Below, one piece after another: positions 1-64,000 of a stretch of DNA of 64,000 bases (its first letter is position 1; every line of letters begins with the position of its first letter). The notes beneath the pieces were generated by a model. That model did no database searches. It was not told where the DNA came from and saw only the letters and a program-made list of their open reading frames with translations. The stretch comes from Butyrivibrio sp. YAB3001. Lineage in GTDB: Bacteria; Bacillota; Clostridia; Lachnospirales; Lachnospiraceae. The stretch spans positions 269,503-333,502 of the forward strand of contig NZ_FOKR01000004.1 in NCBI RefSeq assembly GCF_900112195.1. Reading direction: 5' to 3'. The translations under genes and the position numbers were made by a program.

Positions 1-1349
1 GAATTGTTCTCATTGGCATTTCTGATTCTCTCTGCTATTTCATTTGTTTTGGCATATAAAGCTTTATTGATCACATCTGAAAACTCTGAGTAATGATAAT
101 CCAGCTGAAAAGTCTCGCAGTATAGCTTATCAAGTTCATAGCCGCAATGAGGACAGCATGATGTAACGCTGGTATATTCAACAGTTCCGTAATCAAAAGT
201 ATCAACATGTTCAGGTTCTATAGCCAGCTCTACGATAGTATTATCAGCATCTTCTATATCTGACATGTACCAACCAATCTTTTGCCCTTTAAAATCTCTA
301 AAAATCACCTTACCTTTCTTAATGATAGGCGAAGAAAGCGGTGAATAATACAGTGTTCCAGGAACACCTTTTCTTGTGATGATGGTTCTATCCTTACCAC
401 TAACAAGATCATAAGAATGAAGACTGGCATCTCTCATACCATATTCCGTGGAATCATTATGAGTATAGTACATCACTCCTTCATCCAAAGCCTCAATACT
501 AGACACTGATGGTTCAATATTTATATCACATATCTTATTCTGATCAAAATCGTAGTAATAGTATCCTATTGCGTTATAGCTACCATCCATTATATAAAAC
601 AGCAGGAACTTGTTGTTATATCCAGATGTCGAAAGCCTTTTATCAGAAAGACTGACTATACACTCTGCATTTCCCTGTGCATCAATCTTAAAAATCTCGT
701 CATTCAGTTCCCGCAAAACAAAGCCTTGCTCCCCCAAGATTTTTTCGTAGCACTCTTTGTATTGCCCTTTAACTCTATTCACATCCGCGTTATAGAATAA
801 AATAGTGTCATAAAAAGCCTTAAGTGAATCATCTTCAGAAACAGTATACTTTAATTCATCTTTTTCTTTTGCTATTTTATAAACCTTGTAAGTCTGCTCA
901 GAATCATAACTTCCAGTTTTAACTGCTGAATAAAAGAATCCGTTGTAATAATCAAAGGTATCAACATATTCATCATCTTCTTCCCGGAAAATCTCAGCAA
1001 TTTCCCGCTTCACAGGATCAACTGCAAAATACGCCTCTATCCTGCTTAAATAGTCCTCTCCTTCATAGCAGTAGTAATAAAGGATTCCGTCATGCTCCAG
1101 TTCAAACCCTCTTGGTGTAAAAGAACTACCATTTTCAGCAAAGATCTTTTTTATATCTTCAATATCATATTTCCCGGTTATATTACCCTCTAGATCAGAT
1201 GCGTAAATCACTGAATAATTATCGTTAATAAGCACGAAATCATCGGTCTCATCTTTATTTACATTTTGACTATTCTGCCCTCCAAGAGTGCATGCTGATA
1301 ATAACACAGCACAAAGAAAGCAATTTAAAACAATAATTCTTCTTTTCAT
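1..1349 (-). CDS. Large lipoprotein, 3' end outside window
   Basis: The frame is open from ATG at 1349 to the window edge, at least 449 codons, and has no stop inside the window. The N-terminus has a positively charged start (MKRR), a hydrophobic stretch and an LSAC lipobox, so the product should be a lipid-anchored surface protein. The middle is rich in Tyr, Asp and Glu with repeated YYY and DG motifs like beta-propeller-type lipoproteins. A CCPHCG knuckle near codon 395 resembles a zinc ribbon. I do not recognise a specific family. A weak ribosome site (GGTGAT) precedes the start. Confidence 0.8.
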   Translation of the reverse strand, partial: MKRRIIVLNCFLCAVLLSACTLGGQNSQNVNKDETDDFVLINDNYSVIYASDLEGNITGKYDIEDIKKIFAENGSSFTPRGFELEHDGILYYYCYEGEDYLSRIEAYFAVDPVKREIAEIFREEDDEYVDTFDYYNGFFYSAVKTGSYDSEQTYKVYKIAKEKDELKYTVSEDDSLKAFYDTILFYNADVNRVKGQYKECYEKILGEQGFVLRELNDEIFKIDAQGNAECIVSLSDKRLSTSGYNNKFLLFYIMDGSYNAIGYYYYDFDQNKICDINIEPSVSSIEALDEGVMYYTHNDSTEYGMRDASLHSYDLVSGKDRTIITRKGVPGTLYYSPLSSPIIKKGKVIFRDFKGQKIGWYMSDIEDADNTIVELAIEPEHVDTFDYGTVEYTSVTSCCPHCGYELDKLYCETFQLDYHYSEFSDVINKALYAKTNEIAERIRNANENN

Positions 1350-1494
1350 ACCTATCACCATAAACTATAAACTGCCATGAGTACTATTGTTTCCAGCATT
1401 ACTCCAAGAACCGATAGCTGTCTTTACCATTAACCAAACTCCTCCAATACAGTTATATCCATTATACCCCTAACAACTCTATTTCACCCATAAA

Positions 1495-1521
1495 AATGGA
1501 CTGGAAAGACGATCCAGCCCA
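1495..1521 (-). terminator. Rho-independent terminator
   Basis: Stem GGGCTGGA/TCCAGTCC with a 7-nt loop (1498-1520) is followed on the minus strand by ATTTTTA. The G.U pair forms only in the minus-strand transcript. It would end transcripts from the fragment at 1533-1757 or from the genes above it. Confidence 0.6.
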
Positions 1522-1532
1522 TCTTCGAATCT

Positions 1533-1757
1533 TTAATGATTATCCAAATATTCTGAGAGTCTAAGCCAATCGATTTTTACTCGCCTTGCATCCCACTCCT
1601 TTTCCGGTAAGTGGTACCAGGTACCAGAAAGTTTTATAGTGGTTGGCATTATCCTGATAAAACTCATGGATGCACAACCAATAACTTTATCTCCGTCACT
1701 AGCCAGAACAGTCATCTGATCTCCATTTAAAAAGTAATCACGACTTTCATTTATCAC
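1533..1757 (-). pseudogene. Truncated GNAT acetyltransferase remnant
   Basis: The 74 codons contain a piece typical of GNAT acetyltransferases (YFLNGDQMTVLA, then DKVIGCASMSFI), the strand that precedes the acetyl-CoA binding loop. The expected acetyl-CoA loop (R/Q-x-x-G-x-G/A) and the C-terminal half are missing and are replaced by unrelated sequence ending RLSEYLDNH. The frame extends upstream to 1796 without a good ATG, and the track start is GTG. I read it as a degraded gene, although a very small functional protein cannot be excluded. Confidence 0.55.
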
Positions 1758-1802
1758 TTCATCTGAATGTTCATAATTTTCATCTTCTCCTCTTGTTCAT
1801 AG

Positions 1803-2234
1803 TCACTCCATACTTCCTTTTGCACTGTTGATAAGTCCCAGGAGACCTTTTTCTTTTATAAGGGCAATGCCCTGGAATTCATCTCCGAGAACTATCAGAT
1901 TGTCGCCTGATTTTATATCGAAGATCTTTCTTGCTTTAGCGGGAATGACAATCTGACCCTTATCTCCTACTTTGACCATTCCAAAGATATGTTTTCCTTT
2001 TGGTGGTATGTCATATCCTAGGTTGTCCGAATCAGTCTTTTCATACGAGATAAGATCGTCCATGGTTACACCAAAGAGGTCCGCCAGCTGCTTACACCTC
2101 TCTATATCCGGAAGTGACTCTCCGGTCTCATATTTTGAAAGCGTCTGCCTGGATACGCCTATTTTCTCGGCGATGTCTTCCTGCGACAGATTGTTAAGCT
2201 TTCTTAATTCAATAAGGTTATCAGCAAAACTCAT
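1803..2234 (-). CDS. XRE-AbrB transcriptional regulator
   Basis: This 143-aa DNA-binding protein has an N-terminal helix-turn-helix of the XRE/Cro type (about residues 5-62, with SQEDIAEKIGVSRQTLSKYE) and a C-terminal AbrB/SpoVT swapped-hairpin domain (about 84-130, GMVKVGDKGQIVIPAKAR). This two-domain layout is common in Clostridia. Its ATG overlaps the stop of the upstream acyltransferase (ATGA), with AAGGAG ahead of it, so the two are translationally coupled. It probably regulates its own operon; targets are unknown. Confidence 0.85.
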   Translation of the reverse strand: MSFADNLIELRKLNNLSQEDIAEKIGVSRQTLSKYETGESLPDIERCKQLADLFGVTMDDLISYEKTDSDNLGYDIPPKGKHIFGMVKVGDKGQIVIPAKARKIFDIKSGDNLIVLGDEFQGIALIKEKGLLGLINSAKGSME

Positions 2235-3307
2235 TCTTTCTTCTCCTTTTTAATTCCCAGAACACACCACCTTATGAAAGGTATGCGGCTTACGATCTCA
2301 TACAGAAGGTAGGAACCTGCAAATGCTGCTATTGCGACCAACAGGTAAACGATGACAGGGGCAAGGGACGGACATAATGTATGCAGATACCATCCGCTGA
2401 CTGCGATCATCAGATAATGGAACACGTAGAGGCCCCATGATTTTTTGCACATCCACTTTGAGAAAGTATTCTCAAAATTTCCCCATTTTCTCATGAAGGC
2501 AAGTACACCGAGCGTTCCAAACCATGCGTATGCATTGCACATGATTGTATCCAGAACCACGTGATCCGGATAAGGCTGACCTATATATAAAATCACGAAG
2601 GCTATGCAGGATGCGAGGGCAAGGATGCTTAATAACAGCCAGTTTTCGCCAAGTCGATCCATCACTTCGTCATTGGACAGTACAAAGTAGCCGATTAAAA
2701 AGCCCAGTCCGTAAATACCGAATCTGTATACCACTATTATCGGTGTGTTAAGTATCTGCGCCGCTCCGTATACGGGTATGACAAGAAGTATAACTATCAG
2801 AAGGTTGGTCTTGTCGCAGATATTATAGAATCTGTCTTTTTCAATCCTTCTGATCAGTACCAGTATCAGGCTGAAGAGCCAAAGCATCTGAACGTACCAC
2901 AGAGGACCTGAGCCGCTGACTGCCATTATCAGGAAAAGGATTGGCCCTGGTACATTGCCCATGGAATCAAATGCACCGGATATCAGCATATTGTAGTAGC
3001 CAAGAACCCAGCCGAAAACCAGAAGTCCGATTGTTGATGGCACAAGATATTTTCTCGTCCTTACTCTGATGAATTCCTTTTCTGTTCGTTTAACCAGTTC
3101 ATAACGGGCTGACATGCCGGATACCACAAACAGAAGTAACATGAACCAGGGATATACAATGTACTGATATGTGTCCTGGGGCTGATGTTCACTGAAGGGA
3201 CCGATGATTCCATGCTGTGTAACGCCGTTGAATATGTAAATTACATGATAGATGACAACCAGCACTACTGTTATCCAGCGAATATTATCCAAATATACCT
3301 TTCTCAT
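2231..3307 (-). CDS. Acyltransferase 3 family membrane protein
   Basis: This 358-aa integral membrane protein has about ten hydrophobic segments and the family's N-terminal signature (YLDNIRWITVVLVVIYHVIY with the conserved His). Acyltransferase 3 proteins move acyl groups onto surface sugars or lipids. I chose ATG at 3307 because AAAGGTGGT sits just ahead of it; eight extra codons upstream lack a site. The gene is coupled to the XRE-AbrB gene downstream. The acceptor is unknown. Confidence 0.85.
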   Translation of the reverse strand: MRKVYLDNIRWITVVLVVIYHVIYIFNGVTQHGIIGPFSEHQPQDTYQYIVYPWFMLLLFVVSGMSARYELVKRTEKEFIRVRTRKYLVPSTIGLLVFGWVLGYYNMLISGAFDSMGNVPGPILFLIMAVSGSGPLWYVQMLWLFSLILVLIRRIEKDRFYNICDKTNLLIVILLVIPVYGAAQILNTPIIVVYRFGIYGLGFLIGYFVLSNDEVMDRLGENWLLLSILALASCIAFVILYIGQPYPDHVVLDTIMCNAYAWFGTLGVLAFMRKWGNFENTFSKWMCKKSWGLYVFHYLMIAVSGWYLHTLCPSLAPVIVYLLVAIAAFAGSYLLYEIVSRIPFIRWCVLGIKKEKKE

Positions 3308-3343
3308 TTTTCTACCACCTTTGCTAAACATTTTAACATTTTT

Positions 3344-3655
3344 TTAATCATAAAAAAGCAAGCTCCGCCTGTCTACCAAGCGAAGCTTACATGTAGTGCA
3401 GTATTTTGTTAAATTTGGTTGCGAACTCACAGTTTTCTCAGGAAATACATTTACATTGAATGTATCGAACAGATCCTCATCTTCTTGTTTATCGTCAGAA
3501 CACCCCACGCCTTCCGATTTGCAGGAGATGCAGGAGGAATGAATATACTCTTCATAGCTGACCTTATGGGATAGTACCAGATTCTATCCGACAATCTTTT
3601 CAGCATCTTCACACCAATTCTCTTTCTTGATTTCGATTTCTATACCTTTACCCAT
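3344..3655 (-). pseudogene. Degraded gene with in-frame stop
   Basis: One frame from ATG at 3655 reads protein-like sequence (MGKGIEIEIKKENWCEDAEKIVG), meets TAG, then continues in the same frame for about 77 codons with paired Cys motifs (SSCISCKSEG, YCTTCKL) and acidic runs before a stop at 3344. The codon choice looks coding, and the single stop suggests a recently inactivated gene. It overlaps the 3' end of the lipoprotein gene at 3640 in another frame. I do not recognise the family. Confidence 0.35.
3352..3388 (-). terminator. Rho-independent terminator
   Basis: A stem AAGCTTCGC/GCGGAGCTT with an 11-nt loop is followed by GCTTTTTT on the minus strand. It likely ends the lipoprotein transcript from 4647. 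Confidence 0.5.
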
Positions 3656-4647
3656 TCTACTCTCTGCGCATCAAGCTCATCCAGCTTAATATCATATCCT
3701 TTATCGCTTGCAAAGTTCTCAATCATTTTCATGATTTCTTCCCTGCTCTCAAACACAAATCCCTGTTCTTCACACCCTATGATAAACTGTTTATCTGCAT
3801 CAGAACGTTCTCCAAACTCATATAAGCAGTAATGAATCTGTCCGTCAAATTCCACTTTCCCAATTGCTAAATTAGGTTCTTTATCCGTATAACACTCATT
3901 ATATAAAGAACTATACTCATCTGGATACGACAGCTCATTTCCAAACAAGATAAGCTCATCAAAGATAATATCCTCTGTCCCTTTTTGTGTTATCACCTCA
4001 GTCTTAGCCACAGTTATCCTACTGTTAGCATATTCTTTAGATGAGTACACACCATTTTTTCCCAGATAATTGTCAGACCGTGCCTGCTCATAAGTGTTAA
4101 TTACGGATGTTAGATGTAGCTGTCCAGCATTATATATTAGAAAAAACATGACATTATTCTCTATATAATAATTAGGATTATCCGTAACTATAATTGCCAT
4201 TACAGGTCGTTCGCATTCCTCATACATAAAGGAATAAAAACATTGAATATCCTCACAAATGAACATTTCCTCATAAAGTTCATTAACTTCATTGAATGTG
4301 ACAACCTCTCCGATTTCAGGAAAGCTTTCGAAATCCTCTGAGCTAAAGTCTATATCATTAATAGCTCCTTTCTCAGTGCAGTTAGTAATGAAATCTATCA
4401 TCGCACTCTTTATTGATTCAAAATCATCCGAAACCTGTTCAGCTTCAAAGGCTATTTTCTCTTCAGAAGGCTTTTCTTCATGTATCTCGGTAGTGACCAT
4501 TTCTGGTGCCGTTTCGTTTGTATTATCTGTATCAAAGCCTGAGGATGATCTTTGCAAACTCTGATCTATTTCTTTTGTATCGGAAAAAGTGCATGCAGAC
4601 AAAATAAACATGCCAGTAAGAAGTGCCCCAACTACTTTCTTTCTCAT
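3640..4647 (-). CDS. Putative lipoprotein, acidic
   Basis: This 335-aa protein starts MRKKVVGALLTGMFILSAC, a clear lipoprotein signal with cleavage before Cys. A Glu/Thr-rich linker follows (about residues 22-65), then a globular part with many Glu, Tyr and Asn. I see no known domain. The start is uncertain: the best ribosome site (AAGGAGGAAT, near 4694) sits too far from any ATG, and an upstream ATG at 4677 adds ten residues before the signal. The gene stands alone between two hairpins. Confidence 0.7.
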   Translation of the reverse strand: MRKKVVGALLTGMFILSACTFSDTKEIDQSLQRSSSGFDTDNTNETAPEMVTTEIHEEKPSEEKIAFEAEQVSDDFESIKSAMIDFITNCTEKGAINDIDFSSEDFESFPEIGEVVTFNEVNELYEEMFICEDIQCFYSFMYEECERPVMAIIVTDNPNYYIENNVMFFLIYNAGQLHLTSVINTYEQARSDNYLGKNGVYSSKEYANSRITVAKTEVITQKGTEDIIFDELILFGNELSYPDEYSSLYNECYTDKEPNLAIGKVEFDGQIHYCLYEFGERSDADKQFIIGCEEQGFVFESREEIMKMIENFASDKGYDIKLDELDAQRVEWVKV

Positions 4648-4949
4648 ATCAATCACTGTTAAGATCCCATTTCCCAAAATAGAATCTGTATTCCTCCTTT
4701 CAGCGTATACTATCCCTATCTATAGGATACTTCCAAGAACTTTTTTCTTCAATTTCAACAATACACAAGTTTAATGGCCGCTTTTGTCATTTCTTACATA
4801 AAGGACTATTTTATCTGTGTAAATAATCAAGAAAAAAATCGACTAAAGGCTCCAAAATTTACAAGCCCTTAGTTCTCCTGGAACATAATCAAAAAGAGTA
4901 ACAACGCAAATGGCACTTCCAAAAAGCAGAAGTGCCATTCATAACGTGA
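4648..4949. other. Intergenic stretch, AT-rich
   Basis: About 300 bp between the lipoprotein and the GH53 gene. It holds the presumed promoter of the lipoprotein gene and the inverted repeat at 4909-4939. I see no coding signal. Confidence 0.5.
4909..4939 (-). terminator. Perfect inverted repeat after GH53 gene
   Basis: Arms AATGGCACTTC and GAAGTGCCATT (11 bp, perfect) flank a 9-nt loop, 10 bp past the GH53 stop. The U tract after it is weak (TTTGCGTTG), so it may act as a 3' stabilising hairpin as much as a terminator. Confidence 0.6.
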
Positions 4950-6314
4950 TTATTCAGCTCCATTCCTCATATAGTTAAATACATTTATAGATTCCAAAGG
5001 ATGCCCCTCAAAATCAAAGAATGCCTGATTATCCCATGAGCATCCACCATAATATACAGCTGCATCCTCAGGATCATAATCAGAAGCATAGCTGCTTGCC
5101 CAGCCACTTCCGTACTGTTCCCATATTGCTGAATTGTCAGCACTGGCGGGTCCCACAGGAATCCATGCTCCTTCCCAATAGAACATTCCTATACCACCAA
5201 CATTATTTACATACTGGCATATATCATGAAGAATGGTTGCCTGTCCTTCAGGTGATGCCGGATATCCATCAACAAGATCTTTTTCTGTGAGACTGTTCCC
5301 TGAACCATCACCATCTTCAGTAGTATAGCAATATGAAGTTTCAGCAAGAAAAGCTTTTTTGCCATATCTTTCCTGGATAAGTTCGAGAACACGGCTCATA
5401 TTATCCATACCACCATCCCAGAAAGGATAATAGCTCATTCCAATCATATCGAAATCAAGCTCCGCATTAACAAGCTTCTCCACAAGGGTAAGAACATCTG
5501 CCTTAGCTGTGATTCTTGTGTAATGAACAACGATGTCAATGTCTTTACCATAATCTTCCGAAACCTCGCGGATAGCTTTGCTTCCGGATTTAAGAAGCTC
5601 TATTACATTTTCCAGCCTGGTTTCTCCGGACATACCATAGTTGATCTCATTTCCAATCTGAATCATGCCAACATCAACACCTGCGTCAAAGAGCTTTGTT
5701 AAGCTATCTTTTGTGAAGTCATAAAGCGCTGATGATTTTTCCTCCACGCTCATTCCCTCCCAGGCCTTTGGCGCATGCTGCCTTTTAGGATCAGCCCAGA
5801 AATCAGAATAATGGAAATCAATCATAACTCTCATCCCATATTCAGTAGCTCTTTTACCAAGTTCTATAGCTGTAGGAAGATCATTGTTACCGCCACCATA
5901 TCCATTGCCGTTTTCATCATACGGATCATTCCATACACGCAGGCGAATATAGTTAATTCCAGAATCAGCAAATGTTTTGAGCGGATCCTGCTCATTACCA
6001 TCAAAATCATAATATTTAACACCACTCTTTTCTTCTACAAGAAGTGATGAAGCATCCATTCCAAATATAAAATCATCCGGCAGCCCATCAATCGCGGTTT
6101 TCCAGGTCTCCACCTCTGGCTCCTTTACTTCATTTTCACTAGCTACCTCGCTAGAATTATCGCCAGCTTCAACACTTTCCATGGCAACAGGTGTTTCCTG
6201 AACGCTTGCCTCTGTATCTGCATTAGCGCTCTCCACATTACTATTGCATCCATTTAAAACTCCCAGCATCAAACCTGCAGTCATAATCAACGAGCAAACT
6301 CTCTTCCCTTTCAT
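4950..6314 (-). CDS. GH53 endo-beta-1,4-galactanase lipoprotein
   Basis: This 454-aa enzyme should cleave beta-1,4-galactan in type I arabinogalactan of pectin at the cell surface. It has a lipoprotein signal (LNGC, about residue 22), an acidic linker to residue 70, then a GH53 (clan GH-A) barrel. The general acid lies in QIGNE (E223) and the nucleophile in FLAE (E325); the family start motif FIFGMDASS and YIRLRVWNDP are present. I chose ATG at 6314 because GGGGGAGG precedes it and the signal peptide starts there. A divergent AraC regulator shares the upstream region and probably senses the released sugar. Confidence 0.93.
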   Translation of the reverse strand: MKGKRVCSLIMTAGLMLGVLNGCNSNVESANADTEASVQETPVAMESVEAGDNSSEVASENEVKEPEVETWKTAIDGLPDDFIFGMDASSLLVEEKSGVKYYDFDGNEQDPLKTFADSGINYIRLRVWNDPYDENGNGYGGGNNDLPTAIELGKRATEYGMRVMIDFHYSDFWADPKRQHAPKAWEGMSVEEKSSALYDFTKDSLTKLFDAGVDVGMIQIGNEINYGMSGETRLENVIELLKSGSKAIREVSEDYGKDIDIVVHYTRITAKADVLTLVEKLVNAELDFDMIGMSYYPFWDGGMDNMSRVLELIQERYGKKAFLAETSYCYTTEDGDGSGNSLTEKDLVDGYPASPEGQATILHDICQYVNNVGGIGMFYWEGAWIPVGPASADNSAIWEQYGSGWASSYASDYDPEDAAVYYGGCSWDNQAFFDFEGHPLESINVFNYMRNGAE

Positions 6315-6431
6315 CACTGCCTCCCCCGTTATTAATAAAAATAGCCTAATATGCATTCTATCAACTATCAATGATAAAAAACATGAACAAAGGTGTATAA
6401 TATATGCACATTCTTACCAATTGGAGCACCT

Positions 6432-7286
6432 ATGTATATAAACTACGGAAACTATCAGGAAGATATTCAGGAAGGCTATATAAACAAAAGCGTACCTTTA
6501 TGGATCAATAGCTGTGGAACATATAAGCTAATTACCAAAAAAGAGATGCCTACATTCAGGCCAAAGGGGAGGCTGGATTACCAGCTCATATATATACATT
6601 CCGGATGCGGTCATTTTATATTTGAAGGCTCCAATAATGTGACTGTCTCTGCAGGAAACATAGTAATATACCGTCCTGCCGAGACACAGAACTATATTTA
6701 CTACGGAAACGATACGCCAACCGTGTATTGGATTCATTTCTCCGGTGCCGAAATAGATAATCTGCTCAGAAGGCATGGTCTAGAACCAGACGGCAGAGTT
6801 CTGTCCGTAGGTGTAAGCGGAGAATACGTCCAACTTTTTAATAAGATCATTCTTGAATTGCAATTAAAAAGGGACTTCTATGCCACACAAACAGCTATCC
6901 TTTTCATGCAAATCTTAATCCTTATGGGAAGAATAAATAGAAATGGCGAACACAGTATACTTGCAACAGATCGTCTCGAGATTGAACATGCTACAGATTA
7001 TTTTCACGAGCATTACCATGATCAGATCTGTATAGAAACATACTTAAAAAAAAATAACATCGGTAAAAATGCCTTTTTCCATAAGTTCAAGGCATTAACC
7101 GGTGTTACTCCTCTGCAATACGTTCTAGATATAAGGCTATCCACCGCCAAAAGATTATTGGAAAATACTGACTATTCCATATCAGATATAGCTACAATTG
7201 TCGGATATGACAACGCTCTTTATTTTAGCAGACTGTTCCATAAGCACGTCGGAAAATCACCTCGCGAATACAGATCATCACAATAA
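6432..7286 (+). CDS. AraC family transcriptional regulator
   Basis: This 284-aa protein has an N-terminal cupin-like sensing domain (about residues 15-140; GCGHFIFEG, IVIYRPAETQNY) and a C-terminal pair of helix-turn-helix motifs (about 185-284; second helix SISDIATIVGYDNALYFSRLFHKHVGKSPREYR). ATG at 6432 follows GGAGCACC. It is transcribed away from the GH53 gene with only about 117 bp between them, so it is the likely activator of galactan use. A TATAAT at 6396-6401 may be its -10 box. Confidence 0.9.
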   Translation: MYINYGNYQEDIQEGYINKSVPLWINSCGTYKLITKKEMPTFRPKGRLDYQLIYIHSGCGHFIFEGSNNVTVSAGNIVIYRPAETQNYIYYGNDTPTVYWIHFSGAEIDNLLRRHGLEPDGRVLSVGVSGEYVQLFNKIILELQLKRDFYATQTAILFMQILILMGRINRNGEHSILATDRLEIEHATDYFHEHYHDQICIETYLKKNNIGKNAFFHKFKALTGVTPLQYVLDIRLSTAKRLLENTDYSISDIATIVGYDNALYFSRLFHKHVGKSPREYRSSQ

Positions 7287-7392
7287 AGCCGCTAAAAATG
7301 GGCATGTCACAAATGCTGTCATGCTTATTTTTCAACAATCGATTGTATTTCTGCACGCAAGCAATTATTCTAGCCCTATGGAGGTGAGAGGT

Positions 7393-7548
7393 ATGAGTAT
7401 TGGGAGTAAAATAAAACAGCGAAGAACAGAGTTAAATATTACAAAAACTATTTTCTTACGAGCCACTTATCTCACCTGCCTCCCGGAAAGCAAGCGCTAT
7501 TTCAGCGTTATTCGTATGATCATAAACTTCTTCGTTCTGCTCGCCTGA
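7393..7548 (+). pseudogene. Truncated XRE regulator start
   Basis: A strong ribosome site (GGAGGTGAGAGGT) precedes ATG at 7393 and a typical XRE opening, MSIGSKIKQRRTELNIT. After codon 17 the helix-turn-helix is lost and the frame runs on the antisense strand of the neighbouring lipoprotein remnant to a stop at 7548. A deletion seems to have joined two unrelated convergent genes near 7443-7460. Confidence 0.6.
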
Positions 7549-7671
7549 ATCCTCAATACTTTGCTGTATAGATGAATTCTCTACAGCTTCGGATACAGCT
7601 ACAGACTTTCCACATGCTGTCAGTATCATGCTTCCGCCCATTATAAGTGCAAGTATAGTTTTTTTCTTCAT
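7456..7671 (-). pseudogene. Truncated lipoprotein
   Basis: The 71 codons start MKKKTILALIMGG with an LTAC lipobox and GGAGG upstream, then a short acidic linker (HTNNAEIALAFREAGEISGS) and a stop. A mature part of about 50 residues is very short for this type, and its 3' end meets the truncated XRE gene, so I think the distal part was deleted. It could still be exported. Confidence 0.55.
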
Positions 7672-7757
7672 GATAAAAGAGCCTCCTGATTCTCTGTAAT
7701 GACAATCATAAAGGCTCTTCCTTAAATTCACCTAAATAATCATTATTTCAACTGCCG

Positions 7758-8459
7758 TCAAGCAGTCTTTCTATCCACAAATATTTTTACTGAATCAGCC
7801 AAATGCTGATGATGGACATGCGTCGCATCAAACTTCACAGATGAAAAAGCCATCTGCATTATCGGGCCTGTTGCAAAGGCGCAGATCAGTGTGCCAACAC
7901 CTACCGGTCCTCCAAGAAGCCAGCCGATAAAGGTTGCAAGACTAAGAAGCGCAATGCTCACTGCACCTATTGGAATCTTATTTGCCCTCTTAGCAAGCGC
8001 TACAAGAAGAGTATCTCTGGGGCCACATCCAAGAGAAGCACTCATATACGTATACTGTGTGTATGCCATAATTACCAGCCCTATGAGCATAACTACAATG
8101 CCCTTTAACATTGAATCGCATTTTGGAACAACGTTTATCTTGTTAAAAAAGTCCACGGCTTTCCCCACAACAAAGGCATCAATAAACATTGCTATCCCTA
8201 TGGGCTCTTTTAAAGCAATATCCACGCCCAGGATTGCATATGATATAGCAACCGAAGCTGTACCATAAAGGATCCCAAGCGTTTTTGACAGGCCAAGATT
8301 CAATACATCCCATGGTCCTGCTCCAATATTAGCCTGTATTGTCAGATATACTCCAAATCCGTTTACAAATAAGCTGACTGCAGCCAATAACATGTTTGTT
8401 ATTATCGCCCTGGTTGTGCGGTTTTCCTTTAATCTACTATTGTTCAGCATTTCAATCAT
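7758..8459 (-). CDS. YczE/YitT-type integral membrane protein
   Basis: This 233-aa protein has six predicted membrane helices and the family motifs GAGPWDVLNLGLSKTLGI and SLGCGPRDTLLVAL, a repeated glycine-rich loop in each half. YczE-like proteins are common in Firmicutes; their transport substrate is not established. It appears to stand alone with a modest ribosome site (AAGGAA) upstream. Confidence 0.82.
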   Translation of the reverse strand: MIEMLNNSRLKENRTTRAIITNMLLAAVSLFVNGFGVYLTIQANIGAGPWDVLNLGLSKTLGILYGTASVAISYAILGVDIALKEPIGIAMFIDAFVVGKAVDFFNKINVVPKCDSMLKGIVVMLIGLVIMAYTQYTYMSASLGCGPRDTLLVALAKRANKIPIGAVSIALLSLATFIGWLLGGPVGVGTLICAFATGPIMQMAFSSVKFDATHVHHQHLADSVKIFVDRKTA

Positions 8460-8507
8460 TGTTCTATTCCAAATTCCTTCATCAAACTATCAGATTATGC
8501 ACATTAC

Positions 8508-8702
8508 TTATGGTTCTTCCAGGTATCTGACCTTTTTGCCATGAGCTATCGCATACTCAATCTCACTCTTAGTGCTGGATCCCACATAGCCTCCGACATC
8601 ATATACATGCACAGTCTGTCCAAACAAGTCTGCTTCTGTAGGAACAATTTCTCCCTTTTCGACTCTCAGCGCACCTGCTCCGATCAGCACACAACCGATC
8701 AA
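8508..8702 (-). pseudogene. Chimeric fragment (EamA end plus other tail)
   Basis: The 64-residue frame opens with LIGCVLIGAG, identical to the end of the EamA-type transporter gene at 53192-53605, because 32 bp (8674-8705) match 53214-53245 exactly. It then switches to unrelated sequence ending SEIEYAIAHGKKVRYLEEP, which looks like the C-terminus of a nucleotide-processing Rossmann protein. It starts with TTG and has no ribosome site of its own. I read it as rearrangement debris. Confidence 0.6.
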
Positions 8703-8830
8703 AGATCTACTTCATGCCTATCAAGAACATCAATAAGAGTCACATCCTTATCGTATCCTGCTATGGCATCCAGTATCTTCTTAGTATTCCCATGATGCTG
8801 GCTATAATAAACAATAGCTGTCTTTCCCAT
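8699..8830 (-). pseudogene. Truncated flavodoxin copy
   Basis: ATG at 8830 begins MGKTAIVYYSQHHGNTKKIL, identical to the intact flavodoxin gene at 55255-55698, but after 43 codons it runs into a TGA at the junction with the EamA-derived segment. The FMN phosphate loop is present and the rest of the fold is absent. Confidence 0.8.
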
Positions 8831-8920
8831 AAACAAAACTCCTCCGAAACAGATACATCCATTATAACCCCAACAGCCCTATTCATCCCACTATAAATGA
8901 GCAAACATAAAAGTACCCAT
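8703..8920. repeat. 218-bp duplicate of 55571-55788
   Basis: Bases 8703-8920 match 55571-55788 without indels and with one visible mismatch (A at 8875, G at 55743). The copy includes the flavodoxin 5' end, its ribosome site and its upstream region. At its inner edge it abuts 32 bp copied from the EamA gene (53214-53245) with a 3-bp shared overlap (AGA, 8703-8705). Confidence 0.9.
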
Positions 8921-8970
8921 CCTGTACTTTTTCTTGTAGAAGTGCCTAACCCCGCTCAAAATGTGGGCTT

Positions 8971-8999
8971 AGAAAAAGGACCGGATTTTGCTCCGATCC
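8971..8999 (-). terminator. Terminator of the small-peptide transcript
   Basis: Stem GGATCGGA/TCCGGTCC with a 6-nt loop is followed by TTTTTCT on the minus strand. It closes a short transcription unit that starts at the promoter near 9316 and carries the 14-aa and 39-aa frames. Confidence 0.8.
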
Positions 9000-9073
9000 C
9001 AGTTTCAGCTCTTATTCAGCTTGCATTATTACCTATCCAAATCTTCGTTATGGCATGCGATTAAGATAAGCAA

Positions 9074-9193
9074 TTATATCTCTTTGGCTTTGAACAAATC
9101 ATCTAGTGTGACCTGCTTTTGAACAATTCCACTATACTGATTTGATTCCACCCCATAAGTTGTTACAAATACTATCTCTGAATACGTCTCCAT
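9074..9193 (-). CDS. 39-aa ORF, in frame after 14-aa peptide
   Basis: ATG at 9193 opens 39 codons (METYSEIVFVTTYGV..., ending DDLFKAKEI). It is in the same frame as the 14-aa ORF upstream, separated by one TAA and five codons (SDLIC), and has no ribosome site of its own. Two readings fit: a second cistron made by coupling, or the distal part of a formerly single protein of about 59 residues interrupted by a nonsense codon. Its VTTY motif recurs in the 37-aa protein at 47865-47978. Function unknown. Confidence 0.4.
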   Translation of the reverse strand: METYSEIVFVTTYGVESNQYSGIVQKQVTLDDLFKAKEI

Positions 9194-9208
9194 ACAAATC
9201 AAATCTGA

Positions 9209-9253
9209 TTAGCCACGAATAATTCCAACTAAAGCTTCAATCCATCCCAACAT
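9209..9253 (-). CDS. 14-aa peptide, candidate autoinducer
   Basis: ATG at 9253 follows a strong GGAGG site (nine bases ahead) and encodes MLGWIEALVGIIRG, then TAA. The peptide is amphipathic and hydrophobic, like short exported signals or AgrD leaders. It lies directly downstream of the histidine kinase gene, behind a promoter that carries the same paired LytTR-type site as the RiPP operon, and ends at its own terminator. This arrangement suggests a peptide signal sensed by the kinase. There is no AgrB-like processing gene nearby. Function is inferred. Confidence 0.5.
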   Translation of the reverse strand: MLGWIEALVGIIRG

Positions 9254-9315
9254 TTTTACTACCTCCATTTTTAATACTTTTTTTAAATCAACTGTTTCCG
9301 TTTGTTTGTATATAC

Positions 9316-9383
9316 ATATTACACAATATTTTTATAAAAATAAAGCATTTAGAACAAACTGTAGAAAAAAAAGAATGAACTGC
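9316..9383 (-). promoter_or_regulatory. LytTR-regulated promoter of peptide gene
   Basis: Read on the minus strand, direct repeats GCAGTTCATTC (9373-9383) and ACAGTTTGTTC (9352-9362) start 21 bp apart, separated by a T-rich spacer. Seven bases after the second repeat comes a weak -35 region (TTTATT, 9339-9344), a 17-bp gap and a -10 TAATAT (9316-9321). The same spacing is found at 20863-20930. LytTR regulators bind such paired 9-11-mers two helical turns apart, so the response regulator at 10711 is the likely activator. Confidence 0.75.
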
Positions 9384-9387
9384 AAAA

Positions 9388-10707
9388 TTATTTCAAAGAA
9401 ACTACGGTTGTAGCAATAAACTTATGGTCTTTACATTCAAGCTTCAATGAGCCATCATAGCGTTCTACTACTCTTTCGATATTAGCAAGTCCAAATCCAT
9501 GTGATTCTTTGTCAGCTTTGGTAGTAGCTATGCGATTATTATGAACAAACACATCTTGAATACATGTATTACTTATTGTAAACACCCATAAATTCTTTTT
9601 CAAAATTGACTTGATTTCGATTTTTCTTTCTCCATCAACAATAGATGCTGCTTCTATTGCATTATCAATCAGATTAGATAAAAGAATTACAAGATCCACA
9701 TCATCTACCTTCTCTGCTGGAATAAATCCTTCAAACGATAACGCAATATGCTTTTCATTTGCAGTTTTATCCTTAAAACTTATAAGAGCATCAGCAATAA
9801 AGTTTCCCGTATCAAAGGATTTTTGTGTAGTAGACTGATATGCATCCTTTATTTCTTCAATATATTTAAGTGCCTGCTCATTCTTATTTTCAGAGATCAG
9901 TGCACTTAACGCCAAAAGTAAATTCTTGGTATCATGTCTAAAACGACGAAGCTCAGTATTTTTCTCATTCATCTCTCCGTAATACTCTGCCATCTGCTTC
10001 ATCGGTTCTTCAAGGTTACCTATTATGGTTGTCATGGATACATTCTGCTTTCGAATCAGAATTGTATGAATTATCAGCACCGAAAGAAGTACATGTGCTA
10101 TAATGCTCAAATTCTTAAGTGATGCAGGATAGTCCGGCGATTTTAAAATCTCATCTTCAACCAATCCATAAACATAATATACTGCGAAAAGAACTACATA
10201 TTCAAAAGTGGTAAGATTTGTAAAACACGTATTTAATAGCTTTATTTTTCTAAATGCAAGCAATATCATCAAGAATAAAAATATTGCACCTTCGACAAAT
10301 GTAACGAATACATCAAATTTTAGTAATCGATTTCCACCAAATACATCTCCGAAATCGATAATATGCAAAAGCGGATTTGCAAATATCTCTGTTATACCTT
10401 CATAAAACAAAACCATTATGATGAACTTGAACTTAACTCCATACTGAGTCCAAATGAATGGAATTATTCTGACAAAAAACAGTCCATATGCTAAAAACAC
10501 CACAACTGCGTTAGCATCCTGACCAAGTTCAATCATAAATCTACACCAATATGTAGTAAATACATAAAAGATGATCCATATCAGATCACTATTCTTCCAT
10601 TTATTTTTTATAAATGCGAAATTATAATCAAATACAATTCCAAAATTCATGAAACAGAATATGGCTCGCAATGTATATAAAAGAAATATAATAGGAAAGC
10701 TATCCAT
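9388..10707 (-). CDS. GHKL sensor histidine kinase (AgrC/ComD-like)
   Basis: This 439-aa protein has about six membrane helices in the first 215 residues, a short coiled segment, the phospho-acceptor box RRFRHDTKN (His near 255) and a GHKL ATPase end (N-box LSNLIDNAIEAAS, G-box SHGFGLANI). Kinases of this type sense secreted peptides. Its start follows GGAGG, four bases after the regulator gene, so both form one operon. The peptide gene at 9209 lies just downstream. The likely outputs are that peptide gene and the RiPP operon. Confidence 0.9.
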   Translation of the reverse strand: MDSFPIIFLLYTLRAIFCFMNFGIVFDYNFAFIKNKWKNSDLIWIIFYVFTTYWCRFMIELGQDANAVVVFLAYGLFFVRIIPFIWTQYGVKFKFIIMVLFYEGITEIFANPLLHIIDFGDVFGGNRLLKFDVFVTFVEGAIFLFLMILLAFRKIKLLNTCFTNLTTFEYVVLFAVYYVYGLVEDEILKSPDYPASLKNLSIIAHVLLSVLIIHTILIRKQNVSMTTIIGNLEEPMKQMAEYYGEMNEKNTELRRFRHDTKNLLLALSALISENKNEQALKYIEEIKDAYQSTTQKSFDTGNFIADALISFKDKTANEKHIALSFEGFIPAEKVDDVDLVILLSNLIDNAIEAASIVDGERKIEIKSILKKNLWVFTISNTCIQDVFVHNNRIATTKADKESHGFGLANIERVVERYDGSLKLECKDHKFIATTVVSLK

Positions 10708-10710
10708 TTC

Positions 10711-11427
10711 TTACCCTCCAATTTTTACAAGGTACTCCGAATAAATAGAATTAAATTCTTTATATTTCATTCTGCTAATCTGCAATTTAGCCCCGGTATC
10801 CAAAGTTATTTCATCACGATCATATGAATCGATATGTTTCATATTCACCAGATACGACTTGTAACATCTATAAAAGTACTTTTTAGAAAGCCTTTCTTCT
10901 ACTGCTCCGAGTGTTTCATGACACTCAACAGGTTCTCTTCCGTCACTAAAATTCAAAACACAATTCTTGCCATAGCCTTCAATATGTGTTATGGTACTTT
11001 CCTTAAAAAAGAAATTTGTTCCATCAACACGGATCTTTAGTACTTCATCATTTTCCATCATCTGTATAAATGAATCCAACGCTGTAAAAAACTTGTCTTC
11101 TTCTATTGGCTTAACAAGAAATCGAAATGTTCCTACCTCAAAAGATTTAAATACGATACCTGGATAACTCGAAACAAAAATAATAACTACTTCCTTGTCA
11201 TTTTCTCTGATTTTTTTTGCTATAGACAAACCATCAGAAGTACTATTGTCAAACTGATAATCCATAAATATCAAATTATACTTTTTATCTGCTGCAAGAA
11301 GCATTTCACCAGTATTGTACTCATCAACTGTATATTCAAGTTCCTTCTGCATAGAATAATTAAGAAGATTTTTCTTTACCTGTTCTCGCATAACTTTGGA
11401 ATCATCACAAATAGCAATACTTATCAT
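10711..11427 (-). CDS. LytTR response regulator (AgrA/ComE-like)
   Basis: This 238-aa protein has a receiver domain (acidic pair D8-D9, phospho-acceptor D56 in LIFMDYQ, conserved Lys in FLVKP) and a C-terminal LytTR DNA-binding domain (about 135-235; FFKESTITHIEGYGKN, FYRCYKSYLVNMKHI). I chose ATG at 11427 because GAGGTGG precedes it; the upstream extension is low in coding quality. A near-consensus promoter drives it with the kinase. It should bind the paired repeats at 9352-9383 and 20899-20930. Confidence 0.92.
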   Translation of the reverse strand: MISIAICDDSKVMREQVKKNLLNYSMQKELEYTVDEYNTGEMLLAADKKYNLIFMDYQFDNSTSDGLSIAKKIRENDKEVVIIFVSSYPGIVFKSFEVGTFRFLVKPIEEDKFFTALDSFIQMMENDEVLKIRVDGTNFFFKESTITHIEGYGKNCVLNFSDGREPVECHETLGAVEERLSKKYFYRCYKSYLVNMKHIDSYDRDEITLDTGAKLQISRMKYKEFNSIYSEYLVKIGG

Positions 11428-11486
11428 AAAAAACCACCTCAAAAAAACAAAACAATTACATGTAAAAAACGACATAAAGTCATACC

Positions 11487-11515
11487 ATTGTACTTAATCC
11501 AATTATTTATGTCAA
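11487..11515 (-). promoter_or_regulatory. Sigma-A promoter of two-component operon
   Basis: On the minus strand TTGACA (11510-11515), a 17-bp spacer and TACAAT (11487-11492) lie 60 bp ahead of the regulator start. The near-perfect match implies constitutive expression of the sensor pair, unlike the weak -35 elements of its two presumed targets. Confidence 0.8.
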
Positions 11516-11595
11516 ACACAATTTAATTATGAAAATTATATTCAAATATATCGATTGTTTATGAAATTTTTTTATAAATCAAGCTCGTATTAAAT

Positions 11596-11647
11596 AAAAA
11601 GCCCACATCACTTTTGTTTTAGATCACAAAAGCGACATGAGCTTTTT
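11596..11647 (-). terminator. Strong terminator of RiPP operon
   Basis: Two 22-nt arms (11596-11617, 11626-11647) pair completely in the minus-strand transcript when G.U pairs are counted, ending in a run of U. On the plus strand the same pairs would be A-C mismatches, so it is built to stop the RiPP operon. Confidence 0.85.
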
Positions 11648-11668
11648 ATTTACTCAAAACTACATTTT

Positions 11669-11854
11669 TTACTGTAACTCATTTACAGGTGTTACAACTG
11701 GCTTTCCATCTTTATCAAGTAATGCTGTAAGTCCGCCTGCATATCCTGACTGACGGAATACATAATTAACTCCTGTCTCAGTATCTACAAGAATTTCTAC
11801 CACATTAGTATGTCCCTGAGTATATACTTTTACAAATCTTTCGTCTTTTTTCAT
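11669..11854 (-). CDS. DUF6440-like small protein
   Basis: This 61-aa protein (MKKDERFVKVYTQGHTN..., then DTETGVNYVFRQSGYAGGLTALLD) matches my memory of the DUF6440 family, a short beta-rich protein common in Firmicutes and of unknown function. It is the last gene before the operon terminator, with AAAGG upstream. It may be an accessory or immunity protein, or a passenger. Confidence 0.7.
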   Translation of the reverse strand: MKKDERFVKVYTQGHTNVVEILVDTETGVNYVFRQSGYAGGLTALLDKDGKPVVTPVNELQ

Positions 11855-11874
11855 AATCTTTAATTATCCTTTCA

Positions 11875-12258
11875 TCACATTGTATAGTAAATATCTGTTA
11901 TTACAAAATCATCTGAAATTTCGCCTTGTTTAATGCTGCAAAAAACCTTACCAGAATCATTTGATATTTTATCTATCACTATATCATTCATCAGTTTTTC
12001 TATTTCATATATGCTTCCTTCAAATCTCACTCTTGCTGCAGGTTCAATTTTCAGGTTCCATATAGAATTTTCGTTTAAATCATTATCAGAATAGTATATT
12101 TTATATTTTTCTTTTCCGTACTCAACGATTATTCCATCTAATCTCTTTCCATTCAAGGTAGCCACTTTTTGAAGTGCATCGCTAAATTCTTTGACATTAC
12201 AAACTAATACGCTGGTACGACTTTCATCAAATTCTTCATATAAAAGTGTCCTGAGCAT
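11875..12258 (-). CDS. Hypothetical protein in RiPP operon
   Basis: This 127-aa acidic soluble protein has no signal peptide or membrane helix. It starts 3 bp after the stop of the M50 protease gene, which shows operon membership. The fold looks alpha/beta (VLVCNVKEFSDALQKV, GIIVEYGKEKYKIYYSD). I do not recognise it; immunity or leader-binding roles are possible but unsupported. Confidence 0.65.
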   Translation of the reverse strand: MLRTLLYEEFDESRTSVLVCNVKEFSDALQKVATLNGKRLDGIIVEYGKEKYKIYYSDNDLNENSIWNLKIEPAARVRFEGSIYEIEKLMNDIVIDKISNDSGKVFCSIKQGEISDDFVITDIYYTM

Positions 12259-12261
12259 TTA

Positions 12262-13467
12262 TTATACCATCCGCAGTATTCTTCTACGTTCTTCTAAATA
12301 TATCTTTTGATACCTCTTAAACATATTTAATATATCTTTAGCAATAATAAAAGACATCATAATCGTGATTATATAAAATGGAACGTATAGATTGTTTAAA
12401 TAAAGGTAATTGTATACCATTTTTACTGTAGCCACCCAGAACATTGGATAAACCATAATTGCCCCAAGTCCATATATGGATAAAACTAATCCTTTTTTAA
12501 TGCTACAAATTTTTTCTTTTATAATGCCATGATCAAAAATACATGTCAGAAAGAAAATCACACCTTTATCCATCAGGTTATCTATACCTATCATAGCTGC
12601 GAGTGCCCAGTAGCCATCAAGTTTTACAAAAGGTATAAGGTTAAAAATGATAAACCCTATATTTGCGAAATAGTAAAATAGTAAGAACATTATATCTATT
12701 CCAAATTTATGTAAAACTGAATATAAACCAAGTGCTAAAGTGCCGCATAGATAGTTAACGTGTACTCCACCTAATGCAACTCCCAAGGTGCTTTTTCGTT
12801 TATTCATAAGATAAATATCACTTACATCACAGTAAAAACTTGGTATTCCAAAAAATAGCATCATTCCCATTTTAGGAATCTTTCCACCATTTTTCATACA
12901 ACATATCCCATGACCAAACTCATGCAACATTGTTGTGATTATCATTGCAAGAAAAAGACCTACTATTTCAATCCAGCTCATTCTTACAATTTTATCTGCC
13001 GCATCTACAAAAATCTGGGGTTCTTGTAAAACACCTCTCCACGAAATAATCGTGAGCAAAAAGCCTATTAAAAGTCCTTTCCAACCAAATAATTCGCGTA
13101 TAAGATATGGCGTCTTCTGTACTAGTCTGTCTGGATTAACAGATGCAATCCTTATTTTTGTATAATCAGAGAAACCTTTTTCTTTCCTGATATACCCGTG
13201 GTCATCATCTGTTTCTACTACATCATCAGAGAAATATCCCCACTCTTCAAATTTTTGGTCTAAAAGTGTTTTACTATCATCTGAGAGAAGATCAGCATAT
13301 TGAACATCTATCAGATCATTTTGAAAATCCTCTATTTTATTCAGACAAGTAATTAAGTAGGCTGTTTCGTTTTCTCCAAGCTTAACATATCTATTTGTTC
13401 TTTCATTTTTTACCACATACGTATGTGGGCGAGTTCCATTTATAATTTCAAGATATCCAACATGCAT
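12262..13467 (-). CDS. PqqD-like/M50 intramembrane metalloprotease
   Basis: This 401-aa membrane protein has an N-terminal part (about 1-85) like PqqD/RRE peptide-recognition domains (RYVKLGENETAYLI), then membrane helices with the M50 zinc site HEFGH (182-186) and the third ligand in LDGYW (D284). M50 proteins of this type serve RiPP clusters as leader proteases, as in daptide clusters. It sits just downstream of five precursor genes, so it most likely cuts the leader after the EELG region. Start at 13467 follows AGAGGAAAT. Confidence 0.88.
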   Translation of the reverse strand: MHVGYLEIINGTRPHTYVVKNERTNRYVKLGENETAYLITCLNKIEDFQNDLIDVQYADLLSDDSKTLLDQKFEEWGYFSDDVVETDDDHGYIRKEKGFSDYTKIRIASVNPDRLVQKTPYLIRELFGWKGLLIGFLLTIISWRGVLQEPQIFVDAADKIVRMSWIEIVGLFLAMIITTMLHEFGHGICCMKNGGKIPKMGMMLFFGIPSFYCDVSDIYLMNKRKSTLGVALGGVHVNYLCGTLALGLYSVLHKFGIDIMFLLFYYFANIGFIIFNLIPFVKLDGYWALAAMIGIDNLMDKGVIFFLTCIFDHGIIKEKICSIKKGLVLSIYGLGAIMVYPMFWVATVKMVYNYLYLNNLYVPFYIITIMMSFIIAKDILNMFKRYQKIYLEERRRILRMV

Positions 13468-13524
13468 ATTATTTCCTCTTTCACAGTTCTTTTCTCTCAG
13501 TCTCTAATTATTTAGATCACCAAA

Positions 13525-13695
13525 TCAAGTTAAAGCGATTGCTGCACAGATTCCGCCTGCAATTGCAGCTCCTGCTGCCATTCCCTCAACAAAATCTCTT
13601 CCGCTTCCAAGTTCCTCTACATTCTCAAGCTCTTCGAAACCTGCTTCGTTTGTTGCATTAATCATATCCTTCTGATCAAAATTTGTGTTCTCCAT
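13525..13695 (-). CDS. RiPP precursor peptide 1 (daptide-like)
   Basis: This 56-aa peptide is too short for most gene callers. The leader carries GFEELENVEELGSG (residues 19-32) and the core is helical and Ala/Gly-rich, ending GGICAAIALT. The C-terminal Thr is shared with all four sister peptides and fits conversion to a C-terminal diamine as in daptides. It is about 85 percent identical to peptide 3, so one is a recent duplicate. A GAGAGGAAA site precedes ATG at 13695. Confidence 0.85.
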   Translation of the reverse strand: MENTNFDQKDMINATNEAGFEELENVEELGSGRDFVEGMAAGAAIAGGICAAIALT

Positions 13696-13746
13696 TACTA
13701 TTTTCCTCTCTTTTTCTCGTATTTTATTTATTGGTTGATTTTCTCA

Positions 13747-13914
13747 TCAAGTCAAAACGATTGCTGCTGTAATTCCTACTGCTGCTGCTCCTACTGCTGC
13801 TCCTGCAAGAAATGCTCCATCTCCAAGCTCTTCTGCTACTTCAAGTTCCTCGCAGTTTACTTCCTCATTCTTGATCTCTTCATTCTTAAGTTCTACATTC
13901 TTTAATTCGCTCAT
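13747..13914 (-). CDS. RiPP precursor peptide 2 (daptide-like)
   Basis: This 55-aa peptide starts MSELKNVELKNEE, with the leader motif CEELEVAEELGDG (residues 21-33) and a core of almost only Ala, Gly, Val and Ile ending GITAAIVLT. The only Cys lies in the leader, which rules out thioether chemistry in the core. AAGGAGAAA precedes ATG at 13914. Confidence 0.85.
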   Translation of the reverse strand: MSELKNVELKNEEIKNEEVNCEELEVAEELGDGAFLAGAAVGAAAVGITAAIVLT

Positions 13915-13996
13915 TTTTATTTCTCCTTTTTTGTGTGTTTTTAATTTTTTATTTTTATTCTTTTTGGATTATTAAATTACTTATTCTCTAAATACA

Positions 13997-14167
13997 TCAA
14001 GTTAAAGCGATTGCTGCGCAAATTCCGCCTGCGATTGTAGCTCCTGCTGCCAATCCCTCAACAAAGTCTCTTCCGCTTCCGAGTTCCTCTGCATTTTCGA
14101 GTTCTTCGAAACCTACTTCATTTGTTGAATTGATCATGTCCTTCTCGTTAAAATTTGTGTTCTCCAT
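13997..14167 (-). CDS. RiPP precursor peptide 3 (daptide-like)
   Basis: This 56-aa peptide is a close copy of peptide 1 (leader FEELENAEELGSG, core end GGICAAIALT). Differences cluster at a few leader positions and in Met-to-Leu and Ala-to-Thr changes in the core. Its flanking DNA is also similar, so the unit was duplicated around peptide 2. AAGGAAGAAA precedes ATG at 14167. Confidence 0.85.
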   Translation of the reverse strand: MENTNFNEKDMINSTNEVGFEELENAEELGSGRDFVEGLAAGATIAGGICAAIALT

Positions 14168-14224
14168 TACTTTTTCTTCCTTTCTGTTTTATGATTTTTT
14201 ATATTTTGCATTAGCTTGTCTTAA

Positions 14225-14401
14225 TCAGGTTATTACAACTCCTGCTGCTACTGCTGCAGCAACTCCTGCTGCTACTGACATAGCTATAACAAATTCTTTT
14301 TCACTAAGTTCTCCAAGTTCTTCTACAACTTCGAGTTCCTCAAAGGTACTATTATCTTGTGCCTTCATATGCATGCTATCTTTGACCTCTTCCACCAGCA
14401 C
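14225..14401 (-). CDS. RiPP precursor peptide 4, GTG start
   Basis: This 58-aa peptide has leader motif FEELEVVEELGE and a core ending VAAAVAAGVVIT. I chose GTG at 14401: AAGGAGG sits four bases ahead, and this start places the motif Phe at residue 20 exactly as in peptides 1 and 3. A second GTG at 14395 and ATGs at 14374 and 14368 are alternatives. The core has no Cys, Ser or acidic residue in its last 18 positions. Confidence 0.78.
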   Translation of the reverse strand: MLVEEVKDSMHMKAQDNSTFEELEVVEELGELSEKEFVIAMSVAAGVAAAVAAGVVIT

Positions 14402-14452
14402 TATACCTCCTTCCTTCAGAATATATTTTTCCTATTAACAACTACCCGAATA

Positions 14453-14620
14453 TCAGGTAAGCGTAATATACATTCCCATAATAGATCCAAGAGTTACGCT
14501 GTCCGCAATTACAGATAACACGTTATTTCCTGCCGTTCCCAACTCTTCGGCAATTTCCAGTTCTTCAAATTCAAGAATTGCTTCTTCTGATATCTCTTTA
14601 TTTTCACTTATTGCTTTCAT
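14453..14620 (-). CDS. RiPP precursor peptide 5, divergent core
   Basis: This 55-aa peptide starts MKAISENKEISEE after AGAGGAAGT at 14620 and keeps the leader motif FEELEIAEELG. Its core differs from the others (VLSVIADSVTLG, end MGMYITLT) with Ser, Thr, Asp and Met, yet it still ends in LT. It is the first precursor after the aminotransferase gene. Five different cores suggest a multi-component or diversified product. Confidence 0.82.
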   Translation of the reverse strand: MKAISENKEISEEAILEFEELEIAEELGTAGNNVLSVIADSVTLGSIMGMYITLT

Positions 14621-14649
14621 ACTTCCTCTTTTCACTAATAAAATGTTTT

Positions 14650-15942
14650 TTATTTAAATAGTCGTGCGAAAGTCTTATCAAGACCATCTTTCATCTTGTC
14701 TATGTCTTCGTCGCTCATGATATACATAGGCATCATTACTATGCATGATGAAACGTCTTTTAGATAACTCCATTCAACCAAGATGCCATTTCGCTTTAAT
14801 AACCTAACGACTTTCAATATATCTGTTTCCGACATCTGATTATTTTCCTGATCAAGTAATTCCATCGAAAACATCATTCCACACTGTCTAACACAAAAGA
14901 CCCTGCTATATTTCTCTAAAACCTCATCCAGTGCAGCTCTTATTTTTTTAGAAATAGCATTTATTTTCATCAAATCAGATTTATCACTGCTAAATCTATT
15001 AACAACCTCTAATCCTGCTCTGCATGCTAATGCGTTTGCATTTTGAGTTGATAGATGAAAAATAAGCTCTTCATTTTTTCTAAATCTATCCACAATTCTC
15101 TTTGATACTGCTACAGCTCCAAGAGGTAAAATTCCATTGTTCAATGCTTTGGACATTGTTACGATATCTGGCTTTGCATTAAAGTGTTCGTATCTGAATA
15201 CGTCCCCGGTTCTTCCAAATCCTGTAGCAACCTCATCAAAAGCGACAATCACGCCCTTTTCATTTGCAAACTCCAGCAATCTATTAACAAACCAATCTGG
15301 AAGCGGAATCACTCCTGCAGAACCAAGAACAGGTTCTAAAATAATTCCACCAAGCCTTTTTTCGCATGCCTCCAATTCCTTTTCCAAAACATTCTTGGCA
15401 TCTTCAATATCTATTTTCTCTACCTCTGAAAAAGGAAGTGATAATTCTACAATTTCCGGCAAAAGTGGAGCATAACCATTTCTTGCCTCACTGCAATAAT
15501 TACTAATGGACATTGATCCATAATAGCTTCCATGGTATGAATTCTTTACTACTGCTATTACATTTCTCTCTGGAGTACCACCTAAGGATGCATATTTGCG
15601 GATAAGCTTTACTGTCAGATCTGCACTTTCAGATCCGCTGCATGTGTATAGAATTTTCTCCATATCAGGATGCAATAGCTCTAACAACTTATCTGCAAGT
15701 TCTTCGGCTGCCTTAGTTGTAAATTCACAAGGATTAACATAGGCAACGTCATCAAGTTGTTCCTTCAGTGCCTCCTTGATTGCCTCATCCCCATATCCAA
15801 ATGGTCTGTTCCACAGACCACTGTTCATGTCCAGATACTCCTTGCCTCTTACATCAAACACTCTTGTTCCGGATGCTTTCTGTATTTCAGTCAAAGATGA
15901 ATCAGGGGTTTCAAGCGGAGCCCATATATTACTTTGTTTCAT
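14650..15942 (-). CDS. Class III PLP aminotransferase (RiPP maturation)
   Basis: This 430-aa enzyme has the class III marks: pyridoxal-phosphate phosphate site GSESADLT (about 103-110), FDEVATGFGRTG (D236 binds the ring nitrogen) and the Schiff-base Lys265 in MSKALNNG. Start at 15942 follows AAGAGGAG and overlaps the end of the methyltransferase gene by 14 bases. In daptide clusters a class III aminotransferase converts the ketone left after oxidative decarboxylation of the C-terminal Thr into an amine; I infer that role. An unrelated small-molecule role is possible. Confidence 0.88.
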   Translation of the reverse strand: MKQSNIWAPLETPDSSLTEIQKASGTRVFDVRGKEYLDMNSGLWNRPFGYGDEAIKEALKEQLDDVAYVNPCEFTTKAAEELADKLLELLHPDMEKILYTCSGSESADLTVKLIRKYASLGGTPERNVIAVVKNSYHGSYYGSMSISNYCSEARNGYAPLLPEIVELSLPFSEVEKIDIEDAKNVLEKELEACEKRLGGIILEPVLGSAGVIPLPDWFVNRLLEFANEKGVIVAFDEVATGFGRTGDVFRYEHFNAKPDIVTMSKALNNGILPLGAVAVSKRIVDRFRKNEELIFHLSTQNANALACRAGLEVVNRFSSDKSDLMKINAISKKIRAALDEVLEKYSRVFCVRQCGMMFSMELLDQENNQMSETDILKVVRLLKRNGILVEWSYLKDVSSCIVMMPMYIMSDEDIDKMKDGLDKTFARLFK

Positions 15943-16750
15943 CGATTTTCTCCTCTTTGCTATATACATTCATTCGTGTTTTGATAACATCCCAATCAAA
16001 TGTGTACGAATTATGCATTACATATTCAGTCTCAGCCATCATTGCATCAATGAATTCGTCAGTAATAATCTTTTTGTCTGAAGATGCGATATATTTTTGT
16101 GTTGATCCATCCTCGACTTTCTCAATGTACATATTTACTACTGTTCTGCCTGGAACAATATTTTCATATTCCTGCATCAGCATCATGTAGTGCTCTTTAA
16201 CAGAACATTCACCATACATTTCAGACAATGACTCTGGGCCAATTACCTGATCTGTTCTGTAATCAAACATTAGTCTTCCGCCTGGTTTCAACCAGCCATA
16301 AGTTCTTTTTAATAACTCTTTTGTCTTCTCTTCATCATCAGCAAGCAAGCATATTGTTGTTGCGGGAATAGTAATAAGATCGTACTTTTTTTCCGGTTCC
16401 CATTCAAAAATGTCACCTACCCAAGCATTTAATCTATCTCTTACCTTAGATGGAAGTTTACTTTTTGCCTCATTAAATCTGTCAATCATAGAAACTGAAA
16501 TATCTACGCCATCACAGCAAAAGCCCTTTCTGGCAAGCGGAATCATGTAGTTTCCACCGTCACCACAAGCAATTTCCAACACATCTTTTCCTACCGCCAT
16601 AGCGTTTTCAAGATAATAATCCAGAGTATCCTTCGGTATAGTTAACCTTGTATACATATTTGAAAACACACCATCATACATTCCGCACTCTATAATCGTA
16701 TCTTTGTTAAGTTCCTTAATGTTTTCAAACATTCCAAAATACTTATTCAT
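15929..16750 (-). CDS. SAM-dependent methyltransferase (RiPP maturation)
   Basis: This 273-aa class I methyltransferase has motif I LEIACGDGGN, an acidic end of strand 2 (GVDIS) and motif III WLKPGGRLMFDY. The start overlaps the previous stop (TAATG). In daptides such an enzyme dimethylates the new C-terminal amine, which fits this cluster. The leader-binding partner would be another protein, as no RRE-like segment is visible here. Confidence 0.87.
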   Translation of the reverse strand: MNKYFGMFENIKELNKDTIIECGMYDGVFSNMYTRLTIPKDTLDYYLENAMAVGKDVLEIACGDGGNYMIPLARKGFCCDGVDISVSMIDRFNEAKSKLPSKVRDRLNAWVGDIFEWEPEKKYDLITIPATTICLLADDEEKTKELLKRTYGWLKPGGRLMFDYRTDQVIGPESLSEMYGECSVKEHYMMLMQEYENIVPGRTVVNMYIEKVEDGSTQKYIASSDKKIITDEFIDAMMAETEYVMHNSYTFDWDVIKTRMNVYSKEEKIDETK

Positions 16751-18285
16751 TAAATCATTCCTCCCTGGCGAAGTTTCGCATAGCCTTCATTTACCATTAC
16801 TTTTGCCAATTCTTCAGACATTCCGTACTTTAGTGACATTTCAATTTCTGTCGTGCTCATATTTTCCAAGCCACGCTCCCAGGCCTCAATGAGAAATACA
16901 TACTTAGGATCGAGGTGTACAATATTCCACTGCTTCATCTGAAGGCCATAATATCTTCCATCCTTCTCGAAAATGTAGGAAAATCTGGTAGGTTTACTTT
17001 CTGCATTAGTCCCATTAAATTCCAAACCTCTTGTTCTTGAAGAAATATTTATCTCTCTTTCCTGGCCAAATATTGTACTTATTTCTGACAATGCGCTGGT
17101 TATTCTAAGCTTAATAAGATAATCTTCCATAATATCTGCATATTTCTTGATAAACTCACAATAATCATCTTCTGTTATTCCCACTGGAATGCAGCTACAT
17201 TTTGCACATTTTGCTGACATTGGACAGTTAACACATTTTCTCTTCGCTATAGTCTGATCCGCAAGTTTATTTGCTTTAACCAGCATATCGAACTGTGTTT
17301 CTCCATTTTCTGCCAGAATCACATCTGATGTAATACAAGGCTTGATGCCATCTCTAGTCATATTGTATCTAAGGAGTCTCTTTAAGCTGCAGGAAGATGT
17401 CCATCTGCACTCATCAGCAATAAGAACTTTCGTTACATCTACCTTTCCTTCATTTCTATATCTATCAAGATCTTTGGCAAACGCATTAAGATCGTCATTG
17501 TTCAAAATTCTAAGAACATATGTATAATCAGATTCAATTGCATTGTTATCTCTTAAATCCACATATTCTTTATAGCTAACACACTTACGCTTTACTTCAT
17601 ATGAAGAATCATCAAACTTTACGCTATTTTCGCTTATTCTATGAATGTGATTAAAGTTCCTGTTACCGGAAATATCCACATTCTCGCTTTCAACCATAAG
17701 TGCACCATTTAGATCAAGTATTGTGGATAAATCTTCTGGTACTACAGATTTTTCTGCATATACATGCTTCGCAAGAGATGTAGAAATTCCCTGAGGATAA
17801 ACGCCTGTGATATAAGCGTTATATCCATTTTTCATTGCATTGTAATACCCTTCAGATTCTTCTGAAATTTTGATTCCATTTTCTAATTCTTCACTACACT
17901 CATAACTGGTAAGTCCATTAAAGAGCCCTTCTAATTCAGAAACATCATGTATTACATGTAAGATTGTTTCCCCAACAATATATGATCCTGTAATCAAAGA
18001 CTCATCCTCTGTGCAAAGAACATACTTGGCATCCTCTTTATCACCACTCTCAGCAAAATCAATCATTACCTTTGCCACAAGATTTCTTATATCTGCATTA
18101 CTTCTAAAAAGAATTACTTCTGACTCTTCCTCAAGCAGTGCATCCTCTAATTCTTCTAATGAATTCACATCCTCGATGTAAGGTGTTACAACCTCAAAAC
18201 TCTGAGGTATTTCATCAACATCGGCCTCCGATACAAATTCATAAAGTCCATTATTTACATTAATATCAACAAGAAGCATATCCAT
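16750..18285 (-). CDS. SPASM-like Cys-rich RiPP protein, no radical SAM core
   Basis: This 511-aa protein has a Cys pattern like the auxiliary iron-sulfur SPASM domain: C293, C299, C317 (in DGIKPC), C351-x2-C354-x5-C360-x2-C363-x-C365 and C376. No CxxxCxxC of a radical SAM core occurs anywhere. The first 290 residues are acidic and unfamiliar; the last 80 (SYIFEKDGRYYGLQMKQWNI) may be a separate small domain. It occupies the place where a RiPP recognition protein would be expected. I infer leader binding or redox support for the dehydrogenase; the function is unknown. Confidence 0.72.
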   Translation of the reverse strand: MDMLLVDINVNNGLYEFVSEADVDEIPQSFEVVTPYIEDVNSLEELEDALLEEESEVILFRSNADIRNLVAKVMIDFAESGDKEDAKYVLCTEDESLITGSYIVGETILHVIHDVSELEGLFNGLTSYECSEELENGIKISEESEGYYNAMKNGYNAYITGVYPQGISTSLAKHVYAEKSVVPEDLSTILDLNGALMVESENVDISGNRNFNHIHRISENSVKFDDSSYEVKRKCVSYKEYVDLRDNNAIESDYTYVLRILNNDDLNAFAKDLDRYRNEGKVDVTKVLIADECRWTSSCSLKRLLRYNMTRDGIKPCITSDVILAENGETQFDMLVKANKLADQTIAKRKCVNCPMSAKCAKCSCIPVGITEDDYCEFIKKYADIMEDYLIKLRITSALSEISTIFGQEREINISSRTRGLEFNGTNAESKPTRFSYIFEKDGRYYGLQMKQWNIVHLDPKYVFLIEAWERGLENMSTTEIEMSLKYGMSEELAKVMVNEGYAKLRQGGMI

Positions 18286-18307
18286 TTTTCATAACCCTTT
18301 TTCTAAT

Positions 18308-19090
18308 TTATTTAACTGTTACACCGCCATCCACAATGATGTTTTGGCCTGTAATCATCCCTGCCCTCTCAGAGATAACAAATTTGATAGATTCGCATAT
18401 ATCTTCCGGAGAAGCATATTTTCTTAACGGAACTGAATCCAAATACTTTTTCTTCATTCTTGGCTGTTCAAGAATATGACTGTTTTTTTCTGAAAGAATC
18501 ATTGTCGGAGAAACTGTATTTACACGAATTCCATATTTTCCCCACTCCAACGCTAATTCCTTTGCCAGGTGGATCATTCCTGCCTTTGATGAGCAATATG
18601 CTGCTCTATTATCATTAACAATTACTCCATGTTGTGAAGCAATTCCTACTATAGATCCACCATTTCCCTGTATCATATTCTCTGCTGCTGCCTGTGCCAT
18701 AAAGAAGAACCCTTTAAGATTTACTGAATGAACTTTATCCCAAACATCTTCTTTAAGCTCAAGAGCTGGTATTAGATAATTGATTCCAGCCAGATATATA
18801 AGTGAATCTAGCTTTATTTCTTTTTCAACCAGTAATTCTCTAAATTCGTTAACATTTTCCAGCTTAGTAACATCCATAATCACTGGAATAAACTCATTTT
18901 CAGGATAATGTTCTTTGCACCAGGCAACCTGCCTGTCCAATGAATCTTTGCAATTCTCGTTTTCTGTCAAAATTATTCTGTCAAAGCAATCACATAGATC
19001 AGGAATTAGCTTCAACCCTATACTGCTTGTAGTTCCTATTACTGCTGCTGTTCTTTTTGTGCATCCATCCAAAAAATGGTTTTTCTCCAT
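18308..19090 (-). CDS. Short-chain dehydrogenase (RiPP maturation)
   Basis: This 260-aa SDR has the cofactor loop VIGTTSSIG near the start, YLAGINYL (the NAG-type motif), the catalytic Ser in IVGIASQHG and the YxxxK pair in AAYCSSKAG. The C-terminal IVDGG is typical. The start is fixed because the Rossmann strand begins at residue 13, so the 92-base overlap with the permease gene is real. Threonine oxidation to a beta-keto acid with loss of CO2 would suit the daptide route; the substrate is inferred. Confidence 0.87.
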   Translation of the reverse strand: MEKNHFLDGCTKRTAAVIGTTSSIGLKLIPDLCDCFDRIILTENENCKDSLDRQVAWCKEHYPENEFIPVIMDVTKLENVNEFRELLVEKEIKLDSLIYLAGINYLIPALELKEDVWDKVHSVNLKGFFFMAQAAAENMIQGNGGSIVGIASQHGVIVNDNRAAYCSSKAGMIHLAKELALEWGKYGIRVNTVSPTMILSEKNSHILEQPRMKKKYLDSVPLRKYASPEDICESIKFVISERAGMITGQNIIVDGGVTVK

Positions 19091-19928
19091 AACTTACAAT
19101 ACCTCTTCTGTATAATTTACTTCCTATAGCTACTAAAGCCACCATTTCAACTGCTTCAATGATCAAATCTATTGCAACCATTCCCCATGAAATTGTATCC
19201 ATCTGTGCTGTCATAGGGAGCAGTATTGATGATAACAATGGAAGATATGGCACATACAGGCTCCAAGCTCCACTTGTTCCTCTCAGTATTACCAGACCTA
19301 TCAGATACGCAAGCATCATCACCATAGTAAGCGGCAACACTAGCTGAGTTGAATCTTGTGAGTTATCAGCAAAAGATGCAAATGCTGCATAAACTGTTGC
19401 ATACATCAAGAAGCCTAAAATTAGTGAACCAACAAAAAGGAAATAGTACTTTATATCTACTTGGCTTGCCGCCATAGCAAGTGTGTCACTCTCTGAACCA
19501 CACATCTTACTCATGAATACCATAAATCCGCCAACCACACCGGCCTGGATAATTACTGAAATCAAGTAACCGGTAACTTTACCAACTAATAACTGCGAAG
19601 GCTTTACGTAACATAAAAGTGTTTCAATTATCCTGCCACTCTTTTCTTCTACAACGGAATTAGCAATACTGGTTCCATAAAGAAGAATTACAAAATATAG
19701 AACTATCAAAAACAACATCTGTATCACTGATACTGCATCTTTAGCATCTATTGCCATTTCATTGGCCAGAGCCTCTGCTCCAAAAATTGCTCCCATGATT
19801 CTGTTATAGTTAAAAATAAATCCTACAATTGAAAAACAGATAATATACAATATGTAATACCATTTAGAACTAAGTATCTGATCTAACGTAAACTTTATAA
19901 CCTTACTTGTTTTACTATTCTTCATCAT
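18999..19928 (-). CDS. ABC transporter permease (NatB-like)
   Basis: This 309-aa protein has six membrane helices with the ABC-2 pattern (large extracellular loop, NSVVEEKSGRIIETLL after helix 2). It starts on the stop of the ATPase gene (ATGA) and forms the exporter with it. The C-terminus extends past the usual YGEKP end and overlaps the SDR gene. Likely job: export of, or immunity to, the mature peptides. Confidence 0.88.
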   Translation of the reverse strand: MMKNSKTSKVIKFTLDQILSSKWYYILYIICFSIVGFIFNYNRIMGAIFGAEALANEMAIDAKDAVSVIQMLFLIVLYFVILLYGTSIANSVVEEKSGRIIETLLCYVKPSQLLVGKVTGYLISVIIQAGVVGGFMVFMSKMCGSESDTLAMAASQVDIKYYFLFVGSLILGFLMYATVYAAFASFADNSQDSTQLVLPLTMVMMLAYLIGLVILRGTSGAWSLYVPYLPLLSSILLPMTAQMDTISWGMVAIDLIIEAVEMVALVAIGSKLYRRGIVSYGEKPFFGWMHKKNSSSNRNYKQYRVEANS

Positions 19929-20815
19929 GCCATCTTCTCCAAAAAAATCTCCTGCATAGTAACCTTAGGATGAATCACCTCAAGAATACCAATGCCGTTA
20001 TTTGTAATTTTGCTATACAACTGTTTCAGTTCATTTTCATCCTTATAACGAAGCTTATATTTCCAGCCTTCACTGCTTATTACTGCAAAATTCATAGAAT
20101 GGATCAGTTCGGAAATATCTCCATCTACTGTAATGATCACCTCGTTAACTTCTGAATTTTTAGCAATCAGATTTTCTACTGTGTCATTTTCAATAATATG
20201 TCCCTGCTTCATAAGAACTACTCTGTCGCACATTTCTTCAACATCTTCCATTCGATGTGAACTGAAAATAACTGTTGTTCCTGCTTCTTTTAAATCCTTT
20301 ATTACTGACTTAAAGAGCTCAGCATTTACTGGATCCAGTCCTGAAAAAGGTTCATCCATAATTACGATCTTAGGTTTATGGAGAATTGCACTTATAAGCT
20401 GTACTTTCTGCTTATTTCCTTTTGACAAAGACTTTACTTTACTATTTAACCTGTCAGAAATACCAAATCTCTCAAGAAGCCTTAGTATCTCTTTCATAGC
20501 CTCTGCTTTACTCATACCATTCAACATTCCAAAATAAAGTAACTGTTTTTTTACTGTTGTTGATAGATATAAACCTCTTTCCTCTGGAAGATATCCTATT
20601 GCAACATCTTCTTTTGAAATACTCTGTCCATCATATGTGATACTTCCACTTGTAGGAGTAAGTATCCCCATAATACATTTTATTGTTGTTGTTTTACCTG
20701 CTCCGTTTCTTCCAAGCAGACCAAGAATTTGTCCGTCTTTTGCTTCAAATGTGATATTATCAACCGCTTTGAAATCTCCATACTGCTTACAGAAATCTTT
20801 AATAACAAGCCCCAT
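19925..20815 (-). CDS. ABC transporter ATP-binding protein
   Basis: This 296-aa ATPase has Walker A GRNGAGKTT, the signature LSKGNKQKVQ and Walker B IVIMDEPFSGLDP, with a C-terminal extension of about 80 residues as in Na+ or drug exporters of the NatA group. It is the first gene after the LytTR-type promoter and is preceded by GGAGG. It pairs with the permease downstream. Confidence 0.92.
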   Translation of the reverse strand: MGLVIKDFCKQYGDFKAVDNITFEAKDGQILGLLGRNGAGKTTTIKCIMGILTPTSGSITYDGQSISKEDVAIGYLPEERGLYLSTTVKKQLLYFGMLNGMSKAEAMKEILRLLERFGISDRLNSKVKSLSKGNKQKVQLISAILHKPKIVIMDEPFSGLDPVNAELFKSVIKDLKEAGTTVIFSSHRMEDVEEMCDRVVLMKQGHIIENDTVENLIAKNSEVNEVIITVDGDISELIHSMNFAVISSEGWKYKLRYKDENELKQLYSKITNNGIGILEVIHPKVTMQEIFLEKMA

Positions 20816-20862
20816 TTAGCAAACCTCCATTCTTATGTTTCCTTGTGTTTCCTGACACGATG

Positions 20863-20930
20863 AATAATATCAGTTTTGAACACTAAATTACGTTACTTAG
20901 AACAAACGATTAAAAAAAAGGAATAAACTG
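20863..20930 (-). promoter_or_regulatory. LytTR-regulated promoter of RiPP operon
   Basis: On the minus strand GCAGTTTATTC (20920-20930) and ATCGTTTGTTC (20899-20909) start 21 bp apart across a T8 spacer. Then come 7 bp, a poor -35 (CGTAAT), 17 bp and the -10 TATTAT (20863-20868). All distances equal those at 9316-9383. The weak -35 implies dependence on the response regulator at 10711-11427. Confidence 0.78.
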
Positions 20931-20956
20931 CATATAAAATGCAAATTTATTCCTTT
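20911..20956 (-). terminator. Terminator overlapping LytTR repeat
   Basis: Arms at 20915-20932 and 20938-20956 (18 bp, one bulge) are followed on the minus strand by eight T. It ends the operon above (23573 down to 21001). Its 3' arm and T tract are also the first operator repeat and spacer of the RiPP promoter. Confidence 0.75.
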
Positions 20957-21000
20957 TGTTACATTTATACCATTACAGCACTCGCTATCAATAAGATTCT

Positions 21001-21180
21001 TTAGGCGTTTGCGAAACGCCAAAAGCCGCATAAGTACGGCATTTTTATTGCTACAAAAATGAATAACTCCTCACCAAGTATGATAAGATTGCCTGAATAA
21101 AGTACAATGTCACCTGAACAGGCGCTGACCAAAAGCATCATGAACACGCTAAACGTCGTCAAGATCGATTTCGTTTTCAT
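21001..21180 (-). pseudogene. Deleted cyclophilin-like lipoprotein
   Basis: A 59-aa frame from ATG at 21180 (AGGATG upstream) has a lipoprotein signal with LVSAC, then GDIVLYSGNLIIL and a nonsense-like tail. The GDIVLYSGN piece is the end motif of cyclophilin-like domains, also seen at the end of the ORF at 28557. The central domain seems deleted, and a minus-strand hairpin (GCCG/CGGC then TTTT, about 21023-21045) lies inside the tail. Confidence 0.5.
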
Positions 21181-21192
21181 CGCAAACCCATC

Positions 21193-21735
21193 CTATTTTA
21201 ATGCCTTTCCAAACTCATAGGCTTCACTTAATTCCTCGGATTTACTTGAAGCCTCTCCCATATCGCCTATGCCTCCACAGAATAAGGAACCTGAAAATTC
21301 TGCCTTTTCAAAACAGTCAACCCATCCCTGAAGTCCGCTTTCAGCCTTTTTAGGCACAAACTCTTCATCCTCAGCCGCAACAGAGAGCATATATACATTC
21401 CTGAACTTGTAGTCTGAAGGATACAGTGGATTGAGTCTGTCCAAAAGAGTCTTCATCTGACCGCTCATCTCGTAGTAATAAATTGGAGTTGCAAATACAA
21501 GGGTATCTACATTCTTTACTTTTTCTGCAATCGTGGCAGCATCATCCTTAATGACACATTTCTGAGTATTCTGACATGCCAGACATCCTATACAAAAGCC
21601 TATGCTCTTCCCTTTAAGACTTATATGCTCCACATCATGTCCTGACGCTTTTGCTCCCTCTATAAGCTTTTCCGTAAGTATGTCGGAATTACTCTTTGCA
21701 CGAAGGCTTGTAGAAATTACTAACACTTTGCTCAT
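21193..21735 (-). CDS. Flavodoxin-fold NAD(P)H oxidoreductase
   Basis: This 180-aa FMN reductase has the FMN phosphate loop STSLRAKSNSD, then CIGCLACQNTQKCVIKDD and the flavin loop TPIYYYEMSGQMKTLLDR. Proteins of this kind reduce quinones, nitro compounds or iron complexes with NAD(P)H. It belongs to an operon with an acetyltransferase and a hydrolase. Confidence 0.88.
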   Translation of the reverse strand: MSKVLVISTSLRAKSNSDILTEKLIEGAKASGHDVEHISLKGKSIGFCIGCLACQNTQKCVIKDDAATIAEKVKNVDTLVFATPIYYYEMSGQMKTLLDRLNPLYPSDYKFRNVYMLSVAAEDEEFVPKKAESGLQGWVDCFEKAEFSGSLFCGGIGDMGEASSKSEELSEAYEFGKALK

Positions 21736-21748
21736 ATTTTCCCATCCT

Positions 21749-22339
21749 TTATTTCTTTTCTATTGGTCTGACATTCTCTATCTTCTTAATAAATTTTGCA
21801 GGAACACCTCCTACAATTGTGTTTTCCTCAACATCTTTTGTCACAACAGCTCCGGCTGCAATTACAGCTCCATCACCAATTGTCACACCTCTTGTAATTA
21901 TCGCTCCTGCTCCAATCCAAACCCTATTTCCAATATGTATAGGCGCACATAGAAGGTGTCTGTCATAAGGGTTCAAATCATGATCCAGAGTAGCAAGGAC
22001 GACCCTGTGCCCAATCAGGGTATCATCGCCGATGTAAATGCCACCCTGATCCTGAAAGTTGCAACCGGAATTGATGAATACATTTTTCCCGATGTGAATG
22101 TTTCTTCCAAAATCCGTATAAAAAGGTGGGAACAATCTGAAGCTTTCATCCACTTCCTCACCTGTCAGTTCAGTCATGATACTGACGATTTCCTCTGGCG
22201 TATGGTACTTGGTATTTAATTCCATGGTCTGCTTTATGGCAGCCTGACTCTGCCTCATGGAACATTCATGCATTTCCTCTGTCATATCCTCTATTCTGTC
22301 CGAATTAAGATATTCCAGTATTTCTTCAACCGTTATCAT
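21749..22339 (-). CDS. Sugar O-acetyltransferase (maltose/NodL type)
   Basis: This 196-aa left-handed beta-helix enzyme has hexapeptide repeats from about residue 75 to 185 ([39 protein letters not shown]), the catalytic His in LDHDLNP and the end GVPAKFI. It transfers acetyl from acetyl-CoA to sugars. The start overlaps the stop of the hydrolase gene by one base. Confidence 0.9.
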
Positions 22340-23340
22340 TACTTCAGATTCTCCTTAAAGAAGCTCTCCAACTTGTCAAAAGGAATATAATCCTTATCAC
22401 CGCCATCATATAGATCTGTATGCACCGCATCAGGGATTATCATTAGTTCCTTGTTATCAGTATACTTGCTGTATTTGATCATATCTGCATAAGCATCTTT
22501 TGAGAAATAACATGAGTGTGCCTTTTCTCCATGGACAAGTAATACTGCACTTCTGATCTCATTGCTGTACTTAAGGATTGGCTGATTAACGAAGGACTCA
22601 CAACCGATCACATTCCAGCCTCCGTTGGAATTAAGACTTCTCTTGTGATAACCTCTGTCGGTCTTGTAGTAGTCATAGTAATCTTTTACAAAGAAAGGTG
22701 CATCCTCCGGAAGTGGATCTACAACTCCACCGCCAAGCTTATACTCACCTGTCTTAAGGTCTTCAAGTCTCTGAGCGCACATAGCCGCTTTCATCTGATA
22801 TCTTGCTTCTTCGCTATCCGCTGAATCAAAATATCCTTTTGCATTTACCCTTGTCATATCATACATTGTCATAGCTGCAGTCGCTTTGATTCTTGTATCA
22901 AGAGCTGCTGTGTTTACAGCCATTCCTCCCCAACCACAGATACCGATGATTCCAATCCTGTCAGGATCAGCCTTCTCATTCAAGGAAAGAAAATCAACTG
23001 CCGCCATGAAATCTTCCGTATTAATGTCAGGCGATGCCATGTATCTTACATTTCCTCCGGACTCTCCTGTAAAAGAAGGATCAAAAGCGATTGTTAAGAA
23101 TCCTCTTTCCGCCATTCTCTGCGCATAGAGGCCTGAACACTGCTCTTTTACTGCGCCAAAAGGTCCACTTACAGCAATTGCAGGGAGCTTTCCTTCCGCA
23201 TTCTTTGGAACATACATATCTGCCGCAAGGGTGATTCCATATCTGTTTACAAATGTAACTTTACTATGGTCTACCGTATCACTTTTCTTAAATGTCTTAT
23301 CCCACTCAGTTACAAGGTTTAATTCTTCTTTTCTGATCAT
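22339..23340 (-). CDS. Alpha/beta hydrolase (dienelactone-hydrolase-like)
   Basis: This 333-aa hydrolase has an oxyanion region [15 protein letters not shown], the elbow [10 protein letters not shown] and a C-terminal His in DAVHTDLYD. The elbow has Cys where most members have Ser, as in one common clostridial group. Start at 23340 follows AGGAGG. The substrate is unknown. Confidence 0.83.
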
Positions 23341-23357
23341 TTTGTCATCCTCCTGAA

Positions 23358-23573
23358 TCATTTTTCTTTCTGTATCTGTCTTATCAAAAAATCCATGTTA
23401 TCTACTTTTTTCTGGCTGTCATGAAGCTCATCCATCAGATGGCACCGGCATTTTCTAAGATTTCTAAGAAGTGTATCTGTATCTCCTTCTTCATACATCT
23501 TTTTCATAAAGCTTATTTCTTTCTCATCACAGCCCATGTCAGTAAGGCTTTCAAGAATCTTTTTGGTATCCAT
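23358..23573 (-). CDS. Small helical protein
   Basis: This 71-aa, mostly helical, highly charged protein (NLRKCRCHLMDELHDSQKKVDNMDFLIRQI) lies just ahead of the hydrolase gene with AGGAGC upstream. Small proteins like it accompany redox operons in Clostridia, often read as regulators or adaptor helices. I do not know its function. Confidence 0.65.
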   Translation of the reverse strand: MDTKKILESLTDMGCDEKEISFMKKMYEEGDTDTLLRNLRKCRCHLMDELHDSQKKVDNMDFLIRQIQKEK

Positions 23574-23694
23574 TTTTTTGCTCCTTTTGATTTCATAGTA
23601 AATCCTTGACCAGGTTTTCGCTAATGAATAAAATAAATATCATGATATTCGTTTTTGGAATAACAGTTAAATAGTCGGCTTTATGGAGGATTTA

Positions 23695-23817
23695 ATGGAG
23701 ATAAATAATCTCAGATACTTCTTTGCAGTCGCAAGGGAAGAAAAAATGTCAAAAGCTGCTGAGCAGCTCCACGTTTCCCAGCCCACTCTTTCAAAGATAT
23801 TAAAAGCATTAGAATGA
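23695..23817 (+). pseudogene. Truncated LysR regulator
   Basis: ATG at 23695 after ATGGAGGA encodes NLRYFFAVAREEKMSKAAEQ and QPTLSKILKALE, a complete LysR helix-turn-helix, then TGA after 40 codons. The effector domain is missing. It is divergent from the reductase-acetyltransferase-hydrolase operon and was probably its regulator. Confidence 0.8.
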
Positions 23818-23876
23818 ATAAGCAAGTGTGCCTTCTGCTGATTAGGATAATTCCTCAGTTTTCTTTCCGGAGCATG

Positions 23877-23913
23877 AAAAAGCTCCTATGATATAAAACA
23901 AATCATAAGAGCT
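23877..23913 (-). terminator. Rho-independent terminator
   Basis: Arms AGCTCTTATGAT and ATCATAGGAGCT with a 9-nt loop are followed by TTTTTC on the minus strand. Confidence 0.75.
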
Positions 23914-23964
23914 CAACCTAAATTCTCACTAAACGCATTATAAATTTTACGATAGTCGTGATTG

Positions 23965-24138
23965 CTAGCTATCTCTATCAGATGCAGTAAACGTAATTTT
24001 CTTTTCTTGGAGCTGCTTCCTTTGCAGGCTCAGCTGCATATCCAAGAGCACAGTGTCCGATACCTTCATAATCACCTTCGATTCCAAGCTTGTATTCCCA
24101 AATTTAGTCTTAGAACAGTATCTTACTGCGATATCCAT
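23965..24138 (-). pseudogene. Flavodoxin start fused to nitroreductase end
   Basis: ATG at 24138 reads MDIAVRYCSKTKFGNT, a flavodoxin-type opening. From there another frame reads GDYEGIGHCALGYAAEPAKE and APRKENYVYCI, the usual end of a nitroreductase. The two pieces are out of frame, so the composite codes for neither enzyme. I read it as a deletion scar. Confidence 0.6.
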
Positions 24139-24227
24139 AATAAAAAACCTCTTTGAAATTATATATTTTGTGCAATATGATTGTATCATATGTATCATCA
24201 ATTTCAAGAGGTCAATTTTATCATTAT

Positions 24228-24425
24228 TTATTTGTAATATGCAGACACTTCAAGAAAGCTCTTGTTGCCATCTATGTAATCTTTATATGCTGTTTCTGCA
24301 TCTTTTCCGCGAAACACCTTACAAAGTCCGCACATGTCACAGTCAGAAATGCATGGATATCTTTCTTTTATATATGCTCTGCGCTCTTCCAAAGTGGAAT
24401 TTCCTATCTCAGGTGCACCTGCCAT
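24228..24425 (-). CDS. Small Cys-rich protein (CISDCDMCGLC)
   Basis: This 65-aa protein has a compact Cys cluster CISDCDMCGLC that may bind metal or an iron-sulfur cluster, and ends DYIDGNKSFLEVSAYYK. It resembles the next gene upstream in layout (Cys cluster followed by YIDG). GAGGAG precedes ATG. No function is assigned. Confidence 0.7.
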   Translation of the reverse strand: MAGAPEIGNSTLEERRAYIKERYPCISDCDMCGLCKVFRGKDAETAYKDYIDGNKSFLEVSAYYK

Positions 24426-24437
24426 AACACAATCTCC

Positions 24438-24659
24438 TCAGTGTATCTTCCTGTCCTGGCGATACTTTTCCATGTACTCCATATTTATCTCGCGTATTTC
24501 TTTTTTTCCATCAATGTAATCCTGATATATGTCCCAGGGACTTCCGCCTCCAAGCCAGCATGAAGAACAATTTTCACAGCCACCTCCGCAATCGAGAGAA
24601 TTCTTTATTATCTGTTCACGTTCCTCTTTAGTTGTATCTTTGATAAGAATAGACTTCAT
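24438..24659 (-). CDS. Small Cys-rich protein, paralogue of neighbour
   Basis: This 73-aa protein has CGGGCENCSSC and then GGGSPWDIYQDYIDGKKEIREIN. The shared pattern (4 Cys, then D-Y-I-D-G) with the gene at 24228 suggests an old tandem duplication. Start at 24659 follows GGGAGG and overlaps the stop of the ybaK-like gene (ATGA). Confidence 0.7.
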   Translation of the reverse strand: MKSILIKDTTKEEREQIIKNSLDCGGGCENCSSCWLGGGSPWDIYQDYIDGKKEIREINMEYMEKYRQDRKIH

Positions 24660-25135
24660 GCCTCTTCCTCCCATCCTTTGCATACATCACACCATCCCTG
24701 CGTATCAGTGATTTTCTCAAGTTCATCAGGTGTGATCTTTACCGACGTAAACTCATTTCCTCCGGCAGGATGTACATACTCGAATCTTTTCATGGAAACA
24801 TCAAGCCATATCGGGATATCTTCTGGCACTGCAAAAGGACACACCCCGCCGGGCTGAAAACCGGTTATCTCAACAACCTGTTCTCTGGGTATCATGTGAG
24901 GCTTAGTATGGAATACAGACTTAAACTTGGAGCTGTTTACCTTGCCATCGCCTGCCATCACAACTATCACAGGCTTTTCATCCACAATAAAAGACAGTGT
25001 CTTTGCAATCTCAGGCTCGGTACATCCTATCTGCTGTGCAGCATGCTCTACAGTATCTATTGTTTCAGAATGTTCTGTAAGTCTGTCGCCCAGACCTTTA
25101 TTATCTAAGAATTCTTTTACTTTTACATTTATCAT
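24656..25135 (-). CDS. YbaK/EbsC-type aminoacyl-tRNA deacylase
   Basis: This 159-aa editing-domain protein has the family elements TVEHAAQQIGCTEPEIAKTL, KPVIVVMAGDGKVN and the FQPGGVCPFA loop. Such proteins hydrolyse mischarged tRNAs (for example Cys-tRNAPro). It is coupled to the two small Cys-rich genes. Confidence 0.88.
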   Translation of the reverse strand: MINVKVKEFLDNKGLGDRLTEHSETIDTVEHAAQQIGCTEPEIAKTLSFIVDEKPVIVVMAGDGKVNSSKFKSVFHTKPHMIPREQVVEITGFQPGGVCPFAVPEDIPIWLDVSMKRFEYVHPAGGNEFTSVKITPDELEKITDTQGWCDVCKGWEEEA

Positions 25136-25235
25136 TGCCTTTCCTCTTTTTTTATTTTATCAGACAAATACCGGGCTGTCATAATCCTATATGAGAATTA
25201 TGACTGCCCAGCTTCCCTCATTCATTTATTTCGTT

Positions 25236-26573
25236 TTAAGCCGCAGATGCTTCTTTAGATTCAGACACTTTTTCTGCAACCTTTCCATTATATACTTCAT
25301 GATCAAGAAGTCCTTCTGTCTCAGCTGTAAGCACAGTTGCTGTTGCAGCACCAACTACATTTGTTGCAGTTCTTGCCATATCTACGATTGATGAGATAGG
25401 TGAGAAAAGAACTATCAGCTCAACCGGAAGTCCTGCTGCTGCGAAAAGAGCTGTTGCTGTGATTGTAGCTGTTCCTGGAACTCCTACGGTTCCGATTGAA
25501 ACAAGAAGTGTAAGTGCGATAAGAAGCACATACTGCCCTGCAGAGTAGCTGATTCCCTGCTGGTTGATCGTAAATACTGCAAGAAGTACCGGCCAGATTC
25601 CTGCGCATCCGGGCATTCCAAGATTTGCTCCAAGCCCAGCTGTGAATGCTGCAACGTCTCCGTCAACTCCAAGGTCCTCTTTTAATTTGCTGACTGTTAC
25701 CGGAAGTGTTCCAACACTGCTCTGTGAAGTAAACGCTACGATTCCTGCAGGTGCGATCTTCTTAAGGAAAGTGATCGGATTAAGCTTTCCGATAGTTGCG
25801 ATAAGAAGGCTCTCAACTCCGAAGAGCTGTATTGCTGCAAGTACATATGCAACCACAAGTACGGAAAGAAGTGGTAAAAGATCTTCAAGCTTGCTTCTGC
25901 CAACTGCCCTAGCAATAAGCGCTGTGACTGCATAAGGTGTGAAAGATACGATGAAACTTACCGCCCTGCCGAGTACTGTATTTGCTGCATCAACAAACGC
26001 TTTAAAAGGCTTTACAGATTCATCTTTTTTCACAACCTTGTTATAAGCAAGTGCCACAACAAGACCAAATATAAGAATAGGTACAACAGTGTTACTTCCC
26101 CACTCATTGATGATGTTCTTAGGAAAAAGACCTACAATTGCCTCCACGGCTGTAGGAACTTCTTTTGCCTCTGTAGCTTCAACCGTATACTGGAAGCCTT
26201 TTCCAAGCCCCAGCGAAAGGGCCGCTACAAGAGTAATAACTGCTGCAGTAAATGTATTCAGGAGCAAGAAAAGAACAGACTTAAGTCCTACCTTATGAAG
26301 CTTAACCTGATCTCCAAGATTTGTGATACTTGATATTACGCTGAACAACAGGAGCGGAACCACAAATGCCTGAAGTGCATTTACATAAACTGTTCCAAAA
26401 GCTGCTACATACTTGTAATTCTCTTTGAATATGAGTCCGATGATAACACCAAAGGCAGTCGCAATGAGTGTCCTGATACCAAAATCCACATGTTTTCTTT
26501 TTAGGAAGTATAAAACTCCAAAAAACGCCAGTGTTGTTATTAGTGCTCCAATTTCTAATACATTGATCTCCAT
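25236..26573 (-). CDS. L-cystine symporter, TcyP-like (DAACS family)
   Basis: This 445-aa membrane transporter has about eight helices and the family hairpin motifs FTSQSSVGTLP and GLGANLGMPGCAGIWP, closest to cation-coupled L-cystine carriers. Start at 26573 follows TTGGAGGAGG. A longer in-frame opening to 26744 runs through a hairpin leader and is not credible as protein. Expression may be controlled by the attenuator at 26613-26723. Confidence 0.87.
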   Translation of the reverse strand: MEINVLEIGALITTLAFFGVLYFLKRKHVDFGIRTLIATAFGVIIGLIFKENYKYVAAFGTVYVNALQAFVVPLLLFSVISSITNLGDQVKLHKVGLKSVLFLLLNTFTAAVITLVAALSLGLGKGFQYTVEATEAKEVPTAVEAIVGLFPKNIINEWGSNTVVPILIFGLVVALAYNKVVKKDESVKPFKAFVDAANTVLGRAVSFIVSFTPYAVTALIARAVGRSKLEDLLPLLSVLVVAYVLAAIQLFGVESLLIATIGKLNPITFLKKIAPAGIVAFTSQSSVGTLPVTVSKLKEDLGVDGDVAAFTAGLGANLGMPGCAGIWPVLLAVFTINQQGISYSAGQYVLLIALTLLVSIGTVGVPGTATITATALFAAAGLPVELIVLFSPISSIVDMARTATNVVGAATATVLTAETEGLLDHEVYNGKVAEKVSESKEASAA

Positions 26574-26612
26574 GATGATCCTCCTCCAATTTGCATGAAA
26601 CAAAGATAAAAA

Positions 26613-26723
26613 TATGCCCGGTAACAAATGAGTCTCCCGGGCATATGGCATACGTTCTGTTACTCTTATGCTTGATGGCATGAACATCGATTCAACAACA
26701 TGCCAGCCATATATGATGCCCGG
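26613..26723 (-). promoter_or_regulatory. Candidate transcription attenuator upstream of cystine symporter
   Basis: In the minus-strand leader TATGCCCGG (26637-26645) pairs with CCGGGCATA (26613-26621) around a 15-nt loop and is followed by TTTTTATC, a terminator about 40 bp ahead of the ATG. A segment CCGGGCATCATATATGGC (26706-26723) can pair with GCCATATGCCCGG (26637-26649) instead, which would open the terminator. A further hairpin (GGCATG/CATGCC) lies between. It is not an S-box or T-box that I recognise. Confidence 0.5.
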
Positions 26724-26801
26724 AATTCTGTCATTCGACAACACATGTATTCAGATTTCTGATTTCTGAAGTTAAACATTTTCTCACACCATCCTTTCTT
26801 T

Positions 26802-26834
26802 TTGTTTCCTGTTGTTTCCTGTTGTTTCCTGTTG
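26802..26834. repeat. Tandem 10-bp repeat
   Basis: The unit GTTGTTTCCT occurs three times (the first with one change) plus a partial copy, just upstream of the symporter leader. It could be an expression-tuning repeat or simple slippage. Confidence 0.7.
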
Positions 26835-27002
26835 ATATCAATAATAATAGAGCTTGCTCTTTCTGGCTAATACATGATCGTTATTGTTGGCTATAAGCCC
26901 AGACTATAACCACCAACTTCGTCCTCTCATAATATTAGCTTCTGCGTTACGTTTAAATATCTTCTTCCGAATATTTTGTTAATACTCTAAGCTGCTCTAT
27001 GG

Positions 27003-27326
27003 CAACAGTCCCAATGTCATTTAGATAAGAAAATGCAGTAAATGCGAAATAGGCACGCTACGTTCTTCAGATTATATAGTAGCGTGGACATCTACGTGAC
27101 ACCGTTTTATTTTTAGACTGTTGTCACGTAGTTTCTCAATGATTTTCTGGCATTCTACGTGATATACCTCCGTTAACAAGCCTCTCCTCACGTATTTTTT
27201 CCAAATATCTGTTTAGTTTTACGTGTTCTACTACTAATAAAGAGCAGCATCTCACGTAGACGCTATAGATATCATGCTTGTTGCTCTGTCACATCTTTTC
27301 TTATCTAAATGACATTGCAACAGTCC
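27003..27326. mobile_element. MITE with 9-bp target duplication
   Basis: A 306-bp element (27012-27317) has perfect 22-bp terminal inverted repeats starting CAATGTCATTTAGATAAG and is flanked by the 9-bp direct repeat CAACAGTCC (27003-27011, 27318-27326). It has no transposase. Inside are four stem-loops: CACGCTAC/GTAGCGTG (27054-27086), CTACGTGACA/TGTCACGTAG (27092-27131), TACGTGA/TCACGTA (27156-27194) and TACGTG/CACGTA (27220-27258). All carry a CACG core. Confidence 0.85.
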
Positions 27327-27451
27327 TCAGTGCACCTGTACCCATTTTGCAGACTTCACTCACTATAATTTCAAGCTTCTAAGCACTAGGCAAACTCTTG
27401 GAGCATGCATGGGCAGGTCAGTCAAATCCTAATCCGGATGCTATTTTGCAC

Positions 27452-27565
27452 TCAAATGCTAAGCTCCTCACAGTATGCAATTTTTACTCCGCAGCTTGGA
27501 CTTCTTGACTGAAGAATACAAACTTCAGCACCGGCATCCATTACAGTTTTCCATCCTTCTATGCT
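27452..27565 (-). pseudogene. DUF523 C-terminal remnant
   Basis: The frame reads DAGAEVCILQSRSPSCGVKI and ends at 27452. LQSRSPSCG is the characteristic DUF523 motif. The first two thirds of that family are missing, and the fragment overlaps the end of the sce7726 gene. Confidence 0.6.
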
Positions 27566-28167
27566 TTTCTTAGATTCTTTCTATACGTCTCAATTTCTTC
27601 CGCTATTGTGTTATAATCTCTCTCAAACAATTCCTCATACGCCTGCTTCCACAGGATTTCACCAGGAACTTTTTCAATGAGCTTTTCCTGAACGAACAGC
27701 TTACTCTTTTCTTTATATTTTGGAAGATCATTTCTCTCTAAAAGATGATTTAACTCAGTCCTCCACAGAATGGAGATTTTCCTTTTATCCTTGACTCTGG
27801 GATTTACCTCTGCTTGTCTCATCACATAAAAGTCAGGCGCACCGCTCTCGTCAGCTTCAACAGTGATAATTCCCCACCAGTCAGGTACATGCTCCTTTAC
27901 ATGGGCTGCGTGTGATGAACCAACAACAATAATGTTACGATCATAGTACCAGTTGTAGTTCTTAACTTGTTTCTCAAGCCTGGCATATGTATCAGCATCG
28001 CTTTTGATCTCTATGCCGTACAGAAAATCCGGTGTAATCATGACGACGTCTGCCCTGGCACTGCCGGTTCTTTTCTCCTCAAGAATCCTCACTTTTCCAA
28101 ATGAGTCTTCCAGAAAATCAAACAATGGTTCCCGGATATCCTTATCATAAAAAATGTCCTTACTCAT
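27559..28167 (-). CDS. sce7726 family protein (PD-(D/E)XK-like)
   Basis: This 202-aa protein has RADVVMI, then GIEIKSDADTYARLEKQVKNYNWYYD, the restriction-endonuclase-like pattern of sce7726 proteins. The family is often found near phage or defence genes; its activity is unproven. It overlaps the membrane-protein gene upstream by eight bases. Confidence 0.75.
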   Translation of the reverse strand: MSKDIFYDKDIREPLFDFLEDSFGKVRILEEKRTGSARADVVMITPDFLYGIEIKSDADTYARLEKQVKNYNWYYDRNIIVVGSSHAAHVKEHVPDWWGIITVEADESGAPDFYVMRQAEVNPRVKDKRKISILWRTELNHLLERNDLPKYKEKSKLFVQEKLIEKVPGEILWKQAYEELFERDYNTIAEEIETYRKNLRKA

Positions 28168-28540
28168 CTATAGTCCTTGAAGCCCTTTTCTCAGCCACTC
28201 TATCTTTTATCACCACTACAAAAGTTCCAACTGCGGCGACAACCAATGCAATAAATCCATAAACCATCATGATTGCCGCACCAAAAATCGGAGTTTCAGG
28301 ACCAGCACTGACAAAATAGTAGTAATAATACGTGTAGAGAATCATTCCAGCGGCAGTCGATACTACAAGCATCAGAGATGAAATACAATACTCTTTCATT
28401 CCTTTTGCAATAAGCATATTCATAACTCCAAGTACAATAATTATGATCAGTAAATACTTGCTGATCAATGTTCCTCTCAGCTTATCTACTATGAAAAACA
28501 TAATAAGCGGTATCAGATTCAACCATTTTAGATATTTCAT
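28160..28540 (-). CDS. Small membrane protein
   Basis: This 126-aa protein has four hydrophobic segments and a charged C-terminus. It overlaps the sce7726 gene (coupled). I do not recognise the family. The pairing of a nuclease-like protein with a small membrane protein is worth noting. Confidence 0.65.
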   Translation of the reverse strand: MKYLKWLNLIPLIMFFIVDKLRGTLISKYLLIIIIVLGVMNMLIAKGMKEYCISSLMLVVSTAAGMILYTYYYYYFVSAGPETPIFGAAIMMVYGFIALVVAAVGTFVVVIKDRVAEKRASRTIDE

Positions 28541-28556
28541 CCCTCTCCAAATCTCC

Positions 28557-29072
28557 TCAAACCGTAATCTCTATCTGATTTCCTGAATAAAGAACTATAT
28601 CCCCAAACTCTGTTGTGATCTGCTTATCATCCCGGCTTATGCTCTGACCTATTGACCCAACCTGCTCAAAGCCGCCATACATTGACATGTTTACTTTGAG
28701 AGGCAAGATTTCCTTCAGCTCATTTACCGAGGCATTATCTTCCCAAGTAACCGGCATTTCTTTTCCATCAATAGAAAGTGTCAGTTCCAGGTTCTTTCGG
28801 GCACATTCGATCATATCTTCGGAAATATCACTTCCATAGATTTTTTCAATACTTCTTCCGTAAAAAAAGCCAATGATTGCCAGGGAATATGCGCCTCCAC
28901 AGCAGGGATCATAAACCACCAGATGGTCTTTCTTAGGTGAAACCGCCATCGCCCGTCCAAAAATTTCTGCAATTAATCTGACAGGGAAATTCGGGATTCC
29001 TTTGGCGCCGTGTATCACTCTTCCACTGGCGAAATCCTCATAGTTCCCTGCAGGACAATATAAATAATTCAT
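28557..29072 (-). CDS. Chimeric ORF: rRNA methyltransferase start plus cyclophilin-like end
   Basis: Residues 1-98 look like the start of an AviRa-type rRNA methyltransferase (YDPCCGGAYSLAIIGFFYG, then IYGSDISEDMIECARKN). Residues 99-171 match cyclophilin-like domains (MPVTWEDNASVNEL, GGFEQVGSIGQ, GDIVLYSGN). Both parts are incomplete: the methyltransferase lacks its catalytic half and the other lacks the usual end after YSGN. The frame is intact, so a product may form, but I think it is a fusion scar. Confidence 0.65.
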   Translation of the reverse strand: MNYLYCPAGNYEDFASGRVIHGAKGIPNFPVRLIAEIFGRAMAVSPKKDHLVVYDPCCGGAYSLAIIGFFYGRSIEKIYGSDISEDMIECARKNLELTLSIDGKEMPVTWEDNASVNELKEILPLKVNMSMYGGFEQVGSIGQSISRDDKQITTEFGDIVLYSGNQIEITV

Positions 29073-29188
29073 GCTCTTTGTTCCAATACCTATGCTAATT
29101 TTCCGTTATTTTCCCCGTAATTATAACAGACCATTGGATTTATACATAGTATGGTAAAATTGATTTATCAAGATGGGAAGGTGAAAAG

Positions 29189-30067
29189 ATGCATTTTGTT
29201 GACGCAAAAGGAATTCTTACAGGAAAAAACGGCTTCCAGGGAATGAACATATACCGTGGTTGCACCCACGGCTGCATATATTGTGACAGCAGAAGCAAGT
29301 GCTATCAGTTCACACATTCCTTTGAAGACATCGAGGTAAAACAGAACGCTCCTAAGCTTCTGGAAAAGGCTCTGAAATCCAAGAGAAAAAAATGCATGAT
29401 TGGAACCGGGGCAATGTCGGATCCCTACATGCACTGTGAAAAGGATCTGCTGCTGACCAGAAAATGCCTGGAGATTATCTTACAGTACGGCTTTGGTGCA
29501 GCGCTTCAGACAAAGTCCGATCTGATTCTTCGTGATATCGATCTTCTCTCAGACATAAACAAAAGCACTAAATGCGTAGTGCAGATCACCCTTACCACCT
29601 ACGATGACGAACTGTGCAGTATTCTTGAACCTAATGTTTGTAATACAAAACGTAGAATTGAAGTCCTTGAGATAATGCAGGAAAGAGGCATTCCAACAGT
29701 GGTCTGGCTGACTCCTATCCTGCCTTTTATCAATGATACAAAAGAAAACATTATCTCTATCTTGAATGAATGTGTAAGAACCGGCGTCAAGGGCATCATA
29801 GATTTCGGTATGGGGCTTACCCTTCGTGAAGGCGATCGCGAATACTACTACGATGCACTTGATAAGCATTTTCCCGGTATGAAAGAAAGATACATCAGAC
29901 AATACGGAAATGCATACGAGCTTCCAAGCCCTAATTCCAGGGAACTTAGGGCACTCTTTCAGGATATCTGTAAGAAAAATGGAATCCTCTCAACCCCTGA
30001 TGAATGTTTCCAATTTCTGAGCGAGTTTCCGGAAAAGTATACACAGATGAGCCTGTTTGATCTGTAA
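29189..30067 (+). CDS. SPL-type radical SAM protein
   Basis: This 292-aa protein carries the radical SAM cluster motif CTHGCIYC (C25, C29, C32) and the SPL/Rv2578c-group elements MIGTGAMSDPYMHCEKDL, ALQTKSDLILRD and WLTPILPFINDT. These proteins resemble spore photoproduct lyase, but most have unknown substrates. GGGAAGGTGAAAAG precedes ATG. The gene stands alone on the plus strand. Confidence 0.88.
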   Translation: MHFVDAKGILTGKNGFQGMNIYRGCTHGCIYCDSRSKCYQFTHSFEDIEVKQNAPKLLEKALKSKRKKCMIGTGAMSDPYMHCEKDLLLTRKCLEIILQYGFGAALQTKSDLILRDIDLLSDINKSTKCVVQITLTTYDDELCSILEPNVCNTKRRIEVLEIMQERGIPTVVWLTPILPFINDTKENIISILNECVRTGVKGIIDFGMGLTLREGDREYYYDALDKHFPGMKERYIRQYGNAYELPSPNSRELRALFQDICKKNGILSTPDECFQFLSEFPEKYTQMSLFDL

Positions 30068-30237
30068 ATACATTCCGATATTCCTCAGAAATCGATACAG
30101 CTAAGGATGAATTTAGAAAAATCCGTATTGACAGATTATTTGGCCTACTGTATAGTGACTTCAATACAATTTCAACGAAGTACCGATATGAATCTATTAC
30201 TGACAAACAGCTTAAGACGCAGAGAAAGAAGACATAA
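30067..30237 (+). pseudogene. Unidentified C-terminal remnant
   Basis: After the radical SAM gene a plus-strand frame reads DEFRKIRIDRLFGLLYSDF, then STKYRYESITDKQLKTQR and a stop. It has a coding look but no start. I do not recognise the family. Confidence 0.3.
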
Positions 30238-30304
30238 GTTCTTGTAACTATCGCATTTACCCGCATGGTTACAAGGACCTATGCCTATTATGAGTCCTAT
30301 ACAC

Positions 30305-31705
30305 TTACATTATTCCTTCCACATCAGCCAGTTCAAATGTACTCAGTTCCTCATTTGTCACGTCTTCCTTGCCAAAAAGCCTGTCTGCCTGGTTCATCAT
30401 GGCTGTCTCAAAGAAGTTCCTTATCTCCCTTGCATTAGCAAAGTTCTTACTACGGTTCTGATACTTCTTTTCAAAGACTTCCGCGCAGTGTTTGATTGCA
30501 CCCTCTGTAGGGATGTAGCCGGCATGCTTGCACATAAGCTTGAAGATCTCAAGAAGCTCTATATCATCATAGTCCTCGAAGTTAATGTACTTGTTAAAAC
30601 GTGACCTGAGGCCCGGGTTTGAATCAATGAATTCTGCCATCAACTCCGGATATCCGGCAACAATAACGATGAAATCATCTCTGTGATCTTCCATGAATTT
30701 CAAAAGAGTATCTACAGCCTCAGCACCGTAGTCATTGCCACTATCGCTCCGAGTCAGAGAATATGCCTCATCAATGAACAACACCCCACCAAGGGCCTTA
30801 TTAGCTACTTCTTGAACCTTAAGAGCTGTCTGTCCAACATACCCTGCAACAAGCCCAGACCTGTCAGTCTCCACAAACTGTCCCTTGGACAGGATTCCCA
30901 TCACGTGGTAGATTTGAGCCAGCAGCCTTGCCACAGTGGTCTTGCCCGTACCGGGATTACCGTAAAATACAAGATGGTTAGATACCGGAATTTCCTTAAG
31001 TCCACGCTCTTTACGCAGCCTCTTGATCTCCTGCATATGGATCAGAGTGTTAACATCCTTCTTAACGGACTCAAGACCTATCAGCTCATTAAGCTCATCC
31101 AGTAGTTCCTCAAGAGTCTTCTCCTTGTTGCCCTCAGCATCAAACTTTGGAATATTCTCCCCGGCATGAACATCGCTAATATCAATAGGCCCCTTCACCT
31201 TATCAGAGAAAGAAGAATGTTCTCTCTTATACTTCCTCAGGGTATCCATGTACGTAGAGAAGTCCTCAATTTCCTGCTTGTCAGCATCCCCATCACACAC
31301 CAGGAATTCTTTTCCCAGACAGTCAAAAACATCGATATAGGATGCGCTTGCAGAAGATGCAAGTTCAAGTCTCTGTTTGAAAAGAGCGTTATCCTGAGCT
31401 ACAAGTCTCTCCAATGTCGCAGGGGCTTTCTTTTCAAAAGCCGTGGAATAAGTACCATTCTTCTCGATATACTCCTTCAACTCCTCCGGCGTATATCCGA
31501 GTCCGAAGTACTCATTCACAAATTCCGCCTCACTCTCAGACACAGTTCCATCTGAAGCAGACAGATAAGACAGGAAGTCAATAAACTCCGTCTTCAGCGA
31601 ATCTCTTTCTGTGCTGTTGCTGGCCACTGACCCACTTACAGAAGCTCCATTAGGATCTGCCAAAGTATATAATTCATCAATTGCTCTCTTAAGTGCTGTA
31701 TTCAT
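30305..31705 (-). CDS. TerB-like/CbbX-type AAA+ ATPase
   Basis: This 466-aa protein has an N-terminal helical region like TerB (about 30-80: FIDFLSYLSASDGTVSESEAEF) and a C-terminal AAA+ module of the CbbX/SpoVK group (Walker A GNPGTGKTT, Walker B GVLFIDEAYSL, arginine finger region GLRSRFNKYINF). Such ATPases remodel protein complexes through a central pore. It closes a four-gene operon with HIRAN-like, J-domain and TerB-like proteins. Confidence 0.88.
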   Translation of the reverse strand: MNTALKRAIDELYTLADPNGASVSGSVASNSTERDSLKTEFIDFLSYLSASDGTVSESEAEFVNEYFGLGYTPEELKEYIEKNGTYSTAFEKKAPATLERLVAQDNALFKQRLELASSASASYIDVFDCLGKEFLVCDGDADKQEIEDFSTYMDTLRKYKREHSSFSDKVKGPIDISDVHAGENIPKFDAEGNKEKTLEELLDELNELIGLESVKKDVNTLIHMQEIKRLRKERGLKEIPVSNHLVFYGNPGTGKTTVARLLAQIYHVMGILSKGQFVETDRSGLVAGYVGQTALKVQEVANKALGGVLFIDEAYSLTRSDSGNDYGAEAVDTLLKFMEDHRDDFIVIVAGYPELMAEFIDSNPGLRSRFNKYINFEDYDDIELLEIFKLMCKHAGYIPTEGAIKHCAEVFEKKYQNRSKNFANAREIRNFFETAMMNQADRLFGKEDVTNEELSTFELADVEGIM

Positions 31706-31719
31706 AACGATTTCCTTTC

Positions 31720-32292
31720 TCAGCTCTTCTTCGGGGCCTGAACACCCTTTTTCGATGGAATTACTATTTTACCCTCTGCATTGCCATTTTTAATCTCAGG
31801 AGCCTTCGAGTTCTCTCTCCTGTAGTCTTCAATCATCTTAATGAACCTATCGAGCTTCGCCTGCCTCTTCTCATCAGTGAAACCTTTTTTGTTTGTAAGA
31901 ACATCCCCCACAAGCTTATAAACTTCATTTGCAGCATTATAGGCTGACAGCTCTTCCCCAGCCTCATACAGCATATTGTCAACATCCACCATCAGAATAA
32001 AGGTATTCGGCGGCTGAGAAAGATATTTCTCCTCAGAGTCCACTCTCCCAAGCTCCATGATTTCATTCCAATGATTCCTGTTAATCTTAAACCCCGTTGC
32101 TTCCTCCACAAGGCTAAGCTCTTCTTCGTCAAAAGAGCCTTCGTCAAATATAATGTACATTCCAAAGAATGCAATCTCTGCCCTTGCAGGCTCCACCAGA
32201 TCGGTTTCCGCATTGGATTTCTCTTCAATTAACTTCATTGCCCGGCAGAAGCCATCAATTGTAGTTTTAAGTTCCTGTATATCCATACCCAA
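31720..32292 (-). CDS. TerB-like helical protein
   Basis: This 190-aa, all-helical acidic protein has a segment (IAFFGMYIIFDEGSFDEEELSL) resembling the TerB-type domain in the next gene, and a Lys-rich tail. It is the third gene of the AAA+ operon, 14 bp from its neighbours. The specific role is unknown; an adaptor for the ATPase is a reasonable guess. Confidence 0.65.
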   Translation of the reverse strand: MGMDIQELKTTIDGFCRAMKLIEEKSNAETDLVEPARAEIAFFGMYIIFDEGSFDEEELSLVEEATGFKINRNHWNEIMELGRVDSEEKYLSQPPNTFILMVDVDNMLYEAGEELSAYNAANEVYKLVGDVLTNKKGFTDEKRQAKLDRFIKMIEDYRRENSKAPEIKNGNAEGKIVIPSKKGVQAPKKS

Positions 32293-32304
32293 TCCTCAAA
32301 TAAT

Positions 32305-33360
32305 TCAGCCGTCCATCTGTTTCTGCAAAAGAGCTATTCTCTCCTGCAATGCTGCAATAGTATTCTTACAGCTATCTATAACCTTCTTAAGCTCTTCCTG
32401 TTTAGCCGCAACATCATCTTCATCGGCAAGGAAGTCTTTCTCACTATACGGGAAGCTGTTTTTAATGCGCGTAACCTCCCTTTGCAAGTACATAAATCTG
32501 GTCTTTAGCCTGGTCTTCAAGTTCTTAAGTGCTTCAATGTCTTCCGGAGTATCTTTAAATCTCTTTTCTATATCCTCATCTTCAATCATCTCAGCAATCT
32601 GACGGAGCCTTTCCAGGTTGCCCTCCTCAAAGGCCTTCTTAGCTTCCATCAGAAGTTCATCATCCTTTGGCGTCCTGTTCTTCTTGTTGTCCGGATGGAG
32701 CGCCTTCACGATCTTTCGGTAGAGGCTCTTTAGCTCTTTTGCCGGATTAACATTCTTTTTGGCTGAGCCACCCTGATCATTAGATTCTGATCTTGAATAC
32801 TCTTCGCCGCTCCCTTCACTACCACCACCAAAAGCTCCGGCAAAAGCCTTCATAAAATCTTCAAACGCCTTGTTGAAATCATCTATGTTCTTGAAGAATT
32901 CATCCCAATCGAACTCTTCACCTTCGGCCTCTGCTTCATCCTCACCCCATCCTGCATTTCTGGCATTCTCTTCATCCTGTTGAGCACGCGTCCTGGCAAA
33001 CTCTTCGTCTTTCTTGGCCTGTTCAGCTCTTTCTCCAAGATCATCATAGAAACTTTTCAGCTTCTCATCCGCCTCTTTTCCAGCCTCCTCAGGAGTAACC
33101 TTCTCATCACGATTTACTGCAGCCTGCATACTCTCAATAATTGACCGCAGTCTTTCAATCTCAAGATTATAGCTTAGGATCTGCATCTCGAGGTGACCTA
33201 TTTTCTCATCGTACTCAGCCTTAAGCCTCCTGCAAACATTGAGCTCAAGATCATCTTTTTCAGCTTCGAGAGCTGCAACTACCAGCTTAAGCTTCTGGAC
33301 CTCTTTGATCAGAGCTTCATATTCATTTATGACTTCCGTTAAAACAATCTCACTTCCCAT
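32305..33360 (-). CDS. J-domain-like coiled-coil protein
   Basis: This 351-aa protein has a long N-terminal coiled coil (about 5-75), an acidic linker (EDEAEAEGEEFDWDEFF), a J-domain-like segment with the HPD tripeptide (LYRKIVKALHPDNKKN, about 210-230) and a second coiled coil. HPD implies stimulation of an Hsp70, yet no DnaK gene is nearby. Its place beside an AAA+ ATPase suggests a protein-remodelling complex. Confidence 0.75.
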   Translation of the reverse strand: MGSEIVLTEVINEYEALIKEVQKLKLVVAALEAEKDDLELNVCRRLKAEYDEKIGHLEMQILSYNLEIERLRSIIESMQAAVNRDEKVTPEEAGKEADEKLKSFYDDLGERAEQAKKDEEFARTRAQQDEENARNAGWGEDEAEAEGEEFDWDEFFKNIDDFNKAFEDFMKAFAGAFGGGSEGSGEEYSRSESNDQGGSAKKNVNPAKELKSLYRKIVKALHPDNKKNRTPKDDELLMEAKKAFEEGNLERLRQIAEMIEDEDIEKRFKDTPEDIEALKNLKTRLKTRFMYLQREVTRIKNSFPYSEKDFLADEDDVAAKQEELKKVIDSCKNTIAALQERIALLQKQMDG

Positions 33361-33363
33361 ATA

Positions 33364-34230
33364 TCAGTTATCCTCAACATACACATCAAACCGATAGCCC
33401 ACTTCGAGAGGAGCCAGCCCTTTCTTGACGCTCTCTACCACGCCATAGACCAGCTTACCGGCATCCATCATATTTGCAATCATCTCATCGCCCCAGCATT
33501 CCATGTGTCCCAGGAAAATCTCTTTATTCTTAGTCCACACTTCAATACTCCAGGGATCTCCCGAACCTGTTTTCTTTCTGATAAGCTTAAGCCTGTCGCC
33601 TACTGTCAGCGTATTTACTACGCTCACAATATCTTTAATAGAATAATAATTATGGTCCGGGCTTGTATTCATCAGCCATATAGCATCACCATTTTGCTCC
33701 ATAGCTTCATACTTCTTATTAGGCTCTCCAACTGCGTATGTGTTAGCCATTTTCAAAGGAGTAGATTCCTCAACCCAATACACATCCAGACTTACTGCAT
33801 TTCGCGTATCAAGCTCATCCTTGGTCTCAGGTACATTCAGTTCATGAACCTTGGCATACAGATGTTTACCTGCCTTCATCAGCTCCGCCATTACATATCT
33901 CTCCGGAAACTGAATATATCCAAGACACAGCCCCGCCAGTGTATGTACCCTTATTGATGAACCATCATCAGGAAACGCCGATGCCACTGCTGTGCAGTCC
34001 GGAGACTCACTATTATATTTGCGGTAGAGAGTCACTCTATCACCAACCTTAAGCCCCTGCAGATTCTCCATCAAATATTCCTTGTTCTTTAACCCAAAGA
34101 TCTTAGCCACTCCAAGATATGTTTCCCTGGCAAAAGTGGTCTGCTTGATGGCTTCTCCAACTTCTGTGTGATGCAAAAAAGCTGAGATATCATGTGAAGA
34201 AAACTCCCTAATTGCGCAATTTTCTGACAT
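33364..34230 (-). CDS. Tandem HIRAN-like domain protein
   Basis: This 288-aa protein has two similar halves, each a HIRAN-like beta domain (first FARETYLGVAKI, LGYIQFPERYVMAELMKAGK; second FLGHMECWGDEMIANMMDAGK). HIRAN domains bind DNA ends or damaged DNA. It is the first gene of the AAA+ operon. The domain call is by pattern only. Confidence 0.6.
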   Translation of the reverse strand: MSENCAIREFSSHDISAFLHHTEVGEAIKQTTFARETYLGVAKIFGLKNKEYLMENLQGLKVGDRVTLYRKYNSESPDCTAVASAFPDDGSSIRVHTLAGLCLGYIQFPERYVMAELMKAGKHLYAKVHELNVPETKDELDTRNAVSLDVYWVEESTPLKMANTYAVGEPNKKYEAMEQNGDAIWLMNTSPDHNYYSIKDIVSVVNTLTVGDRLKLIRKKTGSGDPWSIEVWTKNKEIFLGHMECWGDEMIANMMDAGKLVYGVVESVKKGLAPLEVGYRFDVYVEDN

Positions 34231-34336
34231 AACGATTCCTTTCTCCCCAGATACCCCAACTCCTTATAATTCTATTGTACTCACAAAGTGTCCAATATAA
34301 ATACCAGTTCGCAAGCCCAGTATTTATGCTGCTTTC

Positions 34337-34549
34337 CTAAAAATCATCATGATTTTCTCTTCTCAAATATAGGTCGGGAAAGACTATTAACAATTCTCTT
34401 TCACTGTCCTTGCCTTTCCAAATAACTATATGGCGTATTACTGCATCGTAAACCTCAAATCCTCTTCCTAACAATTCCTGAAGGTTTCCCTTTGCCTTCT
34501 TTGAAAGCATAGCAATTCCAGTGTTTTCATAAAATAAGGTTCCATTATC
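34337..34549 (-). pseudogene. Unidentified C-terminal remnant
   Basis: A 70-codon frame without ATG at its head reads TGIAMLSKKAKGNLQELLGR and WKGKDSERELLIVFPDLY, then stops. A separate frame upstream starts MKDNKAEERNTPSLG. They may be two parts of one frameshifted small gene. The family is not recognised. Confidence 0.4.
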
Positions 34550-34616
34550 CTAACGAAGGTGTGTTCCGCTCCTCAGCTTTGTTATCTTTCATTACAGGGC
34601 ATGTTTTTTTCGCGAA

Positions 34617-34646
34617 TAAAAAAACCGGAGCAGACTAAGCTGCCCC
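34617..34646 (-). terminator. Rho-independent terminator
   Basis: Stem GGGGCAG/CTGCTCC (one G.U) is followed by GGTTTTTTT on the minus strand, 25 bp past the gene at 34671. Confidence 0.75.
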
Positions 34647-34670
34647 AATTTCTCTAATATCTATCCTTAT

Positions 34671-35498
34671 TCACTTTCTGCTGGATGAATAAGCTGAATT
34701 GTTTGGATTACACTGATTACTGTGATTATTCATATTTGCAGTATGTACAGAATTGTTAGGATTGTTTCTATCTTCAAAAAGCTTCCTGATCCGTTCTTCC
34801 TGCTCTTTTTCAGACTGCTTTTCTTCTTTCTCAAGAAGTGCTTCGTGAATAGTCTCAAGCTCTTTATCAATGCTGTCCATGAGCTTATCCCACTCTTTTA
34901 TGCTCATCTCCTGGTTGCCTATCCGGATCTTAATCTCAGTTTCATTATTGATAAGCTTATAGAACAGTTCTGTCCTGAACGCATTTATCTGCTCTGTCAG
35001 TTCAGATTTATTTACCTCCGGCTCTTTTTCAGCATCAGGAGTTTCAGACTCCGCAGCTGCTTCCTCTGCGGTCTCGGTTTTCTCTTCTTCTATCTCCATA
35101 CGCTTCCTTGTGCAATGATTATACTCATGGATAGCACGCATTATGGCGTTAAGATCCTCAGGCGTAAACATACTCGCTGCTTTAGAGAGAGTATCAATGT
35201 TGTCCACATTGACAAGAAGGCTTCCGCCACTGGGAAGAGCTATCTTAAGTACCTTATCCTTTTCGTACATGTTTCCCAGCGTTATGGCATTTTGTTTATA
35301 GTCGCAGCCAAAAGTAACTCCGTTGTACTGTATGACTCCACCCTTCGCCAGAAAGCTGTATGGACATTTCATTTCAGTTTCAGCCTGAAGCTTCTGCCCA
35401 AAACTTTCGGTCTCACTTATAGAGGAAGTTGTCTCTTTGCCAACTGCAGATCCTAATGGCCTTACAAAATAATCATTCGCTATCGCTGCTATACCCAT
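34671..35498 (-). CDS. Hypothetical protein with coiled coil
   Basis: This 275-aa soluble protein has a folded N-terminal part (MGIAAIANDYFVRPLG), a Glu-rich linker (about 135-170), a predicted coiled coil (about 215-255) and an Asn/Ser-rich tail. The start at 35498 follows TCTGGAGG; the longer frame has no site. It is found in Lachnospiraceae, as far as I recall, without known function. A link to flagellar genes was considered but is not supported here. Confidence 0.65.
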   Translation of the reverse strand: MGIAAIANDYFVRPLGSAVGKETTSSISETESFGQKLQAETEMKCPYSFLAKGGVIQYNGVTFGCDYKQNAITLGNMYEKDKVLKIALPSGGSLLVNVDNIDTLSKAASMFTPEDLNAIMRAIHEYNHCTRKRMEIEEEKTETAEEAAAESETPDAEKEPEVNKSELTEQINAFRTELFYKLINNETEIKIRIGNQEMSIKEWDKLMDSIDKELETIHEALLEKEEKQSEKEQEERIRKLFEDRNNPNNSVHTANMNNHSNQCNPNNSAYSSSRK

Positions 35499-35728
35499 GC
35501 TTGCCTCCAGATAACAAAAACGTGCCCTTTCAAGGATGTCATTCCATTGAAAAGACACACATTTCCGTTGCTATCTTTTATATCGGCAATATTCTTTAAA
35601 TGTTTATGGATGTAGTTAGATTAACTTTCAAATATATCTTTCATTTTCATGTCATGTACTTCGCAATTGGTGCAGGTGCTTATTCCATTATCAAATCAAA
35701 ACATTTAGAAATATTTAAAAAGCTCACT

Positions 35729-36058
35729 TTATAACATGCATCTTAACATAATCATATACGCAGCAGTTCCGACTATAATGCTGATAAATGTATTGTGCTT
35801 CCTCTTATAACTTGCTACAACAACAGCAACTGCAATAATTCCAGGAATTCCTATTCCGATAGGATTACTCTTCGCCCCTTTCAAGCAGTATACGATAAGC
35901 ACAGCCATGATTGCTGATGGAAGAATCTGTCCAAGGCGCTGCATCCATTCCGGCATACTGCGTCCGCCTCTGAAAAGAACAAATGGCAGCGCCCTAAGTC
36001 CAAAGGTGATTAGCGCTGACATTACTATTGCCAATAAAATATACCATGGTCTCATCAT
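35729..36058 (-). CDS. azlD: AzlD family branched-chain amino acid exporter subunit
   Basis: This 109-aa protein has three to four membrane helices and the family motif RALPFVLFRGGRSMPEWM. AzlD works with AzlC to export branched-chain amino acids. Its start overlaps the stop of the AzlC remnant. Function is doubtful because its partner is truncated. Confidence 0.87.
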   Translation of the reverse strand: MMRPWYILLAIVMSALITFGLRALPFVLFRGGRSMPEWMQRLGQILPSAIMAVLIVYCLKGAKSNPIGIGIPGIIAVAVVVASYKRKHNTFISIIVGTAAYMIMLRCML

Positions 36059-36360
36059 TCTACTGCCACCTGCTTTCTTGAGTTATACCAAACTAGCAGC
36101 ATTGAAACAATGATAAGAGCCGGAAGCATAAACTGATTCTCTCCAAATATTAAGAGGCTGATAATTCCCACAGCCAATCCAGCCAATGCAGGTTTATGAG
36201 TATCTGCCTTTTCCCACTGATCTATAAAAATAATTACAAACAATGCCGTCATAGAGAAATCAATGCCTTCCAATGAAAACGGAATTATCTGCCCCAGGAC
36301 GCCGCCAATAACAGCTCCTGTCATCCAATAGCAACGTGATAAGAATGCCACCCAGAACAT
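36055..36360 (-). pseudogene. azlC: AzlC, N-terminal half missing
   Basis: The 101 residues match only the second half of AzlC (FWVAFLSRCYWMTGAVIGG, GIDFSMTALFVIIFIDQW). The family is about 230 residues, so around 120 N-terminal residues and at least three helices are lost. An AGAGGAGG sequence happens to precede ATG at 36360, so a half-protein could be made. Confidence 0.75.
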
Positions 36361-36423
36361 AACCTCCTCTTGTCCAATCATCTTTTTCAGACAACTTATG
36401 AATAATCATACCTTGTTTCAGAC

Positions 36424-36456
36424 AAAAATAAAATAGCCCTGGAATTTCCAGAGCTA
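36424..36456 (-). terminator. Rho-independent terminator
   Basis: Stem AGCTCTGGA/TCCAGGGCT followed by ATTTTATTTTTG on the minus strand ends the glycerate kinase-permease transcript. Confidence 0.75.
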
Positions 36457-36561
36457 TAGATATTATCCTAAAGTCACGAGAATGCGCCGCCCCTATTTTT
36501 CAACAAGCTAAGAAACCTATTTAATGTAAATCTGTAAGTATGAAGGATTATTCATGGCCTG

Positions 36562-37830
36562 CTAAATTGCGGATGTCACCGCAAATATCAGCACTGCGAC
36601 CACCGTACTTGTCAATCCTACCAAAGCTTCAAATATTATAAGCTTCATCCGTTCCGAAATGTTCATGTTTACTGCACCGCCTGTAGCATGGAAGAAGGAA
36701 CCGTGGGGCAGAGAATCTATCACTGTTGCTCCTGCATGAATCATAGCGCCGGCAGACAGAGCATTTACGCCTTCGGCAGTAAGGATCGAAGAGAAGGTCT
36801 GGGCTGCAACTGTTGCTCCTGCCGTGGTTGAGGCTGTTGCTCCGGCCATCAGGATACCTGCAATTGGAGCAAGCAGGAAAGCCGGCATATTAAAGATGTT
36901 CAGAATATTCACAACATCCTGCTGAAGGGCAGAGGCTTTGATGATTCCTGCAATGGTTCCGGTTCCAAGTAGCAGGATGGAAACACCTGTTACCTTTCCG
37001 AGACCGAATTCTGCAAAGGATCCAAACTTTTTGATATTTCCTGTGGCAATGGTGCAGACAAGACCGCCGATTGGTAATGCGATCATAGGATCCACCGTAA
37101 TATTTGCGATAGGCCTAAGCGCTAAAAGGATGATCACCACCAAAGGTCCCAGAATTGCTGTCAGGAATGAAGGCAGCTCCTTGGTTTCACCTTTTTCAAG
37201 ATCGGATTCTAGCACCTTAAGCCCTTCTTTTTTTGAAAGAAGATTGGCAAGAATCACGGTTACGATTAGTGCGCAGATTGCCGGAATCGCGTTTTTCATC
37301 ATAAGAGATGTCAGATCTACACCAAAAGATTCTGAGACTGCGATGGTGTTGGGATTAGGAGAAATAATGTTTCCGGCCTTTCCTCCTCCGATCATGGCAA
37401 GAAGAAGGGACTGCTTGTTGTAACCGGCCTCCTTACCTATAGCCAGAGCGATAGGCGCTACTGTAATAACTGAGATATCCACAAACACACCAACAGCGCA
37501 GATTACCATTGTTGCAACGGCAACGGCGAGGAGGGCTTTTTTTGCGCCAAGCTTTCCGACGATTCCCTGAGCAATCTTTTCCGCCGCACCGGTTTTTATC
37601 AGAGCACCGGCAAGGATTCCGGAAGTCATGATGCGCAGCACCGAAGTGATCATACTGCCGGCACCTGTCATCATCGTGCTTACTGTTAACCCAAGATTTC
37701 CCGCAGATCCTACAATACCACCGACAAGGGCGCCGAGGATCAGACTGTAAGCGGGATGGAATTTTTTAATTATAAGTATAATGGCAATTGCCATACCAAT
37801 GATTGCACCGATGGTTGAAAAATCATACAT
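36562..37830 (-). CDS. GntP family permease (glycerate or gluconate)
   Basis: This 422-aa carrier has about twelve helices and GntP marks (GGGKAGNIISPNPNTIAVSE, AGATVAAQTFSS, SLPHGSFFHATGGAVNM). It overlaps the glycerate kinase gene by eight bases, so glycerate or a related sugar acid is the probable substrate. Confidence 0.88.
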   Translation of the reverse strand: MYDFSTIGAIIGMAIAIILIIKKFHPAYSLILGALVGGIVGSAGNLGLTVSTMMTGAGSMITSVLRIMTSGILAGALIKTGAAEKIAQGIVGKLGAKKALLAVAVATMVICAVGVFVDISVITVAPIALAIGKEAGYNKQSLLLAMIGGGKAGNIISPNPNTIAVSESFGVDLTSLMMKNAIPAICALIVTVILANLLSKKEGLKVLESDLEKGETKELPSFLTAILGPLVVIILLALRPIANITVDPMIALPIGGLVCTIATGNIKKFGSFAEFGLGKVTGVSILLLGTGTIAGIIKASALQQDVVNILNIFNMPAFLLAPIAGILMAGATASTTAGATVAAQTFSSILTAEGVNALSAGAMIHAGATVIDSLPHGSFFHATGGAVNMNISERMKLIIFEALVGLTSTVVAVLIFAVTSAI

Positions 37831-38980
37831 GACTTGTTCCTCCTATATTTATGAGCATAAGCCGCATTACCTGTTCCGCAGCAGCAGCCAGATTGTTTTT
37901 GGCATTTGTATTGTCCATGGCTTCATCGAGTGTGGTTACACCTCTTACAATGGGAAAGAATGCGTCGATACCGTTTCGGTTACACTCCACAGCCTGCTCA
38001 GTCACTCCACCTGCAAAGGCGATCACGGGCTTGCCGTATTTTTTTGCCAGCTTTGCCACACCAACAGGTGCCTTACCCATGGCTGTCTGGAAATCCAGCA
38101 TGCCTTCCCCGGTCACCACAAGATCGGCGTCCTTGATATAATCCTCCAGCCTAGTCTCTTCAAGTACGATATTGATCCCGGACTGTAATTTTGCGTTTGT
38201 ATAGGTTAAAAAAGCGAATCCAAGACCACCGGCTGCACCGGTGCCGGGATACTTCGGATCTGCCTGGGGATATTTTTCCCTTGAAGCCGCAGCATAATAG
38301 CCGAGCCATTTATCCATATCCATGATCATGGAAGGAGTTGCCCCCTTCTGAGGACCATACACCGCACTGCAGCCGTCGGTTCCGCAGAGCGGATTCGTAA
38401 CATCACAGGCTACCATGAACTCGCAGTCCTTAAGCTCCGGGATTACATAGGTATCGGTGATGGTCTCAAGCTCCTTAAGGCCCTTGGCACCGAAAGGAAT
38501 CTGCCTTCCGGCCTTATCCAGAAATTCGTACCCCAGTGCCTGCAGCATGCCTACGCCACCGTCATTTGTAGCGCTTCCGCCTATCCCTACGATAAAACGC
38601 CTACATCCTTTATTGATCGCATCTTTTATGACTTCCCCGACACCATAGGTTGTCGCATTTAGAGGGTTTAATTCATTTCTTGCCACCAGAGTTATGCCTG
38701 CCGCGCCGCTCATTTCCACCACAGCGGTCATGGTATCACGTATAATTCCGTAAGCGCAGCTCACCGGACTTCCCAAAGGACCTGTCACAACAACCTCGTG
38801 ACGTTCTCCGTTCATTCCCTCGATCAGTGCTTCCACCGTTCCCTCACCTCCGTCGGCCAGCGGGCGGACAGCCACTTCCACAGTGCGGTTTGCTCTTTTA
38901 AAGCCCTCGGCTACTGCATAACCGGCTTCGATGGAGGACATGCTTCCTTTAAAAGAATCTATTGCTGTTACAACCTTCAT
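37823..38980 (-). CDS. Glycerate kinase (GlxK/GarK type)
   Basis: This 385-aa type II glycerate kinase has the opening VTAIDSFKGSMSS, RPLADGGEGTVEAL, GGSATNDGGVGMLQALGY and GEGMLDFQTAMGKAPVGVA. It phosphorylates glycerate with ATP for entry into glycolysis. It is divergent from a CdaR regulator and coupled to the GntP permease. Confidence 0.95.
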   Translation of the reverse strand: MKVVTAIDSFKGSMSSIEAGYAVAEGFKRANRTVEVAVRPLADGGEGTVEALIEGMNGERHEVVVTGPLGSPVSCAYGIIRDTMTAVVEMSGAAGITLVARNELNPLNATTYGVGEVIKDAINKGCRRFIVGIGGSATNDGGVGMLQALGYEFLDKAGRQIPFGAKGLKELETITDTYVIPELKDCEFMVACDVTNPLCGTDGCSAVYGPQKGATPSMIMDMDKWLGYYAAASREKYPQADPKYPGTGAAGGLGFAFLTYTNAKLQSGINIVLEETRLEDYIKDADLVVTGEGMLDFQTAMGKAPVGVAKLAKKYGKPVIAFAGGVTEQAVECNRNGIDAFFPIVRGVTTLDEAMDNTNAKNNLAAAAEQVMRLMLINIGGTSHV

Positions 38981-39104
38981 GACGCTTTTCTCCTTTTTTC
39001 GATTAACTGTTCCAGTTCTGCTTCGTTATGAATGTATTATAGACAAAAGAATTTCATTATGATATGTTAAACATAATATTAAATATATATTATTTAGCAA
39101 ATAA

Positions 39105-39122
39105 AATGTCATCTATGACATT
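39105..39122. promoter_or_regulatory. Palindromic operator between kinase and cdaR
   Basis: AATGTCAT-CT-ATGACATT is a perfect 8+8 palindrome in the 180-bp divergent region, 39 bp ahead of the CdaR start. It is a good candidate binding site for that regulator. Confidence 0.6.
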
Positions 39123-39160
39123 CGATATGATTATAGCATCTGCAATCCGGAGGTTTTACC

Positions 39161-40246
39161 ATGATCACATCAATTTCCAGGAATCTGGCGCAGCAGATTG
39201 TCGACAATATCCATGCTGTCTGCGGTTATCATGTCAACTTCATCAATACCAATGGGATGATCTATGCCTCCAGCGACCCGGATCGTCTGAACACATACCA
39301 TGACATCGGAAGGGAGTCGGCACGAACCGGAGAAACCATTGAAGTGGAATCGGATGAGCAATTCCCGGGAACTCATAAGGGAATCAATATTCCGGTGTTC
39401 CACCATATGCGTGTGATCGCAGTGGTCGGTATTTCCGGCGAACCCTCAGAAGTTCGACGTTTTGCCAAGCTGGCTGAACGAATCGCGAGCCTGCTCCTTC
39501 ATGAACAGGAATTAAATGCTGTCCATCGTACATTAGATGAAAAGAAGCAGTACATGATCCGCTCACTGATCTACAGCGAATTTGAAAACATGGACTATCT
39601 GCGGGAATGCTTCAGGGAGTTTAATATTGTTTGGGAACAAACCTACCGAATGGTACAGATCGAAGTAAACAGCCGCTATAATCCCGTGAATATATCCTTA
39701 CTTGAGCAGCAGGTGGAGGCTCTGTTCAGCTCAATGAGAAATGGTATTTATGTCTATAACTATCCGAAACTATTTATCGGCTTGGTTGAAGCGGAAGAAT
39801 TTGATAAAAAGGAGTATATGTTTATTCGTTTCGCCGAAGGGCATGGGGAGATTGTGAAGACAGCAATCGGGAAGGCTGTAGAAATTTATAAATGTAATGA
39901 ATCCTATCAAAGCGCAGAGCATGCACTGAAAACGATCAAAGATAAGGAGCTTTACTATGTCAATTTCGATACACTGACATTGGAAATACTCTTTTCCGGT
40001 ATTTCAAAGCAGCAATTTAGGGAATTCTCTGACAAAGTGCTTTCCACACTTTCAAGTGAAGACAGGAAATTTCTTGAGATCTATTATGAAAAAGAAATGT
40101 CGTTGGCCGCCACCGCAGAGGAACTGTTTTTACATAAAAATACCGTACAGCAGCGACTTAACAGGATTAGCCAGAGTAGCGGGCTAAATCCCAGAAAATT
40201 TAGGGAGGCGGTGCTCTTTTACCTGGCGCTTCGTGATCAGGGATAA
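39161..40246 (+). CDS. CdaR family sugar-diacid regulator
   Basis: This 361-aa regulator has an N-terminal sugar-diacid recognition domain (about 1-135; SISRNLAQQIVDNIHAVCGY) and a C-terminal PucR-type helix-turn-helix (AATAEELFLHKNTVQQRLNR). GGAGG precedes ATG. It should activate the divergent glycerate kinase-permease operon in response to glycerate or a sugar diacid. Confidence 0.92.
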   Translation: MITSISRNLAQQIVDNIHAVCGYHVNFINTNGMIYASSDPDRLNTYHDIGRESARTGETIEVESDEQFPGTHKGINIPVFHHMRVIAVVGISGEPSEVRRFAKLAERIASLLLHEQELNAVHRTLDEKKQYMIRSLIYSEFENMDYLRECFREFNIVWEQTYRMVQIEVNSRYNPVNISLLEQQVEALFSSMRNGIYVYNYPKLFIGLVEAEEFDKKEYMFIRFAEGHGEIVKTAIGKAVEIYKCNESYQSAEHALKTIKDKELYYVNFDTLTLEILFSGISKQQFREFSDKVLSTLSSEDRKFLEIYYEKEMSLAATAEELFLHKNTVQQRLNRISQSSGLNPRKFREAVLFYLALRDQG

Positions 40247-40294
40247 AAAGTCTTATCTTCTATATTGTTATGACAGAAAAAAGGGAAACGGAAT

Positions 40295-40504
40295 ATGAGA
40301 ACACTATTTATTGGGAACAGCCATACCGTTTACAATGATATGCCAAATATTTTTAAGGAAATATGTAAAGAAAATGGCATAGACATGCAGGTTGCCATGC
40401 TAACTAAAGGCGGCATGGGATTTGATTATCACGCGGAGAATGAGCAGACAAGATTCAATATATTGTTTGGAGATAGATATTATCCCTCATCTACTACATT
40501 CTGA
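40295..40504 (+). pseudogene. Truncated SGNH hydrolase
   Basis: MRTLFIGNSHTVYNDMPNIF is the block I motif of an SGNH/GDSL esterase. The frame fails after about 58 codons (RFNILFG followed by unrelated residues), and the catalytic Asp-His block is absent. GGGAAACGGA precedes ATG. Confidence 0.65.
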
Positions 40505-41281
40505 GAAAAAGGTATTACATTTGATGGTTCGTGTTGCTGTGCAATCCACAATGACAGTTTCTGCTGCATATTCATCCAGCTTTCTGCCAGGTTGCGCATT
40601 CATAGCTGTTATGCATAAGTGCCATTATCAGTCCAACAAACATAGCACAGGAGAACTTTACCATGGTATCAACAGCCAGGTTTTGGATCGTCATCCTCTG
40701 GCTGTCTGATTTTGGGCAAAAGAAAGCGCCAAACCTGCAACTGCATTTCACAGTCACAAGCTGACGCTTCATTCACCGTTATTCTTTTGCAAAAGAAAAT
40801 GGACTCAGCGGCTTGGGAAGTGTTTTTGTTTTTCCCTATCGCTTTGTCCATTGTAAATATAACACAGTAATTTTGATAAAAAAAAAACTATAACCTTTCC
40901 ACTTTTTCCCGATTTCGTACCATTTTTTCCCGAAAATTTCCCGAAAGAGAAAACACAGACCTAAAATATGGGGAATAATGCGAACTTATTCCTTATTTTT
41001 TATCTCTACAAATTTTATTATTCATGTCGCAATAAAACAAGTAAGAAATTTATGCAGAATGAGAAAAGAATGTCACTCGCGACATTCTCGCGGAGCCTTT
41101 TTTCTTTCATAGGAAAGTGATTTCTTATGAAAGAAATTAATGAAGTTTTTAGAATCATTTAATAGCTGCTGTTGGGCTGATTGATATAATAATTATATAA
41201 GGACTTAATATTCATAAAATATGCTTACTATGTCACTTTTAAATAGTAATCTTTGTTATTCAACTTGAGGAGGCAAGAAAA
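40505..41281. other. Long non-coding stretch
   Basis: About 780 bp without a credible gene. It holds decayed ORF pieces (40572-40772 minus), A/T-rich DNA, a perfect stem AGAATGTC/GACATTCT (41067-41088) followed by a T run, and an inverted repeat CTTTCATA/TATGAAAG just after it. The chemoreceptor promoter must lie near its right end. I see no riboswitch I can name. Confidence 0.5.
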
Positions 41282-43081
41282 ATGGCAAGCGAACAAAACA
41301 CAAAACAGGAAAATAGCTTAAAAAAAGGAAATATTTTCCAATCAATTGTGTTCCAAAATTTATCTGTAAATCTGGTTATACTCCTGGCATTTGTTATAGT
41401 TACAATTGTTCTTATTAACAGCTTAATAGGAATGAAGGAAATTGCTGTCGCTGCCAGCCAGGGTGAAGCAGAAACTCTTATAGCCGAAGCAAAAATAAAA
41501 CAGGCAACTCTACTTATCGACGGCAGACTCAGCGCTCTTATCGGAGCCTCGACTATCGATAGCGTTGACGAAGCTACAATACAGGGGTATCTAAGTGATA
41601 TAGACGCTGCCAGGGCACAGATCCCTGATGCGCTAAATTACCTTAGTACCAGCCTTCTTGTAACTCAGGGTCAAAACGGTGATCAGATTTTTAACGAGCT
41701 CTCCACTGCACTGGATACATATCTTGCTGATGCCGATAAAATCGCAGCGGGTTGTAAAGCCAAGGATATGAATACTGTATTTGGCATTCTGTCTTCAACT
41801 TATTATCCCAACATGAACGCTATGAATGCATCCTTTGATACGGCCGAAGCAACCATCAAAAGCCTCTCTGATGGAATGAATGCTTTTCTTCAATTAAGAT
41901 TAGACTCAGCAAAAAGAAATGCATATATAGGTATGATCATTATTGTGTTGTGCATTCTCGTAAACCTTGGCCTTGGTATTGTAAGAATCAGCAATAAGAT
42001 AAGTGCTATTTCTTCTGAAGTAACATCAATCATTGATAATATAAATGCAGGAAAAGGTGATCTTACAGTACGTATCAAAACCGCCTCAAAAACAGAGCTG
42101 CAGTCCATTATCATGGGTATCAACCAGTTTATAGAAACCCTTCAGGTGATCATACGTGACGTAAAGGATGTCACCGTTGTACTAAGAACTTCATCTGATG
42201 AAATGACAGATAAGATTCAGAGAGCAAGCGACAATATCACAAACACTTCTGCAGCTCTTGAGGAATTATCAGCCAGCATGGATACAGTTGCAACTACAGC
42301 AGATCAGATCAACGGCCGACTTGAAGAAGTTAAAGATGCAGCTGATGAGATAAGACACGAAGCCTCAGAAGGTGCACAAACAGCCATTGGTATCAGAAAC
42401 GAAGCTGATGAGATCAAGGCTACAGCTGCACAGAAGAAGGAAAACACAGGCAGCAAGATCTCTGAACTTGGCAATGTACTACAGGAGTCTGTAAAGAACA
42501 GTGAAAAGGTTTCACAGATAAACGAACTTACAAATGTTATTCTGGACATCGCTTCACAGACAAATCTTCTTGCTCTTAATGCTTCCATTGAAGCAGCAAG
42601 AGCGGGTGAAGCAGGAAAAGGCTTTGCTGTTGTAGCAAGCGAAATCAGTTCTCTTGCTGAAAACAGCAGACAGACGGCAGGTAACATCCAAGTTATCAGC
42701 AATGAAGTAACAAATGCAGTTAAGAGTCTGTCAGACAACGCACTTGAAGTCATTGATTTCATCAACAATACAGTTATTGCAGACTATGACTCTTTCGTAG
42801 AAACCGGCGATAAATATGAGCAGGCTGCTATCCTAATGGATGAGATGCTTGAGAAATTCACCAGCAAGGCTGACAACCTGAATATCATCATGGATAAGAT
42901 GGCTGATTCTGTCGGTTCCATCACAGAATCCGTAAAACAAAGCTCAGAAGCCATCGGCCTCTCTGCTACCAACTCAAGTGAGATTGTAGGTGAGATCCAG
43001 GGTATAGACAATGCCATGAGCGAGAATAATAAAGTTACTGAAACACTGAACCAGAGAACAAGTATTTTTGAGAATCTGTGA
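41282..43081 (+). CDS. Methyl-accepting chemotaxis protein
   Basis: This 599-aa receptor has a membrane helix (about 22-50), an extracellular four-helix sensor (about 55-215), a second helix (about 217-240), a HAMP segment and a long signalling coiled coil with the tip [20 protein letters not shown]. It reports ligands to CheA/CheW. TTGAGGAGG precedes ATG. The ligand is unknown. Confidence 0.94.
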
Positions 43082-43148
43082 TGGGGATGCATAAGCTTTA
43101 ATCGTCAAAAAAAGCCAATTTTATTCATCCTAAACGAAGTATTCCCGA

Positions 43149-43210
43149 AAAAAGGACTAATCAGCCACTCCTAAGCATCCTAAAAGGCGTGGCATGGTTA
43201 GTCCTTTTTC
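43149..43210 (+). terminator. Terminator after chemoreceptor
   Basis: Arms AAAAGGACTAATCAGCCAC and GTGGCATGGTTAGTCCTTTT with a central loop, then TTC; A and T runs flank both sides, so it may work in both directions. Confidence 0.75.
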
Positions 43211-43214
43211 AGTA

Positions 43215-43310
43215 CTATCCAATTAATTCTTCAAGGATTTTCAAAACTTTTTCATTTTCCTCAGGTTTTCCTATAGTAACTCTGAGCCATCCCGGTCTTC
43301 CAAAGTCCTT
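43215..43310 (-). pseudogene. HisC C-terminal remnant
   Basis: The frame reads FGRPGWLRVTIGKPEENEKV and LKILEEL, the usual end of histidinol-phosphate aminotransferase, about 30 of 350 residues. It is joined directly to the truncated nucleotidyltransferase gene in another frame. Confidence 0.7.
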
Positions 43311-43509
43311 CCTTGATATATTCCCAAAAGGTTTTTGCAAACTCTTCCTTTTTATCCTCTAAGATCAGAATCATATCAATATCTTTGGTCAGCCTGAAAT
43401 CAATATCAGCCTCCGACATAAGAATATCGCAGGCTGCTCCTCCAATGACTGTGTAGCAATCTTCAAATTCTCTGAATTTATCTCTAAAAGAATCAATTCC
43501 CGCTACCAT
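43261..43509 (-). pseudogene. Truncated AbiEii-like nucleotidyltransferase
   Basis: The 82 codons hold the nucleotidyltransferase start YTVIGGAACDILMSE and DFRLTKDIDMILIL (second metal-binding acidic pair), then break into the HisC fragment after IKEG. A full protein would be about 200-300 residues. It overlaps the HTH gene upstream by seven bases, as in two-gene AbiE-type toxin-antitoxin pairs. Confidence 0.65.
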
Positions 43510-44462
43510 TTATACTCCTCCAAAAAGCTTTGTAATTCGCCTTCAACACGTTCATCCGCATTGTCTGACAGGCTCATGGCAAGTGATACCGGATCTACTT
43601 CGCCGCTATTTGCAAATAGTCCCGGATCATATTTCCAAAGTTCTACTCTACTCGTCCTAATATCATCCTGCCATCTTGTATCTATCTCTTCAAAGCCGCT
43701 CACAATATCGCTGCCTTTAACGACAGCATATACATCCTCGCTTGGTGCAGCAAGCATACTATGTCTGCTTAGCATCGTTTCTCCGGCGATGAACAATCCT
43801 TCTTCTTTTGTAATCTTTGTATGGACAATCTTCTGCACAGGGTTGATCAGATAATCCTTTGCTACCTCAAATAGCTCACGCCCTCTATAGTTAGGAACCA
43901 TCCTTATCTCTTTTCCTACTCGTTCTTCTCTGATAAGTTCCATCTGCTTAAGTTGCTCTGAAGCTCTGGTAATTGACATTTTTGTCAATCCAAGATCATC
44001 TGCAGCCTGCTTTTTTATGAAAAAGTCATTTCCACTTTTGTATAACAGATAAAGAAAAAGGCATTGCGTTGCTGGCATCATTTTGTCTGTAGACACAATC
44101 ATTTTTCTTTTTAAGTTATTACTAAGCATTACCCCAAGGAAAGGCAAAAAAATCTGATCAGGTAATGAAATAAACGGAATCTCTTTTGCTATCAACGCAT
44201 CTCTTTGTACTCTTGTGATATCATCAAAGCAAAATGCCACATTAAGCCCTGTCTTTTCCATATACTGAGAAAGCTGCTTTTTGAATGCCACAACGCCAAA
44301 CTTCTCCCGGTCTGACAATTTGGCAATCAAAAATGATGCATCTCCCATTACAGCACTATAGAAGACTCTTCCTGATACCATGTATAAAGGTAACCCTTTT
44401 AGTTTAATTTGTTCCAAATGACAGTTTATACCAAAGGCGTTTTTTAGAGCATTTTCTAGCAT
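43503..44462 (-). CDS. HTH protein, AbiEi-like partner
   Basis: This 319-aa protein has a winged helix-turn-helix in the middle (about 165-215: KKQAADDLGLTKMSITRASEQL) flanked by alpha/beta parts. Such proteins precede nucleotidyltransferases in AbiE-type pairs and act as antitoxin-like repressors. CGAGGTG precedes ATG at 44462. The toxin-like partner is truncated, which could have left this gene as an orphan. Confidence 0.7.
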   Translation of the reverse strand: MLENALKNAFGINCHLEQIKLKGLPLYMVSGRVFYSAVMGDASFLIAKLSDREKFGVVAFKKQLSQYMEKTGLNVAFCFDDITRVQRDALIAKEIPFISLPDQIFLPFLGVMLSNNLKRKMIVSTDKMMPATQCLFLYLLYKSGNDFFIKKQAADDLGLTKMSITRASEQLKQMELIREERVGKEIRMVPNYRGRELFEVAKDYLINPVQKIVHTKITKEEGLFIAGETMLSRHSMLAAPSEDVYAVVKGSDIVSGFEEIDTRWQDDIRTSRVELWKYDPGLFANSGEVDPVSLAMSLSDNADERVEGELQSFLEEYKW

Positions 44463-44493
44463 AATATCACCTCGATAACATTTTTCTTTTATA

Positions 44494-44533
44494 GTAACAT
44501 TAAATATGTTATCGTTCAATATTTATGTTACCA
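44494..44533. promoter_or_regulatory. Operator-like repeats ahead of HTH gene
   Basis: Read on the plus strand the region has TAACAT-TAAAT-ATGTTA followed about 14 bp later by ATGTTACC. Three TAACAT half-sites just upstream of the HTH gene point to autoregulation. Confidence 0.55.
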
Positions 44534-44881
44534 TCCTGCAAATCTCAGTGATATTAAACCCCAAAACAAAATCTATGCTTTTTTATTTTAATAGGAAAGT
44601 TCAGTCCTGTCATTTAACCTGTCCCATAAACTTTTTCACAAGAGCAGGTCACCATATCAAATCTCAATTTGCTCATCAGAGTGCATAAATATTTTTTACA
44701 CTTCTAATAATCCACAAGTTATACATCCCTGTAGATTTTACATACACCGCACTCATGATAATCATATCCAAGATCATATTCATCATGTCCAGGGCAGAAT
44801 ATTTTTACTCTGTTACAAAAGAACAATTATGAATTATAATTTTTTTGTTGGGGTTGAGATAAAAATACGATACGAGGAGAA
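44534..44881. other. Intergenic region with Cys-rich remnant
   Basis: About 350 bp. On the minus strand 44719-44826 reads CNRVKIFCPGHDEYDLGYD and HECGVCKIYRDV before a stop, which looks like the metal-binding end of a lost gene. The GH95 promoter must lie to the right. Confidence 0.4.
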
Positions 44882-47026
44882 ATGAATATGAATCCTATGA
44901 AAATTGAATTTGATAGTCCTACAACAGACTGGAACTCTGCGTTACCTGTAGGAAACGGAAAAATGGGAGGAATGGTCTATGGACAGCCATATACCGAGAG
45001 AATTCAGCTTAACGAAGACAGCGTCTGGTATGGTGGGCCGCAAGATAGAATAAATCCTTCTGCAAAAGAGAACCTTTCTAAAATTCGTGAATTGATTTTT
45101 GATGGGAAAATACAAGAAGCTCAGGATCTTTGTGCCTTTGCTCTTTCTGGACTTCCTGAAGAAATGCGCCACTATGAGCCGCTTGGAAATCTTTACATTC
45201 ATCATAAAGGAAAGACAAGGAACATGTCGAACTACCATCGTGAGCTCAACATGGAGAATGCAGTTGCTACTGTCAGTTTTACCTGGGATGAGGTCAACTA
45301 TAAAAGAGAAGTAATCGCAAGCTATCCTCAAAATGCAATCATTGTTCACTTGACGGCAGATAAACCTGGAAGTATCAGTTTTCATTCCCTTCTGGCCAAG
45401 GGTGGTACACCTTGGGATTACAGCCCTTATGAGCTTCAGGAATGTCGTAGACCTAATTATAATATTTACTCTGACCGTATCGTTGCCTTAGATGGTAACC
45501 TTCAGCTCATGGAAGCCCAATGTGGTGGAAAAGGAGCCGTCAACACAGCGACTTCCATGAAGGTTGTTCCTATAGGTGGTACAGTAAAGATAATTGGTAA
45601 CAGTATCATAGTGGAAAATGCCGATGAAGCTATGATTATTGTTACGGCTGATACAACATTTAGAGAAGCAGATCCTGTAACTAGCGCAATTAACAGAGCA
45701 AATAAAATAGCCGAGTTCACTTGGCAACAACTTTTGGAAGAGCACATAAATGACTATAAAGCCCTCTTTGACAGAGTCAAATTGGAAATAGAAGGACAGG
45801 ATGAAATCGTAAGATTTTTCCAGTTTGGACGCTATCTGACAATTGCTGGTAGCAGACCGGGCTCTCTTCCTTTGAATCTCCAGGGTATCTGGAATCAGGA
45901 TTACGCTCCAGCCTGGGGAAGCAAATTTACGATAAATATTAACGCTGAGATGAACTACTGGCCTGTTTTTATCTGCAATTTGGCAGAATGTAATGAGCCA
46001 TTAATTACGTTTATTGAGCGTATGCGTCCAAGCGGACGGGATACCGCACGAAGAATGTATGGATGTAAGGGCTTTGTAGCTCATCACAATACGGATATTT
46101 GGTGTGATACAGCCCCTCAGGATGTATGCATATCGTCATCATATTGGGTCATGGGAGCTGCGTGGCTTTGCCTTCATATTTGGGAACAATACCTGTTTAC
46201 TCAGGATGTGTACTTTTTAAAAGAGCACTATCCTGCTATGGAAGAAGCAGCGGAGTTTCTTGCAGATTTCCTTATCGAAGATAAAGATAGCAATTATCTG
46301 GTAATCAGTCCTTCACTTTCGCCTGAAAATACATATATCTTGCCTAACGGAGAAAGGGGAATCATTTGCAAAGGAGCTTCTATGGATAATCAGATTATCC
46401 GAGAATTGTTTAATGCATGCATTGAAGCAGAGAAGATTCTTGGTATTTCCGATGGTCAGAGCGATATTTTTGCCAAGATATTAGAGCGGATTGCTCCGAT
46501 TGAGATTGGTAAGTATGGACAGATAATGGAATGGAATGAAGACTATGAAGAGGCATTCCCCGGCCATCGTCATATATCACAGCTGTTTGCCCTTTATCCG
46601 GGAAGCCAGATTACTGGGAAAGACACACCGGAACTTATGGAAGCTGCCAAGAAAACTATTGAGCGACGACTTGCGTCAGGTGGAGGTCATTCAGGCTGGA
46701 GTAGAGCATGGATTATAAATATGTACGCAAGACTGGGAGAAGGGGACAAAGCCCACTCTAACATCATGGAGCTTATAAACAAACAGACCCTTCCTAATCT
46801 TTTTGATAACCATCCACCCTTCCAGATTGATGGAAACTTTGGATGCTGTGCTGCTATTGCAGAAATGCTGGTTCAAAGTCATGAGGATGAAGTGAAACTG
46901 CTTCCTGCCCTCCCTTCTGCTTGGCAAAACGGTCGAGTTGAAGGTCTGAAGCTTAGAGGAGGAAAGACATTAAAACTTCTCGAATGGAAAGATGGACAGA
47001 TTACTAGCGTCGAAATAGAACAATAA
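44882..47026 (+). CDS. GH95 alpha-L-fucosidase
   Basis: This 714-aa cytoplasmic enzyme (no signal peptide) has the GH95 opening [18 protein letters not shown], the substrate-binding INAEMNYWP and the end [20 protein letters not shown]. It should release alpha-1,2-fucose from host or plant glycans taken up as oligosaccharides. It is slightly shorter than usual because a linker before FQFGRYL is compressed. GAGGAGA precedes ATG; a second ATG six bases on is possible. Confidence 0.92.
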
Positions 47027-47130
47027 AAGCTTCATTCTCTACAAACTGCTCCTAATGATAGAATTTTCCTACTTCATATGTCACATAAAAAGCCTACCTC
47101 GCAAAGTCAGTATTACTAAAAAAGTCACTA

Positions 47131-47190
47131 AAAAAGACCCTTTCAGCGCTGGTGAAGCAAAAGCCACCTTAACTGAAAAGGTCTTTTCTT
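47131..47190 (+). terminator. Bidirectional-type hairpin
   Basis: Arms AAAAAGACCCTTTCAG and CTGAAAAGGTCTTTT around a loop that has its own partial pairing. It lies between the convergent GH95 and GNAT genes and could end both. Confidence 0.65.
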
Positions 47191-47290
47191 TTTATGATTT
47201 CGTTTTATCGTACGTGAAGCATAAGCCACTCAGACTACTTAACCACATCCCTCATAAGAAAACATTTCCGATAGCCCCTGGCTTGCACAT

Positions 47291-47785
47291 TCACAACATG
47301 TTTGCTGTAGATATCTTTCTCTGTCGTCTTATCTTGAATTTATGCCTTGCCCTGTCATTGTCGCTGTATACCCCAAGCTCTACCTGCTCAAAGCCATTTG
47401 CTCTTGCCTGCTTAAGAGCTATCTGCATCATAAAGCTTCCAAGCCCCATTCTTGTATACATCTGCCTGATAGACATTCCGAGATAGGCGCGATGAAGATA
47501 TTTAATATGTGGCCTTATGAGTGTTACACCAAGATCTCCGATCAACTTATCTTCAATATAAGCACTTACCATGAAGTCTCTGTCGCTTTCAGCAACGCTT
47601 CCAAGAATCTCTGTAATCTTCTCTAGATTGAACTGACCGTCTTCAGGCTCTCTTGCCATAAAGTGCGTCTCAGCAGAAGTTGCTTCCCTATGAAGCTTTA
47701 CCTTCAATGCATCCTCTGGCCCTGCGCTCTTAATCACGATTTCTCGCCCATCAGGTAAAATGTATTTCTGTTCATTTATTCTCAT
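47291..47785 (-). CDS. GNAT acetyltransferase, altered C-terminus
   Basis: This 164-aa protein has the GNAT core (YLGMSIRQMYTRMGLGSFMM with the acetyl-CoA loop, ANGFEQVELGVYSDNDRA). After DNDRARH the usual Y-x-K-x-G-F end is replaced by KFKIRRQRKISTANML, which looks like a frameshift or fusion. CGGAGG precedes ATG at 47785. Substrate unknown. Confidence 0.75.
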   Translation of the reverse strand: MRINEQKYILPDGREIVIKSAGPEDALKVKLHREATSAETHFMAREPEDGQFNLEKITEILGSVAESDRDFMVSAYIEDKLIGDLGVTLIRPHIKYLHRAYLGMSIRQMYTRMGLGSFMMQIALKQARANGFEQVELGVYSDNDRARHKFKIRRQRKISTANML

Positions 47786-47864
47786 AGCCACCTCCGAAAA
47801 AAAAGACCTCTTCAAACTCTCGCTTGATGAGGCCTTGTAAACTATATCAGTTATAAAACACTAA

Positions 47865-47978
47865 CTATGCCCTACACTTAATCTTATCCTCATCATACAT
47901 ATCAAAATCAAACCCCTGATTATCATTCACGGGCTTATTGGTGACCATGTATGTTGTAACGAGAATAAGTCTTTCCAT
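47865..47978 (-). CDS. 37-aa small protein with own promoter
   Basis: ATG at 47978 follows AAAGGTAGATGCT and encodes MERLILVTTYMVTNKPV, an acidic middle (GFDFDMYDED) and the end KIKCRA. A consensus promoter stands 30-60 bp upstream. The VTTYxV motif near the start also occurs in the 39-aa frame at 9074-9193. Function unknown. Confidence 0.6.
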   Translation of the reverse strand: MERLILVTTYMVTNKPVNDNQGFDFDMYDEDKIKCRA

Positions 47979-48201
47979 AGCATCTACCTTTCTGAAAATT
48001 ATTAGTTGTAAGTATAGTTGACTGACAAATCGCTGTCAATACTATTTTTCTCTGATTTTTTAAACCGATGGGTTCAAACGTCAACAGCCTGTTGACGTTT
48101 TTATATTCATCAGTATTCTCAACGCACTCTCTTATCACACGTGCTACTTCCAAAGGAATCTCTACAATCTCATCATCAACATTTTCATTTTCCGGAAGCA
48201 T
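47935..48201 (-). CDS. 88-codon ORF, doubtful beyond residue 50
   Basis: ATG at 48201 follows TTGAGGAATAAACT and opens with acidic, helical sequence (MLPENENVDDEIVEIPLE, VIRECVENTDEYKN). The distal part runs through the palindrome at 48076-48100 and the promoter at 48011-48039 and reads poorly. It may be a truncated gene whose end was lost. Confidence 0.4.
   Translation of the reverse strand: MLPENENVDDEIVEIPLEVARVIRECVENTDEYKNVNRLLTFEPIGLKNQRKIVLTAICQSTILTTNNFQKGRCYGKTYSRYNIHGHQ
48011..48039 (-). promoter_or_regulatory. Consensus promoter of 37-aa gene
   Basis: TTGACA (48034-48039), 17 bp, TATACT (48011-48016) on the minus strand. The spacer contains TGACA-N6-TGTCA, a possible operator overlapping the -35 box. 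Confidence 0.75.
48076..48100. promoter_or_regulatory. 25-bp near-perfect palindrome
   Basis: AAACGTCAACAG and CTGTTGACGTTT are 12-bp perfect arms around a single C. It lies 37 bp upstream of the -35 box of the 37-aa gene. It may be an operator. In the plus direction it is followed by TTATATTC, so a terminator role is weaker. Confidence 0.6.
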
Positions 48202-48335
48202 AGTTTATTCCTCAATAATTCCCCTTAGTTTTCTGATTGCAGCATTAATTGAATCTTGAATTACTTTGCTTGCAGGATTACTATTATCCAATAAGCGCAA
48301 GAAATGACATCTTATATCCAAAATGGAGTTTTATT

Positions 48336-49550
48336 ATGAGAAAAAAGACACTGTTACTAGCATTTAGTGCAGCTTTTATATTAAGTGCCTGCGGAAGCAA
48401 TAGCACCACCAATACTCAAGAAGATTCTGCTGATGAAGCTTCATCAGCTATCAGCATAGAAGCAGCTGAAGAGTCAGCTTCAATAGCCGAGACGCTTGAA
48501 GACAATTCTAATACCGAAAACTCTTCAGAAATAAATGGCTATTTACCATCTTCTGCAACTGATTATAAGCAGGCTTATAAAGAAATTATCAAATATGAAC
48601 AGGAAAGATTAGCTTCTGTTTCGCCAGATGATTATGACGAATATGAGGATACCATTGACTGTTATTGGCTATATGACATTGACAAGGACAATACTCCTGA
48701 ACTCTTGATAAGATATGGTCATTGTGAGGCTACCTTCCACGGAAAGCTTTATACATTTATTGAAGGGAAACTCCAACTCATAGATGGTATTGGCATGGGC
48801 CATACTTCATTCTATGCAGTTCCTGATGAAAATGGAATACTTAGCTATTGGGGGCATATGGGATACGGAAGTGCCTCCAAGCTGACACTTCAAAATGGAC
48901 TTCTTGAATCCGAAGAATTGTACTCTGAAGATATTAATGAGAAATTACAGAATGGCGACGATGCTTGGTATAAAGCTGCAAATGAAATAATTGAAGGCGC
49001 ATATTATCTTGAGGCTTTCAATTATTACAGCACCTATCCAATCGAAATGTATGATGTTGTCGCAGATTATTCCTCTGGTAACATCCAATCTGTACCAACA
49101 AGCTATAGCTTCCCTGATAATAACCCGGACTTCTATACTGACATAATGCAAAATGATGTGATCGTAAGCGCTGTAGCACTTGATCAGTTCATGAATACTC
49201 CAGGAGAAGTGCCTTTCAGTATGTTACTTGAACCGGGTCAGATATATGAATACACTCATAGCTATCTTAACGTACATGGACTAACATATGCTGATTTAAA
49301 CTCAGACGGCATATATGAATGCATTTTCTACTTATCTGAAAATGAACAAAACAAAGACTACCGAGCTATATTGAGCCTTCAAGATAGGACTGTATATGCA
49401 TATCTGACGTTTTATCCTGGAGAAACCACGATTACCGAAGATGGTTACTTTGTATCCGAACCAGGTGAGTACACTCATGAACGCTATGTAAAAAGAGTTC
49501 TCTATGACAAGGAAAACGGCTTTACATACGCCGTACCATCAGAACAATAA
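48336..49550 (+). CDS. Lipoprotein, hypothetical
   Basis: This 404-aa lipoprotein starts MRKKTLLLAFSAAFILSAC, then has a Ser/Glu/Ala-rich linker to about residue 75 and a globular part with Asp-rich DxDxD-like turns (YDIDKDNTPELLIRYG; YADLNSDGIYECIFYL), similar to dockerin-like or VCBS-type calcium loops. TGGAG precedes ATG at 48336. Specific function unknown. Confidence 0.75.
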   Translation: MRKKTLLLAFSAAFILSACGSNSTTNTQEDSADEASSAISIEAAEESASIAETLEDNSNTENSSEINGYLPSSATDYKQAYKEIIKYEQERLASVSPDDYDEYEDTIDCYWLYDIDKDNTPELLIRYGHCEATFHGKLYTFIEGKLQLIDGIGMGHTSFYAVPDENGILSYWGHMGYGSASKLTLQNGLLESEELYSEDINEKLQNGDDAWYKAANEIIEGAYYLEAFNYYSTYPIEMYDVVADYSSGNIQSVPTSYSFPDNNPDFYTDIMQNDVIVSAVALDQFMNTPGEVPFSMLLEPGQIYEYTHSYLNVHGLTYADLNSDGIYECIFYLSENEQNKDYRAILSLQDRTVYAYLTFYPGETTITEDGYFVSEPGEYTHERYVKRVLYDKENGFTYAVPSEQ

Positions 49551-49592
49551 ACAAGATCTTTGACGGTATTTCACATAATCCAACATATATAG

Positions 49593-49622
49593 CGAAAACC
49601 AGGCTTTCTAGCCTGGTTTCGT
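49593..49622 (+). terminator. Rho-independent terminator
   Basis: Stem AAACCAGGC/GCCTGGTTT with a TTTCTA loop followed by CGTCTTGTC. Confidence 0.7.
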
Positions 49623-49701
49623 CTTGTCTTTGTAAATAATGTTCTCTCACTGCTCTCGCGCTAAGTATTTATCTCGCTTCAGTAAACATGAATCTATATC
49701 A

Positions 49702-50352
49702 CTATTTTAAATGCCATATCTCTCCGTTGGGCATCTGCATTACATCACCAGGAAGAGTCTCTATAACGTCTCCAGCAAGATTCCTGACAATAGTCTCCTC
49801 CCAGTACTTATAATTCACTCCTTCTCCCTCTTCATGCCACCTTGAAAAGAACAGTTTTTCTCCATCTCTCATGAAAAAAGAATCGTGATCGCCCATTGAT
49901 AGGCTTAGCTTTTCTGGCCATACGATTTCTACTTCATTGCCGCACTGCCTTGAAAGCGTAAGTGGTGCAATACGTAGCTGCAGGTTATAACAATCTTTCA
50001 CGGAAGAGAGTGGAAGCTCAGCATGCGTACTCACCTGATAATCATTGCAATCAAACCTTATTATCCTGATCAATCCATTCGGAAAGTCCACGTCTATAAT
50101 AAAGATTCCACCCTCAAAGAATACGGGTGTTTCACTGTAATGCCCTTCCATCTTCGGTACAGGAAAGAAGATTTGACCGTCCGGATAGTGAACCAGGCAA
50201 AGCTTTCTTCCTTTTACCACATGGCCTTCTCGAAATATTTCTTCTGCCTCATAAAGATCTCCATGTTCATAATCCAGTCCAAAATACCATTCATTGGTGG
50301 CTCCATGAACAGGCTCAATATATGTAATTCCATCAGTCTCTATAGTCTTCAT
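49702..50352 (-). CDS. Hypothetical beta-rich protein
   Basis: This 216-aa soluble protein has repeated short beta motifs with Trp and Phe (NEWYFGLDYEHGDLYEAEEI, GGIFIIDVDFPNGLIRIIRF), resembling a small beta-propeller. It overlaps the stop of the HD-domain gene. ATG at 50352 or GTG at 50358 are both possible. Family not recognised. Confidence 0.65.
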   Translation of the reverse strand: MKTIETDGITYIEPVHGATNEWYFGLDYEHGDLYEAEEIFREGHVVKGRKLCLVHYPDGQIFFPVPKMEGHYSETPVFFEGGIFIIDVDFPNGLIRIIRFDCNDYQVSTHAELPLSSVKDCYNLQLRIAPLTLSRQCGNEVEIVWPEKLSLSMGDHDSFFMRDGEKLFFSRWHEEGEGVNYKYWEETIVRNLAGDVIETLPGDVMQMPNGEIWHLK

Positions 50353-50354
50353 TG

Positions 50355-50942
50355 TCACTTGATGTTGCCCTTTCTGATATGCTCCTGGATCAGCTTATCA
50401 GTAACTTCCTGGTACAGCTTCTCAGAACCAAGTCTTGTCTTGCTCTGCCTACCATAGACCTGATCAATAGTAACGCCATGCTCCTTCCAATCCGAGCCTC
50501 CATTGCTGTTGTTGAGAAGCAGTGGCTGAAGATTATCCATGGCATGAGCATACTTTGACTCAGGTGTTTCATAGGTTTCAAACTCATCAAAAAGAGCTAT
50601 CAGCTCCGCCTTTTGGTCATCAGGTAAAAGAGAAAAGATTCTTTCTTTTGCCTTATCTTCACGCTCTTTCTGAGTCTTGAGACCTTCCGCATCATAGGCA
50701 TAAGTATCTCCGGCATCGATTTCCACCACATCATGGATCATACACATAAGCATGACTTTTGCAATGTCCACGGGTTCATTAGAATACTCTTTTAAAAGAT
50801 AAGCCATAAGAGCCATGTGCCAGGCATGCTCTGCGTCATTCTCATTTCTGCCATGACCGGAAAGATGTGTCTGTCTGAAAATATTCTTTTCCTTATCGAC
50901 TTCTAATGCAAAATCAAGCTGTTTCTTTAGTCTCTCGTCCAT
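50355..50942 (-). CDS. HD domain phosphohydrolase (YfbR-like)
   Basis: This 195-aa protein has the HD metal site: His in DAEHAWHMALMAYLL, the HD pair in CMIHDVVEIDAGDTYAYD and a distal Asp. This form is closest to 5'-nucleotidases of the YfbR group that act on deoxynucleotides. The next gene is translationally coupled. Confidence 0.88.
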   Translation of the reverse strand: MDERLKKQLDFALEVDKEKNIFRQTHLSGHGRNENDAEHAWHMALMAYLLKEYSNEPVDIAKVMLMCMIHDVVEIDAGDTYAYDAEGLKTQKEREDKAKERIFSLLPDDQKAELIALFDEFETYETPESKYAHAMDNLQPLLLNNSNGGSDWKEHGVTIDQVYGRQSKTRLGSEKLYQEVTDKLIQEHIRKGNIK

Positions 50943-51191
50943 TTCCGTGCCTCCATGAACTGGTCTTTAAATCTGGTGCTCCCGCACAAGGTAATTACCG
51001 GATATTTCCCCTGCATATGTTCTCCCCGCTCAATTTTAATCGGTATTTAATATAAATTTCAATGTAATTATAGTATGATAGAAACACCTCTTGTAAGGAT
51101 TTTGGGATGTCCTTACATATCATAAGACAAGCCGATGCAAGCCGATTTCCGGTTCCCTCGCATCGGCTTGAACTCGTTTCCGCGAAACTCT
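50943..51191. other. Intergenic region with long hairpin
   Basis: About 250 bp. CAAGCCGATGC (51123-51133) pairs with GCATCGGCTTG (51153-51163), and a third GCCGATTT copy lies in the loop. It follows the flavin reductase gene on the minus strand and may be its terminator without a clear U run. Confidence 0.5.
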
Positions 51192-51752
51192 TTACAATAA
51201 AGCTTTTCCACTCCCCCAGGCATCGCCAACTTTCTCGCCAACAACATGATAAGCATTGTTAAAAGGATCAAAGGTAATTGGCTTAACCTTGCTTACATCA
51301 ACCTTGCCATCTGTAAGAGCTGCCTCATCTACGCTGACATTAACGATCTCGCCCTTAAGAATGCAGGAATCATGGTCAAAGCTCTTTACCTTGCATTCCA
51401 TACACACAGCAAGTTCATTGATGATAGGTGCGTTTACATTAGGGCTCTTTGTTGCAGTGAATCCGGCCTTTGCAAACTTATCCTCATCTTTATTGCCTGA
51501 AGCCATGCCAACAAAGTCGCACGCTGCAACATGGTCCGCATCAGCCATGCTGATTGTAAAGGCTCTGGTCTTCTCGAAGTTCTTGCAAGTCTTGTGATCA
51601 ACAGAAAGACAAACCGAGATCTCATTCATCTCGCTGATTCCGCCCCATGCTGCATTCATGGCATTAGGCTTTCCATTCTCATCATATGTGCCAATAATCC
51701 ACACTGGCTGTGGGTAACTAAACGGCTTTGCTCCAAAATCTTTTCTGCTCAT
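51192..51752 (-). CDS. Flavin reductase family protein
   Basis: This 186-aa FMN-binding split-barrel protein has PQPVWIIGTYDENGKPNAMN, then AFTISMADADHVAACDFVG, the pattern of flavin reductase-like proteins in anaerobes. GGAGG lies eight bases ahead of ATG at 51752. It probably reduces flavin or an electron carrier with NAD(P)H. Confidence 0.87.
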   Translation of the reverse strand: MSRKDFGAKPFSYPQPVWIIGTYDENGKPNAMNAAWGGISEMNEISVCLSVDHKTCKNFEKTRAFTISMADADHVAACDFVGMASGNKDEDKFAKAGFTATKSPNVNAPIINELAVCMECKVKSFDHDSCILKGEIVNVSVDEAALTDGKVDVSKVKPITFDPFNNAYHVVGEKVGDAWGSGKALL

Positions 51753-51819
51753 ATTCATGTCCTCCAAGCTATTATCATCAACGCATCCATTAACATTTTA
51801 CTATATTCCCGGGCATTAA

Positions 51820-51860
51820 AAAATGCCATGTGACGGCATTTATACCGAAACATGGCACTT
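51820..51860 (-). terminator. Rho-independent terminator
   Basis: TGCCATGT/ACATGGCA arms with an inner partial stem, followed by TTTTTTAATG on the minus strand, just after the nitroreductase stop. Confidence 0.65.
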
Positions 51861-51865
51861 ATGGT

Positions 51866-52378
51866 TTAAATATAACTTACTGTCTCTGACTGTTCTTTTC
51901 TGCTGTTGTGATTATCAAGTGGCCCCGCTCCTTCTGCAGCATAACCAAGATCAAGAAGCATCAGGATTTCCTCGTTCTCTGGAAGTCCGAGGTCCCTTGC
52001 AAGTACGTCCGGGTCAAAGAAATTGAGCCAGCAGCTGTCCACTCCTTCGTTTGCTGCAGCAAGCATCAGATGTGTTGCTACAATAGAAGCATCTTCAATA
52101 CCAGAATCTCTTTTGCCACCTGGGTATGTGAATACATTATTCTTATCAAAAGCTACAACGAGTACTGTTGGAGCGCCATAGCGACAAGGAGTTGCCTTAT
52201 CAATCTTGGCCAAGTTCTCTTCTGACTCAACGACATAGATGCGCTGCTCCTGAAGATTCTTGGCTGTAGGTGAAAGACGACCTGCTTCAAGGATCTCATT
52301 AAGTCTTGCTCTGTCCACCTTTCTCTCACTGTACTTCTTACATGAATAGCGGTTCTTTACTACGTCTTTAAATTCCAT
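51866..52378 (-). CDS. Nitroreductase family protein
   Basis: This 170-aa FMN protein opens FKDVVKNRYSCKKYSERKVD, with SPTAKNLQEQRIYVV and the end LDLGYAAEGAGPL. It should reduce nitro or quinone compounds. AGAGGAGG precedes ATG at 52378. A different nitroreductase end lies as a remnant at 23965-24138. Confidence 0.9.
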   Translation of the reverse strand: MEFKDVVKNRYSCKKYSERKVDRARLNEILEAGRLSPTAKNLQEQRIYVVESEENLAKIDKATPCRYGAPTVLVVAFDKNNVFTYPGGKRDSGIEDASIVATHLMLAAANEGVDSCWLNFFDPDVLARDLGLPENEEILMLLDLGYAAEGAGPLDNHNSRKEQSETVSYI

Positions 52379-52418
52379 CTTTTTATCCCTCCTCTTAAGA
52401 CATATCTTAATCTCCATC

Positions 52419-53165
52419 TTATTTCAAAGCAGCGCTGAGACTGTTAGGAATACCTCTCGGCCCTCTCACTGCATAGATTCCATACTCTGATTTAAGCCTT
52501 TCAAACGTGAATGCATCACGCTTATAGCGCTTCAAAAGCTTGATCTTCATAAGCGCGTTGATCTTAAGATTCTTATCCTCGTAGTAATACGGAATATCAA
52601 CCTCTCTAACTTTGCACTTGTAAAGGATTGCAGATACCGGAGCTCCCACATACATAAATACCGTATCGCCTTTGATGATTCCTGCTCCCTGCTTCCAATC
52701 AATCTCATCAGCTGCATCAAATGCTGCTTCAATGTCGTAATACTTGGGATTCGCAGGGACTATCCATTCTTTTGGCTGTCTGAACTTGTCCTTTTTCTTC
52801 TTTGAAGCCGTATCCAGGAAGCTGGCATCAATCATTCTGCAAACCTGCTGCAGGTCCACACTTCCATCAAGCATTATGGTTATCCATTTTTGCTTATTCA
52901 TGTGATAGCCAGAAAGATATCCCTCCTGCTGCAAAAGAATATCTCTGAGCATCAGATCATCAATCTTCACATCAATGATGTCAATTCGCTCATTTCCCGG
53001 AAGCCCAAGTTTATCTGCGTCAACATCCATGATGATTGCAAACCATTTCCGATTATCATCATGCCTGAAAACAGCATAGTCCGGATAACTCCTCCAAAGA
53101 TTCTCAGGTGAGGCCTTATACTTTTTCTTTATATACTTAACTACTTCTTCACGAATTGAAGTCAT
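52419..53165 (-). CDS. MmcQ/YjbR protein with EVE-like C-terminus
   Basis: This 248-aa protein joins a MmcQ/YjbR domain (about 10-120: NLWRSYPDYAVFRHDDNRKWFAII) to a C-terminal part (about 130-248) that looks like an EVE/PUA-type domain (EWIVPANPKYYDIEAAFD, GDTVFMYVGAPV). YjbR proteins bind DNA; EVE domains read modified bases. The fusion is uncommon in my experience. GAGG precedes ATG. Confidence 0.78.
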   Translation of the reverse strand: MTSIREEVVKYIKKKYKASPENLWRSYPDYAVFRHDDNRKWFAIIMDVDADKLGLPGNERIDIIDVKIDDLMLRDILLQQEGYLSGYHMNKQKWITIMLDGSVDLQQVCRMIDASFLDTASKKKKDKFRQPKEWIVPANPKYYDIEAAFDAADEIDWKQGAGIIKGDTVFMYVGAPVSAILYKCKVREVDIPYYYEDKNLKINALMKIKLLKRYKRDAFTFERLKSEYGIYAVRGPRGIPNSLSAALK

Positions 53166-53191
53166 CACCAAACCTCATTTACCATCCACCA

Positions 53192-53605
53192 TTAAATTAC
53201 CATAATCAGCGTCCCTGCTCCGATCAGCACACAACCGATCAAAGACTTTGCTGTGAACTCCTCATGTAAAAAGACAAATGCCAGCACCAGCGTAATAACA
53301 ACACTCAGCTTATCGATAGGCACAACTTTCGAAGCTTCACCCATCTGCAGAGCTTTGTAGTAGCATAGCCAGGATGCACCAGTAGCAAGTCCTGACAGAA
53401 TCAAAAAGATCCAGCTCTTTCTGCCGATTGAACTTAAACCGCCCTGAGCACTAGTAATGAACACCATAACCCAGGCCATCACCATAACAACGCAGGTTCT
53501 TATCGCTGTAGCCAGATTAGAATCAACTCCCTCAATGCCGACCTTGGCAAGTATTGATGTCAGTGCTGCAAACACCGCTGATAGAATTGCAAATAAAAAC
53601 CACAT
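53192..53605 (-). CDS. EamA/DMT-type transporter, short
   Basis: This 137-aa protein has five membrane helices and the EamA pattern (FAALTSILAKVGIEGVDSNL, ATGASWLCYYKALQMGEASK, end GCVLIGAGTL). At about half the usual DMT length it resembles single-domain members that dimerise. A 32-bp piece of its 3' end recurs at 8674-8705. Confidence 0.85.
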   Translation of the reverse strand: MWFLFAILSAVFAALTSILAKVGIEGVDSNLATAIRTCVVMVMAWVMVFITSAQGGLSSIGRKSWIFLILSGLATGASWLCYYKALQMGEASKVVPIDKLSVVITLVLAFVFLHEEFTAKSLIGCVLIGAGTLIMVI

Positions 53606-53638
53606 ATCTTCTACGCCCCAATAAGATCTTTCTCTATG

Positions 53639-54178
53639 TTATTCATTCATAAAATCAAGTTTTGGAGCCTCGCCTTCACGCTCAGGCTGCTCATCAAACC
53701 TATGATTCTCAAAATAATACTCATCACCTTTTTCGTTTCGCTCCATCTTCACATGAGGAATTCCGTCCTCCATAAACACATCAGATACTACCTCAAAGCC
53801 TTCTTTGGCATAATAACCTATGGCATATTCCTGAGCTTCAAGATAGATCTTCTTAGCCTTAAGTTGCTCCCTTGCAACTTCTACACCCTTATGAAGGAGC
53901 TGACCACCAATTCCTTTACCATGCTCAAGTGTAACCACCCTACCAATCTGTGCAATACCGGCGCTTACATCATGGTCCTTCCAAAACACTCGAAGGCATC
54001 CTGCAACTCTGCCTGCTTCATTCCAACAAAAGACATGTATCGCATCCTGATCCTTATCATCCAGATCCTGATAAAGGCACTCCTGTTCTGTAACAAAAAT
54101 CTCAAATCTCGTTTTTAATATCTCATAAAGCTCACTGGTGCTGAGCTCGCTAAAATGCTTAACTATCAACTCCGTCAT
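53639..54178 (-). CDS. GNAT acetyltransferase (ElaA-like)
   Basis: This 179-aa protein has the ElaA-type start VKHFSELSTSELYEILKTR and the acetyl-CoA site RVVTLEHGKGIGGQLLHKG. It overlaps the AAA ATPase gene by about 20 bases. Substrate unknown. Confidence 0.88.
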   Translation of the reverse strand: MTELIVKHFSELSTSELYEILKTRFEIFVTEQECLYQDLDDKDQDAIHVFCWNEAGRVAGCLRVFWKDHDVSAGIAQIGRVVTLEHGKGIGGQLLHKGVEVAREQLKAKKIYLEAQEYAIGYYAKEGFEVVSDVFMEDGIPHVKMERNEKGDEYYFENHRFDEQPEREGEAPKLDFMNE

Positions 54179-54920
54179 CACTTAATAACCTCTTTAAAAG
54201 CTGCTCCTTATTCTCTATGAACATCTTCGTAATCTGGTAACTATCCGTGTCCTCATAATCAATCGGATGAATCTGCCCATCATCAAAGCTTAGTATCTCC
54301 GCCCCAGGAATTCCTAACAGTATAGGAGAGTGAGTTACCATAATGAACTGAGAATCCTCTTTTGCACAGTTTACAATCTCAAGTAAAAGAGTCAGCTGTC
54401 TCTGCGGCGACAATGCTGCCTCCGGCTCGTCCAAAAGATATAATCCATTACCTTGAAAATTGGACTGTACAAGTTGCAAGAAGCTTTCCCCATGTGATCT
54501 TTCATGAAAATGTTCATGCCTGCCTCTCGGATCCTCTTTTGCGTACATTTCCTCAGCTGTAGCCACATTATAAAAGCTCTCTGCTCTAAGGAAATATCCC
54601 CATTTTGGCTTTCTGATTCCTCTGGAAAGCTTTATGGCATCGCACAATTCAGAGTGTGAATCATACGTTGAAAAGCTGTAATTCTTGGTTCCACCTTCTG
54701 GATTAAAACCATAGTTCACAGCTATTGCTTCCAACATAGTAGACTTTCCACTACCATTTTCTCCAACAAATATCGTGATCTTCTTGTTAAAAGAAAGATA
54801 GTCAAGCCCATTAAGTGCCTCAATCTCGCGAAGGTAACTGCCTCCATCTACCTTGTTCCAATCAATGCTTACACCATGAATCGGTAAGCTCATTTTCTCG
54901 TCTAAAAAATCCACGTGCAC
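54159..54920 (-). CDS. AAA family ATPase (ABC-type, RloC/OLD-like head)
   Basis: This soluble ATPase of up to 253 residues has Walker A FVGENGSGKSTML, a signature-like stretch and Walker B GLYLLDEPEAALSP, with QFIMVTHSPILLGIPGAEI. It is a widespread stand-alone ATPase of unknown role. The start is uncertain: GTG at 54920 or 54914 after GAGG, or ATG at 54893. Confidence 0.85.
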   Translation of the reverse strand: MHVDFLDEKMSLPIHGVSIDWNKVDGGSYLREIEALNGLDYLSFNKKITIFVGENGSGKSTMLEAIAVNYGFNPEGGTKNYSFSTYDSHSELCDAIKLSRGIRKPKWGYFLRAESFYNVATAEEMYAKEDPRGRHEHFHERSHGESFLQLVQSNFQGNGLYLLDEPEAALSPQRQLTLLLEIVNCAKEDSQFIMVTHSPILLGIPGAEILSFDDGQIHPIDYEDTDSYQITKMFIENKEQLLKRLLSDDGVDS

Positions 54921-54951
54921 CTCAAAAAAATTTTCACAATTTCATCACAAC

Positions 54952-55251
54952 ACTTTAAGCTTCGTTTAAAGTTCGTGTCTTAATATAAAACCATCAAGAA
55001 GAACAAAGCTTCTTGATCCCCACACACAACACTTTTTCATTCATAACACACATCCCTTCGGTCCCCACACACCGAAGGGTCCTCCCTACAATAGCGCCGC
55101 TGGTCTTTTCTCATCTAAAAAAGGTCAGCGGCTTCATATATTCGCTGACGCAAATATATGAATTCGGGGCGATAATTAAATTTGCTGCGCAAATGATCGC
55201 CCCTCACCCTTGAATCATATTCTCACGAACTGTGCAGCAAGTGCACAGTTC
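54952..55251. repeat. Array of seven consecutive hairpins
   Basis: In 300 bp between the ATPase and flavodoxin genes lie seven inverted repeats: 54952-54972, 54993-55017, 55054-55079, 55096-55132, 55135-55160, 55166-55203 and 55227-55251. Arms are 7-9 bp and perfect (for example CCCTTCGG/CCGAAGGG, GGGGCGAT/ATCGCCCC, GAACTGTGC/GCACAGTTC). Sequences of the arms differ, so it is not a CRISPR. One or more may be terminators; the rest could form a structured RNA. Confidence 0.75.
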
Positions 55252-55254
55252 TGA

Positions 55255-55698
55255 TTACAAATTCTTGTAAAACTCAATTGCCCCCTGAAGCTCCTCCTCT
55301 GTAGGATGTCCCTTTTGAAGTCCTCCTACAAGCTTAAATGGGCCAAAGGTGTCGAATCCGCCACACTGAAATCTTCCAATCTCATTACAGTGCTTATCTT
55401 TAGTTGCTGCCACGATAGAATTAAAGTTGTGGTTTATCGGATTCCCTGCAGTTGCGATAAAAAATACATCCTTACCGGTAGGCAGATTAACCTTGGCAAA
55501 GTTATGAAGCTGCTCTGCGAACTTGCCAAAATAAATACCACTGGCGAATCCTATCCTGTCATATCCCGTAAGATCTACTTCATGCCTATCAAGAACATCA
55601 ATAAGAGTCACATCCTTATCGTATCCTGCTATGGCATCCAGTATCTTCTTAGTATTCCCATGATGCTGGCTATAATAAACAATAGCTGTCTTTCCCAT
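55255..55698 (-). CDS. Flavodoxin family protein
   Basis: This 147-aa flavodoxin has the FMN phosphate loop YYSQHHGNTKKIL, the 60s loop GFASGIYFGKF and 90s loop FIATAGNP. It carries electrons in place of ferredoxin or acts as a small reductase. GGAGG precedes ATG at 55698. Its first 43 codons and upstream DNA are duplicated at 8699-8920. Confidence 0.88.
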   Translation of the reverse strand: MGKTAIVYYSQHHGNTKKILDAIAGYDKDVTLIDVLDRHEVDLTGYDRIGFASGIYFGKFAEQLHNFAKVNLPTGKDVFFIATAGNPINHNFNSIVAATKDKHCNEIGRFQCGGFDTFGPFKLVGGLQKGHPTEEELQGAIEFYKNL

Positions 55699-55788
55699 AA
55701 ACAAAACTCCTCCGAAACAGATACATCCATTATAACCCCAACGGCCCTATTCATCCCACTATAAATGAGCAAACATAAAAGTACCCAT
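55571..55788. repeat. 218-bp direct repeat, source copy
   Basis: This is the intact-locus copy of the segment at 8703-8920. It includes the flavodoxin start and the 90 bp upstream of it. Confidence 0.9.
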
Positions 55789-55822
55789 ATCGGCAATTTT
55801 TTCATTTTTTGCCAATATGGGT
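55783..55822 (-). terminator. Rho-independent terminator
   Basis: ACCCATAT/ATATGGGT outer arms and TTGGCAAA-type inner pairing, with T-rich loop and flank, 10 bp after the ADP-ribosylglycohydrolase stop. Confidence 0.65.
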
Positions 55823-55831
55823 AAACACCAA

Positions 55832-56617
55832 TTACATATTCAAAATTTCCCAAAGCTCCGGAGTCAGATATTTCTTCAGAAGTCCCTCCGCATCCACGCC
55901 TCCGAATCCGCCGTAGAACTCTTCCGCCACTCCACCGGCAATTGCTCCAAAGGTATCAGAATCACATTCCAGGGAAAAAACATTTCGGATGAAGCTCTCG
56001 TAATCAATGCTCTCGTAGAAACATCTCATGGCTGCAGGTACAGATCCCTGACAACTCTCGTTCCACTTATAGCGAGGTCTAATCTCATCAAGGCTGTAAG
56101 CAATACTGTATTCATAGTCAGCCTTTGGATACTGCTCAAGAACGTAGTCATAGATTTCCTGCTTGCTCTTTCCATGCTTTGCCATCCAGATACATGTTGC
56201 TGTCACAACTGCTCCCTTGATTCCCTCAGGATGGTTGTGCGACACCACAGCTGTAGCTTCAGCCATCTTCTGCATCTCGTCGTAATCTTCATAGAACTCT
56301 CCAACAAAAGATGATCTCATTGCACTTCCATTGCCCCAGCTATTGTAAGGCTCATGGTTATTTCCATTTATCCAGTTAAAGAATCTTCCGCCATATCCTG
56401 CAAATGGATATTCACGGCCAACTTCTACCATTGTCTCAACAAGATCTGCTCCAGTCTTAAATGCCTTCTTTATAGCCAGTGTCATTACTGTATCATCTGT
56501 AAAACCGATTGCATCTCCCTCAGCCAAAGGTACATTCTTCCAATCAAGATTCTTTGGTCTGTCAAACTCAAACTGAGCTCCTAATATATCTCCTAAAACT
56601 GCTCCCTTTACTGCCAT
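55832..56617 (-). CDS. ADP-ribosylglycohydrolase (DraG-like)
   Basis: This 261-aa enzyme has the metal-site motif GFTDDTVMTLA, the His/Asp helix region and the second site SDTFGAIAGGVAEEFYG. It removes ADP-ribose from proteins or nucleic acids. TAGGAG precedes ATG at 56617. It is followed upstream by vWA and macro-domain genes, a set that suggests ADP-ribose signalling. Confidence 0.9.
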   Translation of the reverse strand: MAVKGAVLGDILGAQFEFDRPKNLDWKNVPLAEGDAIGFTDDTVMTLAIKKAFKTGADLVETMVEVGREYPFAGYGGRFFNWINGNNHEPYNSWGNGSAMRSSFVGEFYEDYDEMQKMAEATAVVSHNHPEGIKGAVVTATCIWMAKHGKSKQEIYDYVLEQYPKADYEYSIAYSLDEIRPRYKWNESCQGSVPAAMRCFYESIDYESFIRNVFSLECDSDTFGAIAGGVAEEFYGGFGGVDAEGLLKKYLTPELWEILNM

Positions 56618-56768
56618 AAACATCACTCCTATATATCCCTGATCAGCGCTATCGAAAAAGTTTACCACTTCCGCTACTGAATTTGTTTACCACCAGCGCT
56701 GACGAATTTCTTTACCACTAATTATTCTTGTAACATCCGGACAACAATCCCGAATTATCCGGACAAAA

Positions 56769-57452
56769 TTATCTCCTGGCTCTTCTGCCTCTATTTTGGA
56801 AATCAGCATTGATCTCATCGTCCCATCCACTTCCTGTGAGACACTTATCCACCTCAGCTGAGCAATCTGCCATCATTACTGAACATACTGCCTTGCTAAC
56901 TCCTGCGTATACATTAGCCGTACCAATCGTATCACTCACATAGTTAACAGCCCTGTCCTTGCGGATTCCGTACTTCTGAGCCTCAGCATAAGCATCAATA
57001 TTTGCTCCAATAAAAATAAACTCCCAGCCATATTTCTTTTGCTGCTTCTTGACCATCTTTTCGATCTTCTCACGAGAATATCTGCTGCTGGCATTCTCCA
57101 TCCCGTCGGTAGTGATTACAAAGATAGTCTTCTCAGGCCTGTCTTCTTCCCTTGCATATTTGTGAACGTTGCCGATGTGATGAATTGCTCCGCCAACCGC
57201 ATCCAGAAGAGCTGTGCATCCTCTGACGTAATACTGCTTATCATTCATCTTCTCAATCTTTTCAATGGGCACTCTGTCATGGATGACCTCGCACTCATCA
57301 TCGAAAAGAACTGTAGAAACCACCGCCTTCTCGCCTGTCTTTTTCTGCTTTTCCATCATGGCGTTGAAACCTCCGATGGTGTCCGCCTCAAGACCTCCCA
57401 TTGAACCTGAACTATCTAAAATATAAACAATCTCTGTATATCCTTTACTCAT
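56769..57452 (-). CDS. vWA domain protein
   Basis: This 227-aa protein is almost entirely a von Willebrand A domain with an intact MIDAS (DSSGSMGG, Thr in GCTALLDAVGG, TDGMENASS). It has no signal peptide, so it acts in the cytoplasm, where such proteins often assist metal insertion or partner with chaperone ATPases. GGAGG precedes ATG at 57452. Confidence 0.85.
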   Translation of the reverse strand: MSKGYTEIVYILDSSGSMGGLEADTIGGFNAMMEKQKKTGEKAVVSTVLFDDECEVIHDRVPIEKIEKMNDKQYYVRGCTALLDAVGGAIHHIGNVHKYAREEDRPEKTIFVITTDGMENASSRYSREKIEKMVKKQQKKYGWEFIFIGANIDAYAEAQKYGIRKDRAVNYVSDTIGTANVYAGVSKAVCSVMMADCSAEVDKCLTGSGWDDEINADFQNRGRRARR

Positions 57453-57603
57453 CTCTTTTGCCTCCGTCATTACATACGTAGCTCACCTACACTTCGTTTC
57501 GGATACAGTCTCACTAAGCTTGCATGCAAAGCTAAGTTCGACTAGTACCTGCAGTGAGCTGTTTCCTTTGTTCTGATGTAATAATACCTTTTGGGCAAAA
57601 GAA

Positions 57604-57628
57604 ATAGGTCAACCCGAAGGCGACCTAT
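57604..57628 (-). terminator. Rho-independent terminator
   Basis: Stem ATAGGTC/GACCTAT with a GCCTTCGGGTT loop followed by TTCTTTTG on the minus strand, just after the macro-domain gene. Confidence 0.65.
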
Positions 57629-57632
57629 CCAA

Positions 57633-58730
57633 TCAGCCATTTGACAGCGGATCCAATCCGTAATCAAACAGCACTATATCTATCTTCATAACGTTATAGT
57701 CTTCATGCCTGATGAAATACTCAACTATCACATCCGTCTGCGATACCGGAGACAGCGCATATCCAGCAAGTCTAAGGAAATCCACTGCCTCATCCATGTT
57801 CAGCTTAAGCCCCACTGCAAGCGCTAAGACCTTTTCTTTTGATGGCTTAACCCGGCCCTTGATCAGCTTGGAAAAATACTGCTTGGAAATATTCGCTGCA
57901 GCATAAACCTCTGAATTCTTGAGGCCTTTCTTGTTGATAAGCTGCTGAAGGTGCTTTTCAAAAGAATCCGTGTATATGCTCTTTAAGGCATCGTCAAGAG
58001 AATCTGCTTTCTTGGAAGCAAAAAGTCCCCGCTTCTTAGATGGTGCCGCTCCGGCAGCACTAAGAGAAGACATCATTGGAGCACCATAAATCTCATTCTC
58101 CTTAGGTGCGCTTCCAATATCTTCTGATTCGAATTCTTTGTAGTTTTCACGTCTTCTATCACGAGGGCGCTCTAATATGTATTCTTCATCAAGAGTCTCA
58201 GTAACATAATCATCATCAATGTAGCTGCGTACTTCCTCGCCCAGCTCGCCTGAAATCTTAACAGACTTCTGTCCGAAAACTACCAGGAAGATTTCCATCT
58301 CATGGTCAGTGAGGAACCTGGTAAAAGAATCTACGGCAATTTCAATTCCAAGCTTCTGAGGAAACCCATAGGTCCCAGTTGCAAGCAGCGGAAAAGCAAT
58401 AGACTTACACTTATGCTCATAAGCCAGCTCCAGAGATTTGTCATAGCAAGCTCTCAAAAGATCTGCTTCACCATGATCTCCACCATCCCACCAAGGACCG
58501 CTGGCATGAATTATATATTTTGCAGCAAGGTTAAAAGCAGGCGTAATACCTACTTCTCCTGGCTCCAGGCGTCCAATCTTCTCACGAGCAGCAAGGAGTT
58601 TCTCTCCTCCTGCAGCTTTGTATATGGCAGAATCAACGCCAGCTCCGATCGCAACCTCAGGGTTCGCTGTGTTAACTATGGCATCTGCTTTTACTTTTGT
58701 AATATCATTTCTGATAATTTGAAATGGCAT
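57633..58730 (-). CDS. Macro domain-HTH protein
   Basis: This 365-aa protein has an N-terminal macro domain (about 3-175: ADAIVNTANPEVAIGAGVDS, the loop LLATGTYGFP) that binds or hydrolyses ADP-ribose, a charged linker, and a C-terminal XRE-like helix-turn-helix (about 268-330: EVYAAANISKQYFSKLIKGR). This architecture is known in Firmicutes. Together with the glycohydrolase nearby it points to ADP-ribose sensing coupled to transcription. Confidence 0.88.
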   Translation of the reverse strand: MPFQIIRNDITKVKADAIVNTANPEVAIGAGVDSAIYKAAGGEKLLAAREKIGRLEPGEVGITPAFNLAAKYIIHASGPWWDGGDHGEADLLRACYDKSLELAYEHKCKSIAFPLLATGTYGFPQKLGIEIAVDSFTRFLTDHEMEIFLVVFGQKSVKISGELGEEVRSYIDDDYVTETLDEEYILERPRDRRRENYKEFESEDIGSAPKENEIYGAPMMSSLSAAGAAPSKKRGLFASKKADSLDDALKSIYTDSFEKHLQQLINKKGLKNSEVYAAANISKQYFSKLIKGRVKPSKEKVLALAVGLKLNMDEAVDFLRLAGYALSPVSQTDVIVEYFIRHEDYNVMKIDIVLFDYGLDPLSNG

Positions 58731-58789
58731 GATCGTTCAACCTCAGTATTTATCACAAATTTCCTGGCATCAGGAAAATCGTGCTATCA

Positions 58790-59758
58790 TCAAGGATTAC
58801 ATCTTTTGCAAGGATCATACCCCTGCTGAATCAGCTCATCCCTTGTGCCTTCATAATACATTTTATTCTTTTCTTTCATATCTTTCACGCTATCGCAGGT
58901 CGGATTATGAAACTTCTTGGAATTCTTATTAACAACGTAGGTTGTTCCTGAAGAAGCAGCATCATTACTCTTCGCAGGAGCAGATCTGTCTACAGTTGTT
59001 CCGCCAGTGCCACCTGTAACTACAAATTCATCTGCACTTACACTCTTCTTATAGTTCGGATCTGCCTTGTTGCTGCCATTGGTATAATTGATGATTACTC
59101 CCGGCTGTACGTTGTAGCAGTATACGTTAAAAGAAATCCCTTTCCCCTTATCCTCTACGGAATATGCTTCAATCTGAACTCCGCTGCAGAGAAGGTTTTT
59201 GCCTTCGAACACAGGAGTAACTCTATACATTACATGGTTTCCAGTGCTTCGAACATAGTCAGCAACCCCATTCTCATAAGGCAGCATACCTTCAACATTC
59301 ATGTAACGAGTGCCGGTAATAAGATTCTGCTCATTTGCATTCTCACCGGTCAGCTGGAATCCGATCATGTGGCATCTGTTATACAGATACGGAGGATCTG
59401 AATCTACCAGGCCAGGGTACTTGTTCTGTTTCCATCCGGTAGGTTTTACCATGCTGATTGACTGACGTTCTTCTGTAGGCATCAAGTCTTTTCCAAGACA
59501 TGCCATAGCAGGAGTGCAACGTCCCTGTTTATCCAGCTCGCCATAATATTCATAAGACTTCGTTGTAATCTCTTCAGTCGTAAAGCCAGGCACATTCTCG
59601 TTCAGCTCAACCGAAGCGCTTCCGCTATATGCCGGGATCTCCTCCTCTGCATGTGTCTTAACGCTCCAGAACAAAAAAGAAGACATACCCAAAGAAAGTG
59701 CCAGCAGCAGAGCAAATATTCTATTTGCAAAACCAACCTTTCCTAAGTATGTCCTCAT
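58790..59758 (-). CDS. Secreted DNA/RNA non-specific endonuclease
   Basis: This 322-aa protein has a signal peptide (LLLALSLGMSSFLFWS, cleavage near THA-EEE), an EndA/NucA-type nuclease domain (LYNRCHMIGFQLTGENANEQ, where the catalytic His follows RC, and NLITGTRYMNVEGMLPYE), and a small C-terminal HxxxC...CxxC element (KFHNPTC, DPCKRC) that may bind zinc. AAGAGGAAAC precedes ATG at 59758. It probably digests extracellular DNA for nutrition. Confidence 0.9.
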   Translation of the reverse strand: MRTYLGKVGFANRIFALLLALSLGMSSFLFWSVKTHAEEEIPAYSGSASVELNENVPGFTTEEITTKSYEYYGELDKQGRCTPAMACLGKDLMPTEERQSISMVKPTGWKQNKYPGLVDSDPPYLYNRCHMIGFQLTGENANEQNLITGTRYMNVEGMLPYENGVADYVRSTGNHVMYRVTPVFEGKNLLCSGVQIEAYSVEDKGKGISFNVYCYNVQPGVIINYTNGSNKADPNYKKSVSADEFVVTGGTGGTTVDRSAPAKSNDAASSGTTYVVNKNSKKFHNPTCDSVKDMKEKNKMYYEGTRDELIQQGYDPCKRCNP

Positions 59759-59776
59759 ATTTGTTTCCTCTTTCAC

Positions 59777-60061
59777 TTAAAACTCATCGTCAAAATCATC
59801 AGGATCCAAGCCTGCGTCTTCAAGGGCTGATCTACGTTCGTCCTCATCCATAAATTCCAGTTCGTCACGATCAAGGCCAGCCAATTCTATCTCATCTAAC
59901 TCATCTTCTTCATCTGCAAAGCTGCTGCCCTGAGAAGATATTCCATTGTTATCTTCAAAAAATGTATCGTTTATGAATGCCCACTCAGCTCCACTGATCT
60001 TGCCATCTCTATTAAGATCAAATGCTGAATGTCCAAATAATCTATCCATAGGTCCTTCCAT
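59777..60061 (-). CDS. Small acidic EF-hand-like protein
   Basis: This 94-aa, very acidic protein has one EF-hand-like calcium loop (DLNRDGKISGAEW) and an Asp/Glu-rich tail. It is encoded between a Ser-rich secreted protein and the nuclease, with GGAGG ahead. It may bind calcium; no export signal is seen. Confidence 0.7.
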   Translation of the reverse strand: MEGPMDRLFGHSAFDLNRDGKISGAEWAFINDTFFEDNNGISSQGSSFADEEDELDEIELAGLDRDELEFMDEDERRSALEDAGLDPDDFDDEF

Positions 60062-60088
60062 AGTTCAGATCCTCCTTCCATGAAGCCA

Positions 60089-60502
60089 TCAATAGTTATC
60101 ATTCCAGTAATCTTCAGCTGCATCATAAGCTTCGTCTTCATCATCATAGTCATCTTCGTAATCATAGAACTCTTCGTACTTATCATCTGCAAAGTCCTGT
60201 GCTGACTTGTAATTATGTACATCATATGAATCATAAGACTTCTTGGATGACTTAGAACTGCTCTTCTTGGATGAGCTCTTGCTGCTTGATGATTTTATCT
60301 TTGAAGAGCTCTTACTGCTTGAACTCTTGCTCTTTGATTTTGAGCTTGTAGTTTTCTTCTTTGAGCTACTCTTGCTCTTACTTGATGAATAACTGCTAGT
60401 CGTTCTATTCTTGCCAGCTGCCTCTACAGATACTGATGTCATACCAACAGCTGTTACCATCATCATTACTGCTACTAAAACACTTAATAATGTTCTCTTC
60501 AT
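60089..60502 (-). CDS. Secreted Ser/Lys-rich low-complexity protein
   Basis: This 137-aa protein has a signal peptide (LLSVLVAVMMMVTAVG, cleavage near VEA-AGK), a stretch of about 60 residues of almost only Ser and Lys, and an acidic Tyr-rich end. The basic repeat could bind cell-wall polymers or DNA, and the acidic end could bind cations. GGAGG precedes ATG at 60502. Confidence 0.75.
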   Translation of the reverse strand: MKRTLLSVLVAVMMMVTAVGMTSVSVEAAGKNRTTSSYSSSKSKSSSKKKTTSSKSKSKSSSSKSSSKIKSSSSKSSSKKSSSKSSKKSYDSYDVHNYKSAQDFADDKYEEFYDYEDDYDDEDEAYDAAEDYWNDNY

Positions 60503-60697
60503 AATCCACAACCTCCATTTCGTATGAAAAGAGTTTTATCCTGTTATAAGCTTACCTCCAAGCCATTTCGTAATACATATTCGCTTTGGTAAAAAAGCTA
60601 TTGGTATTTTGCTAAAACAGTGATAAACGATTTTGTTCTTTCCCTATTCTGCCAGATTTGGAGTCCAATAATCCTCCCCGATTAAACCCGCATGTTT

Positions 60698-61081
60698 TCA
60701 GGTGTTCTTGCTGGCATTCAATAGAATTACCTCTTTTACATATCCCTCTCTCTTCTCCTGTGGAAGTGCATTGTACTGATATAAAAAGAGCTTTTCCATT
60801 ATTTCTCTGCAGCTCTTGGCACCGCAGTTCCTGATCTTTGCAATCTCTGTACCTTCTGCTATTGCCTCTGCCAGCTCTCCAATAGTGGAATATCCTGCTC
60901 TTTTAAGTGAGTTATAAGCTCTGACTCCAAGGTCCAGTGCTTCTATAGGTGTATCACCAGCCTTGTTATTCAGATAAAAATTGAAATAAAACTTACCGCC
61001 TTTTTTCTCATAAAGCCTTGTTCCAGCAAGCGCCTCAACTATCTGTGTTAGTGTTCGACTCTGATTTTGGTCCATATTCAT
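60698..61081 (-). CDS. RNA polymerase alpha-CTD-like protein
   Basis: This 127-aa protein ends with a helix-hairpin-helix segment very like the C-terminal domain of RNA polymerase alpha (IEALDLGVRAYNSLKRAGYS, IAKIRNCGAKSCREIMEKL). It lacks the alpha N-terminal domain. ATG at 61081 follows GGAGGAATCA and lies inside the end of the Lrp/AsnC gene. A regulator that touches promoter UP elements is a possible role. Confidence 0.72.
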   Translation of the reverse strand: MNMDQNQSRTLTQIVEALAGTRLYEKKGGKFYFNFYLNNKAGDTPIEALDLGVRAYNSLKRAGYSTIGELAEAIAEGTEIAKIRNCGAKSCREIMEKLFLYQYNALPQEKREGYVKEVILLNASKNT

Positions 61082-61517
61082 TGATTCCTCCATAAACGTC
61101 CTTGATGACCTCCTGGACCTGGCGGACATGCATTTCTGTTATGTCATCTCCGCCTTCCTTATTGATCATCTTGACCAAATACTTGAGATTCTGGGGAGAA
61201 TCAGATACAGCAACCATATGAATATGATTTTCCTTATGAGTAGTGAAAATCTGACGCACATATGCTGTTCTTGTAGCGATATACCTAAGCACTCTCTCGA
61301 ATCCTTCAGGCGTTGTCATAATATCAATCAGCATTGTAATCTCGTCATCTCTTTTTATGTAGGTGTTATAGCCTCGGATGATTCCTGCCTTCTCGAGTTT
61401 ATCAACCCTTTTCTTGGCTGCAACTCTGGACATTTCCAGCGCATCGCCAATTTCCTGATAGCTCATCCTTGCATTTCCCTTGATCAAATCCAATAGCTTC
61501 TTATCTGTTCCATCCAT
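61035..61517 (-). CDS. Lrp/AsnC family regulator
   Basis: This 160-aa protein has the AsnC helix-turn-helix (DLIKGNARMSYQEIGDAL, SRVAAKKRVDKLEKAGII) and a C-terminal RAM effector domain (TEMHVRQVQEVIKDVYGG). It senses an amino acid or related ligand. TAGGAGC precedes ATG at 61517. It is coupled to the alpha-CTD-like gene by a 47-base overlap. Confidence 0.9.
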   Translation of the reverse strand: MDGTDKKLLDLIKGNARMSYQEIGDALEMSRVAAKKRVDKLEKAGIIRGYNTYIKRDDEITMLIDIMTTPEGFERVLRYIATRTAYVRQIFTTHKENHIHMVAVSDSPQNLKYLVKMINKEGGDDITEMHVRQVQEVIKDVYGGINEYGPKSESNTNTDS

Positions 61518-61592
61518 AATCTCTGCTCCTAAAAAATCAGTGTCGACTCTGATTAAGGTGATTATATTCAGACGGTAATCCGAATGCAATAG

Positions 61593-61634
61593 AAAAGGTT
61601 ACGAATCGAAACTTTGCAGTTTCGTTCCGTAACC
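61593..61634 (-). terminator. Strong two-part hairpin terminator
   Basis: Nested perfect arms GGTTACG/CGTAACC (outer) and CGAAACT/AGTTTCG (inner) end in TTTTCT on the minus strand. It ends the XRE operon at 62457-61785. Confidence 0.85.
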
Positions 61635-61784
61635 TCAACAATTCTAAAACTCGCATCTGACGCGTATTTCTTCTGCTTTTTCAATTCTGTATTACCATTT
61701 TTTGCGTCTTTGCGCATTTTCTGGTAATAGAATTTCTTATAATGAATACTTGTAAAACACAATAATTGTTACTTGATCGTTTTT

Positions 61785-62006
61785 TCATTCTTCGTCTACG
61801 GCTTCCTCTTCATCGATAAATGTAAAAATGTCTTCTATCGTTTTTCCAAAATACTTTGCAATATCCATTGCCAGTTTTAAAGATGGATTATACTTGCCGT
61901 TTTCCAGGTTAACGATAGTTTCCCTTCTTACACCAACTATTTCAGCTAGTTCCGCCTGATTAATCTTTTTTTCTTTTCTCAGCTCATGAATCCTTGTTTT
62001 TAACAT
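61785..62006 (-). CDS. XRE regulator (small, PspC-type partner)
   Basis: This 73-aa helix-turn-helix protein ([20 protein letters not shown]) belongs to the short clostridial group that is paired with a membrane protein gene. ATG at 62006 after TGGAG is preferred over 62048. It likely represses its own operon through the repeats at 62480-62578. Confidence 0.88.
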
Positions 62007-62028
62007 TTTTCTTATAACTCCAGTAAGA

Positions 62029-62457
62029 TTATCCTTCGCATTTTTCAAAATGATTAAACAGTATTCCTTGTAGCCAAAACAATATCCCTACGAAAAATTG
62101 AATCGCTGTCACCATTGAAATATTCATAGAATTAAACTGTATTCCTAATAGCGCCAAAAAAGCTCCTATAAATCCCCCAAATATTGTAACCATAGATATT
62201 GTTACTTCACTTGATTTAGCTATATGCATTTGAAACATTTCATCTAATGCATCCTTCTTTTGAAACTTTATGTACACACTAATTGCCAATATTAACACGC
62301 TCATTAACAAAAAAGAGATTCTTAGAACCAAATTATCCATTTCATATGCTACAGATGAACAGATAAATCCAGCTCCCATTATAATATTTCCATAGCCATA
62401 TGCCATTTTTAAAGATATTGATTTCTTTTTTGATACCAATTGCATATTATCGTCCAT
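62029..62457 (-). CDS. Membrane protein paired with XRE regulator
   Basis: This 142-aa protein has four membrane helices and a central charged loop ([19 protein letters not shown]), like DUF2178-type proteins encoded next to small XRE repressors. CGAGGAGG precedes ATG. Possible role: sensing or sequestering the repressor. Confidence 0.75.
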
Positions 62458-62479
62458 AAATACCTCCTCGTTGCAAAAT

Positions 62480-62578
62480 GTGATATATTTATAACTTATG
62501 TTTTAAATATATCACAGCGGAGTGAATTGCGCAATATTAAAAGTGATATATTTCACACTTAAATTAGAAATACATCAC
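62480..62578. promoter_or_regulatory. Four-half-site operator of XRE operon
   Basis: GTGATATATTT (62480-62490) and AAATATATCAC (62505-62515) form a perfect 11-bp dyad; GTGATATATTT (62543-62553) and AAATACATCAC (62568-62578) form a second with one change. Both have the same 14-bp gap, and they are centred 63 bp apart. The XRE protein at 61785 is the likely binder, perhaps with looping. Confidence 0.8.
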
Positions 62579-62637
62579 TTTTTCACATGAGTTATATTTT
62601 AAAACAATAAGTCTCAATCCTTCATATAAGCTAGCAA

Positions 62638-62898
62638 TTATTTAGTATCCTTGATGCCAAGACTCTCTTCTAAAAACTCAGCATAGTCATCCCAATAATG
62701 CGGATCTTCATAACGTGCAGTATATGGAACTCCTACTCTTTCACGGATCAGTTTGGCTAGACCATTATCCTCCCACCTTTTAGGGAAAGAATAATAATAG
62801 TCTCTGGTATGCTCATCTGTCTCCCACATATCTTTAATGGCAGAATCCATTATTTTCTTGACAATCAACAACTCTAAACCAATCGAGGCCGTAAACAT
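62638..62898 (-). CDS. Hypothetical acidic protein
   Basis: The 86-codon frame reads well from about residue 17 on (MDSAIKDMWETDEHTRDYYY, PHYWDDYAEFLEESLG). It overlaps the small gene at 62834 in another frame. The two may be one frameshifted gene of about 110 codons. Family not recognised. Confidence 0.55.
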   Translation of the reverse strand: MFTASIGLELLIVKKIMDSAIKDMWETDEHTRDYYYSFPKRWEDNGLAKLIRERVGVPYTARYEDPHYWDDYAEFLEESLGIKDTK

Positions 62899-62971
62899 CG
62901 TGACTCAGCCGCTTTTTGCGCGCAATAGCTCTGTTTCTCATATCTCTTCTGTACGCTCTGCTACTAGACAT
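62834..62971 (-). CDS. Small basic protein, possibly frameshifted
   Basis: The 45 codons after AAAGGTGG read SSSRAYRRDMRNRAIARKKR, SHDVYGLDWF, like the start of small Arg/Lys-rich Firmicute proteins. The end (QENNGFCH) seems out of frame. Confidence 0.5.
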   Translation of the reverse strand: MSSSRAYRRDMRNRAIARKKRLSHDVYGLDWFRVVDCQENNGFCH

Positions 62972-63164
62972 ATTCAATTTCACCACCTTTGATAAGTATT
63001 TACCTCCCCTGCAAGGAGTATCAAAGGCAAGTAACCCCCTCACAGGTTAGGCATGTGGTGAAATACCAATAATTCTCTCATATGTTCCCTCTCTGATCAT
63101 TTTTATATTTCAAGATCACAATCTATATATCGAATAATATGCTTCAATAACTATGCAATGAAAA

Positions 63165-63440
63165 TCATGCACATAAAGGAAGAAGAGGACTTTCGTCCTC
63201 TCCAGCTGTCATGTTATGAACAAGAATGTCATCGATGTGACATCCAAACAATATACTAAGTCTTACAAGATTATCTGCATTAGGTAAACACTGTCCGCGC
63301 TGCCATTTATAAATTGCCTGCTCCGATTCAAGCCCCAGCGCATTTGCCAAATCAAATACCTTGTAGTGGTTCTGTTTACGAAGCTGCTTGATCTTATCAC
63401 CAGTAGCCTGCATATCCACAAATACTTCAAAAATGTCCAT
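63165..63440 (-). CDS. XRE family regulator
   Basis: This 91-aa protein has a helix-turn-helix (KVFDLANALGLESEQAIYKW, SILFGCHIDDILV). ATG at 63440 follows GAGGCAACC; the longer frame is not credible. The start is leaderless of other domains. Target unknown. Confidence 0.82.
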   Translation of the reverse strand: MDIFEVFVDMQATGDKIKQLRKQNHYKVFDLANALGLESEQAIYKWQRGQCLPNADNLVRLSILFGCHIDDILVHNMTAGEDESPLLPLCA

Positions 63441-63553
63441 GGTTGCCTCCTCTATTATCAAAAAGAATCTACGACACCATCCCGTTCCAATATAATACCA
63501 TAAACATTTCCAATAAAAAATATACCTGCGGTTTAGTTTTAGGCTAAACCTCC

Positions 63554-63703
63554 CTAATCCCACAAATCCCAAAACCACTTTGAAAACAGTTCAAGTGCCT
63601 TGCTCTTGCACTCATCTCTATAATCACTTAGAGCCCTTAATTCATTAAAGTAGCATTCTGATATTTCTTTGTATTCCGGAACTGTAGTCCCGCATTTTAG
63701 CAT
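63554..63703 (-). CDS. Small 49-codon ORF
   Basis: ATG at 63703 with a weak GGATAG ahead reads MLKCGTTVPEYKEISECYF, then KALELFSKWFWDLWD. Codon use looks coding, and it may be the end of a larger lost gene. Low certainty. Confidence 0.35.
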   Translation of the reverse strand: MLKCGTTVPEYKEISECYFNELRALSDYRDECKSKALELFSKWFWDLWD

Positions 63704-64000
63704 TCTATCCGACCGCAAATAAGCGGTGAATTAATTTCTGAATATCTGTTTTTTATCTATATCAAAGTGCTGTGTATTACAGCACTCTTTTTTCGTATAC
63801 TTAAGATAGTAGTTTCCTATAAAACAAAGAGGAAGAGCCACATCCTGCAAGACACGCTCTTCCTCCTATGCATGTAATCAATACTGATATACATCACACA
63901 ATGCTATGATACGGAAGAACCTGATAAATAGCAACCTCATTGTAATAAAAAAATCCGGAGAGGTACTCTTTCAGGAGTACATGTCTTCTTTTTGTCCTGA
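63704..64000. other. Intergenic end of window
   Basis: About 300 bp without a credible gene. It contains a plus-strand terminator-like stem AGTGCTGT/ACAGCACT followed by CTTTTTTCG (63766-63794) and a perfect stem GAGGAAGAG/CTCTTCCTC (63829-63865). Confidence 0.5.

Follow-up and report, generated by a model that had tools for sequence, protein, structure and literature searches.

A probable daptide cluster of the Bacillota type in Butyrivibrio carries a SPASM-like DapB that may derive from a cobalamin radical-SAM enzyme

Daptide chemistry comprises an oxidative decarboxylation, a transamination and a dimethylation, which lead to the Dmp end group (PMC10036551, PMC12338566). Ren et al. 2023 counted 180 daptide clusters in the Bacillota and described that these contain a PF13561 oxidoreductase in place of the actinomycetotal iron-type dehydrogenase (PMC10036551). 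The helper protein DapB is required for the class-defining step, and in the portions of the two papers considered here its origin is not given beyond a C-terminal RRE (PMC10036551, PMC12338566); Ren et al. present it as a DUF–RRE fusion that is unlike known proteins (PMC10036551). A SPASM or radical-SAM ancestry of DapB goes unmentioned in PMC10036551 and PMC12338566, with 0 occurrences of the terms "spasm" and "cobalamin".

The stretch of DNA analyzed here, hereafter the window, comprises 64,000 nucleotides from Butyrivibrio sp. YAB3001. Reading of its sequence reveals a compact operon on the minus strand (20815-11669). Besides five precursors, it encodes an ATPase and a permease of ABC type, an SDR, a 511-aa protein, a methyltransferase, a class III aminotransferase, an M50 protease and the DUF5975 and DUF6440 proteins (Table 1). 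An earlier note on this DNA had described a daptide-like operon with five precursors and dehydrogenase, aminotransferase, methyltransferase, protease and ABC genes; our Pfam and NCBIfam matches confirm these families, and the genes listed all lie on the minus strand at the coordinates given. The DUF5975 and DUF6440 genes are probably bystanders, because neither finds a match at the related dap loci compared (BLASTP). In addition, DUF5975 is present in 7 of the 61 genomes searched, the host's own counted, all of one genus, and both genes were rejected as pathway parts on these grounds. This corrects the extent given in the note, 11669..20815, at its DUF5975/DUF6440 end. A terminator-like hairpin lies 3′ of the operon at 11645-11598; as the scan found no more such sites than shuffled sequence (3 observed, 4.1 in shuffles), only its length of 20 pairs favors it.

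Table 1. Features of the operon and its 3′ neighborhood, with positions in the window
Feature	Position	Strand	Matches and remarks
DapT1, ABC transporter ATPase, predicted exporter	19925..20815	-	PF00005 2.4e-31
DapT2, ABC-2 type permease, predicted exporter	18999..19928	-	PF12698 3.2e-21
DapC, SDR, predicted to oxidize and decarboxylate the C-terminal Thr with NAD	18308..19090	-	PF13561 4.8e-48
DapB, 511 aa	16750..18285	-	Rossmann-like 1-127; SPASM-type eight-Cys region 293-376; RRE-like 432-511; no CxxxCxxC
DapM, SAM methyltransferase	15929..16750	-	NF041820 4.8e-29, 101.5 vs 175-bit cut-off
DapD, class III aminotransferase	14650..15969	-	NF041821 1.8e-106, 356.2 vs 450-bit equivalog cut-off; PF00202 2.6e-79
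Precursor A1	14453..14620	-	Leader motif and C-terminal Thr by sequence; no NCBIfam match
Precursor A2, GTG start	14225..14401	-	Leader motif and C-terminal Thr; no NCBIfam match
Precursor A3	13997..14167	-	NF041806 0.00036, NF041808 0.0012, under cut-offs
Precursor A4	13747..13914	-	NF041808 0.07; core resembles a Paenibacillus-type precursor
Precursor A5	13525..13695	-	NF041808 1.5e-5, 24.6 vs 25-bit cut-off
DapP, M50 protease, predicted leader peptidase	12262..13467	-	NF041824 6e-57, 193.5 vs 300-bit cut-off; PF02163 5.8e-7; HEFGH in sequence
DUF5975 and DUF6440 genes, operon 3′ end	12258-11669	-	
LytTR-type response regulator	11475-10711		Beyond the operon hairpin
AgrC-like GHKL kinase	10707-9388		After the LytTR-type response regulator

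In the NCBIfam scan the best match of DapD, of DapM and of DapP is in each case a daptide model, though none of these three proteins, nor any precursor, reaches a curated family cut-off. Among the precursors, A5 nearly attains the daptide model, A3 and A4 score lower and A1 and A2 are unmatched. The YxxxK region of DapC aligns as in solved SDRs. Because three maturases match daptide models best and A5 comes so close to a precursor model, the maturases do not fall into unrelated families, the outcome that the earlier note had named as speaking against its daptide-like reading, and that reading is supported. Judged by these matches, the operon can with high probability be classed as a Bacillota-type daptide cluster. 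A micrococcin-type thiopeptide pathway was also considered and was rejected, as YcaO and dehydratase genes are absent among the operon genes scanned. Since the Bacillota type with an SDR dehydrogenase has already been published, neither the class, nor the host, nor the SDR is new; the novelty that the note saw in a host outside Microbacterium was overstated in view of the clusters counted by Ren et al., and novelty of the host and the SDR was discarded (PMC10036551). The new part, judged against PMC10036551 and PMC12338566 only, is the SPASM-like protein in the DapB slot, and here the note's remark on an unusual SPASM-like protein proved the real lead.

In the following counts of genomes with a match, the host's own is counted wherever it was searched. 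The window DapB was matched in 4 of 194 genomes of relatives, and alignment A1 of its homologues in 6 of 397 genomes of the family and 2 of 398 of the phylum; the A1 homologue search scored the 7998 candidates with the most words in common, and A1 was built without P0022 and P0027-P0029 (349-434 aa). P0027 appears to be an assembly chimera or deletion joining SDR and DapB. The broader alignment A2 found 22 of 322 genomes in the window's class (four strong), 4 of 328 in the class of genome G765 (two strong) and 1 of 96 in the order of genome G191. The weak A2 matches, in eighteen and two genomes of the first two sets, were set aside, having E values of 4e-6 or worse and covering mostly short PqqD-like stretches. 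A first scan of genome contigs gave nothing and a second gave one locus, and plasmid searches with the operon DNA and with the window, L014 and L057 DapB sequences gave no match. We inspected 13 DapB-like loci (the window, L002, L005, L014, L015, L016, L018, L019, L020, L054, L055, L056 and L057), from which G428 (L011, L017; a 136-aa frame) was excluded. Because the stretches available for L002 and L057 are short, not all of their genes are in view. Judged by close relatives, L014 (97% identity to a protein of P. tianjinensis) is Paenibacillus-like and L018 (90% to one of V. maricola) is Vallitalea-like. The genes of L005, a locus in a Lachnospiraceae MAG from sheep rectum, run T1-T2-C-B-M-D-A(x5)-P. 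By eye, the DapB of L002, which belongs to the window's genus, is the same as P0028 (Butyrivibrio sp.). A DapC-type SDR is found at 10 of the 13 loci, all except L016, L018 and L056, the nine outside the window being 38-55% identical to the window SDR, and in 10/10 of these loci DapB is without CxxxCxxC.

All five window precursors (55, 58, 56, 55 and 56 aa for A1 to A5; A1 would be 60 aa from an upstream GTG) combine the leader motif (F/C)EELExxEELG with a C-terminal Thr. Similar precursors occur in eight related clusters, and with the window's five they make 28 candidates that all end in Thr (28/28), a count biased by the filter, which required a Thr or Ser end and an acidic motif; the same filter returned no candidate from the L018 and L057 regions. 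The resemblance extends into the core, where an L014 precursor has GSGRDFFEG for the GSGRDFVEG of A3 and A5, and another shares GDGAFLAG with A4; two L014 precursors are 62% and 51% identical to their window counterparts over 37 residues. The actinobacterial daptide leader ends in Ala-Pro (PMC12338566), whereas the window precursors have Glu-Leu at that position, and we therefore place the putative leader cleavage behind Glu-Glu-Leu (EEL).

The recurrence of the precursors bears on whether the product ends in Dmp. The peptides might instead form a daptide-like but distinct class with another C-terminal group, the pathway stopping at a ketone or a primary amine or the SDR acting as a reductase. 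The daptide family scores, all under the equivalog cut-offs, would fit such a product, as would the published statement that the enzymes of either phylum resemble those of the other no more closely, approximately, than they resemble outgroups (PMC10036551). We nevertheless regard it as quite improbable, given that the related clusters again combine these three enzymes with a C-terminal Thr and that Ren et al. linked hominicin, a Dmp-containing product of Staphylococcus, to a Bacillota cluster (PMC10036551).

The central question of the locus is then the architecture of DapB. For comparison we used the SPASM domain pattern C-x9-15-G-x4-C-gap-C-x2-C-x5-C-x3-C-gap-C, together with the upstream Cys that anSME has. 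The eight cysteines are invariant in 25/25 aligned short-form DapB sequences and follow the order of the full anSME SPASM domain with nearly its spacing, except that the CxxC-type core has x2 in place of x3 and that the first gaps are longer. Within the family, TIGR04085 weakly matches 4/25 sequences (best 0.011) and TIGR04148 4/25, the window protein being in neither set, and no SPASM model matches the window DapB at E 0.1. The label SPASM-like, which the note had applied, is thus correct by virtue of the invariant cysteines. The radical-SAM motif CxxxCxxC is absent from the window DapB and from 20/20 Paenibacillus-type homologues, and is present in L016, L018, P0050 and P0051. One of the 20, P0033, is a Paenibacillus-type sequence that is filed under a fungus, is without the SPASM motif and was kept in the count. 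In the predicted structure, residues 432-511 adopt an RRE-like fold, which supports a C-terminal RRE, and the modeled Rossmann domain fits response-regulator and cobalamin-binding domains equally. The whole model has no Foldseek match at E <=0.001, and the window DapB family likewise matched no sequence in the PDB; no SPASM enzyme is prominent in the structure-match lists, which hardly probe the SPASM region.

Long Paenibacillus-type relatives, found in matching clusters, have a predicted fold like that of cobalamin-dependent radical-SAM enzymes (CysS, OxsB, TsrM), without CxxxCxxC, although the model of an 815-aa member drew on an input alignment with intact radical-SAM proteins in 2/25 rows and may favor that fold. 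In profile comparisons these long forms align with the intact Vallitalea-type enzyme across most of their length; several comparisons of single sequences are weak, such as that of the Vallitalea type against L015 (10.8%), and the window family's N-terminal portion fails against L016 (14.6%). The predicted folds and profile comparison support the view that the DapB family arose from a cobalamin-binding radical-SAM/SPASM architecture. The opposite history, in which an old SPASM–RRE adaptor was separately fused to cobalamin and radical-SAM domains in the long forms, would accord with how widespread short forms and MpaB are and with the fact that the window form's Rossmann domain, at its N-terminus, is not diagnostic. 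We consider it unlikely, since the long daptide forms already have the whole predicted cobalamin-radical-SAM fold without the motif, which reads as loss, and descriptions of SPASM clusters otherwise place them within radical-SAM enzymes.

Sequence comparison also connects this family with actinobacterial MpaB, apparently through the SPASM–RRE part of the long forms only and not through the window protein directly. Residues 550-788 of the L014 DapB match the MpaB model NF041823 (profile 109-324 of 331) with E 1.4e-6 and L054 does so with 4.2e-5, both far under the cut-off score, whereas the window DapB gives only E 0.17. In profile comparisons the long forms reach 94.5% over 220 columns with four Streptomyces MpaB proteins, while direct comparison of MpaB with the window family (0.3-1.5%) and with the Vallitalea type (0.0%) fails. 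Taken alone, L068, a candidate from Actinomyces with the annotation of a helix-turn-helix protein, gave 46.3% with the long forms and was counted as failed. Two of the four Streptomyces MpaB proteins have no Cys at the aligned SPASM positions and miss the CxxC loop; the other two contain no Cys at all. We propose a series that runs from intact enzymes (Vallitalea type) through long forms without the motif (L014, L015, L054, L055, L056) and short forms without the barrel (window type) to cysteine-free proteins (Streptomyces MpaB), the direction of which we infer to be loss. DapB would then be a dead cobalamin-radical-SAM enzyme that was reused as a substrate scaffold, with the oxidation passed to a dehydrogenase, and the role of its SPASM domain would be docking and not catalysis.

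With DapB as such a scaffold, a pathway can be outlined for the window cluster. The DapB RRE would bind the precursor leader, and the SPASM-derived domain would position the C-terminal Thr in DapC. There the side-chain hydroxyl of the Thr would be oxidized by DapC with NAD, and CO2 would then be lost. DapD may aminate and DapM dimethylate the product to the Dmp end, the order and the end group being taken from the actinobacterial work. DapP would cleave behind EEL and the T1/T2 ABC pair would export the product, so that the peptides likely end up with an amine at both ends. For products cut behind EEL and ending in Dmp, the calculated [M+H]+ values are 2781.49 (A1), 2743.54 (A2), 2445.33 (A3), 2140.25 (A4) and 2433.27 (A5), each 16.94 Da below that of the core with Thr unmodified. 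To this reading as a whole, a Bacillota-type daptide cluster with five precursors held by their leaders on a DapB that is a radical-SAM enzyme minus its catalytic core, with Thr processed by DapC, DapD and DapM ahead of DapP and the ABC pair, we assign a probability of roughly 0.7.

The eight DapB cysteines are predicted from the sequence to hold iron–sulfur clusters, and these, if present, are probably structural, because the published MpaB/MpaC pair is functional and the Streptomyces MpaB proteins examined are without the cysteines. Clusters that join in the chemistry of a daptide made here, for instance by accepting electrons from the Thr oxidation, either alongside NAD or in its place, would account for cysteines more conserved in the short forms than a mere docking surface needs, and SPASM clusters of other enzymes have been proposed as electron carriers (PMC5715301). 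Yet MpaB/MpaC work in E. coli, the four Streptomyces MpaB proteins examined are without the Cys-rich loop or without any Cys, and the window SDR retains the nucleotide site of its own family; the MpaB/MpaC argument is indirect here because that pair uses a different dehydrogenase family. We regard a part of the clusters in the chemistry as quite improbable. A bolder proposal, which is speculative and on the whole doubtful, is that the first daptide step arose from a cobalamin radical-SAM/SPASM enzyme of which the Vallitalea type is the living form and itself oxidizes Thr; the Paenibacillus and Lachnospiraceae DapB proteins would have died stepwise with two SPASM clusters still in the electron path, the actinobacterial MpaB would be the last, cluster-free relic, and the redox step would have passed to two unrelated dehydrogenase families.

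If the scaffold reading is true, daptides would be a case in which a pseudoenzyme, retained as a scaffold, allowed the reaction to pass to an NAD-dependent dehydrogenase and of which intermediates are still living, and an iron–sulfur protein would be predicted in a pathway where none was expected. It would also help to explain why two unrelated dehydrogenase families both serve as DapC, and it would draw attention to clusters, as yet undescribed, in which cobalamin radical-SAM relatives are intact.

With the SPASM radical-SAM enzymes (anSME, CteB, PqqE) the window DapB shares the eight-Cys set and with CteB also a predicted RRE, but it has neither radical-SAM motif nor barrel and its RRE is C-terminal. 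The cobalamin-dependent radical-SAM enzymes (CysS, OxsB, TsrM, TokK) differ from the long dap-cluster relatives, which are without CxxxCxxC, and from the window DapB, which is without the barrel. In the Streptomyces MpaB proteins, the SPASM cysteines of the window DapB are missing. The micrococcin/thiocillin dehydrogenase is a homologue of Bacillota DapC according to the 2023 paper (PMC10036551), and that system differs from the window operon, which has no YcaO. The DapB proteins of Ren et al., that of B. cereus included, were compared with the window DapB by description only; by the published account the Bacillota clusters share with the window the PF13561 SDR, the aminotransferase, the methyltransferase, several Thr-ended precursors, an M50 protease with an N-terminal RRE and an RRE-bearing DapB (PMC10036551). 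The actinobacterial daptides (mpa of Microbacterium paraoxydans; tfDap) share the pathway logic, an ELE-type leader motif, the C-terminal Thr and, presumably, an MpaB-type helper for the first step, and they have an iron-type dehydrogenase fold where the window has an SDR (PMC12338566).

Separate cobalamin radical-SAM enzymes of 434–461 aa, each combining PF02310 and PF04055, are encoded in at least 4 of the 10 SDR-bearing dap clusters, the gene-by-gene scan for them having covered these 4 (L015, L019, L054 and L055). The dap cluster of L020 also contains YcaO and ThiF-family genes (11423–14685).

Relatives of DapB, the SPASM-like protein of the dap operon, also occur outside SDR-bearing dap clusters. 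The long DapB-like protein of the lanthipeptide locus L056 lacks CxxxCxxC and adjoins a cobalamin radical-SAM protein, and the L056 stretch gave no match to an aminotransferase or a DapC-type SDR. The L016 protein shares its stretch with PKS/NRPS genes and a SAM synthetase, a setting other than a peptide cluster.

Features of the window and related loci
Feature	Locus	Position	Remark
LanM-type lanthipeptide cluster	L056	2736–11878	with long DapB-like protein
Cobalamin radical-SAM protein	L016	8584–17216	C terminus SPASM-like
Vallitalea-like cluster	L018	5604–16399	intact cobalamin radical-SAM/SPASM relative of DapB
Separate cobalamin radical-SAM enzyme	L015	14796–16112	PF02310 + PF04055
Separate cobalamin radical-SAM enzyme	L019	6708–8012	PF02310 + PF04055
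Separate cobalamin radical-SAM enzyme	L054	17026–18411	PF02310 + PF04055
Separate cobalamin radical-SAM enzyme	L055	16325–17629	PF02310 + PF04055
LytTR regulator + GHKL kinase pair	window	9388–11475	
LytTR regulator + GHKL kinase pair	L019	23–1750	
LytTR regulator + GHKL kinase pair	L020	2314–4295	
DUF5975 + DUF6440 genes	window	11669–12258	last genes of operon

The window (13525–14167) and the Paenibacillus-like L014 cluster (6184–6530) have two precursor core types in common, GSGRDF.. and GDGAFLAG.., which are perhaps a conserved two-peptide pair. Despite these common core types, identity between the DapB proteins of the two clusters is only 22% over the part that matched. Of 61 genomes searched, 7 encode DUF5975, the window's own included, and all 7 belong to one genus. 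Three dap clusters are adjoined by a LytTR regulator and GHKL kinase pair, and their control may be of the quorum type; L005 and L054 also gave regulator matches, but these were partial or weaker.

In the Vallitalea-like L018 cluster, aminotransferase and methyltransferase genes lie alongside the DapB relative, together with a second cobalamin radical-SAM protein and a CAAX protease. An ORF of 85 aa in this cluster is rich in Cys and has Thr as its last residue. The sole SDR seen near the cluster is on the opposite strand and is 26% identical to DapC. The cluster also encodes a PqqD-radical-SAM-SPASM protein, whose best match, StsB, scored under the cut-off. The L018 cluster is possibly a radical daptide-sactipeptide hybrid.
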